From Sabellastarte sp. h YS-2021 (taxonomy: Eukaryota > Annelida > Polychaeta > Sabellida > Sabellidae): a stretch of DNA of 64,000 nucleotides. Every line of letters begins with the position of its first letter. Position 1 is the stretch's first letter. The notes under the pieces are model-generated. The model searched no databases and was not told where the DNA came from. It was given only the letters and a program-made list of their open reading frames with translations. Below are positions 1 through 64,000 of this stretch, piece by piece. Location of the stretch: contig OZ024940.1 in assembly GCA_964017235.1 (NCBI GenBank), forward strand, positions 2,728,001-2,792,000. Direction: 5' to 3'. A program made the position numbers and the translations under genes.

Positions 1-3000
1 TTACATTCCTTAGATACCCTGTGGGTTGAAAAATTTCGACGAAATCGCAAATTCCTGTTTTTCTATTTTTGGCAAAAATTTGAAAATTCAAAATGGCCGC
101 CATTTTTGGGAAAAGGAAATTTTTTTGAAAATTGCCAAGAGTACATTTCTTAGATACCCTATGGGTCGAAAATTTCAACAAAATAACTCTATTTTGCACG
201 GTTAAGGCCAGTTTGTGTTTTTCCATTTTAAGCAATTCGAAAATTCAAAATGGCTGCCATTTTTGGGGAGGGGAAATTTTTTTGAAAATTGCAAAGATTA
301 CATTCCTTAGATACCCTGTGGGTTGAAAAATTTCGACGAAATCGCTCTATCTCGCATGGTTAAGGAGATAGAAGCAAATTTGTGTTTTGCCATTTTTGGC
401 AAAAATTTGAAAATTCAAAATGGCCGCCATTTTTGGGGAGGGGAAAATTTTTGGAAGATTGCAAAGATTGCATTCCTTAGATACCCTGTAGGTCGAAAAT
501 TTCGACGATATCACTCTATCTCGCACGGTTAAGGAGATAGAAGCAAATTTGTGTTTTGCCATTTTTGGCAAAAATTCGAAAATTCAAAATGGCCGCCATT
601 TTTGGGGAGGGGAAAATTTTTGGAAAATTGCAAATATTACATTCCTTAGATACCCTGTGGGTTGAAAATTTCGACGAAATCGCTCTATCTCACACGGTTA
701 AGGAGATAGAAGGAAATTTGTGTTTTGCCATTTTTGGCAAAAATTCGAAAATTCAAAATGGCCGCCATTTTTGGGGAGGGGAAAATTTTTTGAAAATTGC
801 AAGAGTACACTCCTCAGATACCCTGTGGGTCGAAAATTTTGCCGAAATCGCTCTATCTCGCACGGTTAAGGAGATAGAAGCAAATTAGTGTTTTGCCATT
901 TTTGGCAAAAATTCGAAAATTCAAAATGGCCGCCATTTTTGGGGAGGGGAAAATTTTTTGAAAATTGCAAAGAGTACACTCCTCAGATACCCTGTGGGTC
1001 GAAAATTTTGACGAAATCGCTCTATCTCGCACGGTTAAGGAGATAGAAGCAAATTTGTGTTTTGCCATTTTTGGCAAAAATTCGAAAATTTAAAATGGCC
1101 GCCATTTTTAGGGAGGGGAAAATTTTTTGAAAATTGCAAATATTACATTCCTTAGATACCCTGTGGGTCGAAAATTTCAACGAAATCGCTCTATCTCGCA
1201 CGGTTAAGGAGATAGAAGCAAATTTGTGTTTTGCCATTTTTGGCAAAAATTCGAAAATTCAAAATGGCCGCCATTTTTGGGGAGGGGAAAATTTTTTGAA
1301 AATTGCAAAGATTGCATTCCTTAGATACCCTGTGGGTCGAAAATTTCGACAAAATCGCTCTATCTCGCACGCTTAAGGAGATAGAAGCAAATTTGTGTTT
1401 TGCCATTTTTGGCAAAAATTCGAAAATTCAAAATGGCCGCCATTTTTGGGGAGGGGAAAATTTTTTAAAAATTACCAAGAGTACAATGCTCAGATACCCT
1501 GTGGGTCGAAAATTTCGACGAAATCGCTCTATCTGGCACGGTTAAGGAGATAGAAGCAAATTTGTGTTTTGCCATTTTTGGCAAAAATTCGAAAATTCAA
1601 AATGGCCGCCATTTTTGGGGAGGGGAAAATTTTTTGAAGATTGCAAAGATTGCATTCCTTAGATACCCTGTAGGTCGAAAATTTCGACGATATCACTCTA
1701 TCTCGCACGGTTAAGGAGATAGAAGCAAATTTGTGTTTTGCCATTTTTGGCAAAAATTCGAAAATTCAAAATGGCCGCCATTTTTGGGGAGGGGAAAATT
1801 TTTGGAAGATTGCAAATATTACATTGCTTAGATACCCTGTGGGTTGAAAATTTCGACGAAATCGCTCTATCTCGCACGGTTAAGGAGATAGAAGGAAATT
1901 TGTGTTTTGCCATTTTTGGCAAAAATTCGAAAATTCAAAATGGCCGCCATTTTTGGGGAGGGGAAAATTTTTGGAAAATTGCAAATATTACATTCCTTAG
2001 ATACCCTGTGGGTCGAAAATTTTGCCGAAATCGCTCTATCTCGCACGGTTAAGGAGATAGAAGCAAATTAGTGTTTTGCCATTTTTGGCAAAAATTCGAA
2101 AATTCAAAATGGCCGCCATTTATGGGGAGGGGAAAATTTTTTTAAAATTGCAAAGAGTACACTCCTCAGATACCCTGTGGGTCGAAAATTTTGACGAAAT
2201 CGCTCTATCTCGCACGGTTAAGGAGATAGAAGCAAATTTGTGTTTTGCCATTTTTGGCAAAAATTCGAAAATTTAAAATGGCCGCCATTTTTAGGGAGGG
2301 GAAAATTTTTTGAAAATTGCAAATATTACATTCCTTAGATACCCTGTGGGTCGAAAATTTCGACGAAATCGCTCTATCTCGCACGGTTAAGGAGATAGAA
2401 GCAAATTTGTGTTTTGCCATTTTTGGCAAAAATTCGAAAATTCAAAATGGCCGCCATTTTTAGGGAGGGGAAAATTTTTTGAAAATTGCAAAGAGTACAC
2501 TCCTTAGATACCCTGTGGGTTGAAAATTTCGACGAAATCGCTCTATCTCGCACGGTTAAGGAGATAGAGGGAAATTTGTGTTTTGCCATTTTTGGCAAAA
2601 ATTCGAAAATTCAAAATGGCCGCCATTTTTGGGGAGGGGAAAATTTTTTGAAAATTGCAAAGAGTACACTCCTCAGATACCCTGTGGGTCGAAAATTTCG
2701 ACGAAATCGCTCTATCTCGCACGGTTAAGGAGATAGAGGGAAATTTGTGTTTTGCCATTTTTGGCAAAAATTCGAAAATTCAAAATGGCCGCCATTTTTG
2801 GGGAGGGGAAAATTTTTTGAAAATTGCAAAGAGTACACTCCTCAGATACCCTGTGGGTCGAAAATTTTGCCGAAATCGCTCTATCTCGCACGGTTAAGGA
2901 GATAGAAGCAAATTAGTGTTTTGCCATTTTTGGCAAAAATTCGAAAATTCAAAATGGCCGCCATTTTTGGGGAGGGGAAAATTTTTTGAAAATTGCAAAG

Positions 3001-3930
3001 AGTACACTCCTCAGATACCCTGTGGGTCGAAAATTTTGACGAAATCGCTCTATCTCGCACGGTTAAGGAGATAGAAGCAAATTTGTGTTTTGCCATTTTT
3101 GGCAAAAATTCGAAAATTCAAAATGGCCGCCATTTTTGGGGAGGGGAAAATTTTTTGAATATTGCAAAGAGTACACTCCTCAGATACCCTGTGGGTCGAA
3201 AATTTTGACGAAATCGCTCTATCTCGCACGGTTAAGGAGATAGAAGCAAATTTGTGTTTTGCCATTTTTGGCAAAAATTCGAAAATTTAAAATGGCCGCC
3301 ATTTTTAGGGAGGGGAAAATTTTTTGAAAATTGCAAATATTACATTCCTTAGATACCCTGTGGGTCGAAAATTTCGACGAAATCGCTCTATCTCGCACGG
3401 TTAAGGAGATAGAAGCAAATTTGTGTTTTGCCATTTTTGGCAAAAATTCGAAAATTCAAAATGGCCGCCATTTTTGGGGAGGGGAAAATTTTTTGAAAAT
3501 TGCAAAGAGTACACTCCTTAGATACCCTGTGGGTTGAAAATTTCGACGAAATCGCTCTATCTCACACGGTTAAAGAGATAGAGGGAAATTTGTGTTTTGC
3601 CATTTTTGGCAAAAATTCGAAAATTCAAAATGGCCGCCATTTTTGGGGAGGGGAAAATTTTTTGAAAATTGCAAAGAGTACACTCCTCAGATACCCTGTG
3701 GGTCGAAAATTTTGCCGAAATCGCTCTATCTCGCACGGTTAAGGAGATAGAAGCAAATTAGTGTTTTGCCATTTTTGGCAAAAATTCGAAAATTCAAAAT
3801 GGCCGCCATTTTTGGGGAGGGGAAAATTTTTTGAAAATTGCAAAGAGTACACTCCTCAGATACCCTGTGGGTCGAAAATTTTGCCGAAATCGCTCTATCT
3901 TGCACGGTTAAGGAGATACAAGCAAATTAC
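1..3930. repeat. 169-bp satellite array, about 24 monomers
   Basis: A head-to-tail array fills the left end of the window and continues beyond base 1. The landmark AGATACCCTG recurs from 309 to 3858, a distance of exactly 21 x 169 bases. The two left-most intervals are shorter (139 and 158) through internal deletions. Each monomer holds two dyads: TTTTGCCA/TGGCAAAA around a short T loop, and AAAATGGC/GCCATTTT around a single C. Open frames of 74-80 codons recur on both strands but break every monomer because 169 is not a multiple of three, so they are not genes. The array ends at about 3930 in a diverged monomer. As the CLASP gene must extend to the left, the array probably lies inside a CLASP intron or just past its end. 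Confidence 0.97.
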
Positions 3931-4260
3931 TCAAAAGTAGTACTGAAAATACACAATGAAGTACCTAAATGGCTATTACTCATGTACTGACAAAGCTATC
4001 AGTCCCAAATGCAATACCAAGCGAGCTATGGACATAACAATCTTGTATTCAAAATTGTAGTAAAATATCTTTAATTATTTTGGCTTAAATGCACGGAAAC
4101 CAATGGGTACTGAAAATAGCTGTACTTAAGTATTACTCAGTAAGCAAAAGAGGTACAACAGCCAAAAGCAATCCCAAGCAAGCTACTGACCCAATAAGCC
4201 TGCATACCAAATTTGGTGACAATAGCTCTAATACTTTTCCTTTAAATGAGCGGAAACCAT
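3931..4260. repeat. Diverged tandem pair of about 150 bp next to the satellite
   Basis: Two loosely similar copies (about 3945-4090 and 4110-4260) share the same order of short blocks: a GAAAATA start, a TATTACTCA block, a CAATnCCAAGC block and a GAGCTA/AAGCTA block. No coding signal is visible. The second copy runs into the CCGGACGCCGGAC microsatellite. Confidence 0.5.
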
Positions 4261-4261
4261 G

Positions 4262-4325
4262 CGTGACGCCGGACATCGGACGCCGGACGCCGGACGCCGG
4301 ACATCGGACATCGGACATCGGACGG
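4262..4325. repeat. GACGCCG/GACATCG microsatellite
   Basis: About nine head-to-tail heptamers alternate between GACGCCG and GACATCG types. It is the most CpG-rich simple repeat in the left part of the window. It is followed by a GCGCTTTGAGTACATGG-like tail that matches the 3' tail of the SINE family seen near 26 kb and 28.7 kb. Confidence 0.8.
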
Positions 4326-4418
4326 CGAAAAAAGCAAAAATAATATATCCACCCCCCAGGGGGGTGGACATAAATAGCGCTTTGAGTACATGGAGATATA
4401 AATGGAGTATAAATACAA

Positions 4419-4653
4419 TTTTATTTATTTATTTGGGGTTTTACATCGCTTTCAACACTGTACAGGTCATATCACGACCGGTAGTTGGAAGGGCGGAGGA
4501 AACCAGTACATACAGTTCATCAGGGTTCTGTACTGTAAACTGCCCACCAACGGCAAGCAACTACCAGTTTTCCCACATGAAGCCGTGCTGGGAACCGAAC
4601 CCCGGTCTCAGAGGTGGGAGGCGAGAGTGTTACCACTCTGCCACCGTGGCCCC
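4419..4653 (-). mobile_element. tRNA-derived SINE (family A) with 14-bp target-site duplication
   Basis: Read on the minus strand, it starts with a tRNA-like head whose A box (TGGCAGAGTGGTAAC) and B box resemble RNA polymerase III promoter boxes. It continues through a body shared by all family A copies and ends in an (AAAT)n tail. The duplication GAGTATAAATACAA is exact at 4405-4418 and 4654-4667. Open frames here, in this and the other family copies, are not genes. Confidence 0.93.
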
Positions 4654-4679
4654 GAGTATAAATACAAATACAATACAAA

Positions 4680-5404
4680 CTTGAGCTGATTTTTGAACTC
4701 ATCTCGAGCTAGATCCCTTTTTGTGTACACGGCCCCAGGAGGTTTTGTTTTTGGGTACGTTTATCCGTTTGTCTGAGTTCTGCTATTAGTCCAAACCTAA
4801 CCAACACATCTCCGTGAACATTTTTTTTATGTGGGTAGGAAACTGTTTGGTAAGCACATCTCCGCATTGACCATTGAGGTTGGATGGCTCCAAAGGAAGA
4901 AGTGATTAAATTCTGGGAAAGAATCTGGATCATACACTGGATAACAAATTCAATAAACAAACATCACAAATTTTGCACATTTTACCCACATTCATTGGGT
5001 ATTTGGGTGACGATTACAATATGGGAAATACTCCGCTGTCTAAGCAGAGGTCGGTGCTCAAGAAGTGCTTTCTAGCCATGCATTAAGCGAGTGCAAGCAA
5101 AGATTTTGTGCTTGAGCTGTGACCCAAGACACGACGCCGGGCAGTAAAGAATTATTTGGACAAAGAAAAACAAGGTTTTTGGGGGTAAAAGAGAGGACAT
5201 TCACATGAGGGATCAATTGACAGCTAAAATGGCATTGCACTTTTTTTGTTATGGTAAAAATGAAGGAAAATGTTAACAAATAATTCAGATATATTTTCTT
5301 GTGTTTAATTCAGGCTTCTATACAACGACATGTACAATTTATAGTTATCAGGCCCGGAATCAAAATCCGGCTTTGAATTTCTGCCTAAGGCTAGGTCAAA
5401 CTTA
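4680..5404. other. Non-coding stretch with one dispersed repeat
   Basis: No exon-like segment is visible. The block at about 4840-4895 (GTAAGCACATCTCCGCATTG followed by CCATTGAGG) recurs at 6828-6880, so at least part of this stretch is a dispersed repeat of unknown class. Confidence 0.6.
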
Positions 5405-5740
5405 GGGTTTTACATCCCGTTCAACAGCCAGGGTCATATATTGGGACAGACCCCTCAGCATTTGCCACTTGTGGGAGTCGAGCCCACACACAGAGGTGAC
5501 ACCCTGTGATTACCGTATTTTTCCAAAATATGGCCCGGGCGTTAATTATTTTCAAATGGCATCAGACCAGGCGTTAAATTGAAGAAGGCGTTCTTTTGAA
5601 ATACAAAAACAGTGTTATTAATTACAAACTGAGTGCTTGGTACCAGGCGTTAATTTGAACCAGGCGTTTATTTGAACCTGGGCGTTATTTTGGAAATTTA
5701 CGGTAGATGTCACAAACTTGCTAACCCACTATAGGCCAAT
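5405..5740 (-). mobile_element. tRNA-derived SINE (family B), interrupted
   Basis: Family B reads on the minus strand as a tRNA-like head (GGCCTAGTGGGTTAGC-type A box and GGTTCGACTCCC-type B box) followed by a body ending near GTTGAACAGGACGTAAAAC. This copy is split: the body is at 5405-5512 and the head resumes at 5704. The gap holds a small inverted-repeat element. Confidence 0.85.
5513..5703. mobile_element. 191-bp MITE inserted in the SINE with TA duplication
   Basis: The ends are CCGTATTTTTCC and GGAAATTTACGG, imperfect inverted repeats of each other. The insert is flanked by TA on both sides (5511-5512 and 5704-5705). Removing it with one TA restores the family B order GATTAGATG. The interior repeats the motif CAGGCGTTAATTTGAA. 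The TA target fits a Tc1/mariner-like or similar transposase acting in trans; no coding capacity is present. Confidence 0.85.
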
Positions 5741-5879
5741 CAGGGCTTGAGTTTTTGTAAAAAACTCCTTGTTATGTTTGATCCCTCTTGTGAATACAAC
5801 CCCACACATCTAGAGACAGACTACGCAAGGTGTGCATTACGCAGTATTTAAGCATGCTGGTATTAGTACCTGTTTCATG

Positions 5880-6640
5880 CGGAATGACGACCTCCGCCCC
5901 CGATAATCCGGACTCTACAGAAAGCATTAGGTAAAGAGAGGTAGAGATAGCACAGGAAAAACAAAAAATTATACAGAGCAGTTAGCAAAACTAGAGAATA
6001 CAACCATTCTGTGTCATATAACCACAGAAATAACCACAAAGTATATACGTATAACCACGGCCTTAAATTTTCAATCATCTGAGCTCCACAGAAAGCGTTA
6101 CATATGAGCAGAAAAAAAGCAATATACAGAGCAGTCAGCAAACTATAAACAACCACTGTAAATTACCCACAGAAATAACCACACTGTGTTATAAAACCAC
6201 AAAAATTCCCCCCAATGAATTTTTAAGCAAGACCTCTGATTCAATGATGATCTAGGCTTTACAGATAGTATTAAGAGCAGCTGGCAAATTATAAGCGAAC
6301 CACATTAAACATATAATCATATAAAAAAACCACAAAATATCCTCATATAACCACGAGGTCTGGTACCTGACATCTGGAGCTCTAAAGAAAGCATTAAGAA
6401 GAGTAGAAAACAAATACAGAGCAGTCAGAAAAGTATGTGTACCCCACACTATCATATAACCACGGAAATTTCTAAAGAACATTAGCATGAAAATGAAACC
6501 TCTTGCACTGCAACCTGGGCAATGGAAATTAGTAAAACATCTAAAAGAAACGGAGACCTTGTGTACAAGCAACCACGATGCCGTATAACCACAAAAATAA
6601 CCACTAAGCATCCCCACATAACCACACCAATTTCATTGGG
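5880..6640. repeat. Degenerate tandem array, units of about 120-170 bp
   Basis: Blocks such as CAGAAAGCATTA, GCAGTCAGCAAACTAT and ATAACCACAGAAATAACCAC recur in the same order about five times. The longer open frames here (for example 6252-6617 minus) run across repeat units and show no protein similarity that I recognise, so I do not call genes. Confidence 0.75.
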
Positions 6641-7600
6641 CAGTCTTATAGAAAATTAGTTTATTCAATATATTACAATGAAACCAAGTCAGATTTTCCA
6701 ATATACAATATACAACAATTTGAATACTGTTTAACAGAACATCTCAAGAGATGAGGTAACTTTAGTTTTGGGGAAAAGGCAAACCCCATTCTTAGTAGAG
6801 AATTCTACTAAACAGTTAACTTGACTGTCTGGTAAGCACATCACTGCATTGGCCATTGAGGTCGGATGGCTCCAACAAATGGCTATCTAAGGTTATCTCG
6901 CTATAGAATAAATAACTCTTGAATGAAAAGGAAAAAAAGCTAAAGATATTTTCCAAAGAATTTTCAAGCCCAGAGGAATGATTGAAAGCACACGTATAAC
7001 AAGATGCAAAAAAAAAACAAACAAAAAAAACTAAACGTAGCAACAAGGCATTTATCAAACAAAGCACTCGGCAATAGGGAGTCGTAGCAACCAAGGAAAC
7101 AGGCCCTTAGCAACAAGATGTTTTTTTGTGTACATTTTCATGGATACGATTTGCGATGGCAATACGTTTCCCCCTGTGTCCAGTTATATGCCATGTAATT
7201 TTATTTTTCCAGACTTAGTCAACGTTTATTTGTAATTTAAACCATATGATCGGCTTTTACTGATTTGAACAGTGCCAAATTGAATGGACTTGTATCACCG
7301 CAATAAAATCGCAATTAGAAACTTTGAGAATGTAGTGAATATACAGTAAAATGTCCGTTTTTTGGGGGGGATTCAAAATTTTACAATACATGAAGGCGAT
7401 TTGTGACTTTTCAGCATGATTATCACTATAATAAAGGGGTTAATCCCCCCCCCCCCCCCCTCATATAAATAATTACTGCCCATATATGGACAAAAGTATC
7501 AATAAAAACAGTGTTTACGCAGAGGGGAAAAAAATTGTAGAATGCAAATCAGATACAAGGAAACATACATTTAAGTCTTGATGTTAATTACGACTAAATA
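6640..7600. other. AT-rich non-coding stretch
   Basis: I see no exon. It holds the second copy of the 4840-4895 dispersed block (6828-6880) and a 16-base C run at 7445-7460. Confidence 0.6.
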
Positions 7601-8040
7601 AGGTCGTATTTGTCTGAAAGCCCTGAAAATACGGACATGATCTTAAATAATATCTAGACATGACCTCACAAGGACATATTAGTTTTATTACAATGCATCT
7701 ACACATTACCATATAAGGGCCTACCATTCTCGATGTCTTAAAATACTGCGTGGATGTCAATTACGTATGTACACATGACCATATTAGGACACACTGTCAT
7801 AAAACCTCGGATTATTACCCACATGTTAATCAGTATTTATACACATGACTATATAAGGGCATATTAGTCTGAAAACCTTTAACATATGGCCTAGATTTGA
7901 ATTAAGTATTTCACACACGACCTTATATGGGGTTGTCGAGTCTGAAAGCCTTGCCATACTGCCTGGATGTTAATGAGGTATTTACACATGACCATATAAG
8001 GGCATATTAGTTCCACCAGAGCATGTTTCAGCAAACAGAT
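7600..8040. repeat. Tandem array abutting the E18 donor
   Basis: About five degenerate units carry ACACATGACCATATAAGGG, then CATATTAGTCTGAAA and CTGGATGTTAAT. The last unit ends only a few bases before the donor of the CLASP exon at 8047-8154, on the downstream intron side. Confidence 0.8.
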
Positions 8041-8046
8041 ACTTAC

Positions 8047-8154
8047 ATCAGTGGACCGGCCATAGGTAAACGACCGCTCACTACACACGCTAGATGTCTC
8101 TGAGGCGGCGTCATCTGATTCATAAGTATCAAAACGCTTCCTTCCGCTTCCGTG
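8047..8154 (-). CDS. CLASP exon E18: segment before TOG3
   Basis: 108 bases, phase 0 at both ends, CTAG acceptor and GTAAGT donor. It encodes HGSGRKRFDTYESDD, then an acidic/Ser run ending SSVCSERSF. Vertebrate CLASPs have a matching basic-Tyr-Glu-Ser, Asp-rich, SxxSSACSERSY series between the SxIP region and TOG3. This is the last CLASP exon visible; the next exon, expected to begin TOG3, lies outside the window. The acceptor-side intron holds a CAGTGACCG motif at about 8200. Confidence 0.9.
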
Positions 8155-8239
8155 CTAGAAAAAAGAAAAATATTAAAAAAAAACAATTGCAAGCAATCAG
8201 TGACCGCCTGGGTTCCAAATCTAGGATCAGTACCATTGT

Positions 8240-8480
8240 AAAAGTTAGGGTGTTTTATTTGTCATATTGGGGGACAGGTCCTCGGCTTTTCTCACTTCTG
8301 CGATTCGAACCCACTCGCAGAATTGACTGCCTATGATTAGATGCCACAAACCTGCTAACCCCACTCGGTCGGGGGGGGGGGGGGACCTGGAGCCTGTTTC
8401 AAGTATATACAGTAAATGTTGATAGAAAATATTCTTTTCTTTTCCAAACTTGCTAACCACTAGGCCGACGAGGGTGTTCT
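8240..8480 (-). mobile_element. Diverged SINE, family B
   Basis: It carries the GATTCGAACCC B-box complement and the TGCCACAAACCTGCTAACCC block of family B. A 14-base G run (8371-8384) interrupts the head. It is followed at once by a second SINE-like unit, as at 21.5 kb. Confidence 0.65.
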
Positions 8481-8485
8481 AACAT

Positions 8486-8705
8486 AGATTTCAACACATT
8501 GTATCTAGGGTTTATATATCACAACAGGTAGTCGACAGGATGGAGGAGAGCAGTGCATACTAGTTGTATGTCAAGAGTTCTGCACCAAAAACCAAACCCA
8601 ACAGGCACCTGTCAGGCAGGCTACCCAAGTCTTTCCGCTTAAGGCCTAGGGGCCTGGACTCGAACTCAGCACCTGAACGACGGAAAGTGAGAGTATTACC
8701 CACAG
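8486..8705 (-). mobile_element. SINE-like unit, family C (diverged)
   Basis: TTCAACACATTGTATCTAGG, GGATGGAGGAGAGCAGTGCA and CATACTAG match the unit at 21660-21895 in the same order. The complement of a B box (ACTCGAACTC) lies near 8655. It follows a family B copy directly at both loci. Confidence 0.6.
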
Positions 8706-9006
8706 AGTTCACACAGAAGGGTACTGCCATTAAAAGGTTTTAATTCGGTGTGTCGAAGTATTTATGACCACAAAACATACACCTGAAGACAATCTTGACC
8801 AGAGAATGACACAAGAACTTTGGTAAATTTAAGACATTCTGACAATATATATATATATATACGAATACAGTTTTCACCAAGATAGGGCATGTCATGCCAA
8901 ACTGGTAGAAACCTTTGGCACTAAAGTCCAACAGTCAAACTGAAGGCCACAGATGCCAGACAAGTGATCTTTATCAGATAATTTGGGTGTGATGTTTAAA
9001 ACTCAC

Positions 9007-9115
9007 CAGCGCGGCCGCCAGGGCCATCTCAGTGTCGGAGTCGTGGGTGAGGACCCTCTGGGCCAGCGCCCCGTGTCCCTGTGTGTGTCTCGACACGGCG
9101 CCTTTGGTCAGCCGG
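9007..9115 (-). CDS. CLASP exon E17
   Basis: 109 bases; completes a codon begun in E16 and ends in phase 0 at a GTGAGT donor; TCCAG acceptor. It encodes SRLTKGAVSRHTQ and then AQRVLTHDSDTEMALAAAL. The second part aligns with vertebrate CLASP RVLNTGSDVEEAVADALL, a short conserved helical motif between the EB-binding region and TOG3. Composition is strikingly GC-rich against the surrounding intron. Confidence 0.92.
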
Positions 9116-9486
9116 CTGGAAAAGCAGAAAGATAAATATTGAAGATAACCTTTAATTCTAAATTTATAAAATGTACACCTCTAGGAGCTATTCAACTCTG
9201 CAGCCAATGCAAAGATTTCAATGGAAGGTTTTCTAACAACATTAACCAAGCCAGTGCATGATGGCAATCCATCCTTATGGCTAGAGGTCACATGACCTTT
9301 TTCAGATTTAAAAATAAATACAAACCGGACGTTGCTGTACTTTTGGCGAATAAAAATAGTCAAATTGAAAAACAACCCTATTATTACTGTTTCTCCGAAC
9401 CTACCATACAGAATAAGGGTAACCGTTTTCACTCCAAAACGTGGTACGTTTTTCTGAGGGGGTCATTAATTTCCCATCACACCCAC

Positions 9487-9703
9487 CTGTGGTTGCTGCC
9501 ACTGTACTTTCGCTCCCGCCCGTACGTTCTGTTGGGGCTTCCCTCTCTGCTGGCCCCCTGGCTTCGGGGTATCCGTGTCTGCCGGTGCCTGCCCGGGCCC
9601 CCCGCCCCCGCGGCGGTGCTTGAACTGTTGCCGGTGGACTGCAGCTGTGCATTGTGGGTAATGTAGCTGAGGCGCGAGCTCGGTGAACTGGATCGGCTGC
9701 TCG
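9487..9703 (-). CDS. CLASP exon E16: EB-binding region
   Basis: 217 bases. The acceptor is CACAG and the donor GTGGGT. It encodes a Ser/Arg-rich stretch starting PSSRSSSPSSRLSY, a Gly/Ala-rich segment, then QTRIPRSQGASREGSPNR. The last part matches vertebrate CLASP SKIPRSQGCSREASPSR and supplies a TxIP form of the [S/T]xIP motif by which CLASPs bind EB1-type proteins at growing plus ends. Only one such motif is visible here; vertebrate CLASPs have two. Nearby Ser-rich RSQG...REGSP positions correspond to the GSK3-regulated region of vertebrate CLASPs (established for the family, inferred here). Confidence 0.93.
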
Positions 9704-9889
9704 CTGTGAAAGGCAATAGATCAATCCATAAATAAAAGTGGACCCCCCTAAGACAAGGATCGCCAACAAGAGACCATTACACACGCCAATGGCTGGAGGC
9801 TGGACACCGTAGGCTATTTTAGGCTATTGCCTCATTTAACCATCTAAAAACATACAATCTGAATTTACTCTTTTGCAAAAATTCCAACA

Positions 9890-10130
9890 TATTCCTCATC
9901 ACCTACATCAGACTTGTTGGCAGAGGCTCGGTTAAGCCAAACTCCTATCTTATTGCTTAAGCCAAATCTTTATTCTGGTGATTAAGCCAAAATTCCATGA
10001 TACTGTGGAAGCCAAATTTCTGTTGCAGTGATTGAGCTAAATTCTGCTTGAATTGCTTAAGCCAAATTTCTATTGTATTGCATAAGCCAAATTTCCATTG
10101 ATTAAGCTAAATCAAAAGCTGTTAAATAGG
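9890..10130. repeat. Minisatellite of about 30-40 bp units
   Basis: The block TTGCTTAAGCCAAATTTCTA and close variants recur about seven times on the acceptor side of E16. It is non-coding. Confidence 0.75.
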
Positions 10131-10330
10131 CTCCTCAAACCTTAACAGCATCCTAACTACCTGTATATGTGCTACTCCAATATAACACCAGTTTACTTTA
10201 GTTGACCAAGTCTAAGACTATAGTCTCTGAAAGTCACTCACACGACTGACGCAATTACCAGTTGGGACGTCTAGCCTGAGGTCTTGGGTGTGTGCATACC
10301 ATAACTGCTCTGCGAGATTAAAAATTATCA

Positions 10331-10350
10331 GGGGGGGGGGGGGGGGGGGG
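10331..10350. repeat. Poly(G) run of 20 bases
   Basis: An uninterrupted G tract in the E15-E16 intron; in the CLASP transcript it would read as C. Confidence 0.9.
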
Positions 10351-10648
10351 AGTAATTTTGAACAAGACTTTTTTTAACATCACTTGGGTCTGGTCGTGCC
10401 TAGATGTAACCTTTCGTCCCTTCCTGGATACTCTGAGAGATGTATCAGTGCAAAATGAACAAAAACACACACGCACACCTGGAGAACAATTTGGTGAAAA
10501 TCTGTGCATGGGTGTGAACTAACACCAACAAATTTCCAAAGCCAAAAATATTTTTTTAAAAAAATGATGCCATTGCCACAGTTGTTGCCAGATATTGCCC
10601 AAAATGCAGTTAGCAGGAAACTACTGCTTGCGACTGAGGAATGTACAT

Positions 10649-11236
10649 CAGGGGCGGATTTCACGAAAGGTCTTAGCCCGGTCTCAAACTCAAACTTGAG
10701 ACTTTTGTCTCAAATTATTGGAATATTTTACTTGAGCCCATTGGCTCGGCCTTAATGGATTTCACAAAAGGTCTCAGTCTCAGCTTTGGCTGAGCCACTG
10801 GCTCAAATGTTGAGACTGGTAGAAAGTGGGCTTAAGTTTTGTAAACAAAGGCTCAAATATGGCCGCCATAATTCTTTCTTTACTTCAAAATTTGAAATGG
10901 CTGAAAATAGGGTACAAATATATAAAACAATCCCCTGAAGTAGTCTTTAGGTGTTTTTACATGTTTACAAGGTTTCCCATTGCAAAATGGTATTTAACCA
11001 GAGATATTATGTGTCAAACAAGGAACATATATGCCATCAGTAGAATATTTTGACTACAAAAAATGGTCACATGACACAGAAAATCACTGTGGTTATTTGA
11101 TAAGCTTGGTCTCAACTGAGACCCCTTCTGTGAAAACCATTTGAGACAAAGACTTACCTGAGCCAAAAGGCTCAGATTTGAGCCAGTGGCTCAGCCTGAG
11201 ACTGGGCTAAGTCTGAGACCTTTCATGAAATCCCCC
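10649..11236. mobile_element. MITE with CAGGGGCGGATTTCACG-type ends
   Basis: The left end is CAGGGGCGGATTTCACGAAA and the right end is its imperfect reverse complement (TTTCATGAAATCCCCCCTG). Both ends continue inward with nested GGTCTCA/TGAGACC segments, giving long multi-part inverted repeats. The element at 24787-25460 has the same plan. The transposon superfamily is uncertain, and no transposase is encoded. Confidence 0.75.
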
Positions 11237-11379
11237 CTGGCGTTTATGTCCTCCCCGGGCTGGGTGTGGGGTGTGTGGCTCAGGGGAACATGCTACATCT
11301 TTAAAAGAAAACCCTGGGATACCAGGTTCTTGACTCTTGAGAAAGATTTTCAACACAAACATTACACCCGACTGCACCA

Positions 11380-11460
11380 GTCATGTGACTCAAGTTTTAC
11401 ACGGTCATGTGACTTATGTTTTACAATGTCATGTGACTCGTATTTAACACCTCACAGAAC
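11380..11460. repeat. Short tandem array with TCATGTGACT
   Basis: Three copies of a unit of about 27 bases containing TCATGTGACT followed by a TTTTACA/TTTAACA block. Confidence 0.75.
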
Positions 11461-11834
11461 CAAGGGGTAAACAACTGAACCGTTTCATCATGTGACAACT
11501 ATGTTTCATTCTAGGGATTCAAAAAAAAAACCATGCATTTTAGTATATCCCTATAAAAATATGCCACTGACAGGAAGTGAAACTCAGGACACCAAAACAT
11601 GGCAGTTTTCTCTCAATCAAACTACAATAAAAGGCCACAAATGCACAAAAATAGGGGCTGAAAGTGTGCAATTTCTTTAGTTTTAGGGTTAGTTTCCAAT
11701 ATCTTGCGTTTTCCATCAACTCTATGTCTTTGGTAAGCAAGACGGCAGTTGTACAATGTTGTCACAGTATTTCAGCAAAATGCTCTCGATGCCGAGATAT
11801 CAGGGCCACTGACCCATCCCTATAACACAATAAT

Positions 11835-12405
11835 TGGATTCAGTTGGTCATTGATTACAGAAAAAGTGTCCACAATTATTGCATTCATTCGGTCACTGAT
11901 TGCTTGCCCTAACCCAAAAGTGCCCACAATTATTGCATTCATTCGTTCACCGATTGCTATCATTCACAGAAACGTGCCCACAATTACTTTATTCATTCGG
12001 TCACTGATTATTTGCACTCACACAAAAGTGGCCAGAATTACTGTAATCATTCGGTCACTGATTACTTGCACTGATACAAAAACTGTCCACAATTACTGTA
12101 CTCATTCGGTCACTGATTGCTTGCACTCACACAAAAAGTGCCCATAATTTCTACAGTCATTCGGTCACTGATTACTTGCACTGACACAAAAGAGCCCACA
12201 ATTATTGCATTCATTCGGTCACTGATTGCTTGCGCTGACACAAAAAGTGTCCACAATTACTGTACTCATTCGGTCACTGAGTGCTTGCACTCACACAAAA
12301 AGTGCCCACAATTTCTACAGTCATTCGGTCACCGATTGCTTGCGCTCACACAAAAAGTGTCCACAATTACTGTACTCTTTCGGTCACTGATCACTTGCAC
12401 ACACT
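11835..12405. repeat. 55-bp minisatellite running into the E15 donor
   Basis: CGGTCACTGA recurs at 53-55-base steps from 11890 to 12381 (about ten units). Units also carry TTGCACTCACACAAAAAGTG and CCACAATTACTG blocks. The end nearest E15, read on the minus strand, is GTAAGTGTGTGCAAGTGATC, where GTAAGT is the actual donor. The donor-proximal intron is therefore itself repeat-like. The frame at 12117-12521 plus is repeat-derived. Confidence 0.92.
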
Positions 12406-12408
12406 TAC

Positions 12409-12540
12409 GCTGTGACTGGGACACTCCTATCTTGCTGCGTCCACGGCTTCTTTCCGGCGACAACAGGTTGTTGGCTGCAGCACTGTTATTGTTGTGCCCG
12501 TCGCCAGAGGTGCTTGAGTAGGAGTATTTCTTTGGCCGCG
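12409..12540 (-). CDS. CLASP exon E15
   Basis: 132 bases; acceptor TTTACAG, donor GTAAGT, phase-compatible with E14 and E16. It encodes SRPKKYSYSSTSGDGHNNN, an Ala/Asn stretch, then SPERSRGRSKIGVSQSQ. The RGRS-K-VSQSQ end matches vertebrate CLASP RGRSRAKVVSQSQ and fixes the identity. It belongs to the Ser/Arg-rich microtubule-binding linker after TOG2. Confidence 0.93.
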
Positions 12541-12544
12541 CTGT

Positions 12545-13085
12545 AAACAGTGATGATACAATCTAATCTGGCACTTTATAAAGGGCCTAATCACTGGCAA
12601 GAGTGGACTTTAGGTTTAAGAATCCACACTTCTTTTGGCCGAGTTGTAAACATTGGGGAGTAATATCCAATCTAATCAAGGGATTTCTATTATACTTAAC
12701 CCCTGACCCTCAAAGATTGAAAAAAAAATGATTTCAAACGCTTTCAACACATTGTATAGGTAGGGTAGTTTTGTGGGCGGAGGAAACCAGTACATACAGT
12801 TGGTGATCAAGGTTCTGTTCTGTAAGCTGTCGATCAACGGTAAGCAACTACCTGCTTTCCCACTTGAGGTCGGGATGGGAATGAAACCCCGATCTCAGAG
12901 GTGGGAGGTGAGAGTGTTACCACTCTGCCACCGTGTCTCCCCCCCCCCGCCTGAAAGGACTTTCTTGAAAGCTTAATCTTCTCTATTTGGGACATTACTC
13001 TTTGACAATGCTGTAAACACGGAGTGAAAAAAAATCTAAATTAATCAAGAGTTTTTTATGGAGCCTAATGTGTGCTGTAAGCAGA
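12545..13085. repeat. Degenerate repeats of the E15 acceptor region, with an embedded SINE fragment
   Basis: The junction block at 12531-12550 (TTTGGCCGCG then CTGTAAACAG) has echoes at about 12635 (TTTTGGCCGAGTTGTAAACA) and about 12998 (TTTGACAATGCTGTAAACAC). Each is followed by AATCTAAT/AATCTAAAT and a CCTAAT/CTTAA block. The unit thus spans the first exon bases plus the adjacent intron. A diverged family A SINE separates the last two units. Confidence 0.7.
12735..12945 (-). mobile_element. Family A SINE, diverged copy
   Basis: It has the family A body (CTTTCAACACATTGTA, GGCGGAGGAAACCAGTACAT) and the tRNA-like head at its right end. No clear target-site duplication is visible. Confidence 0.85.
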
Positions 13086-13259
13086 TTCAAGGGCAAACTA
13101 TTAACTTAAAGCACTTGCTACAAGGGTAGAAACTGGCTATGTACACTATAATTACAGTCCACGTTTTGAACTTTGTATAAACCCTCGTCAAGCAACCACC
13201 AACCTTTCAAAAGTTTTACTGTACCAATACAAATTATTTACATACAGGTGAAAAACTTC

Positions 13260-13720
13260 ATTGATTGAATACAGAAATAAGGAATAAATTGATTAACAGA
13301 ATAAGAGAAATTGATTTACAGACTAAGAAAACTGATTAACAGAGTAAGAGAAGCTGATTTACAGAATAAGAAATTCATTAACAGAGTAAGATAAATTGAT
13401 TTACAGAATAAGAAATTCATTAACAGAGTAAGAAAAATTGATTTACAGATTAAGAAATTCATTAACAGAGTAAGACAAATTGATTTACAGATTAAGAAAT
13501 TCATTCATAGAATAAGACAAATTGATTTACAAATTAAGAACTTAACATTCAAAATTTTTTTTAAAAAATGGATTTTACAGTGTAAGAAATTGATTTACAA
13601 AGCTGCAACAGAAATTGAGTTATAGAAGAAGTAACTGATTTAACAAAATAAGAAAATAGATTTTACAAAACAAGAAATTAATTTACATTGGAGAAAGTGA
13701 TGAATAGAAACAAGAATTTC
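13260..13720. repeat. Minisatellite, unit about 35-70 bp
   Basis: ATTGATTTACAGAATAAGAA alternates with ATTCATTAACAGAGTAAGA about ten times. The minus-strand frame at 13316-13504 repeats a LLMNFLICKSI-like peptide and is an artefact of the array. Confidence 0.85.
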
Positions 13721-13934
13721 AATAGCAGTTTACATGCCAGGAACGACTAAATACATAAAAACAATGAATCGGTGAATATAATTTCCAGCTGTTAGTAAAA
13801 ACATCTGACAAAATATGCCAGATGTACATATATTAAAACACGTTTTGTTGTATTGTTGAAATACATTGCTTTGCTTGATAATGTCGCCGTGACAATCCTT
13901 TATTTTCCATTCGTTCTTTGCATAAAAAACTCAA

Positions 13935-14290
13935 CAAATAACTGCTGTTCAACAGCCAGAGATCAGATATTGGGGGACAGGGGCCCCCTCAGCATTTTGT
14001 CACTTGTGGGGATTTGAACCCACACACCGAGGTGACAGCCTGTGATTAGATGCCAAACTTGATTTATTTATTTATTTGGGGTTTTACGTCGCTTTCAACA
14101 CTGTACAGGTCATATCACGACGGGTAGTTGGAAGGGCGGAGGAAACCAGTACATACAGTTCGTCAAGGTTCTGTACTGTAAACTGCCGACCAACGGCAAG
14201 CAACTACCAGCTTTCCCACTTGAGGCCGTGCCGGGAACCGAACCGCGGCCTCAGGGGTGGGAGGCGAGTGTTACCACTCAGGGCCACTTG
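13935..14290 (-). mobile_element. Family A SINE inserted at the end of a family B SINE
   Basis: Family B body occupies about 13945-14055 and ends at GATGCCAAACTTG. Family A follows at once (about 14060-14285), starting with TTATTTATTTATTTGGGG. ACTTGA at the junction is repeated after the family A head, a short candidate target duplication. Confidence 0.85.
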
Positions 14291-14559
14291 AGAATTAGAG
14301 CCAAATTACCAAGCGAAGCAATTTATAAACATACAAATGTTATACACAATTATACACAAAACCATGTCAGTATAGAGTCTATATACAAGTCTATATAGAG
14401 TTATGGAAATACATTAGAGCTACCTTTGCCAAGATTCACTACAAGAAAATTACAGCAAAATCTACAGCGTGCATAATTCTACATAAATGTATCTACCGTT
14501 AACAGAAAACACATACAAACATGCACTGTGATTTACAACAGACAACATACGGTAAAAAA

Positions 14560-14960
14560 TATACACATATACTCGTTTTGAGAGTACTTGGACAATTTGT
14601 CGAGTACTTTAAGTATTTGTTTAAAAGGGTACTTAAGCTCTTCTTTAGGTGTACAAAAGTACTTGTTAAAAAGAGTCCCCGTGAACTTGTTAAAAGAGTA
14701 CTTAAGTACTTGTTAAAAAGAGTATTCAGGTAACATTTTGAGTACTAGAGTATTTGTCACAATTCTTGTTAACGAGTACTGCAATACCTGTCAAAAGGTA
14801 CTTGACTACTTGTTAAAGAATGCCGAGGTATTTCTTAAGAAGTAACCAAGTACTTGTAAGAGAGTACCTGGGTACTTGTTCAAAAGTACTAATCAAAGTA
14901 CTCAAGTACTTGTTACCAAAACTTCCAAATACTTGTTAAAGAGTTTGGATAACAGTAAAA
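14560..14960. repeat. Minisatellite with GAGTACTTG/TTGTTAAA motif
   Basis: Variants of AAGTACTTGTTAAAAAGAGT recur about every 25-35 bases. The plus frame at 14521-14733 runs through it and is not a gene. Confidence 0.85.
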
Positions 14961-16137
14961 TGAAGAAATAGAAATACGTGTTGAATAGTAGAGCAATGGA
15001 AATTTTCACTGGCCATTTTTTGTAATTTTGCTCACAACCTTAATTCCAAATGTCATGTAAATCAGGGGGTGGTATTCACGAAAGGTTTTAGCCAAAATCT
15101 TTGGCTTACGTTAGTTCTATTTCAACCAAAAAGTTAGTCGCACACTTTACAAGGGTCTTTGGTGAAAACGACGCCTGTAATTTATCCAATGGGATTTTTC
15201 TATTAGAAAACAATACTACTACGAACTTCTCAAAATTCAAAAGAGCTTGTGACACTGTCTTCTGGCCGAAAAATTTCCGCTACCTATAGCAAGTACTAAG
15301 GGTTGTTATGAGCTACACATCTGTTACACCAAAAGATAAATATAAAATATAAATATATAAATTCACATTAAAAACAATCCAATGCCTAATAAAACATGAA
15401 ACATTCAAAACAGAAAGCCATCTATCCAAGCCATTTTTACAGTTGTAACTGTAAATGAATCCGATTAGCTTCTACAGTTCAAGTCTTGCTCATTTACATA
15501 AACACTGGCTGTTCCATCAATTGAACCTTAATTACTTTTTTTTTCTTTAGCTATCTAACCATCCAAGTTTTGTTTTATTATAAAATTCCTTGTTATTTCA
15601 TCGGGTATTTCTGCGAGCAAAGAATTTAACAATTACAACTAGATTAGAGACACACAAGTCACATGACCAAACAAACGGACAGCGAATAGATATGTTCTAG
15701 AATGCAGACAGTAGTCACATGACTTAGCACAAGAAACTAGTCACATGACTAAACATACAAAACAGGTCAGATGCTTTAAACGTAATAACAAACCCCCCCG
15801 ACCCCCACCCCCCCTAAACTTACATAACCACAAATCATGCAGAAGACATTATCATTCAAAATCTTACACACACAAAAAAAAAACAAGAAATTAAAACTGT
15901 TGAATAAAGCTTCCATCTTCTCGAGAATACTACAAACAGCGTTGAACTTCTGGGCTAGCCTCAAACATCCAGCTTATAGCTTTATATTCCATTTGAAACC
16001 ACGTGGAACTTTGGGGCGCACCCCTTATAGCCAACCTATAGTGTTATTGTCAGTTTTTCTAATGGAATTGAATTCAGGGCTAGCCCTTACAGCCAACTTC
16101 ACCCGAAAATACTACAAACGGGTAGCAACACCAGACA

Positions 16138-16183
<46 letters not shown>

Positions 16184-17160
16184 TAAGCCTGCAAACAAGC
16201 TTGCAGATGCTGTTCGAGGGAGCGGAAATACTCAAGAGTCGCTTCAGGCCATAGAAACCACTAATATGGACCTACTATATATGGGCCAACAGGACCTTGC
16301 CCTGTAGTCACCTTAACTTTGTGTTCTTTAGAACAAGGAAACCGACTATATATATGACTGTGGACTGGTTTCCGCTTCTGGGATGTTTCTCTGATCCGAC
16401 ACCCAGTGGGCGATGGGATCAAATATATCGGGAAAATTTGGGGATGAGCGGTTACGAGGACGAAGACTGGCTAGGTAACCCAAGCATTTACTAAAGGGTA
16501 TGTTTATTTTAACAGAGCAAAAAAATCCCTGAAATATAAGAAACAACAAAGGAGAGATTTAGGTTTTAAGGGGAGGGGGGTGGGGGGTGGACCCAAAGTT
16601 CTAAACAAAATGGGGAAATTTGTTGGTAACGGAAAAAACCCACGCCTTCACAAATTTTATAAATACCCAATACATATGTATATAATTATATATAGCCTAT
16701 ATCTTGTACGTAATATATGTCTGTATATGACGGCTATAAATAAACTCAACATTACCCATATATGAAATAGCAGATCAATAATTGAAGATTCTTAAACACT
16801 TCCATTTTAAGCTTTTTTTTCTTTCCTTTTTCCTTTGGGGGAAGGGGGGGGGGGGTTATTGAAAGGAATATCTCTAACACTCGTTTCAATTATAATAAAT
16901 TATTTATAATAAATGTGCATCTTATTTCTTCTTTTTTTTTTCGTCTGACCAGTCTTTTTTCAGGAATGCTATTCTTGTTCCTGGACATATTTAAGAATCT
17001 TTTTCTGCATCATATATATGTATACATTTTTCTTTCCTACACAAGCACTTACTTGGCTCGGTAAAGCTTCTACACTTTAGTATGTACCCGCATATAGGCA
17101 CTTACTTCAACATAAAGAAAACAGAAGATTCTACATAGACTCATGATTTTCAACAAGGCA
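14960..17160. other. Intronic stretch without recognised gene
   Basis: AT-rich E14-E15 intron. A single left end resembling the CAGGGG...TTCACGAAAGG MITE family is at about 15064, without a matching right end. The open frame 15837-16307 plus runs across the poly(G) tract and has no recognisable similarity. Confidence 0.6.
16138..16181. repeat. Poly(G) run of 44 bases
   Basis: The longest homopolymer in the window, uninterrupted G on the plus strand (C in the CLASP transcript). The length in the assembly should be treated as approximate because such tracts are error-prone. Confidence 0.85.
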
Positions 17161-17183
17161 AACTACGTGGTATAATTTGGCAA

Positions 17184-17485
17184 GTAATCAGTGACCGACT
17201 GAATCGGTCACAAATCTAGGGTTGGCACGGACAAACAATCAGTGACTGACTGAATCGGTCACAAATCTAGGGTTGGCACGGACAAACAATCAGTGACCGA
17301 CTGAATCGGTCACAAATCTAGGGTTGGTACGGGCAAACAATCAGTGACCGACTGAATCGGTCACAAATCTAGGGTTGGCATGGACAAACAATCAGTGACC
17401 GACTGAATCGGTCACAAATCTAGTGTTGGCATGGACAAACAATCAGTGACCGACTGAATCGGTCACAAATCTAGGGTTGGCCACA
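17184..17485. repeat. 51-bp minisatellite with a palindrome in every unit
   Basis: CAGTGA recurs at 17189, 17240, 17291, 17342, 17393 and 17444, exactly 51 bases apart. Each unit holds the inverted repeat GTGACCGA / TCGGTCAC around CTGAA (one stem base varies in unit 2), then ACAAATCTAGGGTTGGCA. Six units are nearly identical, so recent expansion or homogenisation is likely. It shares the CAGTGACCGA core with the 55-bp array at 11.8-12.4 kb. Confidence 0.95.
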
Positions 17486-17613
17486 GAGTAAATAATGATG
17501 ATATCGGCAGTACTATTGTGCTGCTTTACCAAGCCATGCAGTATCACTAAAATAATTTAAATATTCCCACTTTTTTCCCCTTTATATAATAAATTCCCCC
17601 CCTCTCTACTTAC

Positions 17614-17724
17614 AAGCCGGGTAAATGTAGGTCGGGTTTGGGAGGGAGGTTTTTTGGCGGGGCAGGTAACGGGATAGTTTTGTAGGGACGTCCTTTTGAA
17701 CGTTTGTCGAACTGTTGCAGCGAC
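17614..17724 (-). CDS. CLASP exon E14 (linker, weakly conserved)
   Basis: 111 bases between a CACCTTTAG acceptor and a GTAAGT donor. The frame required by E13 and E15 is fully open and encodes SRCNSSTNVQKDVPTKLSRY, then a Pro-rich basic end. I recognise no specific CLASP motif. The call rests on open frame, phase agreement on both sides, splice sites and position in the linker. It could be an alternatively spliced exon. Confidence 0.65.
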
Positions 17725-18108
17725 CTAAAGGTGATGTAAATTACAAAACATACTGTTATTTACCAAAAATAATCGTAATAATAATAATTGTAGCTACAAT
17801 TTGTCAATTACGACAGTGTAAAAATTAATTTGAAAACATTGCAATTTGTTTTTGTTATATATACTTTTTCTATTACTTAAATTTTAAAGAAAAAAGGCTC
17901 TTTGAAATAATATTTATATTCTAAATAATTATAATACTTGTTGTAACCACACGTGTCAACCATGATTTGTACACTTGCCTTTGTAGCTATTCTTAAGAAT
18001 CCTAAAAAAAAATGACTGATTTTTAAAAATTATTTAATTTCCTTCAGGGGGGCTTAAATTGAAAACCCAACACTTTTTGTAAAGAAAAATTTACGACAAA
18101 TAGTAGTA

Positions 18109-18333
18109 GAGTAAGAAATCTAAAATTCGCCAGGAATCTAAAATTCGCCACCTCTAGAACCTTAGTTAATTTTATGAAGAAAATGATGTTTTTGTCCAAA
18201 AATTGATATTTTTCAGTTCAAAAAGTCTTAATTTACTATACAGTCAACAAATTTCACCACAATTCATTTATTTTATTAGTATTTTTACATGTGGCGAATT
18301 TCAGATATGTGGCGAATTTTAGATTTCTTACTC
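18109..18333. mobile_element. 225-bp MITE with GAGTAAGAAATCTAAAATTC ends, TA duplication
   Basis: The outer GAGTAAGAAATCTAAAATTC is mirrored exactly at the right end, and a second inner TCTAAAATTCGCCA copy is mirrored imperfectly. TA flanks both ends (18107-18108 and 18334-18335). It has no coding capacity. Confidence 0.85.
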
Positions 18334-18443
18334 TAATATTTATTTCGAATAAATTTACCAACCTCTATTGTACAAAGATTTACTTCAAAACTACTTTACA
18401 ACTATTTACTTTTTACATAACATACTATAATCCGGGCTGTTAG

Positions 18444-18683
18444 TTTGTTTGTTAATTTGGGGTTTTACGTCGCTGTCAACACTGTACAGGTCATATCACG
18501 AGGGGTAGTTACGGTAGAGGGGCAGAGGAAACCAGTACATACAGTTGGTCAAGGTTCTGTACTGTAAACTGCCGACCAACGGCAAGCAACTACCAGCTTT
18601 CCCACTTGACGTAGGGCCGGGAACCGAACCCCGATCTCAAAGGTGGGAGGCGGGAGTGTTACCACTCTGCCACCGTGGCCCCG
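18444..18683 (-). mobile_element. Family A SINE with 13-bp target duplication
   Basis: Full-length family A copy. TCCGGGCTGTTAG at 18431-18443 is repeated as TCTGGGCTGTTAG at 18684-18696 (12 of 13 match). Confidence 0.92.
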
Positions 18684-19109
18684 TCTGGGCTGTTAGGGAC
18701 TTCATTTGTCAACAAGCACGAAATTTGGCACAGATGTAGATTAGCATATAGTGATGCCATTTCTTGGAGGGCGCCGAAGCCAACAGTCATATGTAATGGT
18801 ATACTGGGTCAGTTCAATATGGTCACTGGTTGGCATTGAACTTGGGACACAGAATGCATCGTGCAAATTGGTCTACGGGCACGGTACTGGGTACAGATAT
18901 ACATTAGGATATTGGGATTCCTTTTTTTGAGGGTGCTGAAGCCAACAGTCCTTTGTACAGTTTTCTATTGTTGACACTAAATCAAACGCTGCAGGATTTT
19001 TTTGCCGAATTTCCACTTTTGGTAACAAGTTCTAAAATTTGAATTCAATAACAACACCATGTAATCACACCGACCTTATGAACCATAATCTGAAATTGAA
19101 ATTTTTTTT

Positions 19110-19960
19110 TTTTTTTTTTTAAAAAGAAGAAAATTAACACTCAAAGATCGACTAATATAAGCTCGTCACATGTTTCAGACGATAAAGAAAGTGAACCAGA
19201 ATATGAGAAAAGAATATACAAGCAATGGCCACCGGGACCCAGCTGTAAACACCATTCATTCAACTTCAGAATGATCAGATGGAATTTTTTTTTTAAAGCA
19301 AGGACTCAGTTGACCGAGTGAATCGGTCACATATTTAAATGGACGACGATAAAAAAACTGAACCAGACCAAAAAAAGAAAAAGATTTTTACAAAATAAAA
19401 TTAATTACAACAGAAAATCACAAATGAAAGAAAACCCATTGTAAAACCTAAAGGTCGAGAGAAAAAAAAGGGAATTTTCAAAAAGTACCAAAACTATCAC
19501 ATATAATAAAAAAAAAAACAGAAAATAGGAAAACATCTAATAATCTACACTGAATAATTTAAAAAACCCAATACAATAAAGTGAAAATGAAGAGAAACTC
19601 AGGAAAAAAAAAATCTCTCGAGAAAATTTATGAGGCCAACTAAAACAACTCTAAGAAAACTACTACAGCTACAAATACCTCATAATAAAAAAAAAGAAAT
19701 CTGAAAATAGGAAAACATCCCATGATCCTTCCACCAAAGGAAAATCTATCTACAAATAAAAACTATCACTAGAAACTCAACAGAAAAGAAGGGTTCATAA
19801 AAAAAATCTCATTTGAGAAAAAAAAAATGACAAAAAAATAATAACTTAAAAGACAGCAACTACTAGGTGACAAGAAGGATATTCAAAGAAAAAAGTAAAT
19901 AAATAACAAAGAAAATCACCACCACATCTAACGAGACAAAAAAACTAGTCGTTTTTGGGA
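19110..19960. repeat. A-rich low-complexity intron with weak repeats
   Basis: Blocks such as GAAAATAGGAAAACATC recur at about 19520 and 19700. A diverged copy of the GACCGAnTGAATCGGTCACA motif lies at 19313. No exon is visible up to the E13 donor. Confidence 0.6.
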
Positions 19961-19997
19961 CTAATTTTTTTGAGGCCGGGTGTTCCCGGTTACTCAC

Positions 19998-20141
19998 TCA
20001 AGGTCGGTCTTTCGCTAGAGGGTGAAAGGGCTTGGCGTAGTGATCTTTCGTCGTAGCTCTGATTTAGGTTGAAGCCCCTGGTACCGCCGCCACCGCCGGG
20101 AACTTTCAGGGAATCTCCTCGACTTAGGTGGGTACGGGTGC
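19998..20141 (-). CDS. CLASP exon E13
   Basis: 144 bases; CTCCCAG acceptor, GTGAGT donor. It encodes RTRTHLSRGDSLKVPGGGGG, then TRGFNLNQSYDERSLRQALS and PSSERPTLS. It is a Ser/Arg/Gly-rich linker segment. Phase agrees with E12 and E14. Family similarity is loose, as expected for this part of CLASP. Confidence 0.85.
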
Positions 20142-20361
20142 CTGGGAGTGGGGTCAGACAGAAATACAGACAGTTTGAAAAAGAAAAAGATGGCTACCCG
20201 TCGGCGAGACAGGCACTTTAGTATCCACCAGATGTTTCGTATGTTGACATTAACGACGAGGTTTAGTATCTACCGAAACGACATGATATCCCTATAAATA
20301 TTGCGGTGAACAGTTAAATGGAAAGGCTTGTGAGAGACCTATTGAATGAAAAATTCAAAGA

Positions 20362-20930
20362 GGGTGTTTTTACGTCCTGTTCAATAGCCAGGGTCATATA
20401 TTGGGGACAGAATAGCTAAGCATTTTGTCACTTGTGGGACTCGGCCCGCCACACGGATTTGACTAGGGGGGTTGCGGTAGTACCAGTATCGTCGGTACGG
20501 TAAATAAATTATTGAAAACCGTCGTAAGTTCAGCTACCGGTTTTCCCGCTTATACTTCAATTTAAAGAAACTTACTAACTTTACATACAAAAGAAGTGTC
20601 ATAATCCACTTTTGTTTGCTTTTAACTGTAATACCACAGCCATAATGAGTGATAATTGGAGAAACCATATATTCCGTTGTTTAGCCAATCAGAATCGAGG
20701 ACACATATCTGTGTCATGTTAGAATTCCTGTTTTACAGTATGGAAAGTATTTGGTTCTCATGTTTTGTTAAATAAGAGACAGTTAACCGGTAACCGACCG
20801 GGAAGTGAAAGATGGGAAACCGGAAGGAAAAAATTGCTACCGCAACAGCCCTAGATTTGACACCCTGTGATTGGATGCCACAAACCTACTAACCCACTTG
20901 GGGGCCACCGAGGAACCTCGTGAATAAACA
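20362..20930 (-). mobile_element. Family B SINE split by a hAT-type element
   Basis: The family B body (20362-20463) and head (from 20854) are interrupted by 390 bases. The host order CACACGGATTTGAC then ACCCTGTGATTGG is restored when the insert and one 8-base duplication are removed. Confidence 0.9.
20464..20853. mobile_element. 390-bp hAT-type MITE, exact 8-bp target duplication
   Basis: The ends are TAGGGGGGTTGCGGTAG and, inverted, TAGGGCTGTTGCGGTAG. GATTTGAC is present exactly at 20456-20463 and 20854-20861. TAGGG-type ends with 8-base duplications are characteristic of the hAT superfamily. The interior holds CCGGTTTTCCCG/ACCGGTAACCG segments and no transposase. Confidence 0.92.
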
Positions 20931-21497
20931 CCGCCCAAGCTTAAAAACACGCGGATATTTAGGTTGTATTTTTGAAAAGCGAGAATCGCAGTGAAAAATG
21001 AAGTGGTAGACTGTAGCCGATTGATTGACCCGACCCCGGGGCGCATCACCCTGCCACTTGTCCTAGTGTTAGGACACTGGAAAGCTGGCCGATATTTTTT
21101 ACATATAGAACTCTGGCAGTGAGAATTGTTACATTAATTTTTATACACTCGGAGGACTTCAAGACAACCTAATTGGTCCCTGAAAACAGCCCAGGAAAAG
21201 CTGAAGAGTGAAAAATATGCACAAAGTTTGAGACTGAAGAAGATATACCTAAATACCATAATTACGTACAGCAAGAAAGGCAAAGAGATTTAATTTCATT
21301 AGGGAGGTGGGGGGGGGTAGGGTGGGGGTGGAGACTAACAACAAAGGTACTTGTCTATACCAGAGCCAAATAGCAACCCCACAAACGGTTCAATTAATTC
21401 TCTATCTCTCTCTCTCCAAAAATAGATGTATTGCTTTCAATATTGATGGGGTTTCATGTCACGAGGGGTAAGCTGATGTCGGACCAAAGGTCAGAGT

Positions 21498-21895
21498 TCG
21501 GGTTTCACATCCTGTTCAACAGCCAAGGTCATATATATTGGGGGATAGGGGGTCCCCTCAGCATTTTGTCACTTGTGGGATTCGAACCCACACCCTGAGG
21601 TGACAGCCTGTGATCAGATGCCACAAACCTTGCTGACCCCTGCTAGGTCCACGGAGCAACCTCAACGTTGCTTTCAACACGACACATGGTACCTAGGGGA
21701 GTACTGATATCTACTTTTGGTAGTTATCTGGATGGAGGATGTCAGCGCATACTAGTCGCTGTCCAAGATTTATACACTGAAAAATAGAAAACAGGAGGGC
21801 AACTACCGACCCAATCCCACATCAGGTCAGGGCTGGGAAATCAAACCCGGGGCCTGAGGTGTAAGAGGCAAGTGTCACCCCCACCCCCCCCATGG
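21498..21895 (-). mobile_element. SINE family B followed by SINE-like family C
   Basis: The family B copy is at about 21498-21660. Family C (about 21660-21895) begins at CAACGTTGCTTTCAACACG and ends in a B-box-like AATCAAACCCGGGGCC. The same B-then-C order is seen at 8240-8705, so this may be a composite element. Confidence 0.7.
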
Positions 21896-22499
21896 CCGGG
21901 AAAGAACTTTTGTGTACAATACTTGGGAGTTCTAATTTATTGACACATGAAAAAGGTTATAAAATGCTGAATAAAAACGTGTTTTCAGAAAACTTCACCA
22001 GAGAGAGACACACCATTTAAAACAGGCAAAATACAGATTGAAATTGCATTCTTGAAAATATAGTCGATATAATTGTAATCTGAGAAAAAGAGAGCTTAAA
22101 AGTACAATCTCAGAGCTCAAGAAAAACGAAAAAGGTGTTTTTTTTAAACTGATCTTAAAAAAACAGTTCCCAAGGTTATTTACAGCAGATGAAAAAACAT
22201 AATATATAGATTTATATAAACATTAATAAAAAGATTTACTGCTAATAACCTTATAAGTTTATATACAGACATTATAAATTACACATTGTAGTTTATATAA
22301 ATGTAACATAAAAACAGAAGTTTTACATCTGAAAGGTAAAACACGGCACAGGATAGTTTATTTATAATATTTACAGAAATCTGTTTCTGTGCGACTAGAT
22401 AATGGGGAAAAAAAGAATATTATTTTTATTATTATATTCTGATTGTGTAAAGATGAATGAAAAAACATTCAAAAAGAAACAGAAAATGACAAGCCTAAA

Positions 22500-22720
22500 A
22501 GTAACTATAATGTACAGAAGCAGAGAATCCACGAAAACACACGGAAAAAAATTTATCCAAAAAAATAACTGGATTCGTAGCAATTTTCAAATGGAATAAA
22601 CGAGCAGACAAACACACATGCAAACAATATTCATACAGAAGCACAGAATTAGCCAGAATATTCCAGAGATATTTTCCCCCATAAATTCCACACACAAACA
22701 GAGGCTGCAACGTGCCATCC
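22500..22720. other. AT-rich intron, no gene
   Basis: Overlapping short frames on both strands (22395-22769) show no recognisable domain except the reverse-transcriptase-like segment described next. Similar blocks around TACAGAAGC recur at 22513 and 22634. Confidence 0.45.
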
Positions 22721-22724
22721 ACAT

Positions 22725-23525
22725 AAAGGAGCACTTAATGCTGTCCAATGCTTTTCGGAAATCTAACAAAACTCAAAAGAATTTGTCTTGTAATCTCAAC
22801 AATAGTATTCTTTTACAGCTAAATTTTTTGTTTTCCCACTGACATGTAAAAAGGATTCGAGACTAAAATGGGTTGATCCGCCTTACGAGTACTCATTTTT
22901 AATTATTTGGGGTTTTACATCACTTTCAACACTGTACAGGTCATATCATGACAGGTAGTTGGAAGGGCGGAGGAAACCAGTACATACAGTTGGTGTCAAG
23001 GTTCTGTACTGTAAACTGCTGACCAACGGCAAGCAACTACAAGCTTTCCCACTTGAGGTTGGGCCGGGAACCGAACCCCGGCCTCAGAGGTGGGAGGCGA
23101 GAGTGTTACCACTCAGCCACCATGGCCCCCCTTACGAGTACTACATACTATCAAAGGCTTTTTTGAAATCTAATAATTCAGGGAGTAATTCAAATTTGGC
23201 ATGTCTATTCCAGATGACATTAATTTCTTAATGACTAAGAATTCGGTTTTCCAATGAGAGCAACAAACAGATGAATCGAATTTTCTCAAGCATGACATCG
23301 TTGTCAGCACAAAACATTATCAAATGCTTTTTGGAAATTAATGAAGTTACAGAACTGAATGTATATTCTGTATAAAAAGAAATTTTTCACAACTACAACC
23401 TTTTGCTCTCTATCAACATCACTCAACCTTATAAAAAAACTTAATTCTATCATAGACTATTTTGTCTCAACCCCCATTACAGGGACTTGATACAGTCAAA
23501 GGCTTTTTGAACATCTAACATTTGC
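22725..23525 (-). repeat. Tandem series of four degenerate reverse-transcriptase motif-A segments
   Basis: Read on the minus strand, four sites encode variants of the retrotransposon motif A: LLDFRKALDSIK (about 22735-22775), LLDFKKAFDSM (23145-23180), INFQKAFDNVLC (23312-23348) and MLDVQKAFDCI (23484-23520). Spacing is about 170 bases once the SINE insertion between the first two is subtracted. The flanking unit sequence is degenerate and has no long open frame. Either the sites are tandem duplications of one fragment of a dead non-LTR element, or the match is chance amplified by tandem repetition. Confidence 0.6.
22894..23129 (-). mobile_element. Family A SINE with exact 13-bp target duplication
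   Basis: CCTTACGAGTACT at 22881-22893 is repeated exactly at 23130-23142. The copy is full length, with a slightly shortened tail (AATTATTTGGGG side). It splits the tandem series of reverse-transcriptase-like segments, so it is younger than that series. Confidence 0.95.
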
Positions 23526-23581
23526 TTGAAAGAACAACACGCATACAACTTGTAGGAGATATAAATATCAAAGGTTTTAAC

Positions 23582-24087
23582 TAGGGCTGCAACGATTCTT
23601 CGGTTATTCGGAAACGAAACGAATCAGTTCAATATTCGAGGCAAGAAAAGTGAACCGGGTATTCGAAAACAACTACACACAGATGTAAAATCTACTACAA
23701 AATATAAATATATTTATATATTTTCCTAATATAATGTGTTTCCGTTTTTCATATTTTAAGCATTTGTAAACTTTAATTGTTTGTTTGGCAATGTTTTCAT
23801 AAGACGGCATTTTAATAGAACATATTTCAAAGACACCTCAAATCTCGCAATATAAAAATGGTTAAAGTTTCCTGTATTTTGCATTATAAATGCGTCTTTT
23901 TTCCAAAATTCAATTAATTATCAAAATTATTACCTGTTGTATGCCTTTTAACTGTTTTATAAGGTATAATATGTCAAAATATGATGCAGTTTATTTTGTG
24001 GGCGATAATCAAGCGATTAACCGAGTCCGAATCAGTTCTTCTAAAACGAGTAATCGAGGCGCATTTTCGGGCTCGTTTGCAGCCCTA
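23582..24087. mobile_element. 506-bp hAT-type MITE, exact 8-bp target duplication
   Basis: The left end TAGGGCTGCAACGATTC and the right end GCAGCCCTA are inverted repeats. GTTTTAAC is exact at 23574-23581 and 24088-24095. The subterminal GTAATCGAGG/ATTCGG segments are again inverted. The plus frame at 23890-24174 crosses the end and is not a gene. The copy at 59321-59851 is close. Confidence 0.95.
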
Positions 24088-24512
24088 GTTTTAACAAAGG
24101 GTGAAAAACTAAACCAAAAACAAGGGAAAAAACCACACGCAAGGAAGACAGAACTCAGATCAGGAGGTAACTGATTCCGATGCATCAGCATTTCCCCTCT
24201 GACACTTTATGACACTTGTTGACACTCTCTACAAATGAAACACTTTAAAAACTTTGACACTAGCAGTGCATCAAATAGCTAGTAGGTGTACTGCAAGTTT
24301 ATACTGGCTACAATAAAGAAAGATAAAAAAACAACTCCACTAAAGCTAGCCGAGCAGGATATTTAAAAGGGGGGGGGGGGGGGGGGGAGAAATAAAACGA
24401 CCACAACAAGCACTACTATAATGTAACGAATGGGGGGTGAAAAAACCAACCAACTCCCAAACATCAAAAGGAAAAACAAAAGACAACAGCCAAGTCAGGT
24501 CACATGACTTAC

Positions 24513-24722
24513 GCAGGGCACTAGACAGACAGACTGCGGGGGCGGAGGCTTTACGCAGGGCTCGGTACTGGGGCTTCCTGGTGCCGGGGCCACCAGCCCT
24601 TCCACCGTGGCCCACATCGAAGGCCTCGTCGTGGTCCAACGAAGAGGAGTCGTCCTCGGAGTCCAGAGACTCTCTGGAGCCTGAATAGGGCAGTCTGTGG
24701 ACCGGGGTCCTAGCTCTAAAGC
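24513..24722 (-). CDS. CLASP exon E12 with two in-frame donors
   Basis: 210 bases with the distal donor (GTAAGT); 168 bases if the upstream donor GTAAAG at 24554-24553 is used. Both are preceded by GCCCTGC and both keep phase 1, so the choice adds or removes 14 residues (RKASAPAVCLSSAL). The acceptor is CTCCAG. It encodes RFRARTPVHRLPYSGSRESL, an acidic DSEDDSSSLDHDEAFD segment, and a Gly-rich basic end. The SGSRESLDSEDDSS segment is a plausible phosphorylation-rich linker region (inference). Confidence 0.88.
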
Positions 24723-24786
24723 CTGGAGGGATTAGAACGGAGAAATCTGATTTAATTTCAGACTTTCCAGAGGGCTTAATACCCAG

Positions 24787-25460
24787 GGGCCGGATTCACG
24801 AAAGGTCTCAAGTCTCAAATCTAAGATTTTGGTCTCAAATCTAAGATTTTTCTTAGATTTTTCTCAGATTTGAGACCTTTTGCTCAGCTGGGATTCACAA
24901 AAGATCTCAGGCTAAGATTTTTCTCAGATTTGGTCTCAAATCCAAGACTGCCTAGGGGGTGACTTAAGTTTTCATAAAATAGAGTATATGTAATAAAAAG
25001 TCACAAAACAGAATGAAAATAGTGAAGTATGACATATTATTTAACTTGTAACACAAAATATGAATATATATTAAGAGTTTGTACAAAAACAACAGTAAAC
25101 ATTTACATTACAATTTTACATGAGTGGCTTGTTTTGCTGTTACAATGAGTTCTCTAGAATGTTAGTACAAATTATAGTAAAAAGACAATGTTTTGCTTGA
25201 TTCCAAATATTCTAAAATGTGAGTAAATATGGTAGAGTGGTAAAATATAAATGTGTAAACTTTCCACTAATCTCAACAAAATGTTACATCAGTTTTGATT
25301 GGTCCAGACTCAAAACTTGGCTGAGATTTTGGTCTCAGCTGAGATTCCTTTCGTGAATCTCAACTTGAGCAGAATCTCAGCTGAGACTAAAATCTTAGAT
25401 TTGAGCAAAATCTCAGCTGAGATTTGGCTAAGACTTGAGACCTTTCGTGAATCCGGCCCC
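24787..25460. mobile_element. 674-bp MITE with long multi-part inverted repeats
   Basis: The terminal GGGGCCGGATTCACGAAAGG is exact at both ends in inverted orientation. Inside it are repeated AAATCTAAGATTTT and TCTCAGCTGAGATT blocks, themselves palindromic. The central part is AT-rich and unique. It is related to the element at 10649-11236. No transposase is encoded. Confidence 0.92.
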
Positions 25461-25943
25461 AGTGAATCGGAGTCCTTACACCTGTTATGCATTTACAGAT
25501 TATAAGTTAGAAGCTTATGTGGCAAAGATCTAATCTAATATCCTGACTTTTCATTGGACTTAATACCACTGTACTAGTGTAAATTCTCGCCATAAATTGT
25601 AAGAAAATCAATTTGATAAGCTGGCTAGAAGGGCATAACTAGTTAACTGGAGCTACATGGCGGATTTAGATTCTAAATGCTAGAGGATTTATATGGGAAA
25701 AAAACCTCATCTAATTTCAGTTTTTATGGGAAGCTTAATACCTTAATATTCTCTATTCTAAACATTTATGTACAAACTTATTGTGTGATTCTCATCTGAC
25801 AGAATAATCTAATTTCAGACCTTTCGTTCAACTTAATGTCCAGTTAGGTCAGAGTTCTACAATGTTAGGTTCTCACAGATTCTTGTTCTAAAGAATGATC
25901 TAATATAAAACTTTTCATTCCACTTAATTCCCAAAGTATTTGT

Positions 25944-26240
25944 ATTTATACTCGGCGCAATATCTCCATGTACTACAGGACTCAAAGCACTATTTGACCC
26001 ATCCATTTGACTCTCAAATTACTGACATTCCCACCTAACTGAAAGAACAGAGGCTCAAGGATGACCATTTATCAATCTCCTTGAGGTTCTTTAGCCTGCC
26101 ACTGGGGTTAGGACCCAATGAACAGAGGACGGCCATTTTAAGTGGGTCATCCGAGCCACTATATATCTGCTGTACCTGGGTTTGAACCCACATTCTCTGT
26201 GTTCCTAGGCGAGTGTGTTACCCGCTAGGCCACAGTGGTA
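25944..26240 (-). mobile_element. tRNA-derived SINE, family D
   Basis: On the minus strand it starts TACCACTGTGGCCTAGCGGG (A box), has a GGTTCAAACCC B box, a body with CAGTGGCAGGCTAAAGAACC, and the 3' tail CATGGAGATATTGCGCCGAG. Copies are also at 28650, 40395 and 40637. Confidence 0.88.
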
Positions 26241-27240
26241 GATGACTTTCTAAACACTAGCTTACCAGCAGACATTTTAACCCCCCCCCCCCCCCCCCTC
26301 AAAAAAAAATATGGTCCAATGACTCTCTATTGGGCTTAATACCTAGTTGGTCGGAGTTCTAAACACTAACAAATGATCATATTTTCTTTCTAAAGAATTA
26401 CCTAAAAAGCAAACTTTTTGCTGAGCTTAAAAGTATTTAATCCAATTCCTAAACACTAGTCTACCCAACAGTTACTTGTTATAACAAATTTAACCCAATA
26501 GCACACTTTTTATATGGCTTAATACCTAGTTGATACCAGGTCTGACACTTCAACTATGACAGATTGTAGTTTTTAATCTGTCTAATCTAATAACAGACTC
26601 TGTACTGGGCTAAATACCAAATTTTTGTCCTCGGCCAAAAAATTGCTGCTAAAACTTCTTTTGAAAGTTCGCTCTGGACATAAATCCATACCACTGATCT
26701 CCAAATATTCAATGGACTGATACTCTCAACCCTTTGAAGTTGACTCAAGTGACTCATTTTCTATGTAAGCTGACTGACATAATAATTCTTCTAAACAATG
26801 CTCTCGCTTTTATAAATCTTGGTACACACATTTTTTTGTGAAGAAAAACAATGAAAACAAAATGCAGAAACTAAAGGCACCAAAAAAAAATAAATAAATA
26901 AAAATAAAATGAAACTGAAAAAGTGTATAGAGATAGCTATTGACATAAAATAGGTTTAGGAAGTAACGTTACGGTTTACATTACTCCAAAATATAAAATT
27001 TCTCGTTTAGAAAAAAGAACGAAAAAGATACCACTCTTTAATGTTTTGTCATGTATCGTTATTCTCAAAAACAATAAACTGGAGTCCATTTTCCTGCAAA
27101 TTTACAGTCAAAATCCCGCCAAAATTCTGGATATCCCCCCCCCCCCCCATTTTAGCCATTTTTCAACAATATCGACTAGTTTTAATTGCATCAATGGGTA
27201 TTCCAATGGGTTCTCAAATGTGATCCGGATCTGTATGGGG
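26240..27240. other. Intronic stretch without gene
   Basis: It holds an 18-base C run (26281-26298), repeat units of the E12 flank to about 26620, and a 14-base C run (27135-27148). No exon was found. Confidence 0.6.
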
Positions 27241-28130
27241 ACTCGGATCATTAGAAAGGAAAGTACTTATGAAGGAGTACTTTAGAGAGAGGAAAGTACC
27301 AGTGAAAAAGTACTTCAGATGGAGGAAAGTAAAGGTGAGAACGAGTAAGGCTGTGAACGGTTACTCGAGCCTCGGTAGACGAGTCGGTCTTTGCTGGGAC
27401 TTGAGTCCCTTTAAACTACTCGGTTACTCGCAAGGTATTATATTATCACCCACGAAATGAAACGTTTGTCTAAAACGTACTTCATTTCTGCATTTCCATC
27501 AATTAATACCAATTAAAGTTGTCGATTTCATTTAAAAACATATAACTTACTCCATATTCTATAATATCTGGTTAATTAGAAGATGTTTCTCTTCAAAAGT
27601 TTCATTACCGGATTCAACCATTAGTTTACAGAAGACTTCTAATGGTAGATACTAAATCTCGCGGTTACTCGAATTCGGGTCGGTTGTCAGAGGGCAAGTA
27701 CTCGGGGCTGTTTTTAGCACCCGTCTCAGCCCTAAAAAAAAGTACTTGATGGTGAGGAAAGTAACAGTGAAAGAGTACTTAAGAGAGAAGAAAGTAATGG
27801 TGAAAAAGAGTACTTGACAGTGAGGAAAGTAACAGTGAAAGAGTACTTAAGAGAGAACTAGAAGGAAAGTAAAGGTGAAAAGAGTACTTGACAGTGAGGA
27901 AAGTAACAGTGAAAGAGTACTTAAGAGAGAAGGAAAGTAAAGGTGAAAACAGTACTTGACAGTGAGGAAAGTAACAGTGAAAGAGTACTTAGGAGAGAGA
28001 AGGAAAGTAAAGGTGAAAAAGAGTACTTGAAAGTGGGGACAGTAACAATGACAGAGTAGCCTACTTGAGCTTGAGTATTAGTGACAGTACTTGAAAGTAA
28101 CACTGAAACAATAGAGTATCCTTGAATCAG
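27240..28130. repeat. Minisatellite GAGTACTTGA/GAGGAAAGTAACAGTG, interrupted by a hAT-type element
   Basis: A compound unit (AGTGAGGAAAGTAACAGTGA followed by AAGAGTACTTAAGAGAGA) recurs about every 35-70 bases. The array is split at 27346-27734. Confidence 0.9.
27346..27734. mobile_element. hAT-type MITE inside a minisatellite
   Basis: The start TAAGGCTGTGAACGG and the end CAGCCCTA are imperfect inverted repeats, and the interior matches the elements at 32741 and 46563 (TTACTCGAGCCTCG, CTCCATATTCTATAATATCT). No clean 8-base duplication is visible, perhaps because the flanks are repetitive. Confidence 0.85.
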
Positions 28131-28649
28131 AGGTCTTGTTAATTGGTGTATTGCCACATTTCTTGGATATAAGAGCATCTAGTACTAAAACCGAGAGCGG
28201 CTCGAAACTAGTCTCTTAAACCTGCAAAGGACTCAACGAAAGTGCTAGAGGGTAAACAAAAATATATATAAACAAATAAACAAACAAAATACTGCTTGTG
28301 GGAAAATAAATAAACAAATGAACAATAAAAATACCAGATTTCATGGTGATTTTACAATCATGTTAACCCTTATAATATCGAACACGTTTTAAATTGATGT
28401 AACACGATTACAACTGGCTATTTTTACTGGCTTCAAAAATGTTGGTTCGATGATCGAACTAGACTGAAGTTTGCTAACTTATAGATATACCAAACGATGA
28501 TCCCAAAATTCTGAATGATATCACTACACTATATGGAGGTTAAAAAATTGAATAAAAAACAAAAAAAAAATATTGTAATTTAATCTCACTTTCTAGGGCC
28601 CAACAGACCAATTATAAGCGTAGATAGCAAAAGTATTATTATTATTATT

Positions 28650-28965
28650 ATGTATTTATACTCGGCGCAATATCTCCATATACTACAGGACTCAAAGCAC
28701 TATTTAACCAATCCGACTGTACAGGTACAGCCCCAACTCACAAGTAACTGACATTCCCCTAACTGGAAGATAGAGGCTCAAGGATGACCATTTATCAATG
28801 TCCTTGAGGTTCTTTAACCTGCCACTGGGGATAGCACCCAATGACAGAGGACCGACATTTTAAGTGGTCATCCGAGCCACTATGTATCTGCCTGTACCTG
28901 GGATTGAACCCACGTCCTCTGAGTTCCTAGACAAGTATGTTACCCGCTAGGCCACAGTGGCAGAT
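28650..28965 (-). mobile_element. SINE family D
   Basis: A full-length copy ending GGCCACAGTGGCAGATAC. It is close in sequence to the copy at 25944, and an (ATT)n stretch lies at its tail end. Confidence 0.88.
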
Positions 28966-28969
28966 ACAC

Positions 28970-29545
28970 AAAACTAATCTCATTTACCTTTATGGGGCCT
29001 AACATTCTGCGGAGTGACTTCCAAGATACGACAGCCAGAGTATTTAAAAAAAAAATAAAACCTAATCTAATGTGCCTACATAGAGCCAAACACCCTGTCT
29101 GGCCGATTCCAAGCCGTGACTGCTAAAGTGTTGCCACAAAGCAACTATGGTCTCCTTTTATAGGGCCAAAGGCTGTGTCTGGCCGATTCTAAGCCACAAC
29201 AACTAAAGTGATTTTCAAACAAACCCAATCTCTATCTTTATAGTGCCTAACACCAGGTCTGGTCGACTTCAAGCCACGACAGTTAAAAGATTGGCACATA
29301 AAGTAATCTCATCACATTTCATAGAGCCTTATACTCAGTCTGGCCGATTTCAAGCCACGCCAGCCAAAGTGTTTTTCAAAAACAGCTAATGTCATCTATC
29401 TCTATAGGACCTAACAGCAGGTCTGGTCAACTTCAAGCCATGACAGTTAAAAGATTGGCGCACAAAAACTAATCTTATTTCATAGAGCTTAACACTCGGT
29501 CTGGCCGATTTCAAGCCACGACAACAATGGTTCTTTAGTACACAA
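28970..29545. repeat. 80-bp tandem array
   Basis: CTGGCCGATT(T/C)CAAGCC and variants recur at about 29099, 29181, 29259, 29339, 29423 and 29500. Units also carry CCTAACACC and AATCTCATTT blocks. These resemble the CTTAATACC/AATCTAATTT blocks of the 24.7-26.6 kb array, so the two may share an origin. Confidence 0.85.
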
Positions 29546-29549
29546 AAAC

Positions 29550-30880
29550 CATAAATGAGGTTTTACTTTTTAACAACATATCATGCAAATGACATATACA
29601 TTTCCAAAAGAAAAAAAAATAAACAAATAAATAAATGCTTTATATCACAAAACAGTGTGTACCAGTTTTAAACCTTCCCTACGACTTTAGCTAGAAACTC
29701 ATTTCTAAGTGTCGAGTAAATACTTTTGGGGGTTACAAAAGACAGGATTTATCTAAAGTCACAAATCCACTTTTTCGTCAAAGACTACCCTGCAAGAAAA
29801 TCCACCAAATCAAAAGCTAAATATTCAAGCCACGTCAATAAAAAAAAAGCATACATTCAAAGCCAAAAAGCAAGTATCTCCAGTTGTCGCTACGTACTCA
29901 TTTATATCAATCTTTAGGTCTTATACAAACACACACATTACGTCACTTTTGGTTAATATAATAATATATTTACACATACACAGTTAAAATGTTAATACCT
30001 CTCTTTTTTAGTTTATTTTATTTTCTCAAAACTTCTTTAAGAGTAATAAATTGAGAATGATCTGTCTATATTTTTATTTTTTTATAAACAAAACCAAAAT
30101 TATTCGTCAAAAACCAACACCCTCTTCTAGATAACAATTAAATCATAGATTAAATATTAAAACTACGACTACAAGAAAAAGGTACACAGGAAGGCTGAAC
30201 TCCCCGCAGATCTCTGTTAAATAGAAATCCCTTTTAACTAGAAGTAAATCTAATCTCCTTTATGGATTGGAGTCAAAACAGCCAACGTTTAATTCGACAT
30301 TTGAGGGATATCCATTTAACAGAATGCCACTATATATATATATATATAAAGGGGATATATATTCTATCGCGACATTATTTTTTAACCGAAAGCTGTCCCT
30401 CACAGAAACTGCACTCGGCTACGCCCCCCCCCCCCCCCTGTTGTCTACAACCACGCACAAATTCACTTCATATTTTAACCTGCATATATTTTAACACATA
30501 TAATATAACGTGGTTGGGGTCTAGTACAGTGCAAAAGTACTTGAATACAAGTACTTTTCAAAATCACGGGTACAAGTACTTTTTTTCCTCAAAGTACTTA
30601 AGTACAAGTACTCTGAATTGCCCTCCAACCATGAAAAATAACAACAGATATTAAATATAGTTTATATTCATTTAAAATAAATATGCAATATATACATACA
30701 ATTAGATATATACATTACTATAACAATTCCCAAAATATACTCGGGTCTTAGTAACTTCCCAGAATTCCCTGCAGTTTCTGTGAGGGTGATCGTTTTCGGT
30801 CAAAAAAGGAATCCGTGTGAGGGTACGACGGGGGTTTAGATATAAGTAAATATTAGAGATTAAATATATCTTTGCTGCTT
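29550..30880. other. AT-rich intron without gene
   Basis: A (TA)n stretch is at about 30332-30350, a 15-base C run at 30424-30438 and an AAGTACTTG-rich palindromic patch at 30530-30615. TGCACTCGG/GAATTCCCTGCAGTTTC segments at 30408 and 30766 may form an inverted pair. No exon was found. Confidence 0.55.
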
Positions 30881-31950
30881 GGGGGTCGTAACTTGGCAAA
30901 ACCCCTTAATTTGGCAGAAAAAATGAATACAGAAAACTGGGGTCACCGGTAAACCCCTCGTATGTTTACCCAGAATGCACCGTATCATACGAGGTGGTGA
31001 CAATGAAAGCAACAAACAAAGTAAATAGAATATATCTGGGGATTCTCCAGTTTAGATTACTAGTTATGTCTGTGCCAATTTAGGGCTCTAGTTTGGTGCA
31101 GACGCTGTAATTATTATCATTGCTCATGAAAATGCAAAACTAACTTTTATATATTTATTTTTTGGGGGCTAAAATCAATTTAGAACCTGAAATGGTGTAA
31201 ATGTATATTGCAATCGAAGGAAAGCCACTTTAAAAAGGCGCTTAAAAACCGAATTAAAATTTAGGATTTTTCTGTTCGAGCTCTGCCAAGTTTCGACAGG
31301 GAACAGTATAGTTTTAGTACAATTACAATATAAATATATATGTTATATGTTTCAGGAAAATTCTAAGTCTGGGTGTGTCCGTTTGTCTGTCTGTTAGTTT
31401 GTCTCAAACACAACTTTTTTTCAGTCTACATAGGTTAAGGGTCAAAGTTCAACTTTTTTATGTCCTGTTCAACAGTCAAGGTCATATATATTGGGGACAG
31501 GGTCCCCTCAGCATTTTGTCACTTGTGGGCCGTGGAAACCCACAGACAGAGGTGATAGCCTGTGATTAGATATTGGACAATAGCAGTTGACATGACAGAG
31601 CTTATGATGTTACTAATATATTCCTACCCGCCCTAATTTGGCATGAAAATTCTTAACAGTAAATGTTTACTTGGGTGTGAGATATCTGTATTGCATACTC
31701 GCTTGTATTTCTTTCAATTAAAATATTCATCAAATAGAAAGAAGAATGGTCGACAAACTCACCATTTTGGGGGGACGATTGTATAATTTTTGTAAAAATG
31801 CCCTAATTTGGCACACGGGTGATCAATGTGTACATAAAAATGCTCTATTTTTTGTAATGGGTATTCCAGTTGGCTGAAAAAACAAAATTCGCTGCTTACT
31901 TCAAATTTCCGTGCCAATTTAGGGCAATCTGCCAAATTAGGACCAGCAAG
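30881..31950. mobile_element. Candidate 1.07-kb inverted-repeat element with recurring CCTAATTTGGCA
   Basis: The left part has TAACTTGGCAAAA and CCTTAATTTGGCAG. The right part has GTGCCAATTTAGGG and CTGCCAAATTAGG in the opposite sense. The motif also occurs inside at about 31633 and 31802. A family B SINE (31456-31580) is embedded. I cannot define exact ends or a target duplication. Confidence 0.45.
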
Positions 31951-32018
31951 CCTCTACGGGATTAATCCCATTGATATTTCTAGTACACACACACACACAA
32001 ACGCACGCGGACACTTAC

Positions 32019-32276
32019 GCAGAGAGTTATAATTGGACGAGCTGTTGCCATGGTGATGATGTTGCTGCTGCGTCTGTTGCCCTGACAACCCAGAAGATGG
32101 GTGTCTCACCCTGGATGTTGCTGTCTTGGTCCGCGGCAGCGAGCCGTAATGGCCCGTGCCGGTACCGCTCCCCCCTGCCAAATCGACAGCACTCGAAGAG
32201 CGCACAATCTTGCCTCCTCCGCCGCCAGAGCGTGGCGCCGCCAAGTGGCTCATTTTGGAACTAGTTCTGGAGGAGT
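32019..32276 (-). CDS. CLASP exon E11
   Basis: 258 bases; CTCTCTAG acceptor, GTAAGT donor, phase-compatible with E10 and E12. It encodes DSSRTSSKMSHLAAPRSGGG, IVRSSSAVDL, a Gly/Thr-rich segment with HYGSLPRTKTATSRVRHPSS and a His/Gln-rich end. The HYGSLPRTKT segment is reminiscent of SYASLGRIRTR in vertebrate CLASP. It is the Ser/Arg-rich linker after TOG2. The CAG/CAT-rich part encodes QQTQQQHHHH, which may vary in length. Confidence 0.9.
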
Positions 32277-32483
32277 CTAGAGAGAGATATGGGTGAAAGT
32301 ACGGTCTGTTAGAAAGGTCAACTGCTCATTTTCAAGGTCGGAGTTAGGTTGCTACGTCCTGTTTAACGGCCATGGATTCATGTTACCCTCGGCCCCTTTC
32401 AAAGTTCTTTAAAATCAGACACAAATGGCAAATAAGTGCCAACTTACTCAATCAAGCTCATCGGGTGGGGCAAAGGTGGGATT

Positions 32484-32503
32484 GGGGGGGGGGGGGGGGG
32501 GGG
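32484..32503. repeat. Poly(G) run of 20 bases
   Basis: An uninterrupted G tract 200 bases from the acceptor of E11; it reads as C in the transcript. Confidence 0.9.
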
Positions 32504-32740
32504 AGACTGCAGTGGAAATTGAAGGTAGATGGGTTGTGGAAATAGGTGATAGATGCTCTTCATCGGCACTTTTAAGTATGGCAGGAAAATCACAGGTGCA
32601 CGTGGGACACAGAGAAACAAGTGGAACTTGCAACGAGTAAAACAGTGGAACTCTCCAAATATTACGACCGACACATTAAAATGCCAATATGTCCTATGAT
32701 CGCATTGTCTTGTACCATTCTGACAAACATTAAACATGAC

Positions 32741-33113
32741 TAGGGCTGTGAACGAGTACTCGAGCCTCGATAAAGGAGTCAATCTTTGCTAGTACTCGAG
32801 TCCTAATCCTCGGTTACTCGCGAGGTATTGTATTATCGCCCACATAATGAAACGCTTGTGTAAAATATGCCACATTTCAGCATTTCCGTCACATAATATC
32901 AATTAAAGTTGTTATTTTCACTTGAAAACGTATCATTTACTCCATATTCTATAATATCTGGTCAAATAGAAGACGTTTCTCTTCAAAAGTTTTGTTTCCG
33001 GAACCGACTATTTGTTTACAGAAGACTTCTAATGGTGGATACTAAATCTCACGGTTACTCAAACTCTGGCCGGTTGTGACAGGGCGAGTACTCGATGCCG
33101 TTTTTCAGCCCTA
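32741..33113. mobile_element. 373-bp hAT-type MITE
   Basis: It has TAGGGCTGTGAACGAG at the left and TTTTTCAGCCCTA at the right. The flanks AACATGAC and AGCTCGAC are only partly similar, so the 8-base duplication is uncertain. It is the same family as 27346 and 46563. Confidence 0.88.
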
Positions 33114-33481
33114 AGCTCGACATTAATGGAAAATATCAACATGTATAATATTTTCTTGAAAACAAAATACTAGTATGGCCCACTAATGCTAGGCCGAAGT
33201 TTGCGAAAGTCCGCTATTATCGTCCTGGGGTCTTTGCTGAGAAATGACTGATAAATTGGAAGTACAGCCGATATAGTTTCTAAACTGACTGAGACTGTTA
33301 CGATTAAACTACTGACTTGAATCATATTTTGTGAAAATTTGATACTCTTACCGATTTAAAATGACAAAACTAACCATATGTACAACAAATACAAAGTAAA
33401 TAGTAAACAGAAAATGCCTTGGGTTTTTCCCCGCTGTTGTCAAGGTGATCATAGAATCAGCCAATCACAACAAGCGAGGAT

Positions 33482-33707
33482 GGTATTTATTTATTTGGGG
33501 TTTTACGTTGCTTTCAACACTGTACAGGTCATATCATGACGGGTAGTTGGAAGGGCAGAGGAAACCAGTACTTTCAGTTCGTCAGGGTTCTGTACTGTAA
33601 ACTGCCGACCAACGGCAAGTAACTACCAGCTTGAGGCCATGCCGGGAACCAAACCCCGGCCGCAGAGGTGGGAGGCAAGAGTGTTACCACTCTGCCACTG
33701 TAGCCCC
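33482..33707 (-). mobile_element. Family A SINE with exact 12-bp target duplication
   Basis: ACAAGCGAGGAT is at 33470-33481 and 33708-33719. The copy has a small internal deletion before the head (CTACCAGCTTGAGGCC). Confidence 0.95.
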
Positions 33708-33719
33708 ACAAGCGAGGAT

Positions 33720-34500
33720 AGATAAAGTATGGCGTTACTAAGGAAGGCATCTGTGAAAAGCTTTTAGGTTTATACTTTGGAGATATTTGTGTTGATCTGT
33801 GTCTATTTTTCTTGTTTTAATTTAATATTTGACTCCATGATCGACAATGATTGATGTTGGTTGAAATTTTTCAGACACAAACATTGACGGGTAACACTAA
33901 TGCGATCTCCCGGCATTATTGGCCACCGGTGTGTATTTGGAGTAATTATACCATTCGGACATGGCTCCGGTTCCACTGTTTTACCAGGTGCAACGGATTG
34001 TTAAAACTCTTCTCTGAAAAGTCAAACGATATTATTCAGGAAATTGTAAACGGTGAATAGACTGTGGAAATACAAGACATAAAACGTGTGTTACTCTTTC
34101 CCTGGCTAAAAATATTACTCGACATAAAGAGTTAGAGGACAAATAAACTAAGACAAGATTTAGTTCACATAGTGATGAATGACTTTTTAACAAGTGCATT
34201 TAAAAAATACTGAAACAAAACATCACAAATTCTCAACAGGAAGTGCCACCTTATTCAAAACTGCATATTTTTGGACAGAAAGTTCAAAGGTTTGGCTATT
34301 TTAATGTCCCTTTATGGTAGAGCTGCAGTTGAATTTCCCCCAAAAATATTATTGGAGATTCTGTAAGGCTAGAAATCTATATATTATTTAAACCTACTTA
34401 GCTTTTTTTAGCAAAAGGTATGACATTTTTTTCGCTTAATTGATGAAGGTGTATACTTCACTGATAACTTTTGAAGAGATTTTTCATACAATTTCCGAAC
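33720..34500. other. Intronic stretch without gene
   Basis: Nothing recognisable. The plus frame at 33851-34060 has no known similarity. Confidence 0.5.
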
Positions 34501-34502
34501 CT

Positions 34503-34688
34503 GGGGTCATATTCTACAACTATACTTAGACCATTTCTTAAAAATTTCAACTAAGAAATGATGAAACTGAACATTCCTAACTTTTGCTTCGTGAATACAA
34601 AGTGCAAGAAAAATTTCAGTGAAAAAACCTTTTCCCTTACTTAGATCTAAGGTCACCTTATCTAAGTACTGTTGTAGAATACGACCCC
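34503..34688. mobile_element. 186-bp MITE with GGGGTCATATTCTACAAC ends
   Basis: The left GGGGTCATATTCTACAAC is mirrored by GTTGTAGAATACGACCCC at the right. The interior includes TTAGATCTAAGG, a palindrome. It resembles in plan the GGGGCCGGATTCACGAAAG elements but has different ends. Confidence 0.85.
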
Positions 34689-34689
34689 T

Positions 34690-35690
34690 CGATAATAACA
34701 GTTGATTGCCTATTTTTTTGTAAATAAACGACCATTTATGGAAAATTAAAATCAACTTCAACTCTACAGTATACCAACAACACTTTTGACACCAACTTAT
34801 GGATTATTTCGACTCTAGCCACAAAATCCCACCAAATTTGACCCCCGATAAACAACCCCGGGTGTCTTGTTATTTCTAATACAGTAGCTTAAAACTCTCA
34901 ATAACTACATATTTTTTCTAACGTCTTGGAAACTGACGGAAAAAAATTGACATGAATATCAACACAGCTATTTAGCACAAGAAGAGTCTTTATTGTTGTT
35001 TCTTTTTTTTTAAAATGTCACTATCAATGGTCAATTCCACACTTAAAATGTTGTGTTTACAACTTCGGCAATGGTTACTTGTCATCAATTTAACCCTTTT
35101 TTTAATCTTTTCTTTTAACCAGTGAATAAACACATGAAACACAAGTCGTGTACTTTTTTCCACTGGCGACCTAACCAGCAAAAATAACTTGCGGAAATTA
35201 AGAAAACAAGACCATACGCTAAGCCACACTGCATCACATCCACAAAATGAAAAAATGCAATCGCTTTTAAACATTTATACACGACTTAACAACGACCTAA
35301 AAGCAGGGATTCCATATCTTACAAATATATATTTTTTTCAAAATATATACATTTATATTTATACATCTCTTTGTGCAAAATGGAAAAAAAAACGACACAT
35401 GCACGAAATGGTAATTGAAACCAAACTGACTGGCAAAAATCAACAAACATATTTTCAAAAATTGTATATCTTTTTATCTTTCCTACAAAAAAAGAAAGAA
35501 AGATAAACCCAGAAAAAGGTTTTTGCTGACAAAAACGAAGCGGCCCTGATGAAAAAGTGCGAAGTCATCCGTAAAAGATGTCAACATATGCATCATAAGC
35601 AATAGAAACTGTGAACTTTATTGCACTGTTTATGTTACTTGTCCATATTCTCATCTTTAATAAGTGTGCACAATTAAACTGAGGTCAGCT
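34690..35690. other. AT-rich intron without gene
   Basis: No exon-like segment. Short overlapping frames on both strands (34990-35506) show no known domain. Confidence 0.5.
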
Positions 35691-35699
35691 GAACAATAC

Positions 35700-36800
35700 A
35701 ATAGCTGGAGATTAAAAACTCCATAATTTCACTGCAAGGTGGCCATAACTTCATTCATATTGGGACTTTAAGGTGACCATAAAATAAGAATGTCCCTTTT
35801 CTCATCCTTTATAAGTGTATAAAGTTTAGCTCAGGTCAGCTGAACAATAAGATAGCTGGAGGCTGAAACTTCCTTTTTTTCACTGTAAGGTGACCATAAC
35901 TTCATTCATATTGCGACTTTAAGGTGACCATAGCATGAAAATGTCACTTCAATATCAATATATGTTAGATATGGAAAAAGAAACGGGCCAGATGGCTTTA
36001 TTCAAATTTTATGACTTTAGATTGGCTATAACACCAATTATATTATTAAAGGTCACCATAAAGTCAAGATAACACTTTGGTTTGCCATCCTTTAAAGGTG
36101 TGCAAAGTTTAACTGAGGTCAGTTGAACATTAAGATACTTGGAGGCTGAAACCCCCCTTATTTCACTTTAAGGTGGCTACAACTCCATTCATAATGAGAG
36201 TTTAAGGTGACCATAAGTATTAATTTTATTTAGTTTAATACCAGTGATAATTTAGATATAAAAAATGGAAAAAGAAAGGAGCCAGAGGATTTTATTCCAA
36301 TTTGATGACTTTAAACAGGCCTTAGGTCCATTAACATTTTGAGTTTAAGGTCACCATAAAGTCAGGATATTTCTTTGGCAAATCTTAATATATGTGCCAA
36401 GTTTGGTTGAAAAAAGTGAAAAAATAAGTGAACTGGAGGGCTAAAAGCCCCTTTTTTGACATTAAGGTGACCTTAAGATTGCAGATACAGGGCTAAAACT
36501 TTGGCATGTGAAAGATTATCAAAAAGTAGCTGAATAAGTTATTCCAACAAAACGCCGAAATCCTGACCATTTTTGAGATACAGACCAAGTACCCATTTTA
36601 AAAAAATTTACGAAAATAAAACGCCTCCCATTCAGGCATCTATGGTCCGATTGATGAGAAAATCCTTTCCGACCTTCGAAATTTGGTCTAGAATGTACCT
36701 GATAAATTTTATAGCACAGGTGTGTGTGGTTTTTTCCAAAACACGATGACAGGGTGTTTTTGAAAAATGCTTTAGGTTACCTTAAGTAAAGTTTAAGGTC
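35700..36800. repeat. Degenerate tandem repeats with TTTAAGGTGACCATAA
   Basis: TTTAAGGTGACCATAA-like blocks recur at least ten times, alternating with CTGAGGTCAGCTGAACAATA, ATAGCTGGAGGCTGAAAC and AACTTCATTCATATTG. The unit is about 60-180 bases. No coding potential. Confidence 0.8.
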
Positions 36801-36959
36801 TCCACAAAGTATCCCCAAATTTTTTACTGCCCCTATAGTTTTAAAGAAAGATAAGGAGGAAAGAAAAATTTGAAAGCGTAAGAAGTTATTCAAGGGAGAC
36901 CATAATCCTGCGGCAGCAGCAGCGATCAGTCAAACTTTGGTGAAAACAAATAGGCGTCC

Positions 36960-37590
36960 CTGACGGGCCGCTTAATAATGACAATAATCTTATTTCGATA
37001 TTATTTACACCTGTTTTAGCGGTAAGTAAAAAAAAAAAATGTATTTATTTTAAAAATTTAGAAATTATGAAAAAAAAAATAAAATTTTTTTTTGGTCAAA
37101 CATACAGCAATATACACACACACACTTCAAAATTTTTTATTTACACTTTTATTGCTTTAAAAACGATTATACTTAATGTACATTTTTGTTTATACATTTT
37201 AAATTGTACAGTGCAATTAAATGCACTTAAAAACACCACAGTTTGTAAATTATCTAGAGTGTTTAACACTATGTTTTTGTGCAAAATGAGTCGATTTCTA
37301 TATTAACTATTTGGTAGTCATGAATATTAAAATCTCCCCCAAACTACCAAGTTATCAAAACTACTTGGAAAAGGTGAAATTAGGGGAAAAACGAGTTACA
37401 TTTTTAAAACTGTGTCAAATATTTTAAAAGAACATTTAAAAAGATGGTTAAAACATTGAAATAGTTTCGAAAAGTAAAAAAAAATTATTTGTGCAAAGAC
37501 AGTGTTACTTTGAAATAGTTTTGTGCGAAAACTTTCTTTCGAGTGGTCGTGAAAATGTTGCAAATAAATTAGGCAGAATTGGAGACTTGT
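36960..37590. other. Very AT-rich intron
   Basis: Low-complexity A/T runs with a short CA repeat near 37117. No gene is visible. Confidence 0.6.
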
Positions 37591-38035
37591 GGTTTTAGGA
37601 CAAAATCCCATGTGGACAACAAATCCACGGGAAAAAATCCCCCATATACTCAAAGTACACAAATTCCCTACCCTCTCTCAGTCAAAATAGAATCCAATCA
37701 ATCTACAAAAATCTAGTTTTTATTTAGATTTTGTATGGGACACAAAAGCCCACCTGGACAAAAAAAATATGTAAGAAATCCCCTCATTTTAGCATTTTCT
37801 CAGTTTGACTCACTTTTATTTTTAACCAGGTAGCCGCATGGGATCAAGCAAATTTATTATTCATTTTTAAGATTTAGCTGGACAAAAGACCAAATGGACA
37901 AAAGGTATATAGGAAAAACTCCCTTCATACGACTGTAATTGAACTCCAATTCCAGTTGTATTATTTCCCAGTGTCAAACAAAACCCCAAGTGGACACAAA
38001 CACTTTCAGAAAAAATCCCTCCCCCCGGTCCACTC
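37590..38035. repeat. Degenerate units of about 110 bp ending at the E10 donor
   Basis: Blocks of the form CCCAnnTGGACAnAA followed by AGAAAAAATCCCTCCCC recur about four times. The last one ends at the E10 donor (GTGAGTGG). This is another array that touches a splice site. Confidence 0.7.
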
Positions 38036-38037
38036 AC

Positions 38038-38114
38038 CTGTGGTATCTGTATTTTGACTAGTTGAGTTTTTTCCTGGCAACAGGGAACGTCTGGCTCCAC
38101 CACTACTGTTACTC
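38038..38114 (-). CDS. CLASP exon E10
   Basis: 77 bases; GCACAG acceptor, GTGAGT donor. It encodes GSNSSGGARRSLLPGKNSTS then QNTDTT. Phase agrees with E9 and E11. It is a short Ser/Gly-rich linker exon without a specific conserved motif, and may be subject to alternative splicing. Confidence 0.8.
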
Positions 38115-38389
38115 CTGTGCAAAAAATAAACACAAACATTACTTCAGCTTATCTTTTAGTAACGTTCTCTCACAAGTCTCGACGCAATTTTAAAATCGAG
38201 ATCGCCATTTCAACATTGCCAAAGAAATTATCAACACTCACAATGTCAAATTTTCATATCAATGAGCCTAATCACTTAATAAGAGCCACTATGCTTGCAA
38301 TGAAATTGGAATATATAACGTGCAGGAACAATTTCTCACCATAACAGAGCATACCTAAAGTAGTCCAAAGGAAGAGACCTATTGTTTTA

Positions 38390-38820
38390 ACATTAGAATT
38401 AATTTCCTTCAAGTGAAGAAGAGGTACCTCAGTTTGATAAATGAGGTACCAAGTTGACTCAAAAACACCTGGGGTCAATTGCAGATGTACCTTGGTTGAA
38501 TGCCTAAAGGGTTACTTTGGCTCAATAGTACAGATACTGGGTTCAAAAGTAGAGGTATCTTTGTTGAACAAAAGAAGTACCTTGCTTTGACAATAACAGT
38601 ACCTTGGCTCAATAGGAGAAGGGGTACTTAAGCTCCATAAAAAAGATTTCTTGGGTTGAAAAGTACACACACCAAGGTTCATCAGTAGAGGTACCTCCAT
38701 TCAACAGAAGAACTACCTTTGCTCAAAAGAAGACAGGCCTTGGTTCAACAAGAGAGGTATATATATATAAAAAAGTACCTGGGTTAAATAAGGGTACTTG
38801 GGTGAAGCAGAAGAATTGTA
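38390..38820. repeat. Minisatellite on the donor side of E9
   Basis: GAGGTACCTTnGTTnAACA-type units of about 30-45 bases recur roughly ten times, up to within 25 bases of the E9 donor. Confidence 0.8.
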
Positions 38821-38841
38821 AGAAGAAAATGCGTCACCTAC

Positions 38842-39096
38842 CCGTACAACATCTGGGATCGCTCTGTACTCATTGACCTTGCTCTGGATTTCGCAGCAGC
38901 GGAGGTCGCCGACTTGTTCGCCACTCTGCCGGGCCCCACCCCACCTCCGCCCCCACCCCCAGGGGGGCCCCCAATAGAGCTGCTGCTCGAGGAGTTACTC
39001 AGCTCGCCCTGCAGCTGTTTCTGCTTGGTGGGGTCGAGGGAGTTGAGCAGACTCTCGGCCTGATCTCGGAAGTGGTCGTGGAAGCCCCAGAATGCT
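38842..39096 (-). CDS. CLASP exon E9: end of TOG2 and start of linker
   Basis: 255 bases; acceptor TATTGTAG, donor GTAGGT. A GTGACG site 6 bases further would bring in an in-frame TAG, which supports the upstream donor. It encodes KAFWGFHDHFRDQAESLLNS, matching the last TOG2 helix of vertebrate CLASP (K-C/T-Y-W/M-G-F/L-x-x-HF). It then goes through LDPTKQKQLQGELS and a poly-Ser and poly-Gly tract to SRARSMSTERSQMLYG. The first bases and acceptor are duplicated 102 bases upstream. Confidence 0.95.
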
Positions 39097-39262
39097 CTAC
39101 AATATAACAGGAATGAGCAAGCAATCAGTGACCGAATAGATCGATCACATGTCTTGAGTTGCTCAAGATAACAGTGGTCGTGGAAACCCCAGAATGTTCT
39201 ACAATATAACAGGAATGAGCAAGCAATCAGTGACCGAATGGATCGGCCACATGTCTAGAGTT
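39071..39262 (-). repeat. 102-bp tandem duplication containing the E9 acceptor
   Basis: AGTGGTCGTGGAAGCCCCAG at 39071 recurs as AGTGGTCGTGGAAACCCCAG at 39173, and the following ACAATATAACAGGAATGAGC is identical in both copies. The unit holds the first 26 bases of E9, the acceptor, and intron with a CAGTGACCGAATnGATCG motif. The upstream copy provides a complete second acceptor (exon start 39198). Confidence 0.95.
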
Positions 39263-39335
39263 GCTCAAGATAACAGAAAACATAAAAAGAAATTTAACAC
39301 GAGTCAACAATAATATTCACCCTCAATATATTATT

Positions 39336-39358
39336 CCCCCCCCCCCCCCCCCCCCCCC
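39336..39358. repeat. Poly(C) run of 23 bases
   Basis: An uninterrupted C tract; it reads as G in the CLASP transcript. Confidence 0.9.
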
Positions 39359-39431
39359 TTTAATAGGACCTCTGGAACATATTGTAATATCCTCACGTAT
39401 ATCAGTTCTATTAATACCTGGGCTTCCGGGG

Positions 39432-39540
39432 ACTCCCCTTTAGCTCATCTGGTTAAAGAGCTAGACTTGTGTTTACATTCTGTGTGTAACCAGATGGCTG
39501 GGAGTTCGAGACACAGCAGAACCAATCAATAATTTCTCCC
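39432..39540 (+). repeat. tRNA-like sequence, probably a SINE head or tRNA pseudogene
   Basis: TTAGCTCATCTGGTTAAAGAGC resembles a tRNA D-arm/A box (first 20 bases) and GGGAGTTCGAGACAC a B box, about 50 bases apart. I cannot fold a complete cloverleaf with a clear anticodon stem, so a functional tRNA gene is unlikely. Confidence 0.4.
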
Positions 39541-39569
39541 TTCCCACTACAATCTGTCTATGTGAGGTT

Positions 39570-39807
39570 TAGGGGGCCACGGTGGCAGAGTGGTAACACT
39601 CTCGCCTCCCACCTCTGAGGCCGGGGTTCGATTCCCGGCACGGCCTCAAGTGGGAAAGCTGGTAGTTGCTTGCCGTTGGTCGGCAGTTTACACTAATCCT
39701 AACGAACTGTATGTACTGGTTTCCTCTGCCCTTCCAACTACCCGTCGTGATATGACCTGTACAGTGTTGAAAGCGACGTAAAACCCCAAATAAATAAATA
39801 AATAAAA
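39570..39807 (+). mobile_element. Family A SINE, plus strand, with 12-bp target duplication
   Basis: It starts GGGGGCCACGGTGGCAGAG and ends CCCCAAATAAATAAATAAA. CTATGTGAGGTT is exact at 39558-39569 and 39808-39819. The orientation gives a direct view of the A box, B box and AT-rich tail. Confidence 0.95.
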
Positions 39808-39947
39808 CTATGTGAGGTTCATTAGTATTTTCTCGAACATGCTGAACCTTGGACACAATTAACCGATCAGTCGGTGTTTAATGCAAGACACACTACCCGG
39901 CTAGCACATTTTTGCACATAACTTCAGGCTTAACGCTAAAAACTCAC

Positions 39948-40085
39948 TTCCTGGAGTGAGCGCGGGTGTCGGCATCCGCGTCACTGATACCCTTCTTGAT
40001 GCTCTCCTGTATGACGGCGATGTGTCGCTCCAGCGTGTGTGTGGGCCAGGTCTGCAGTACCTGGCAGAGGTACTCACAACTCTCC
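39948..40085 (-). CDS. CLASP exon E8: TOG2
   Basis: 138 bases; TTTTTTCCAG acceptor, GTGAGT donor. It encodes RESCEYLCQVLQTWPTHTLE and RHIAVIQESIKKGISDADAD, then TRAHSRK. This is nearly colinear with vertebrate CLASP FLLQEWQTHSLERH, VETIKKGIHDAD and EARxEARK. These are the fifth and sixth HEAT repeats of TOG2. It is among the strongest matches in the window. Confidence 0.97.
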
Positions 40086-40287
40086 CTGGAAAAAAGGTAC
40101 AAATATTTTTCAGTAGAGGTACTTAAAGGGACTCCCTGAAAGTGACAGAAATATCCGAGAGAGGAACTCCCCACTCTAAAAGTATAAATTGTACTCGAGA
40201 GACTGAAAACTGAAACCATAGAAATATCTGACTGAGGTACCCACAACTCTTTATGAAAAGGTAGATTTATGGGTCATAGGTACGTAC
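40086..40287. repeat. 202-bp intron built from echoes of the E8 start
   Basis: The junction block at 40068-40100 (GAGGTACTCACAACTCTCCC then TGGAAAAAAGGTAC) recurs as GAGGTACCCACAACTCTTTA then TGAAAAGGTAG at 40231-40264. Weaker copies (GAGGTACTTAAAGGGACTCC, GAGGAACTCCCCACTCT) lie between. The whole E7-E8 intron appears to derive from a unit of about 55 bases that includes the exon edge. Confidence 0.75.
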
Positions 40288-40358
40288 CTTCGGATGATGT
40301 TGGACTTGTTGTTGAAGTTCTGCGTTAATAGCGGCACCAGCCTCTGGGCATGGGTGTG
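40288..40358 (-). CDS. CLASP exon E7: TOG2
   Basis: 71 bases; TTCCAG acceptor, GTACGT donor. It encodes HTHAQRLVPLLTQNFNNKSN IIR in one run, matching vertebrate CLASP HTHxPRLIPxITSNCTSKSVxVRRR. It forms HEAT repeat 4 to 5 of TOG2. The codon for the next Arg is shared with E8. Confidence 0.96.
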
Positions 40359-40394
40359 CTGGAAGAAATAAATAAATAAATAAAATATCATCTG

Positions 40395-40600
40395 CGACTG
40401 TTGGCCAAATGGGTAATGGCACTTATTTAGGTATACAGAGGACGTGGGTTCAAACCCTGGTACAGGCACACATACAGAGTGGGTCAGAAGACCACTTAAA
40501 ACTACGGTCCTCTAGCACTGAGTCCTATCCCCAGTGGCAGGCTAAAGAACCTCAGGGACGTTGATAAAATGGTCATCATTGCTGTGACCTTCCCCTGCCA
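40395..40600 (+). mobile_element. SINE family D, diverged, plus strand
   Basis: GGTTCAAACCCTGGTACAGG is the B-box region and CCCAGTGGCAGGCTAAAGAA the body. It is truncated near 40600. Confidence 0.8.
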
Positions 40601-40636
40601 AAATACTAAATGCGAAACCCACCTAATCTCTCAGAA

Positions 40637-40930
40637 TTGTATCTGCCACTGTGGCCCAGCGGGTAACACACTCACCTTGGAACACAGAGGATATGGGTTC
40701 AAACCCAGATACAGGCAGTTACACAGTGGCTCAGATGACCACTTAAAATGGCGGTCCTCTGTCATTGGGTCCTGTCCCCAGTGGCAGGCTAAAGAACCTC
40801 AGGGACGTTGATAAAATGGTCATCCTTGAGCCTCTGTCTTTCAGTTAGGGGTTGAATGTCAGTCACTAGAGAGCTTAGGTTGTACTTGTGTATAGTCAGG
40901 ATGGGGTCAAATAGTTGTTCGAGTATTACA
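40637..40930 (+). mobile_element. SINE family D, plus strand
   Basis: It starts TATCTGCCACTGTGGCCCAG, has the GGTTCAAACCC B box and continues through the family body. It lies 40 bases downstream of another family D copy in the same orientation. Confidence 0.88.
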
Positions 40931-41124
40931 AGATGTTGCACTAATTTTTAAATATACATCACTTTTTCTTTTGTCAAAAACTCTTACTCTGCTGGAAACC
41001 CACCTTTAAGGTACTGGAGACATTATTTGCATGCAAGAGTCTGTTTAACTATTTAATTCCTGCCCGGTTTAATCTGCTGGGAAACCTTTATCATGTAACC
41101 AGTATCTGCATCCATGTTTATCAT

Positions 41125-41887
41125 TTATCAGACTTGGCTTACCTTCTCTTGCTTACCTTTTACCTGCCGACCTGTCTTTCTCCATGCCTTACTGTACTCC
41201 TCTCTATTTGCTTACCTGTACGTGCTTACATTCCACTTACACTCACTTGCTTACAGACGTATCTGCCTACTTCCATCTGCCTACTAGTGCTGGGACGAGT
41301 TGACGGTAACTCGAGCGATATTTGGGGATCACATCGAGTTACGCAATATAAACTCGAGTTTTCACAAAATAAATAATGATATACTTACCTTGTCTCAAGG
41401 GGACATTTTTGGAACTGATCAAACCATCAAAACTTAAAAACTCAATAAATAATGGCCATTTTAATATTAACCTTAGCTGCGTGGCTGTTCCATGACGTGC
41501 ACATACATATCGGTACATTTTAAATGGTAAAAAAATATTTTTTCTTGCAATAAAAAGGTACTTAACACAACTGGTAATAATATTTGGATTTTTCTTATTT
41601 TACTTTTATTTTTGTGTATTTACTCGAGTTCAACTCGTTTCTAACAAATGATCCTCGATCTGCAAAAATCGCCGACGATCCCAGCACTACTGCCTACCCA
41701 TACCTGTTTACCTGCTTACTATCTACTGTATTTATTTTGCTTACCCATCTCTCTGATCCCCCTTCATTTGCTTACCTTTATCCGCTTACCAGTATCCACC
41801 ACCCCTACCAGTTACTGATTCATACTAACTACAAATCTGATAAATCTCCTTATCTAATCCAGTTGCTGGGCTTATCTTATCGCTTAC
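41125..41887 (-). repeat. Donor-like GTAAGC array downstream of E6, with a hAT-type insertion
   Basis: On the minus strand, the real E6 donor CAG|GTAAGC is followed for about 760 bases by irregularly spaced copies of GGTAAGCA, GGTAAGCG, GTAAGCAG and CAGGTAAG. Plus-strand forms are CTTACCTG and TTTGCTTACC. I count at least a dozen. A hAT-type element (41285-41689) splits the array. Many of the copies are good 5' splice site matches. Confidence 0.8.
41285..41689. mobile_element. 405-bp hAT-type MITE, exact 8-bp target duplication
   Basis: The ends are TAGTGCTGGGACGAG and, inverted, TAGTGCTGGGATCGTC-like. CTGCCTAC is exact at 41277-41284 and 41690-41697. The interior has GTAACTCGAG/CTCGAGTT segments. 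It has no transposase. Confidence 0.92.
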
Positions 41888-42023
41888 CTGCAGGATGAAG
41901 CGGATGCACACGGCGCCAGACGAGGCCATGATTTTGGCACTGTTCTGAATCAGGTTCACCAGATGGCTGAACACGATCTCCGCGAAGTGGTCCAGCTTGT
42001 TGCCGAGCTGCTGTGACAGGTAG
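41888..42023 (-). CDS. CLASP exon E6: TOG2
   Basis: 136 bases; TTTTACAG acceptor, GTAAGC donor. It encodes YLSQQLGNKLDHFAEIVFSH, LVNLIQNSAKIMASSGAVCI and RFILQ. It matches vertebrate CLASP HLSxxLGNKFDHGAEAIxPT and FNLIPNSAKIMATSG, the most conserved part of TOG2 (HEAT 3-4, with the NSAK(I/V)MA(T/S)SG loop). The first codon base pairs with the end of E5 to give Ala. Confidence 0.98.
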
Positions 42024-42298
42024 CTGTAAAACAACAAGATGCTGTTGCCGTGGTAACTTGAAACAAATAAACAGAAAACCCTCATCGGCAATACGGGGGG
42101 GGATGGATTGGAAGGAGGGTGGTAGCGATTGAGGGGTGGGGGTGGTGATTTTGTTTTTATATCCAAAATATGATTACTTCTTCCTTTGAAGTTGCATCCA
42201 TTACATTAGTAATGTCGACCTGAAAGCCAAACTCCTTTAAAAATCCAGGAATATTTTTTTTTTTTGTATGCGGAATATGACCCTGTGTAAAAGTAAAT

Positions 42299-42314
42299 CC
42301 CCCCCCCCCCCCCC
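42299..42314. repeat. Poly(C) run of 16 bases
   Basis: An uninterrupted C tract in the E5-E6 intron. Confidence 0.9.
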
Positions 42315-42544
42315 ACCTCTTCAAACTGAAACTTCTTTTTATGAAAAAGTATTTAACTTCTTGGGTTAACTTTATTTTACATAAACAAAAGGGGCTTTAA
42401 AGCAAACAAATATATCCCTCAGCAGACAGCACATTTAGTGCACGAGGTACTAGGAAGGACCCCCGGGGGTAGGAATTCCTGGGAAATTCTCCTACCCTGG
42501 GGGAGAGGGGGAGGGGTGGGGGGTGGGGAGGATTTCCAGGTCAG

Positions 42545-42772
42545 AGGATTTCGTGGTACATCACTTTCAACACTGTACAGGTCATATCAAAACAGGTAGT
42601 TTTGTGGGCGGAGGAAACCAGTACATACAGTCAGTGTCAAGGTTCTGTACTGTAAACTGCCGACCATCGGTAAAGCAACTACCAACTTTCCCACATGGGG
42701 TCCGGGGTTTGAACCTCCGACCTCAGAGGTGGGAGGCGAGTGTGTTACCACTGCACCACCGTGGATCCCAAG
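42545..42772 (-). mobile_element. Family A SINE, diverged
   Basis: CACTTTCAACACTGTACAGG and GGCGGAGGAAACCAGTACAT are present, and the tRNA-like head ends near CCACCGTGGATCCC. The tail side is lost. Confidence 0.88.
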
Positions 42773-42870
42773 GTTCTCAGAGTTTTCCCTCGGGCTTCCT
42801 GCAAGGAATTTCTTTTTTTTTTTTATGCCACAAGATCAACACACAGGAGACAAAAGTGACCATCACTCAC

Positions 42871-43016
42871 GCTATGGTGATACACGCCTCTCGGACCACC
42901 TGGGAGCGGAGATCCTTCACGCAGAGCACGCAGGGGCTTTCCAGGTTACGTAACAAGGGGTAGAAGTCGTCGTAGTCCGCTGCCCCGGAGATCAGCAATG
43001 CCCTCAGGGATTTGAG
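42871..43016 (-). CDS. CLASP exon E5: TOG2
   Basis: 146 bases; CTTTCAG acceptor, GTGAGT donor. It encodes LKSLRALLISGAADYDDFYP, LLRNLESPCVLCVKDLRSQV and VREACITIA. It matches vertebrate CLASP LKKIRSLLxAGAAxYDxFFQ, LRLLDGAxKLSAKDLRSQVV and REACITLAH. It makes up HEAT 2 and part of HEAT 3 of TOG2. It starts in phase 0. Confidence 0.98.
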
Positions 43017-43189
43017 CTGAAAGACAGATGGGAAAAAGACTTCAAATGCATTAACTGTATGTAAAATAGCCCCAAGAACCCCAGCCCGCAGGTACAACTA
43101 AATGGGCAAACAACATTGAGATTTGGTAAAATCTTAAGTATCAACTTCAGTTGTAAGAAGTATCCGGAATGCTCAAGACGTCAGATTCA

Positions 43190-43560
43190 TTGGCTGTGGA
43201 ACATCCACAAGCTTTAAGACCCAAAAACATTCAAAGTGTTGCCATGGCAACAGTTGTCGCCGGATACCCCCCAAAACCTAATCAGCTCTAGATTCTGTTG
43301 CGGTAAACATAACCTGAAAGTTTGGTGAAAATCCGTGCATTAATTTAGGCTGTGGAACACCCACCAACTTTAAGACCCCAAAATCTTAAAAGTGCTGTCA
43401 TGGAACCAGTTGTTACCGGATACCCCTCAAAACCTATTCAGCTCTATATCCTCTTGGGGTAAACATATCCTGAAAATTTGGTGAAAATCCATGCATAGGT
43501 TTAGGCTGTGGAACACCAACAAGCTTTATGCCCGCCGCTGCCACCGCCCGGACGGCGCAG
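43190..43560. repeat. 156-bp tandem repeat, about 2.4 copies
   Basis: GGCTGTGGAACA(T/C)CCACnA starts units at about 43193, 43348 and 43504. Units include TGGTGAAAATCCGTGCAT and GCCATGGCAACAGTTGT. Similar words occur at 10495-10600, so the unit also exists as a dispersed copy. Confidence 0.85.
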
Positions 43561-43985
43561 GGGACGACTATAACCCCAGCCTTTGTGGGCTGGGGGATTA
43601 AAAATGGGAGAAAATTTCAAAATGAAAGGAAGAAATAGATCTGAGGATTATACTATCATACGAGTGCATAGCATGATTATTATATTGTTTTATGCAGCAT
43701 ACCTCGTGGTTATCGGCGGCAGAACCGCCTCCGAGATTTGGTGTGTCCATCATCACTACAGGCGGGATAATTCGTAGCTTTTATAGACGTTGGGCGAAAT
43801 GCCCCTGCCCTTTGCCTACCGTGTGAGGTTTGTATGCCACCTTGAGAGACAGTGGCGAAACGTCCAGTTCCTCCACTCACCTTATGTCGCCGTGTTACAC
43901 CGAAACCCGACCGAGTCACAGCCGTGGACCACACACCTTCAGTTACAGTAGCAAGAAATTCACCCACGCATGCTCGCTTTACCGA
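43560..43985. other. Non-coding intron segment
   Basis: It begins with a GC-rich CCCGCCGCTGCCACCGCCCG patch and continues as unique sequence. The frame at 43710-43967 minus has no recognisable domain and no phase-compatible splice sites that I can identify. Confidence 0.5.
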
Positions 43986-43989
43986 ATTC

Positions 43990-44366
43990 TAGTGGTGTGA
44001 ACGGTAAACCGGTATACCGCAATTCGTTTCGTTTAGGTAGAAACGACGAAATCCGCAAAGAATATTTAAGTACCAGTAATTGAAAACGTCATTATATTAG
44101 GCTTTCTGCTGGTTAATACTTCATTGAAACAATAAAGAACGTATATATCTGAGGAAACAGCTTACCTCTTTACTTTATATTACGGTAAATGAAGTTTACA
44201 AACTTCAAAAGATCTCGCGAATCCATGTTTCCTATTGGGAATATTGCTCATGTACGCTCGCGTAAAACTTTTTACCATATCTCTGCACACTTTCGAAATC
44301 CCGGATTTTGTTCGGTTTCAAAGCCACGGAAACCGGTTTTAATTTTCAGAACCGGTCCGACCACTA
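43990..44366. mobile_element. 377-bp hAT-type MITE
   Basis: It has TAGTGGTGTGAACGGTAAAC at the left and CCGACCACTA at the right. The flanks CCGAATTC and CCATATTC agree at 6 of 8 bases, as in an aged target duplication. ACCGGT palindromes lie near both ends. Confidence 0.8.
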
Positions 44367-44399
44367 CCATATTCAGAGGCGGGAATTTTAAATAAGGCT

Positions 44400-44970
44400 G
44401 CGACAAGTGGTTAAACTCCACCCTGATACCCGAGCTACGCAAATTCGTCCCGTAGTTCGGTATTCGCGTGTTTTAGTATGCACGGTTTTTCTTCTCCATA
44501 AAGAAAACAGTGGTTTCCGGAAAAGATGTCTGTGCATTAAAAACAGTGGAGAAAGGTAATCAAATCTTATTATATTGTTATGAAATGAGGAGTATTACAT
44601 AAAACGTCCCGATATACAACAAATTCTGACATTTTCACGCGTTGTCATTCTTTGTCGTCCTAAAAAACGTGATAAAGTGTGCGACAATATAATATATTAT
44701 AGTAGTTAACGACGATCGGGTGGACTAGAAAGCACTCGAGATCCTCCCAAATCGACCCCACTCGCGAATATCGACCCCCCCCCGTCACCGCCTTAATTTT
44801 AAACATTTCAAATTTTCTTCGAGGCGCTCAAAGACTGAGACGGTGGGCCACTGACTCGCAAGTTTGCAAACGGACATCGGGCCAGTAATCCAAGGACAGA
44901 GACATATTACGAAACGCGTAATAGTGTGAATTAATGGTCTGATTTTAACTAATTGCCTCCCCCACCACTT
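44400..44970. other. Intron stretch without gene
   Basis: No exon or repeat was recognised apart from a short poly(C) run near 44776. Confidence 0.5.
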
Positions 44971-44972
44971 AC

Positions 44973-45068
44973 AGCGTTCACTCTGTCGTCCCATTTGTCA
45001 TGGTTTTGATCCATCAGCTGGTCTTTGATTTTGGTCATGTGATCGTTGAGTTCCCTCGCCGAGAAAAT
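44973..45068 (-). CDS. CLASP exon E4: start of TOG2
   Basis: 96 bases, phase 0 to phase 0; CTTGCAG acceptor, GTAAGT donor. It encodes IFSARELNDHMTKIKDQLMD then QNHDKWDDRVNA. It matches vertebrate CLASP IYSxRELEExxNKIREILSD-DKHDWEQRVNA, the first TOG2 helices including the W-x-x-R residues. Confidence 0.97.
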
Positions 45069-45079
45069 CTGCAAGAGAA

Positions 45080-45392
45080 GAGACAAGAGTCTTCGTTTTT
45101 TCACAAGGTACTTGTACTTTTGTTACAACAAATGCATAATATTTATTTAATTTTTTACTTATTTATTTATATATTTATCTATTTTTTTTTTTTTTTTTGG
45201 CAGTGAATGGAACCTTTATTGCCTTTTTGTAAGTCCCACGATCGTACTGCCATAACTTGGCACCTGCCCCAATTTGGCAAAAAACAAAGTGATAACAATG
45301 ACTCTCTGAGCAGTATGGACAAGATATGAACTACCAACTTTCCCCACTTCACGGGAGGCTGGAGACTCGAAAACTTCAATTTTCAAACTTAC
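45080..45392. other. Short E3-E4 intron
   Basis: 324 bases in all. It holds an 18-base T run and AACTTGGCACCTGCCCCAAT / AATTTGGCAA words that resemble those of the 30.9-31.9 kb element. No gene. Confidence 0.6.
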
Positions 45393-45457
45393 GTTTATTT
45401 TCGGAACATCCTCGAAGTTTCTGATGAAAGTTTCCTCGTCCATCCCTCCACTGGAAG
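45393..45457 (-). CDS. CLASP exon E3
   Basis: 65 bases; GGTTACAG acceptor, GTAAGT donor. It encodes ASSGGMDEETFIRNFEDVPK then IN, corresponding to vertebrate CLASP GAVDEEDFIKAFxDVPxVQ, the acidic lead-in to TOG2. Its small size and exact phase joins with E2 and E4 support the model. Confidence 0.96.
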
Positions 45458-45659
45458 CTGTAACCATTCAGAAAGCAGGATTTGAATTAGCCAATCGGAT
45501 ACCAGAGGGAAAACAATGCACCAATGAGATTTCAGGAAGAAGACTAACCAGTAACCAGTCACACTATAAGGAAGTGTTGGCCAATCAGCTTCTTTCTTGC
45601 ATCTACCAAACCACTAAAAGCTTCTTCAGCCAATTAGATTTCTTATCGGTCAATTAGCC

Positions 45660-46560
45660 AATTGAATTTCAGTCTTCAACACACTCATATTTGTCAATTT
45701 TTTTTAATCCCGATAGAAATGTCAGAATTACAAAAATACAAAGAATGGATCAATATTAAATTTGCATATATTAGCATAATGCTAGTAAATTAATGTTGAA
45801 TAAGTAAAACACTTATTTGCATAACACTGACTGCAATTTGCATATACTTTACATAAACCACTTTAAGTTATCACGAAAAGTCACAGTTTCAAAAGAATTA
45901 TACTGCAAAATTTTACAAGTCAACAAATTCTAAACACATTAAGAACCTACAATAGGAAGTATACTTCTATTTATTACTTTTATTTTGTGTAAATTTTAAA
46001 TTTTATCTTTAAAGTTTCAAATTACATTCAATATAAATACCAACTCTGGACTAATATCAACTTGCAGTAACTTCCAATGCCATACCATACATTATATAAG
46101 TGGGAATTTTCTAATCAGGTGGAAACTTTCACTTATTTTCGAATTTTAAGAAATTCATTACTCCTCACGCAAAGCCAGCTTCTATGTCAAGGGTTAATAT
46201 ACTGATTTATACACTATGACTGGAAATAAAATTTTGACTGCCTGGGACGAAGCAGCAGTGAGAATTTCCACAATTTATGGCAACCAAGCTAACCCTACCA
46301 TTCCAGACACAAAATGCAGTATTCGGAGCACCTCTACCCCTAATATGGGCATGCTAAACACTCAAATTTAAAGCACATTTAGAAAAGATGGAACTAGCCC
46401 TCCTCAATACCCTGACCACACACAATTGGCGACATTTCACTTTCACTTGCAGAAAGGGACAGAGTCACACAGAACGGGGAGGAAAAGCACCAGAAGTGCT
46501 ACAGAAAGTTTCATTATGTACATTTTGTATTTCAAAGTGACGGGGGCTAACAGACTATAA
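45660..46560. other. AT-rich intron without gene
   Basis: No recognised feature. Confidence 0.5.
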
Positions 46561-46562
46561 CC

Positions 46563-46923
46563 TAGGGCTGGGACGGGTGCTGAAAAATGGCACCGAGTAC
46601 TTGCCCTCTGAATTTGAGTAACCGTGAGATTTAGTATCTACCATTAGAAGTCTTCTGTAAACAAATAGTCGATTCCGGAAAACGAAACTTTTGAAGAGAA
46701 GCGTCTTCTATTTGACCAGATATTATAGAATACGGAGTAAATTATAAGTTCTCAAGCGAAAACAACAACTTTTAATTGATATTATGTGACAGAAATGTTG
46801 AAACACAAACGTTTCATTACGTGGGTGATAATACATCGCGAGTAACCGAGTATTTAAAATGGACTCGAGTACTGGCCAAGATCGACTCGTCTATCGAAGC
46901 CCGAGTAACTGTTTGCAGCCCTA
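46563..46923. mobile_element. 361-bp hAT-type MITE
   Basis: It has TAGGGCTGGGACGGGTG at the left and TTGCAGCCCTA at the right. The interior is an inverted copy of the family at 27346 and 32741. The flanks CTATAACC and CTATGTAC agree in part. The plus frame 46776-47078 runs out of it and is not a gene. Confidence 0.88.
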
Positions 46924-47124
46924 CTATGTACGGCTGCACGGTTTTGTTCAGTGGCCATCACTCAGTTCTATGCACAGGCATTCAGATTTTAATCCTGTTA
47001 ATTACAAATGCCACAAATTGTGACTCAGTTTTAGTTTCAACCATATCTGTACATTCACAGAGACACAGGAGTCTTTGAAATGAACCAATTCATTTACTTT
47101 ATATACATTATACTATTTTTTGGG

Positions 47125-47363
47125 GGGGGCCACGGTGGCCGAGTGGTAACACTCTCGCCTCCCACCTCTGAGGCCGGAGTTCGATTCCCGGCATGGCCTC
47201 AAGTGTGAAAGCTGGTAGTTGCTTGCCGTTGGTCGGCAGTTTACAGTACAGAACCTTGACACCAACTGTATGTACTGGTTTCCTCCGCCCTTCCAACTAC
47301 CCGTCGTGATATGACCTGTACAGTGTTGAAAGCGACGTAAAACCCCAAATAAATAAATAAATA
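47125..47363 (+). mobile_element. Family A SINE, plus strand
   Basis: A full-length copy, GGGGCCACGGTGGCCGAGTG to (AAAT)n. The flanks CTATTTTTTGG and CTATTTTTGG form an approximate target duplication. Confidence 0.92.
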
Positions 47364-47486
47364 CACTATTTTTGGTTGTCTCTAGATTCCAGTGGGTGAT
47401 AATAGGTGATTTCGGAAAAATTACTTCCCATTTACAAAGCGAATAAAGACACAAGAAAGCTAGAGGGCCAAGAAAACTCCTCGCTG

Positions 47487-47905
47487 AAAGTGGCGGCCAT
47501 TAGTGGGTAAATTGTTTATCGATATTGCCGATATTTATTGTTTTGGAACTGGACTCCCGATATCGAGATCTAAACACGTATTTCAATATCGCCATTTTAA
47601 GTAAAACTGTAAACTTACACTGTTAATATCCGAAATAAAGCAAAAATCTTAAGACATTGTACACTTTTATCTCACATTTTTGAAGTTTTCAATGCGTTTT
47701 TGATGAAAACTGCATTGTTTTGTTTTGATACATTTCGCTTCCTGTTAGCGGTTCGGGAAACACTAAAATAAAACGTTTTCAGTTTCCCGAATTCGGACTA
47801 TTTGGTAGACAATATGAACCCCCCGATATCGCCCGATATTGAAATATTTTTACATTCAATATCGATACCCACAAGGCCAAACGATTTACCCACTAGCGGC
47901 CATCT
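47487..47905. mobile_element. Candidate inverted-repeat element with TAGTGGGTAAAT ends
   Basis: CGGCCATTAGTGGGTAAATT at the left and ATTTACCCACTAGCGGCCAT at the right are imperfect inverted repeats, followed inward by TATCGATATTG and CAATATCGATA. The target duplication is not clear. Confidence 0.7.
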
Positions 47906-48078
47906 TGTTTTTATCTTCAAAATGAGGCCAAAAAATATTCCCAGGCAAGATTTTATAGTTATGAATATATCCCTGCAAATTTCGTTAGAGCGGTAATGGT
48001 GAAATCTCTGTACACACTGCGGCGGCGGCGTAACGAAGTGAAATCCACAGTATCCACCGGATACGATGATGAACAATC
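47895..48078 (+). repeat. Dispersed repeat shared with 61477-61650
   Basis: CGGCCATCTTGTTT, AAAATGAGGCCAAAAAATAT, GGTAATGGTGAAATCTCTGT and ACACACTGCGGC occur in the same order and spacing at 61477-61650. The class is unknown. Confidence 0.85.
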
Positions 48079-48631
48079 CTTTGCCCCATAATCCTTCATC
48101 TGCCGGCTTTGGTTCAATTTAGGACACTGCAATCCTTTCATAGCGTGCCATTCTAATTCCAGACCCCAGTCCTTAAATAAGTTCAATGTAAAGGAGTCTT
48201 CTAAACTTCAAAGCATTAGGAGGGGGGGGGGACCAAGGGTACGTTTGTGAGTAGAACTAGATTTTATATATATTTATCTATATTATATTTATTTACATAC
48301 AGTTGTACTATTGGTCTTTGGGAACCAATGGATGGTAAACAGTCGAGGACAATTCATTTATACCTTGGGATAGGTCAGTGTCACAAAATATATTAATTAA
48401 CAGGCCACCATTTCGATTCCAGGATTCAAGATCAATTTTAGTACATCCTCAAATCGAATAGTGAAACTTGCAAAACCAAAACATGGCCAACAAAACTGCC
48501 GTAAAAGCCTGTAAATAAAAATATGGGATAAAAGTCTGGAATACTTTCTTTAGATTTAGGGCTTGAACAAACTATTTTTAAATTTTTCTTTCAGTTATAT
48601 GTGTTGCCAACCAAGATGGCAGTTGTATATA

Positions 48632-48776
48632 CAGTAGAACCTCTATTATCCGAATTTTTAATTATCCGACCTCAAACCCACTCTCCCAACTCCATTTAAA
48701 CCTGTTATTTTAAGCTTTCTATTATCCGACCTAATTGTTACTCTCCCTAAAGGGTCGGATAATAGAGGTTCTACTG
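48632..48776. mobile_element. 145-bp pogo/Tigger-like MITE
   Basis: CAGTAGAACCTCTATTATCC at the left is matched exactly, inverted, by GGATAATAGAGGTTCTACTG at the right. The ends are of the type known for pogo/Tigger-like Tc1-mariner elements. A TA precedes the left end; the right flank reads TG. A further inner ATTATCCGACCT repeat is present. Confidence 0.92.
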
Positions 48777-48912
48777 TGTATATATATTTTTTTATGATAT
48801 TTTAGTAAAATGCTCATCAATACCAAGACCCTGGGGTCACCAACCCATCCCAATGTTAAAGGATGTTAACAAAAACGTAAACAACATAAACAACAAATAC
48901 CGAGAACATTAA

Positions 48913-49393
48913 CCCTTTCGCTACTGAAGGAACATTATTCCATGGGACTGTAGCCATATGACGTCGTATCACGTCTGAAATGCCAATAAAGTAAAATATT
49001 AACTCACTACCTTATACACTTCATTTGCGGTATTTTTCGGTATATTTCCTTAGGAATTGCTGAAAGTCGAATGGGGAAATTCGTGGGAATTCCCCAAATA
49101 AATATAACCACGAGTAAACAATATGCAGCTATATGCGATAAATACGGCAATATATACAGAAACCAGTTAAAATAGGTAAAAATGGTGAATTAAAAAAAAA
49201 TATATAGCATAACTTATATATATTTTACTTAAGCAATCGTTTTAATACTGATGGACCAAAGAAAACCTATTGCAGTATACTGAAGGGAAAGAAGAAATTA
49301 ATATTATTACCGTCGACTCTTTGTCGACAGACATGGTACCTTGTAATACTCATTAGTGTCGACTGCTAGACGTCATAGATGGTAGCGAAAGGG
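48913..49393. mobile_element. 481-bp piggyBac-like MITE with TTAA duplication
   Basis: CCCTTTCGCTAC at the left and GTAGCGAAAGGG at the right are exact inverted repeats, flanked by TTAA on both sides (48909-48912 and 49394-49397). CCC...GGG ends at a TTAA target define piggyBac-type elements. A second inverted pair, GACGTCGTATC / GACGTCATAGAT-like, lies inside. It has no transposase. Confidence 0.93.
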
Positions 49394-49652
49394 TTAAAGA
49401 AAACAAACGACAACAAATGCAAAATACCAAAATATCAAAGTACACAAATAATCAGGCAAAAAGCTGTGCACGCCGTCGTTTGTGAGAAAGATTTTTTAAG
49501 TGAAAAAAACAAAACAAAAAAAAAAAAACAATATTAACCAAAATGCTAAATTATAACTATAAACAACTAATTGAAAACTTCAAAAACAAACAAACAAAAC
49601 ACAGAAAGAGATAGCTTTTTATATCTAGCTATCTATCACACAAAAATGACAC

Positions 49653-49838
49653 CTTTAGCAACGCGGCTGTAAGCTGGTACCCTGGTACACGAGCGGCTCC
49701 GTGACGGCTGGGGAACCAGCTTAGCGGCCGCGCGACAACACTCAGGGTGATTGGCCGCCGCGGCCGCCGTGGTGGCCGTCGAACTAGTGCTTGCATCCTT
49801 GGAAGAGCTGCCATGGGGTTGGTTACTAATCCGATTAC
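49653..49838 (-). CDS. CLASP exon E2: linker before TOG2
   Basis: 186 bases; TTCCTCTAG acceptor, donor GTGTCA (a weaker match). It encodes GNRISNQPHGSSSKDASTSS, an Ala/Thr tract, then LVPQPSRSRSCTRVPAYSRV and AK. It is low complexity, Ser/Arg/Ala-rich and basic, as in the CLASP linker between TOG1 and TOG2. No specific motif is recognised. Phases with E1 and E3 agree. The ATG-starting frame 49629-49814 in another register is a shadow. Confidence 0.85.
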
Positions 49839-50129
49839 CTAGAGGAAGTAGTTGCCACGACAACAGGTTTTAAAAATTAACTTTTGCACGAGAAGTGGCA
49901 GACTGGCAGAGATTGAATATGGCAGGGGAAAAAATGCAGTTTATTGGTTGTACGTCTGTGAGATTATAAAGACAAATATTGAGGTTTCATATGTAGGCGT
50001 TTGTTAAATACAATATTTCGCAATATTGCGAGGTGTGCTATTTTAGGTTTTTATATCGATTTATTATTATTATATGTACCATACTATTTTTACCATATTT
50101 GGTATGCGTTTTTAGAGTGGGATGAATGT

Positions 50130-50475
50130 AGATCATATACCGGACCCGTACATGGGCGTTGTGACCAAATATGGGCATTTAACTGCAATGAAAACCAGCA
50201 AGGCATTCTTGGAAAAGAAGTAGGGTGCATTTGATGTCAACAAATCTGAGTGCGGTGAAATAAATGTTAAAATAAGGAAAAATAAATTAAAAATGTACAA
50301 AAAGTAATTAAATTTGACTTACTGTTAGGTTTTAATGGAGTTAATTTACCTTGGAATTCCACACTAGCAATTTATGGGTGACAATGCAAGATGGCCGGGG
50401 GGGGGGGGGGATGTGCGGTAGGGGAGGCACTTATGAAAACATGGCTATACAGAGAGCGCTACACCGTTAAAATCA
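50130..50475. mobile_element. Degenerate relative of the 52955-53330 MITE
   Basis: CATGGGCGTTGTGACCAAAT and GGAGTTAATTTACCTTGGAA correspond in order to words in the element at 52955-53330. AACATGGCTATACAGAGAGC is the eroded right end. A 14-base G run (50397-50410) interrupts it. Confidence 0.55.
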
Positions 50476-50479
50476 CTGA

Positions 50480-50980
50480 TATTTTGGCTTTGAGTTTCCG
50501 AAATGGAGAAAGTCGCAGGGCACAAAAATCACAGAGAAATTATTATTATTTAAGCTTGAACAACACGCAACATCTGGGAAAAAGCTGCAATTTGATTGGC
50601 TACCACTTTCTTTACCTGAGGAGTTGGCGGAGGTGGGGCGTTTTCTCTTGATTGACAGGTTAGTAGGCAGGGCCTTGGTGGGCTGTTGCTGCTGCGAGGC
50701 TGCTGATTGGTCAGTGTTTTTTTGGGGGGGAGGGGCGGGGGGGGATGATTGTGATTGACAGGTGTGTGTGTTTGTGTGTGGAGAGAAATTTTGTTTTGGA
50801 GAGAAAAAGAAAGAGAGAGATATATATATATTATACAGGGGGTAAGTACATTATATAACTGTTATTTTAATTGTTATCACAATGTTACAACCACTGCTAC
50901 AAATAATATAAGTATTATTTTTATTATTATTATTATTATTAGTGCGCGGTTAAATTCAGGATGAGCCTTACTTTTGGCAA
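50480..50980. other. Intron with simple repeats
   Basis: It holds G-rich and TG-rich tracts, a short (TA)n and an (ATT)n run near 50920-50940. No exon. Confidence 0.6.
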
Positions 50981-51054
50981 ACAGGATATACAAAACCAAA
51001 AATATTGATCACAAAAAACCAGGGATTTGCAATCTTCTAAAAATACGGAATATC

Positions 51055-51560
51055 CCTTTACAAGTATGGTGCACTTCTATACAAGTATGGTACAGTTCCT
51101 TTGAAGTATGGTGCACCAGTATGAAATTATGGTGCATCCTTCTACAGGTATGGTGCACCGATATACAAAGTATGGTGTATTATCAACAAGTATGGTGCAC
51201 CCCAATACAAGTATGGTAAATTATCTACACGTATGATGCACCCCCAATATAAGTATGGTAAATTATCTACAAGTATGATGCATCGATAAATGGGTACTGT
51301 ACATTATCTACACATATAATGCACCCCAGTATACAAGTATGGTGTATAACCTCTAAGTATGGTGCACCAATAAGAAGTATGGCACATTATCTACACATAT
51401 GGTGCACCCCTGTACAAGTATGGTATATCATCTATAAATATGGCACACCTACATATAAGTATGGTACAGCCCTACACAAGTATGGTGTGTTATCTACAAG
51501 TATGGTGCACTCCTATAAAAAGTATGGTGTGGTTAAATAAATAAATATGGTGCCACCCTA
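51055..51560. repeat. Minisatellite ACAAGTATGGTGCACC
   Basis: About 17 units of 20-45 bases with (A/C)AAGTATGGT(G/A)CA and TTATCTACA blocks. The plus frames at 50974-51540 read the repeat (QVWCT, KYG motifs) and are artefacts. Confidence 0.92.
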
Positions 51561-52521
51561 TATACTACAATAGTATACCATCTGCAAAAGGGTTAATTTG
51601 CGTCAGTAAAGTGTTAGCCCAGATGGGAAATTACAAGAATTGGCTCCGGTGTTAGAGGTTACAGAGCAGTTAAGAGGTTAAAAAATACCTTGCAAATTAC
51701 AATATTAAGTAACATTATCAGACAGGTTTTTAACGAAATTAAGTTGACCACATTCATACAACCCTGCCTTATATTATCTCTCAGGACCTGCAAAATCACT
51801 TTGTAGTAATTCAAACCACAAATTACGGGGAACAGGTTAAATTATGGCAGGAAAAGCTCTGCCGTTTTAACCCATAGCTCATGGCCTACGTCATGAAAAG
51901 GTCACAAACTTAGCCGAAAGGTCAAATCTGAATATGAGGGCTCAGCCAAGTTTTGTGTTTAAATCTGTTTCACAAAGCTGACTTAGCCGACACCGGATCC
52001 GAGCCAAAAAGTCAATACGATACATTATGTCAATTGTGTCCGTTTTCAACACACAGACTTTGGGATATTTATGCATTCTATACACATAAATACAATCGTG
52101 AATGATTGACACAAAACTTAGTACGTTTTACTGCATTGAAACTGGGGATTGGTCGGTGGCCACATTGTCGAGAGTATTTCACTGAAATACTCTTGACGAC
52201 AGTGTACAACTACCACTTCGCTTGTGAACACATATAATTGAAGGAAAACTTTCTGATGAATCTGAAGCTTTTAATCCCTTATTTTTGGCAAATTTGTAGA
52301 CTTCTATAGCGATTACGTTGAGCAGAACTGCCATGTTTTTGGTCACGACACTTTATAGCCTCAATCTCGCTCGTCAACACATCTACTGGAAGGCAAAATT
52401 GTGTCGACAACTTTTGAGCCCAAAAAACCCTCAGATTTTGCGTCTGAAACCAGCCTGGAGACCTTTTCACGCTATCGGCCCTGGATATTCTTGGAACCAC
52501 CACGGAATCCGCCAGACTTAC
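51560..52521. other. E1-E2 intron, no further gene
   Basis: Part of it (51870-52010: GTCATGAAAAGGTC, GGCTCAGCC, TCTGTTTCACAAAG) resembles an eroded member of the TTCACGAAAGG MITE families. Nothing else was recognised. Confidence 0.45.
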
Positions 52522-52644
52522 CCGTGTTTTTGCCCGTGGTGAACGACGTCTTCCTCCCCATGGTACTGGAGTTGGCCGATCCGAGGCGCTTGGTGGAGGT
52601 CTTGGGCACGCCTACGGGCTTGGCAAAGTCCACGTCATCTCGGT
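52522..52644 (-). CDS. CLASP exon E1: first recognised exon
   Basis: 123 bases; CTTTCAG acceptor, GTAAGT donor. It encodes DRDDVDFAKPVGVPKTSTKR, LGSANSSTMGRKTSFTTGKN and T. Only one register is open: the other two have stops within the first 35 bases. The acidic DRDDVDF followed by a basic Ser/Thr-rich run resembles SFDDEESVDGNRPSS in the short vertebrate CLASP isoforms. It needs an upstream exon ending with one codon base. Confidence 0.85.
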
Positions 52645-52954
52645 CTGAAAGTATATAGAGAAAGCTAGCCTCGCTGAAAGCTCAAGTTTCTTTGGCAGTT
52701 GGGGACAATATTCAGCTTAGGAGGCGTTTCAGTTTATATAATGTACTCGTACAGGTCGTGGCTTTTACAGTAGCATACACAGCTAAGAGAGAAACTCTCT
52801 GGTAAGGTTATACCTCCTTACATGTACGAGTGCTTTATGTCTGTGGGCATGTTTGAAAAAGATATCAGGCAAATTTGAGCCTTCTTAAGCAGCAAGGCTA
52901 AGAAAAAACATACAATGCACAGTGATACTGGTTAGCCTTGCCATAGGCGTTCGT

Positions 52955-53330
52955 ATATATACCGTAGCCGGCGTAGCCGCGCTCTGTAACGCCCATGGGC
53001 AATGTGACCAAATATTTGTGAAAGTTGGGGATGCCAGCCGGGGGTTTCGAAAAAAATAACCCGAATTTAGGGAAACCGCGTTTTAGCACACACCGACTGG
53101 AAGTAAAATATGCGGTTGGTAAACAAATCTCGATGCAATAAAAGTTGTCATAACTGCTAAAATAAGGAGAATTTTGTTGAAAATTGATATAAATTAATAA
53201 TATTTCACCGATTATTGCGTTTATATGGAGACAGTTTACCTCGAAACGACTTATGAGCAATAACTAAGATTGTGGATGGACGCTTACAAAAGCATGAGCG
53301 TTACGGAGCGCGGCTACGGTAATATAGACA
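52955..53330. mobile_element. About 375-bp MITE with ACCGTAGCCG...CGGCTACGGT ends
   Basis: TATATACCGTAGCCGGCG and GTAGCCGCGCTCTGTAACGC at the left are mirrored by GCGTTACGGAGCGCGGCTAC then GGTAATATA at the right. A GCGTAGCC duplication makes the left end slightly longer. It is CpG-rich only at its ends. Confidence 0.85.
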
Positions 53331-53705
53331 CAACTGTTTGACTGCGTTATAAGTATTTTTAATTATGTATTTTCATACACATACTTAGCCTAGCTTCAGC
53401 TGAGGAGAACCAGGCTCCCAGACTAGTAAACGCCTCTAATACAGTGTGCATTATGGCAAAAATATTAATGTTTGCATTATGGTTCAAACAGCCTGGAAGG
53501 CCAGGCCAATTAGTTAACATACAGAGGCCCTTACAAAAATATATACAGTACCACTGGACTACTCGTTACAGATAACAGTTGTCCATTACTTTTCAAGTAC
53601 AAAATGAATAAAATAGTAACCTCTATCCACTCAAATAATGACACTTCTTAAAAACATTTGCATTAAAAGTGACATAAATTGGGTAAATTTCTGATTTATT
53701 ATGAT

Positions 53706-53722
53706 GGGGGGGGGGGGGGGGG
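53706..53722. repeat. Poly(G) run of 17 bases
   Basis: An uninterrupted G tract. Confidence 0.9.
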
Positions 53723-54135
53723 ACATTTTGTTGCAAAGGTGAAAGGCATTCTGACAGAAGAGTACTCGAAGAACACAAAATGACTACTCCGAATAGACAA
53801 CTGCAGTCAAAAATATATATCATGGCTTCATAGAAAGGTGTAAATCAGATCTCTTCATGAGTGGTATTATATTTTTTTTTTTCTTTTCTGTCTAAAGAGG
53901 GACGCTTCACTTTTATTGTCCACCATTTTTCATGAATAGTAAAATACGGTCCAACTTTACAAGAAAGAACGTGAGAAAAACTACTGTGATATATTAAATG
54001 CTGAATGTAGCAACCGGTTTTGAAAAGCCTTTTTAACCGGCTTCACATCAAAACCAACCGGCAACCAGATTACACCGGTTTTTTTCCATTTAAAAACCTT
54101 AAAATTTAATAGCCACAAATAAAAATCCCACCCAC

Positions 54136-54262
54136 ATGAGGGGGGGTGCACTTTGATGGCTGGTATGGTCATTGCGGGGATTTTGCTATTCCCCCCGACT
54201 GTTTGTCCGCGGGTCTGCCTGCTGCTCGCCGACACGTCCGCTGAGGATCGGCTCGCCTTCAT
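54136..54262 (-). CDS. Candidate alternative first coding exon of CLASP
   Basis: A GC- and CpG-rich patch, like the other CLASP exons and unlike its surroundings. From ATG at 54262 (G at -3) it reads MKASRSSADVSASSRQTRGQ then TVGGNSKIPAMTIPAIKVHP. Ending at CAT|GTGGGT it stops one base into a codon, exactly the phase E1 needs (T + AC = Tyr). No polypyrimidine acceptor precedes it, consistent with a first exon. NSKIP would be a further SxIP motif. Short vertebrate CLASP isoforms also start from separate promoters with unique N-termini (known); use here is inferred. Confidence 0.38.
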
Positions 54263-54269
54263 TACTTTT

Positions 54270-55345
54270 CTCCACAGCTATTTACACTTTGCACTTAGAT
54301 TTTTTTTTTTCTTGTTACAATTCTTTTCCTCAAATCATTCTGCTGATCTGTTTGATTATTTCTCGAATTCACAATTATTTTTTTCATCACTGACTATAAT
54401 AATCCACAAGTTGTTACAACATCTTTTCTTGTTATGTTTATAGGTTTTTAACTGTTTTTCTTTTTTTGTAAATTTAGTTTTTTTTTCAACATCTCCAAAT
54501 GCAATGCCAAGTTCTTTGTGTACCTTTTGCAGCCCTTGCGATTTTATTCAAACTAAGTATATATGTTACCAATTGAAAGTTCAAATTTTGTACGATTGGA
54601 AGTCCACATTTAAATATTGGAGTCGTGTAACCAATTCTTTCAGCACCAATCACCCAATGGCTCTGAGTTTCAATACTCTAACGTAATCGAACAAGGATCT
54701 TTCATAGCGCTTAATCTCCATTGTGTGACAATTTCTTAAAGGCACAACTATCCACAACCATTTCGAACTAAGGGCTGGTCCATAACCGTGATGAGGCTAC
54801 ACCAGACTGACTAGAGGATACATTTAAACCTGACATAGTTTTACTGAATAATACCTATTGAAATTAATTCATTTTTAAATTGCCAACAATGTCTTTTTTT
54901 TAATGATATCCATTTATATAACTCCCTCGAGTAATATTTTATATCCACCAGCGAACAGTATTTGAAGCCCTAAAACACACAACACCTTACGAAATTAGCA
55001 AATTTATTTATTTTTTTTTTTAAAGTACTTTTTTTTCATAATATCCACTTATTTGACATTGATGAGCAGAACCGTTCCATTGTACTAGTAAACAGTCATG
55101 GAATTATAGGTCTATTGCCATACTTCACACAATATATCCAGGATATACAACATTCTATGTGTGTATATATTTATATTTTTTTTTTCCGCACTTTGAGAAG
55201 TTCTGGAGAGAGCCACAATTGATGAGAAGTTTGTTCCAGACAGTTTTCACTATGTAAGATCTATCCCCCCCCCCCTCCTCCTCAAGAAAATGCCAAGTAC
55301 CGTAAAGCTCCTGAATTGTGCCCGATTTTGATACAATCAAAATTA
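54270..55345. other. AT-rich non-coding stretch
   Basis: T-rich runs and no exon or TOG1-like segment were seen. A short poly(C) run is near 55265. Confidence 0.55.
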
Positions 55346-55349
55346 GGCA

Positions 55350-55680
55350 GATTTAATCTCCTGTTCAACAACTAGGGTCATACATATTGGGGGACGGGTT
55401 TCTCAGGCTTTGACACTCGTGGGAGTCGAACCCACACACAGAGGCCACAGCCTGTGATTGGTCAAAATTAGTGTTTTACGTACTGTTCAACAGCCAGGGT
55501 CGTATATTGGGGACAGGGTCTCTCAGCATTTTTGTCACTTGTGGTGAGTCGAACCCACACACTGAAGTGACGGCCTGTGATTAGATGCCACAAACTTGCT
55601 GAACCCAGTAGGGCCACCGAGGACCTCTCAGCCTGTGATTGGAGGTCAAACTTGTTAACCCACTAGGCCAACAAGGACCC
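55350..55680 (-). mobile_element. Two family B SINEs in tandem
   Basis: One copy is at about 55350-55468 and a second at about 55472-55635. A further partial head (TCTCAGCCTGTGATTGGAGG) runs to 55680. Both have the CGAACCCACACAC B-box complement. Confidence 0.8.
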
Positions 55681-55719
55681 AATCACTTTCTAAAAGACTT
55701 GTGTCTTTGTCAGCACCAC

Positions 55720-55980
55720 AAATGGACTTCAGTGAACATATATACACTCGGATTCCCTGCCATCAATCTCAATATCAATGCTGGTGATAGTTATTACAGA
55801 ATCGTGTTACCAACTTGTATGCTCTCATTTCCTCCACCTCATTTCCACCAAATGGACTTCAGTGAACATATGTACACTCGGATTCAATGCCATCAATGTC
55901 AATATCAATGTTGGTGGTAGTTAATACTAGTTATTACAGAGTCGTGTCACCAACTTGTATGCGCCCATTTCCTCCACCCC
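55720..55980. repeat. 130-bp tandem duplication
   Basis: AAATGGACTTCAGTGAACAT starts copies at 55720 and 55850. The copies are nearly identical, including GTGTnACCAACTTGTATGC and CATTTCCTCCACC. Confidence 0.92.
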
Positions 55981-57035
55981 TACTCATCACGAATGAACCC
56001 CCTGCATACAATGTGTTGAAAGCAACATCAAAAATCCCAATCAATCAATTGATAAATCAATAATTTTATAATGACACAAAAGTACCAACGCTATTTCAAT
56101 TGTGAAGATATTTTAGTAACAGAGTGAAAAGTTGGACGATGTCTTGATGCTAGTTTCGTCAGCTGATGATGGCCTTTCCGGGTTTGGGAGCAAAATTGCA
56201 AACCACAACAGCTATGTTGTGGGAAAACAAATAGTTACTACTAAGAACTAAACTAGGGTAAAAAAAAGTCTATAATATACACACACTTCCTATTCTGTAT
56301 AATTATATACCTTGATTACCCCCCCCCCCCCCCCCCCATAAACCCATTCCGCCCACCAGTAAACTTTTGCCTATTGTAAATTCAGTGATACTGAATGAAT
56401 TTCTTGTTGGGAATTTTTTTTTTGTTCTTTTTCTAAAATTTGAGGTTATATAATATTCAAACCTTCTCAACCATAATTTCTTGAAATTTATTTTTTATTA
56501 TTTTTCCCCCCCTTTTTTTCACTTTTTAATTTTCAAATGCAGACCAATATTTTTTTTAAAGCTCTAGGCTACAGTACTGTTTACAACTTCTTTGGCAATT
56601 CTTGAGTTAATCACTAGAGCTAACCTCAACAACTTTTGTTTAAAAGAGAAAAGGAACTGTTTAGGCGTTGTTTCCTATTTTTTTTTCCTCTCCAAAACAC
56701 TTCCGATTGTGTTCTGGTCTAGACTGGTTCATTCAGAAAGTTTGTTATAGTTTGTAGATTTTTTTGTTCATATTCTAAAGAACAAAATCTTTGTGAATCA
56801 CAACACACGTAGAGAATACAGTAACAATTCCTCATCTAAACCTCAGTTTGATAAAATCCTGTCTATAAACTTTCATCGATAGTTTTTGGTATTTCAATGT
56901 CCATTAATAATGGTTCCACGTCTCCATATCGATGATGAAAATGATTGATGATTTTCCAGGCAATTTCTAAGGATGAAACAGTGAGACGTGTGTCTCAGTA
57001 TCTGGGCTATTTCACTGAAACACCTTCCACAATAT
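55980..57035. other. AT-rich non-coding stretch
   Basis: A poly(C) run (56329-56347) and T-rich sequence. No gene. Confidence 0.55.
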
Positions 57036-57038
57036 AGA

Positions 57039-57480
57039 GTAGACTCTGTATAACCCAATATCCACAGGGTTTGGTTCTAGTTATGGCTAACTTCCACTAT
57101 ATACAGTAGACTCTGTATAACTAGAACCTCCAATATCCACAGGGTTTGGTTCTAGTTATGGCTAACTTCCACTATATACAGTAGACTCTGTATAACTAGA
57201 ACCTCCAATATCCACAGGATTTGGTTCTAGTTATGGCTAACTTCCACTATATACAGTAGACTCTGTATAAATAGAACCTCCAATATCCACAGGATTAGGT
57301 TCTAGTTATGGCTAACTTCTACTATATACAGTAGACTCTGTATAACTAGATCCTCCAATATCCACAGGATTTGGTTCTAGTTATGGCTAACTTCTACTAT
57401 ATACAGTAGACTGTGTATAACTAGAACCTCCACTATTTACTGAATTAAGAGATATGGCTAATTTGCATTATATATGCTAC
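57039..57480. repeat. 75-bp tandem array with pogo-like end sequence
   Basis: AGTAGACTCTGTATAA recurs at 57039, 57105, 57180, 57255, 57330 and 57405, 75 bases apart after the first step. Each unit pairs TAACTAGAACC with GGTTCTAGTTA. CAGTAGACTCTGTATAACTA resembles Tigger/pogo-type terminal repeats, so a small MITE may have been tandemly amplified. Eroded units continue to about 57640. Confidence 0.92.
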
Positions 57481-57639
57481 ATAACTACAAAATTTGATAT
57501 CCATAATATGTTATACTAGATATGGCTAACTTCCACTAAATACAGTAAACTCTGTTTACTGAGAGCCTCAAATATCCACTTGATCTGTTTCTAGCTATGG
57601 ATAATTTCCACTATATACAGTACGATCTCTTTTAGTTAA

Positions 57640-59320
57640 ACTCTATAAAATAAATTCCTCGTTTAAGTCCAACTAACAACGTCGGGTTTTTGATTTCTAC
57701 TTTTCCCCTAGATCTAGAAATCTTCGTTAAATTGAAATAAATCTTAAAAAATATTTCAAGTTTTAAAATGACAATATTTACACCAATAAACATTCAAGCC
57801 ATGTGACATTTTAACAATGTCTGAAAAAGCTACATATTTCACAAAGTTATTTACTGGTATTTAATACAGGCTTAAGACCAGTCTACACAGTGAACTTCCT
57901 ACAGCAACTGGCTTTTCATATATAGTATCTTTCTGTAGTTTATATCATCTTCAAAGAGATCAAATGACGACTTCAATAGGGGCCTTATCAGCTGATAGCA
58001 GATCTTAATAAACATTTTCGTTTGCTTTAACAAGAGAAGATACTATTTAACATGCAATTTAATAACTTGCCGTATTTATTCGCATAAACGCCTCCCTCCC
58101 TATTAAAACACACACCCCCCACCCCCCACTTTCCACTTGCAATTCTGGGAATCCGACAAAAGGCTACGTTTAAGTACATCCCCAATGTAGTGCTGCGGTG
58201 AGGTTTGTAGAACTTCGATAGTTCGCTTGTTTACTGCCCCGATTTTGAAGTTTGGTTTAAACGTCTGAAATTGGGAAGTTGCAAAACGTTTAGAAATCAC
58301 TAATATCACACCACATCCCGACGGATCCTATTTTCACCCATCTATAAAACTTGCGTTTTAATGAAAATAAGGTGAGATTTATTTGAAATATCCATAAATT
58401 TTACATTTTTAACCTATTTTCAACAGGTTTCCAATATTTCATATTCTTCCAGAAATATATCTGTCTGATAAATGAGTTGCCAGTTGTAACGTATGTCACT
58501 ATTGGCCATGGCTCCCAGACGCTTCGTTAGTTTTCTCTATCTCAAATGGTCGCCGCTACTTTTGGAAAATTACTTTTTATACTTTTGTCAGTTTTGAAAA
58601 TACTACTCAAATGCTTAAAACAGATTGAACAATGACCCCAAAACTCCAAAAGATTTCACTACACTAACTGCCATAGCTGTATTTTGTATAAAATATCAAA
58701 TTATAAATGCACTTTAAAGAAAAACATTACCACAAATGGATACATGTCATAATTATTACATGTATACGAATTACACAAAATGATTTACCTCAATGCAATG
58801 TATTCCACAAGCTTCGAAGAGCCTTAATATCCAGTATATCTGTGACATAACATACATATTTCACAAATTCAACAGCCTATTAAAACATTGTTCTTGGCAG
58901 AAGGACAATTCTCTATATAACAGGCTTACGGCTTATGGGAGTAAACCCTGTAACATATGCTCTCAATCAAAATTGGCCCCAATTTAAATTAAAGCTTAAA
59001 AATGAATGGCAAAATCACTACTTTGCGCATTTGGGTGGTGGTTATTGGCAAATATCGGAACATTTGGGTGTCCCCAAAAGGGGAGGGGCAAGGGTGTTGT
59101 TAATCAGGTCTGTTCGTTCGTCTGTCTATGTAAATAACTTTACATCAAATTTGTATTATAGCTTTAGCGACAGCGGAGTCTAGACATGATTTGTCTTCTG
59201 CAGAGATGGGCTGAAGCCAGAATTGCGAAGCCAGATTTTTTTTTCCCTTTTTTCTTGTCATTTTTATTTTTTGGACAATAACTATTCATCAATTATTTAT
59301 TTTATTTGGGTTTTAAGTTC
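57640..59320. other. Non-coding stretch
   Basis: The segment at 58070-58150 (CGTATTTATTCGCATAAACG) resembles one end of the MITE at 5513-5703. The rest is unassigned. No exon-like GC island. Confidence 0.5.
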
Positions 59321-60065
59321 TAGGGCTGCAACGATTCTTCGGTTACTCGGAAACGAAACGATTCAGTTCAATACTCGAGGCAAGAAAAGTGAATCGGGTC
59401 TTCGAAAACAACTAAACATAGACGTAAAATCTACTACAAAATTCTATTTTTTCTTTAAATATATGAATATATTTATATATTTTACTAATATAAGGTGTTT
59501 CCGTTTCAGTATTTTATATTTTAAGTATTTGCAAATTTTAATTCTTTGTGCAACAACGTTTTATAAGATGGCATTTTATTATAACATATTTCGAAGACGC
59601 CTCAAATCTCGCAATATAAAGATGGTTAAAGTTTCTTATGTTTTGCATTATAAATGCCTCTTTTTGCCAAAAGTCAATAAATTATCAAAATTCTTTCCTG
59701 TTGTGTGGTTTGTAGCCATTTTATATGGCGTGATATGTCAAAATATGAAGCAGTTTATTTCATGGGCGATAATCAAGTGATCAACCGAGTCCGAGTCGAT
59801 TCTTCTAAAACGAGGAATCGAGGTGCATTTTCGGGCTCGCTTGCAGCCCTAGACTTTTAACGTTGCTTTCAACACTGTACAGGTCATATCACGACGGGTA
59901 GTTTTATGGGTGGAGGAAACCAGTACATACAGTTGGCGTCAAGGTTCTGTACTGTAAACTGCTGATCATCGGTAAGCAACTACCAACTTTCCCACATAGG
60001 GGTCCGGGGCTTGAACCGCAGACCTCAGAGGTGGGAAGCAAGTGTGTTACCACTCCGCCACCGTG
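59292..60065 (-). mobile_element. Family A SINE split by a hAT-type element
   Basis: The SINE tail (TTATTTATTTTATTTGGGTT) is at 59293-59312 and the rest resumes at about 59855 (AACGTTGCTTTCAACACTGT). The gap is the hAT-type element. The plus frame 59223-59780 (185 codons) runs through this junction and is not a gene. Confidence 0.85.
59321..59851. mobile_element. 531-bp hAT-type MITE, second copy of the 23582 family
   Basis: TAGGGCTGCAACGATTC to GCAGCCCTA, closely similar to 23582-24087 along its length. TTTTAAGT and TTTTAACG in the flanks may be a mutated target duplication, separated from the ends by 2-3 bases. Confidence 0.9.
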
Positions 60066-60239
60066 GGCCCCCAATATAACTATTCATCAAATCTGGGTTA
60101 TATATTTTCACACAGGATACACTCTAGTCATGGCCTCGTCCTCGTCGAAGTCGATCAGTATCCAGAAATCCAGAATTTTATTCTCCTTTTTCCAGCACTA
60201 CACATGAGCGAGAGTCTGTACATTTAAAGTTTATGTCTT

Positions 60240-60450
60240 TATTTAGTGATTTTACGTCACGCCTAGAACCTTTGTTATGTTCTGAAGGGTAGCTGGAAGG
60301 GTGGAGGAAGCCAGTGCATACAGTTGGTAAAGGTTCTGCAACTGCAAACAGCCAGCCAATGGTAAGAAACAGTTGTGTTTCGGGTCGGGATTCAAACTCG
60401 GATCTCATGAGGTGGGAGGGGAGTGTGTTACCAGCGAGCCAATGTGGGCC
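60240..60450 (-). mobile_element. Diverged SINE related to family A
   Basis: GATTTTACGTCACGCCTAGA, GGTAGCTGGAAGGGTGGAGG and CAGTGCATACAGTTGGT match family A in order with many differences. The B-box region is ATTCAAACTCGG. Confidence 0.75.
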
Positions 60451-60880
60451 TCAAGTTAATATATAACTCGGCTGGTTTATAAGTGTAGAACTGCCTTCAT
60501 TTCCAGTGCTTTTGCCATAAATTTGCACGTCAAATTATATTCCCCTAGTAGTGTTGGCAGCAGAATAATGAATATATTGTATTTAAATCGCAGACCTTTG
60601 AAACAAGAGGAGAGTGCCCGTGAACGGGCACTGTGTCAGCTGACTGAGTGTTTTTGATTTGTGAAGGTGATTAGAGGACAGAATAATTATCAGGAAAAGG
60701 GCTGTACAGAAATACAGTAAATGGTAACTGAACAGCAAGTTCGAAAGAAATTCCGAAGCTGACAGAAGAAAAGAATAAAAAAGTTGTGCCCTGTAAATGG
60801 TATTATGAAGGAAAATAACAAGGTAATTGTTTAAGTGTAAAAAATAGGTTAAAACATATTTAAAGAAATACTACAAATGC
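60450..60880. other. Non-coding stretch
   Basis: Nothing recognised apart from a short inverted pair (GTGCCCG TGAA CGGGCAC, 60615-60632). Confidence 0.6.
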
Positions 60881-60884
60881 AATA

Positions 60885-61460
60885 TCCTCGTTCGACCTTG
60901 AAGAAGGGGTCCAAGGTCAAATCTAACCACACAAATACATTCCCAGCCCATGATTTCCTATGGTTTACCATTCCAAACCTCTAGGACCAATTATAAATGA
61001 GTTATAAGCACTTTTAAGCTTGGCTGTCCTCATTTGACCTTGAAGGAGGGGTCCAAAGGTCAAATCTGACCATACCAAAAGATTCCGAGCCAATGATTTC
61101 CTATGGGATGGTTTACCATCCCAAATCTCTGTCACCAATAATAAGCGAGTTGTAGGCACTTTCAATTTTCGCTATCCTCATTTGACCTTGAAGGAGGGTT
61201 CCAAGGTCAAATCGGACCATATCAACAGATTCACAGCCCATGATTTCCTGTCTGTTTACCATCCCAAACCTCTGGGACCAATAATAAGCGAGTTATAAGC
61301 ACTTTTAAGTTTGGCTATCCTTGTTTGACCTTGAAGGAGGGGTCATTGAAGGTCAAATCTGACCACACCAAAAGATTCCCACCCCATGATTTCCTACAGG
61401 TTGGTTTATCATCCCAAACCTCTAGGATCAATAATAAGGGAGATATAAGCACTTTTCATG
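60885..61460. repeat. 143-bp tandem repeat, four copies
   Basis: TTGACCTTGAAGGAGGGGTC recurs about every 143-147 bases from 60892 to 61325, with CCATGATTTCCTAT and TAAGCGAGTTATAAGCACTT in each unit. Confidence 0.92.
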
Positions 61461-61476
61461 ACTGACAAAAAACACC

Positions 61477-61650
61477 TGTGGCGGCCATCTTGTTTCTCAA
61501 AATGAGGCCAAAAATATTCCCAGACAACATTTTATGGTTATTAATATATACTGCAAACTTAAGAAAGCTAGCTATAATATTTTTTTTCATCAGAGCAGTA
61601 ATGGTGAAATCTCTCTCTACACACTGCGGCTATCCAGTGGATACAATGAT
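61477..61650 (+). repeat. Dispersed repeat abutting the right-hand satellite
   Basis: Second copy of the 47895-48078 repeat. Its last words (CCAGTGGATACAATGAT) run straight into the first TTTACTCAACAGTGA landmark of the satellite. Confidence 0.88.
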
Positions 61651-64000
61651 TTACTCAACAGTGAAAACTTGAAAGTAGCTATTGCTCAGCTATGCCATGA
61701 CATAGAGGTCTGCAATTTCACTATGTTATAGCTGACCAAAAATTCTGTGAATAACATATTTAACAAATTACTCTAAATGTAATAGTTTTCAAGTTACAAC
61801 TGATTTACTCAACAGTGAGATCCTCAAAGGAACTATTACTCAGCTATGCAATGAGCTACATGTCTGAAATTTTACTATGTTATAGCTAACCCAAAAGTAG
61901 GTGAACAACATATTTAAGCAAACTACTGTAAATGCAATAGTTTTCAAGCTACAACTGATTTACTCAATAGTGAGAACCTGAAAATAGCTATTGCTCCGCT
62001 ATGCCATGAGCTATAGGTCTGTAATTTCACTATGTTATAGCTGACCCAAAAGTAGGTGAACAATATATTTTAACAAAATACTCCAAATGCAATATTTTTC
62101 AAGTTATAGCTGATTTACTCAACAGTCAGTACCTGAGAATAGCTATTGCTCAGTTGTGCCATGAGCTATAGGTCTATAATTTCACTATGTTATAGCTGAC
62201 CCAAAAGTAGCTGAATAACATATTTATACCAAATTTTCTAAATGCAATAGTTTTTAAGTTACAAGTGATTTTACTCATAATGGAAGTTACTGAAAAGCCC
62301 AAAAGTAGCTATTACTCACTTAGCTATTGAGACAGACACCCAACTTACTCACCATATTGTAGCTATGAAAAAAGTAGCTGAATAACATATTTTAACAAAA
62401 TGCTCTAAATGCAACACTTTTCAAGTTATAAGTGATTTACTCAACAGTGATAACCTAAAAGTAGCTATTACTCAGCTATGCCATGAGCTACAGGTCTGAA
62501 ATTTTACTATGTTATAGCTGACCCAAAAGTAGCTGAATAACATATTTATACGAAATTCTCTAAATGCAATAGTTTTCAAGTTATAAGCGATTTACTCAAC
62601 AGTGATAACCTAAAAGTAGCTATTACTCAGCTATGCCATGAGCTACAGGTCTGAAATTTCACTATGTTATAGCTGGCCCAAAAGTAGCTGAATAACATAT
62701 TTGCACAAATTTCTGTAAATGCAATAGTTTTCCAATAACTGATTTACTCAACAGTGAGAACTTCAAAGTAGCTATTACTCAGCTATGAAATGAGCCACAG
62801 GTCTGAAACTTCACTATGTTATAGCTGACCCCAAAATAGGTGAATAACATATTGAAACAAAATACTCTAAATGCAATAGTTTTCAAGTTATAAGTGATTT
62901 ACTCAACAGTGATAACCTAAAAGTAGCTATTACTCAGCTATGCCATGAGCTACAGGTCTGAAATTTTACTATGTTATAGCTGGCCCAAAAGTAGCTGAAT
63001 AACATATTTATACGAAATTGTCTAAATGCAATAGTTTTTAAGTTACAAGTGATTTTACTCATGACGGAAGTTACTGAAAAGCCCAAAAGTAGCTATTACT
63101 CACTTAGCTATTGAGACAGACACCCAACTTACTCACCATATTGTAGCTATGAAAAAAGTAGCTGAATAACATATTTTAACAAAATGCTCTAAATGCAACA
63201 CTTTTCAAGTTATAAGTGATTTACTCAACAGTGATAACCTAAAAGTAGCTATTACTCAGCTATGCCATGAGCTACAGGTCTGAAATTTTACTATGTTATA
63301 GCTAACCCAAAAGTAGCTGAATAACATATTTATACGAAATTCTCTAAATGCAATAGTTTTCAAGTTATAAGCGATTTACTCAACAGTGATAACCTAAAAG
63401 TAGCTATTACTCAGCTATGCCATGAGCTACAGGTCTGAAATTTCACTATGTTATAGCTGGCCCAAAAGTAGCTGAATAACATATTTGCACAAATTTCTGT
63501 AAATGCAATAGTTTTTAAGTTACAAGTGATTTTACTCATAATGGAAGTTACTGAAAAGCCCAAAAGTAGCTATTACTCACTTAGCTATTGAGACAGACAC
63601 CCAACTTACTCACCATATTGTAGCTATGAAAAAAGTAGCTGAATAACATATTTTAACAAAATGCTCTAAATGCAACACTTTTCAAGTTATAAGTGATTTA
63701 CTCAACAGTGATAACCTAAAAGTAGCTATTACTCAGCTATGCCATGAGCTACAGGTCTGAAATTTTACTATGTTATAGCTAACCCAAAGGTAGCTGAATA
63801 ACATATTTATACGAAATTCTCTAAATGCAATAGTTTTCAAGTTATAAGCGATTTACTCAACAGTGATAACCTAAAAGTAGCTATTACTCAGCTATGCCAT
63901 GAGCTACAGGTCTGAAATTTCACTATGTTATAGCTGGCCCAAAAGTAGCTGAATAACATATTTGCACAAATTTCTGTAAATGCAATAGTTTTCCAATTAT
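61640..64000. repeat. 154-166-bp satellite array, 15 monomers, open at the right
   Basis: The landmark TTACTC recurs at 61651, 61805, 61960, 62115, 62271, 62437, 62592, 62745, 62899, 63055, 63221, 63376, 63532, 63698 and 63853. Steps are 153-156, except 166 after each monomer of a special type (TTACTCATnAnGGAAGTTACTG) at 62271, 63055 and 63532. No open frame is conserved. It is unrelated to the 169-bp satellite at the left. Confidence 0.97.

What the first reader, a model, noticed from the sequence alone, without database searches (positions are those of the whole stretch)
39071..39262. In-frame 102-bp duplication of the E9 acceptor creates a ready alternative exon
The duplicated acceptor (exon start 39198) lies exactly 102 bases upstream of the normal one (39096). 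The 34 added codons are fully open, including former intron. Using it would repeat the FWGFHDH segment of the last TOG2 helix and insert a hydrophobic/Cys-containing stretch. A duplicated 3' splice site that keeps frame with no stop by chance is uncommon.
Basis: partly seen in the sequence, partly recalled or inferred. Interest (0 to 1): 0.72.

Follow-up and report, generated by a model that had tools for sequence, protein, structure and literature searches.

The report
Duplicated, transposon-derived CLASP splice acceptor
A 102-base tandem duplication gives one exon of the microtubule-regulator gene CLASP two near-identical places to start, both built on the tail of an old mobile element, so the cell could make a protein 34 amino acids longer, although nothing here shows that it does.

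Summary
Confirmed: two 102-nt copies (39173-39274, 39071-39172, minus strand; 96 of 102 identical) duplicate the acceptor of the CLASP exon encoding the end of TOG2. Exon starts 39198 and 39096 share phase and the 34 added codons are open; the short form matches human CLASP.

Chance is not excluded: comparable inserts are open at 15-21% of sites, times one third for frame. The open frame rests on AAG where the other copy, and most related repeats, read TAG.

New: the intronic part is the 3' end of a dispersed HINE-like (Helentron) transposon (373 exact 18-mers in the 1.79-Gb genome), with a hairpin and a branch-point-like CTGAT. The exact E9 subtype has five loci in the genome; all five lie within 30 nt of an acceptor-like site with an open exon behind it, including CLASP, INTS2 and a collagen. 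Against: an automatic screen of 90 exact tails showed no overall excess of acceptors.

Best reading: a transposon-derived acceptor that was later duplicated, giving two competing acceptors; the long form is probably minor. No RNA data were available, so use of 39198 is untested.

The parts
39173..39274 (-). Upstream copy of the 102-nt unit (76 intronic + 26 exon-like bases)
39071..39172 (-). Downstream copy of the unit, with the ordinary exon 9 acceptor and the first 26 bases of exon 9
38842..39096 (-). CLASP exon 9, short form, 255 nt (end of TOG2 and linker)
38842..39198 (-). Possible long form of exon 9, 357 nt, 34 extra codons
   Evidence: use not shown
39948..40085 (-). CLASP exon 8, donor gtgagt, phase fits both acceptors
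39215..39266 (-). HINE-like 3' end in the upstream copy (hairpin, CACTGATTGCTTG)
39113..39164 (-). HINE-like 3' end in the downstream copy
39255..39257 (-). TAG in the reading register, upstream copy (AAG at 39153-39155 in the downstream copy)
8187..8233 (-). Diverged copy of the same tail, 32 nt before the acceptor of another CLASP exon (8154-8047)

Best explanation
A HINE-like (non-autonomous Helentron) element ended, in sense orientation, just upstream of the exon 9 acceptor of CLASP. Its 3' end (hairpin, then CACTGATTGCTTG) stayed as the upstream part of the 3' splice site and probably supplies the branch point. Later a 102-nt segment covering this acceptor and the first 26 exon bases was duplicated in tandem, with a 2-nt microhomology (CT) at the junction. 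The pre-mRNA now offers two acceptors of equal strength in one phase. The downstream one makes the ordinary protein; the upstream one would add 34 residues inside the last TOG2 helix and is most likely a minor or variable form. Shown: duplication, phase, open frame, CLASP identity, membership of the tail in a dispersed family. Inferred: branch-point use, order of events, any use of the upstream acceptor.
For: Duplication and phase; CLASP TOG2; equal acceptor scores of 5.0 on a simple matrix of my own; tail repeated genome-wide, 373 exact and 791 with up to one mismatch, reversed control 0, while the whole 206-nt region occurs once; T after the tail in 89 of 90 copies and unique flanks beyond it; all 5 loci of the exact E9 subtype lie within 30 nt of an acceptor-like site with an open exon behind it, with homology for CLASP, INTS2 and collagen; CT at the junction.
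Against: No RNA evidence for either acceptor. The branch point is inferred from a motif; CTCAT nearer the AG is another candidate. An automatic screen of 90 exact tails found 3 acceptor-exon candidates against 2, 5 and 5 of 90 in zones farther downstream, i.e. no overall excess. A search for the subterminal inverted repeats expected of a HINE found none (limited).
Confidence: 0.6

Rival explanations
1. The long form is a regulated, functional CLASP isoform with a remodelled last TOG2 helix.
For: Frame kept and open; a stop probably lost from the downstream copy; both acceptors intact; the first FWGFHDH would keep the native start of the helix; a single-sequence model of the long stretch is helical, mean pLDDT 73.8, pTM 0.41.
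Against: Openness is not rare; no excess of conservation over the acceptor block (P = 0.26); one observed stop loss among a few changes is weak; the model has no alignment behind it.
Confidence: 0.12
2. The upstream acceptor is silent or pure splicing noise and the duplication is neutral debris.
For: The exon-like part of the upstream copy has drifted (2 of 26 bases, one changing an amino acid); no sign of selection.
Against: Its branch-point, tract and AG block is identical to the used one, and by recalled rules for duplicated acceptors it is not expected to be silent.
Confidence: 0.23
3. Artefact or private variant: the duplication is an assembly error or limited to one haplotype.
For: A run of 23 G lies about 60 nt upstream of the unit, a hard spot for assembly; no reads could be checked.
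Against: The copies differ at 6 of 102 sites; a DNA search of the assembly found only one full-length place.
Confidence: 0.05

Closest known systems
HINE, non-autonomous Helentron (PMC4067079 and PMC7492417, passages read)
   Same: Palindrome near the 3' end, T-rich/TT target with boundary Ts, central tandem repeats, many non-coding copies
   Different: Subterminal inverted repeats and autonomous partner not found or not tested; here the end sits at splice acceptors
Transposon-derived splice sites (exonization, e.g. MIR/Alu; listing only, PMC6822395)
   Same: Mobile DNA supplies signals of a 3' splice site
   Different: Here the acceptor of an old conserved exon is involved, not a new exon made of the element
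Introners (PMC9860276, listing and term search without hits)
   Same: Mobile DNA linked to splice sites in several genes
   Different: The tail covers only the end of an 851-nt intron; nothing like it found at the donor side
Alternative 3' splice sites made by local duplication (general knowledge, recalled)
   Same: Two near-identical acceptors in one phase
   Different: Unit is transposon-derived; use not shown

Membership tests
CLASP (TOG2 domain) | Sequence match to CLASP TOG2 over consecutive exons | tested here: met
   PDB CLASP1/CLASP2 chains 4k92 and 3woy match four ORF fragments
HINE / Helentron | Palindrome 8-35 bp from the 3' terminus | tested here: met
   GTGACCGA..TCGGTCAC ends 10 nt before the end of CTTG
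HINE / Helentron | Insertion at TT, Ts at the boundary | tested here: met
   T in 89 of 90 and 82 of 90 at the first two bases after CTTG, then mixed
HINE / Helentron | Central tandem repeats | tested here: met
   The window's 61647-64000 array matches 57 of 128 fetched loci; repeats seen upstream of tails
HINE / Helentron | Subterminal inverted repeats | tested here: inconclusive
   No exact inverted 12-mer within 1.5 kb upstream in 115 loci; many loci were cut shorter than the element
HINE / Helentron | Autonomous partner with Rep/helicase | not tested
   not searched
Introner | Element makes up the intron, with both splice sites in or at it | tested here: not met
   Only one significant tail match in intron 8, at the acceptor end
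Alternative 3' splice site | Both junctions present in RNA | not testable with these tools
   no RNA reads held

The most novel reading that the evidence does not exclude
The 3' end of a Helentron-like transposon acts as a portable 3' splice site in this genome: hairpin, branch point and start of a pyrimidine tract arrive together when the element lands in T-rich sequence at an intron end, so such insertions are tolerated and then kept by selection. In CLASP the cassette went one step further and was duplicated, making a new in-frame isoform possible. The old E9 subtype survives only where it serves an exon (5 of 5 loci of the exact pattern).
Probability: 0.33. Interest if true: 0.75.

Novelty: new variant of a known kind. 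Interest (0 to 1): 0.48.

Why it matters
The duplication alone is a neat but modest case of a possible new isoform. The wider point is testable: if the end of a rolling-circle transposon repeatedly serves as acceptor of conserved exons, insertion at intron ends need not be harmful, and acceptors can be renewed or multiplied by mobile DNA. The five-locus census gives a small set, complete for its exact pattern, to test by lariat mapping and by comparison with relatives.

Tried and rejected
Conserved acceptor block as a sign of selection: longest run 42 nt, P = 0.26. Rfam, gathering threshold, on the window: no match. Tail pattern in viral contigs: none. Text search for a 12-mer of the tail: one unrelated mouse paper in the listing. 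Introner model: not met for this intron. Inverted repeats of 14 nt or more in 38600-40100: none found by that tool, although folding shows the shorter hairpin. General exon-proximity of repeats as the cause: 25 other tandem arrays P = 0.36 and five other dispersed families P = 0.20-0.53, against P = 5e-5 for the five tail loci of the window (statistic chosen after seeing the data; the same family, detected as three loci only, gave P = 0.045). Excess of acceptors after exact tails: none overall; without the family-A body 2 of 24 against 5 of 648 control zones, with it 0 of 66 against 18 of 1782; at looser cut-offs 3 of 24 against 11 of 648 and 1 of 66 against 46 of 1782. A wider subtype census was sent four times and not answered.

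Papers: PMC4067079 and PMC7492417 were seen as listing and term passages; PMC9860276 as listing and a term search without hits; all others only as listings. No paper joining Helentron or HINE ends to splice acceptors showed in the listings (the last returned none); nothing else was searched on that point.

Full report
What is in the sequence. The minus strand of the window carries CLASP exons. Exon 9 starts at 39096 and continues the human-like ..HSRK|AFWGFHDHF.. of exon 8. The 102 nt around its acceptor are present twice, 39173-39274 and 39071-39172, with 6 mismatches and no indels. The unit holds 76 intronic and 26 exonic bases. The flanks share CT at the junction, as expected of a small tandem duplication made by end joining or slippage (inference).

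The open frame. Using 39198 lengthens the exon from 255 to 357 nt and adds TFWGFHDHCYLEQLKTCDRSIRSLIACSFLLYCR. Inserts built in the same way are open at 524 of 3474 minus-strand AG sites of the window and at 59 of 282 with a pyrimidine tract. With one third for frame that is 5-7%, so the finder's 'uncommon' is fair for a single site but weak as evidence of function. In the register that matters the upstream copy reads CTC TAG and the downstream copy CTC AAG. Of 66 distinct related copies aligned, 64 have a base there: T 52, C 5, A 5, G 2. So T, hence a stop, is the likelier ancestral state, and the frame was probably opened after the duplication. A does occur in some relatives, so this is not certain.

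What the intronic part is. Its core recurs in the window at 8187-8233, in a 51-bp array at 17178-17482, at 19298-19336, and as a half motif in a 55-bp array at 11857-12404. The window lies in a genome of 1.786 Gb; a DNA search places the full 206-nt region once, while its inner ~50 nt has many relatives (40 of 220 candidates scored). Exact TCGGTCACTGATTGCTTG occurs 373 times, and 791 times with up to one mismatch; the reversed control has none. Fetched copies show longer elements that share this 3' end and differ in their bodies, after which flanks differ. T follows CTTG in 89 of 90 copies and again in 82 of 90. A 3' palindrome close to the end, TT insertion with boundary Ts and central tandem repeats are published marks of HINEs, non-autonomous Helentrons (passages of PMC4067079 and PMC7492417). 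The window's own 61647-64000 array matches 57 of 128 fetched loci. Subterminal inverted repeats were not found in a limited test of 115 loci, so I call the element HINE-like.

Tail and splice sites. In the window the five tail loci lie 32, 5, 131, 660 and 16 nt from CLASP exons (exon table of my own, partly approximate). Random placement gives this or closer with P = 5e-5; the statistic was chosen afterwards, and a second run that detected the family as three loci only gave P = 0.045. Genome-wide the exact E9 subtype, GACATGTG..TTCGGTCACTGATT, has 6 matches at 5 loci. All five show a tract and AG within 30 nt of the tail and an open reading frame behind it: CLASP; INTS2 (PF14750, E 1.3e-15; PDB 7cun, E 1.6e-10); a collagen (PF01391, E 0.0037, below its cut-off); one with a weak kinase match (E 0.024, below cut-off, and no PDB match); and one open exon without clear homology. 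Three of the five (L002, L003, L023) were first met as good hits to the E9 sequence, but the census pattern holds nothing downstream of the tail. A near relative, ACATGTG after CT (L094), has no exon there. Four of the five loci lie on contig C21, 31.4 Mb of the genome; I cannot explain this.

The broader sample is less clear. All 100 places listed for the exact 18-mer, out of 373, were fetched. Homology supports an exon whose acceptor lies 29-50 nt after the tail in 3 of 100: KLHDC3-like (PDB 9d1i, E 4.9e-16), FANCL (PF18890, E 8e-6, above cut-off; in the PDB only E 0.31) and the collagen. Three more (L084, L087, L112) look exon-like without homology in the searches made. I read by eye only the 24 copies without the family-A body and the last 10; the other 66 were screened by program. 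That program, on the first 90, found 3 acceptor-exon candidates 8-70 nt downstream (L071, L079, L087), against 2, 5 and 5 of 90 in zones farther downstream, 0 or 1 of 90 in four upstream zones, and 0 of 90 in four antisense zones. So exact copies as a whole show no excess over the downstream background. Copies lacking the common body show 2 of 24 against 5 of 648 control zones, copies with it 0 of 66 against 18 of 1782. In the first set of 27 loci picked by similarity to E9 the same program found 2 of 9 without and 1 of 18 with the body. The fair reading is that some old copies sit at acceptors, most simply because those that became part of a splice site were kept.

How it most likely works. 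Helentron-type elements favour T-rich targets (PMC4067079 passage); here T is 37.2% in the 20 nt after the boundary against 33.6% farther on, a small effect. A pyrimidine tract is such a target. The end of the element brings CACTGATT, which fits a branch point, 29 nt before the AG of exon 9. Folded as RNA the stretch forms a hairpin of about -21 kcal/mol in both copies; the two substitutions in the stem leave G-U pairs. So a sense insertion can leave a working acceptor (inference). In CLASP this acceptor was then duplicated. Two equal acceptors in one phase should compete; recalled experiments favour the one nearer the donor, while exon length favours the other. I expect a minor long form, with about even odds that it is detectable and about one in ten that it matters. 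The first copy of FWGFHDH would keep the native start of the last TOG2 helix; a single-sequence model of 69 residues of the long form is helical but of low confidence (pLDDT 73.8, pTM 0.41).

Verdict. The more interesting fact is its origin from a transposon end that also sits at acceptors of other conserved genes.

Noticed in passing
window 11857-12404: Ten 55-bp units carrying the half hairpin in antisense begin within about 10 nt of the donor of a CLASP exon (12540-12409); each unit, read in gene sense, holds a GTGAGT.
   Followed up: partly
window 17178-17482: About six 51-bp head-to-tail units of the tail, 131 nt from the donor of a CLASP exon (17724-17614).
   Followed up: partly
window 8187-8233: Another copy of the tail 32 nt before the acceptor of a second CLASP exon (8154-8047).
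   Followed up: partly
window 61647-64000: 155-bp tandem array that matches the central repeats of the same element superfamily in 57 of 128 fetched loci.
   Followed up: partly
genome contig C21 (the window's contig): Four of the five loci of the exact E9 subtype of the tail lie on this 31.4-Mb contig of a 1786-Mb genome; unexplained.
   Followed up: no
window 47-3928: Satellite of 23 units of 169 bp, 94% matches, open in several frames by periodicity.
   Followed up: no
window 39336-39358 and 16138-16181: Long G/C homopolymer runs (23 G on the minus strand, 44 G on the plus strand), possible weak spots of the assembly.
   Followed up: no
window, ten places from 4420 to 60441: A dispersed family of about 200-250 bp with ten loci in the window, not clustered at exons (P = 0.37).
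   Followed up: no
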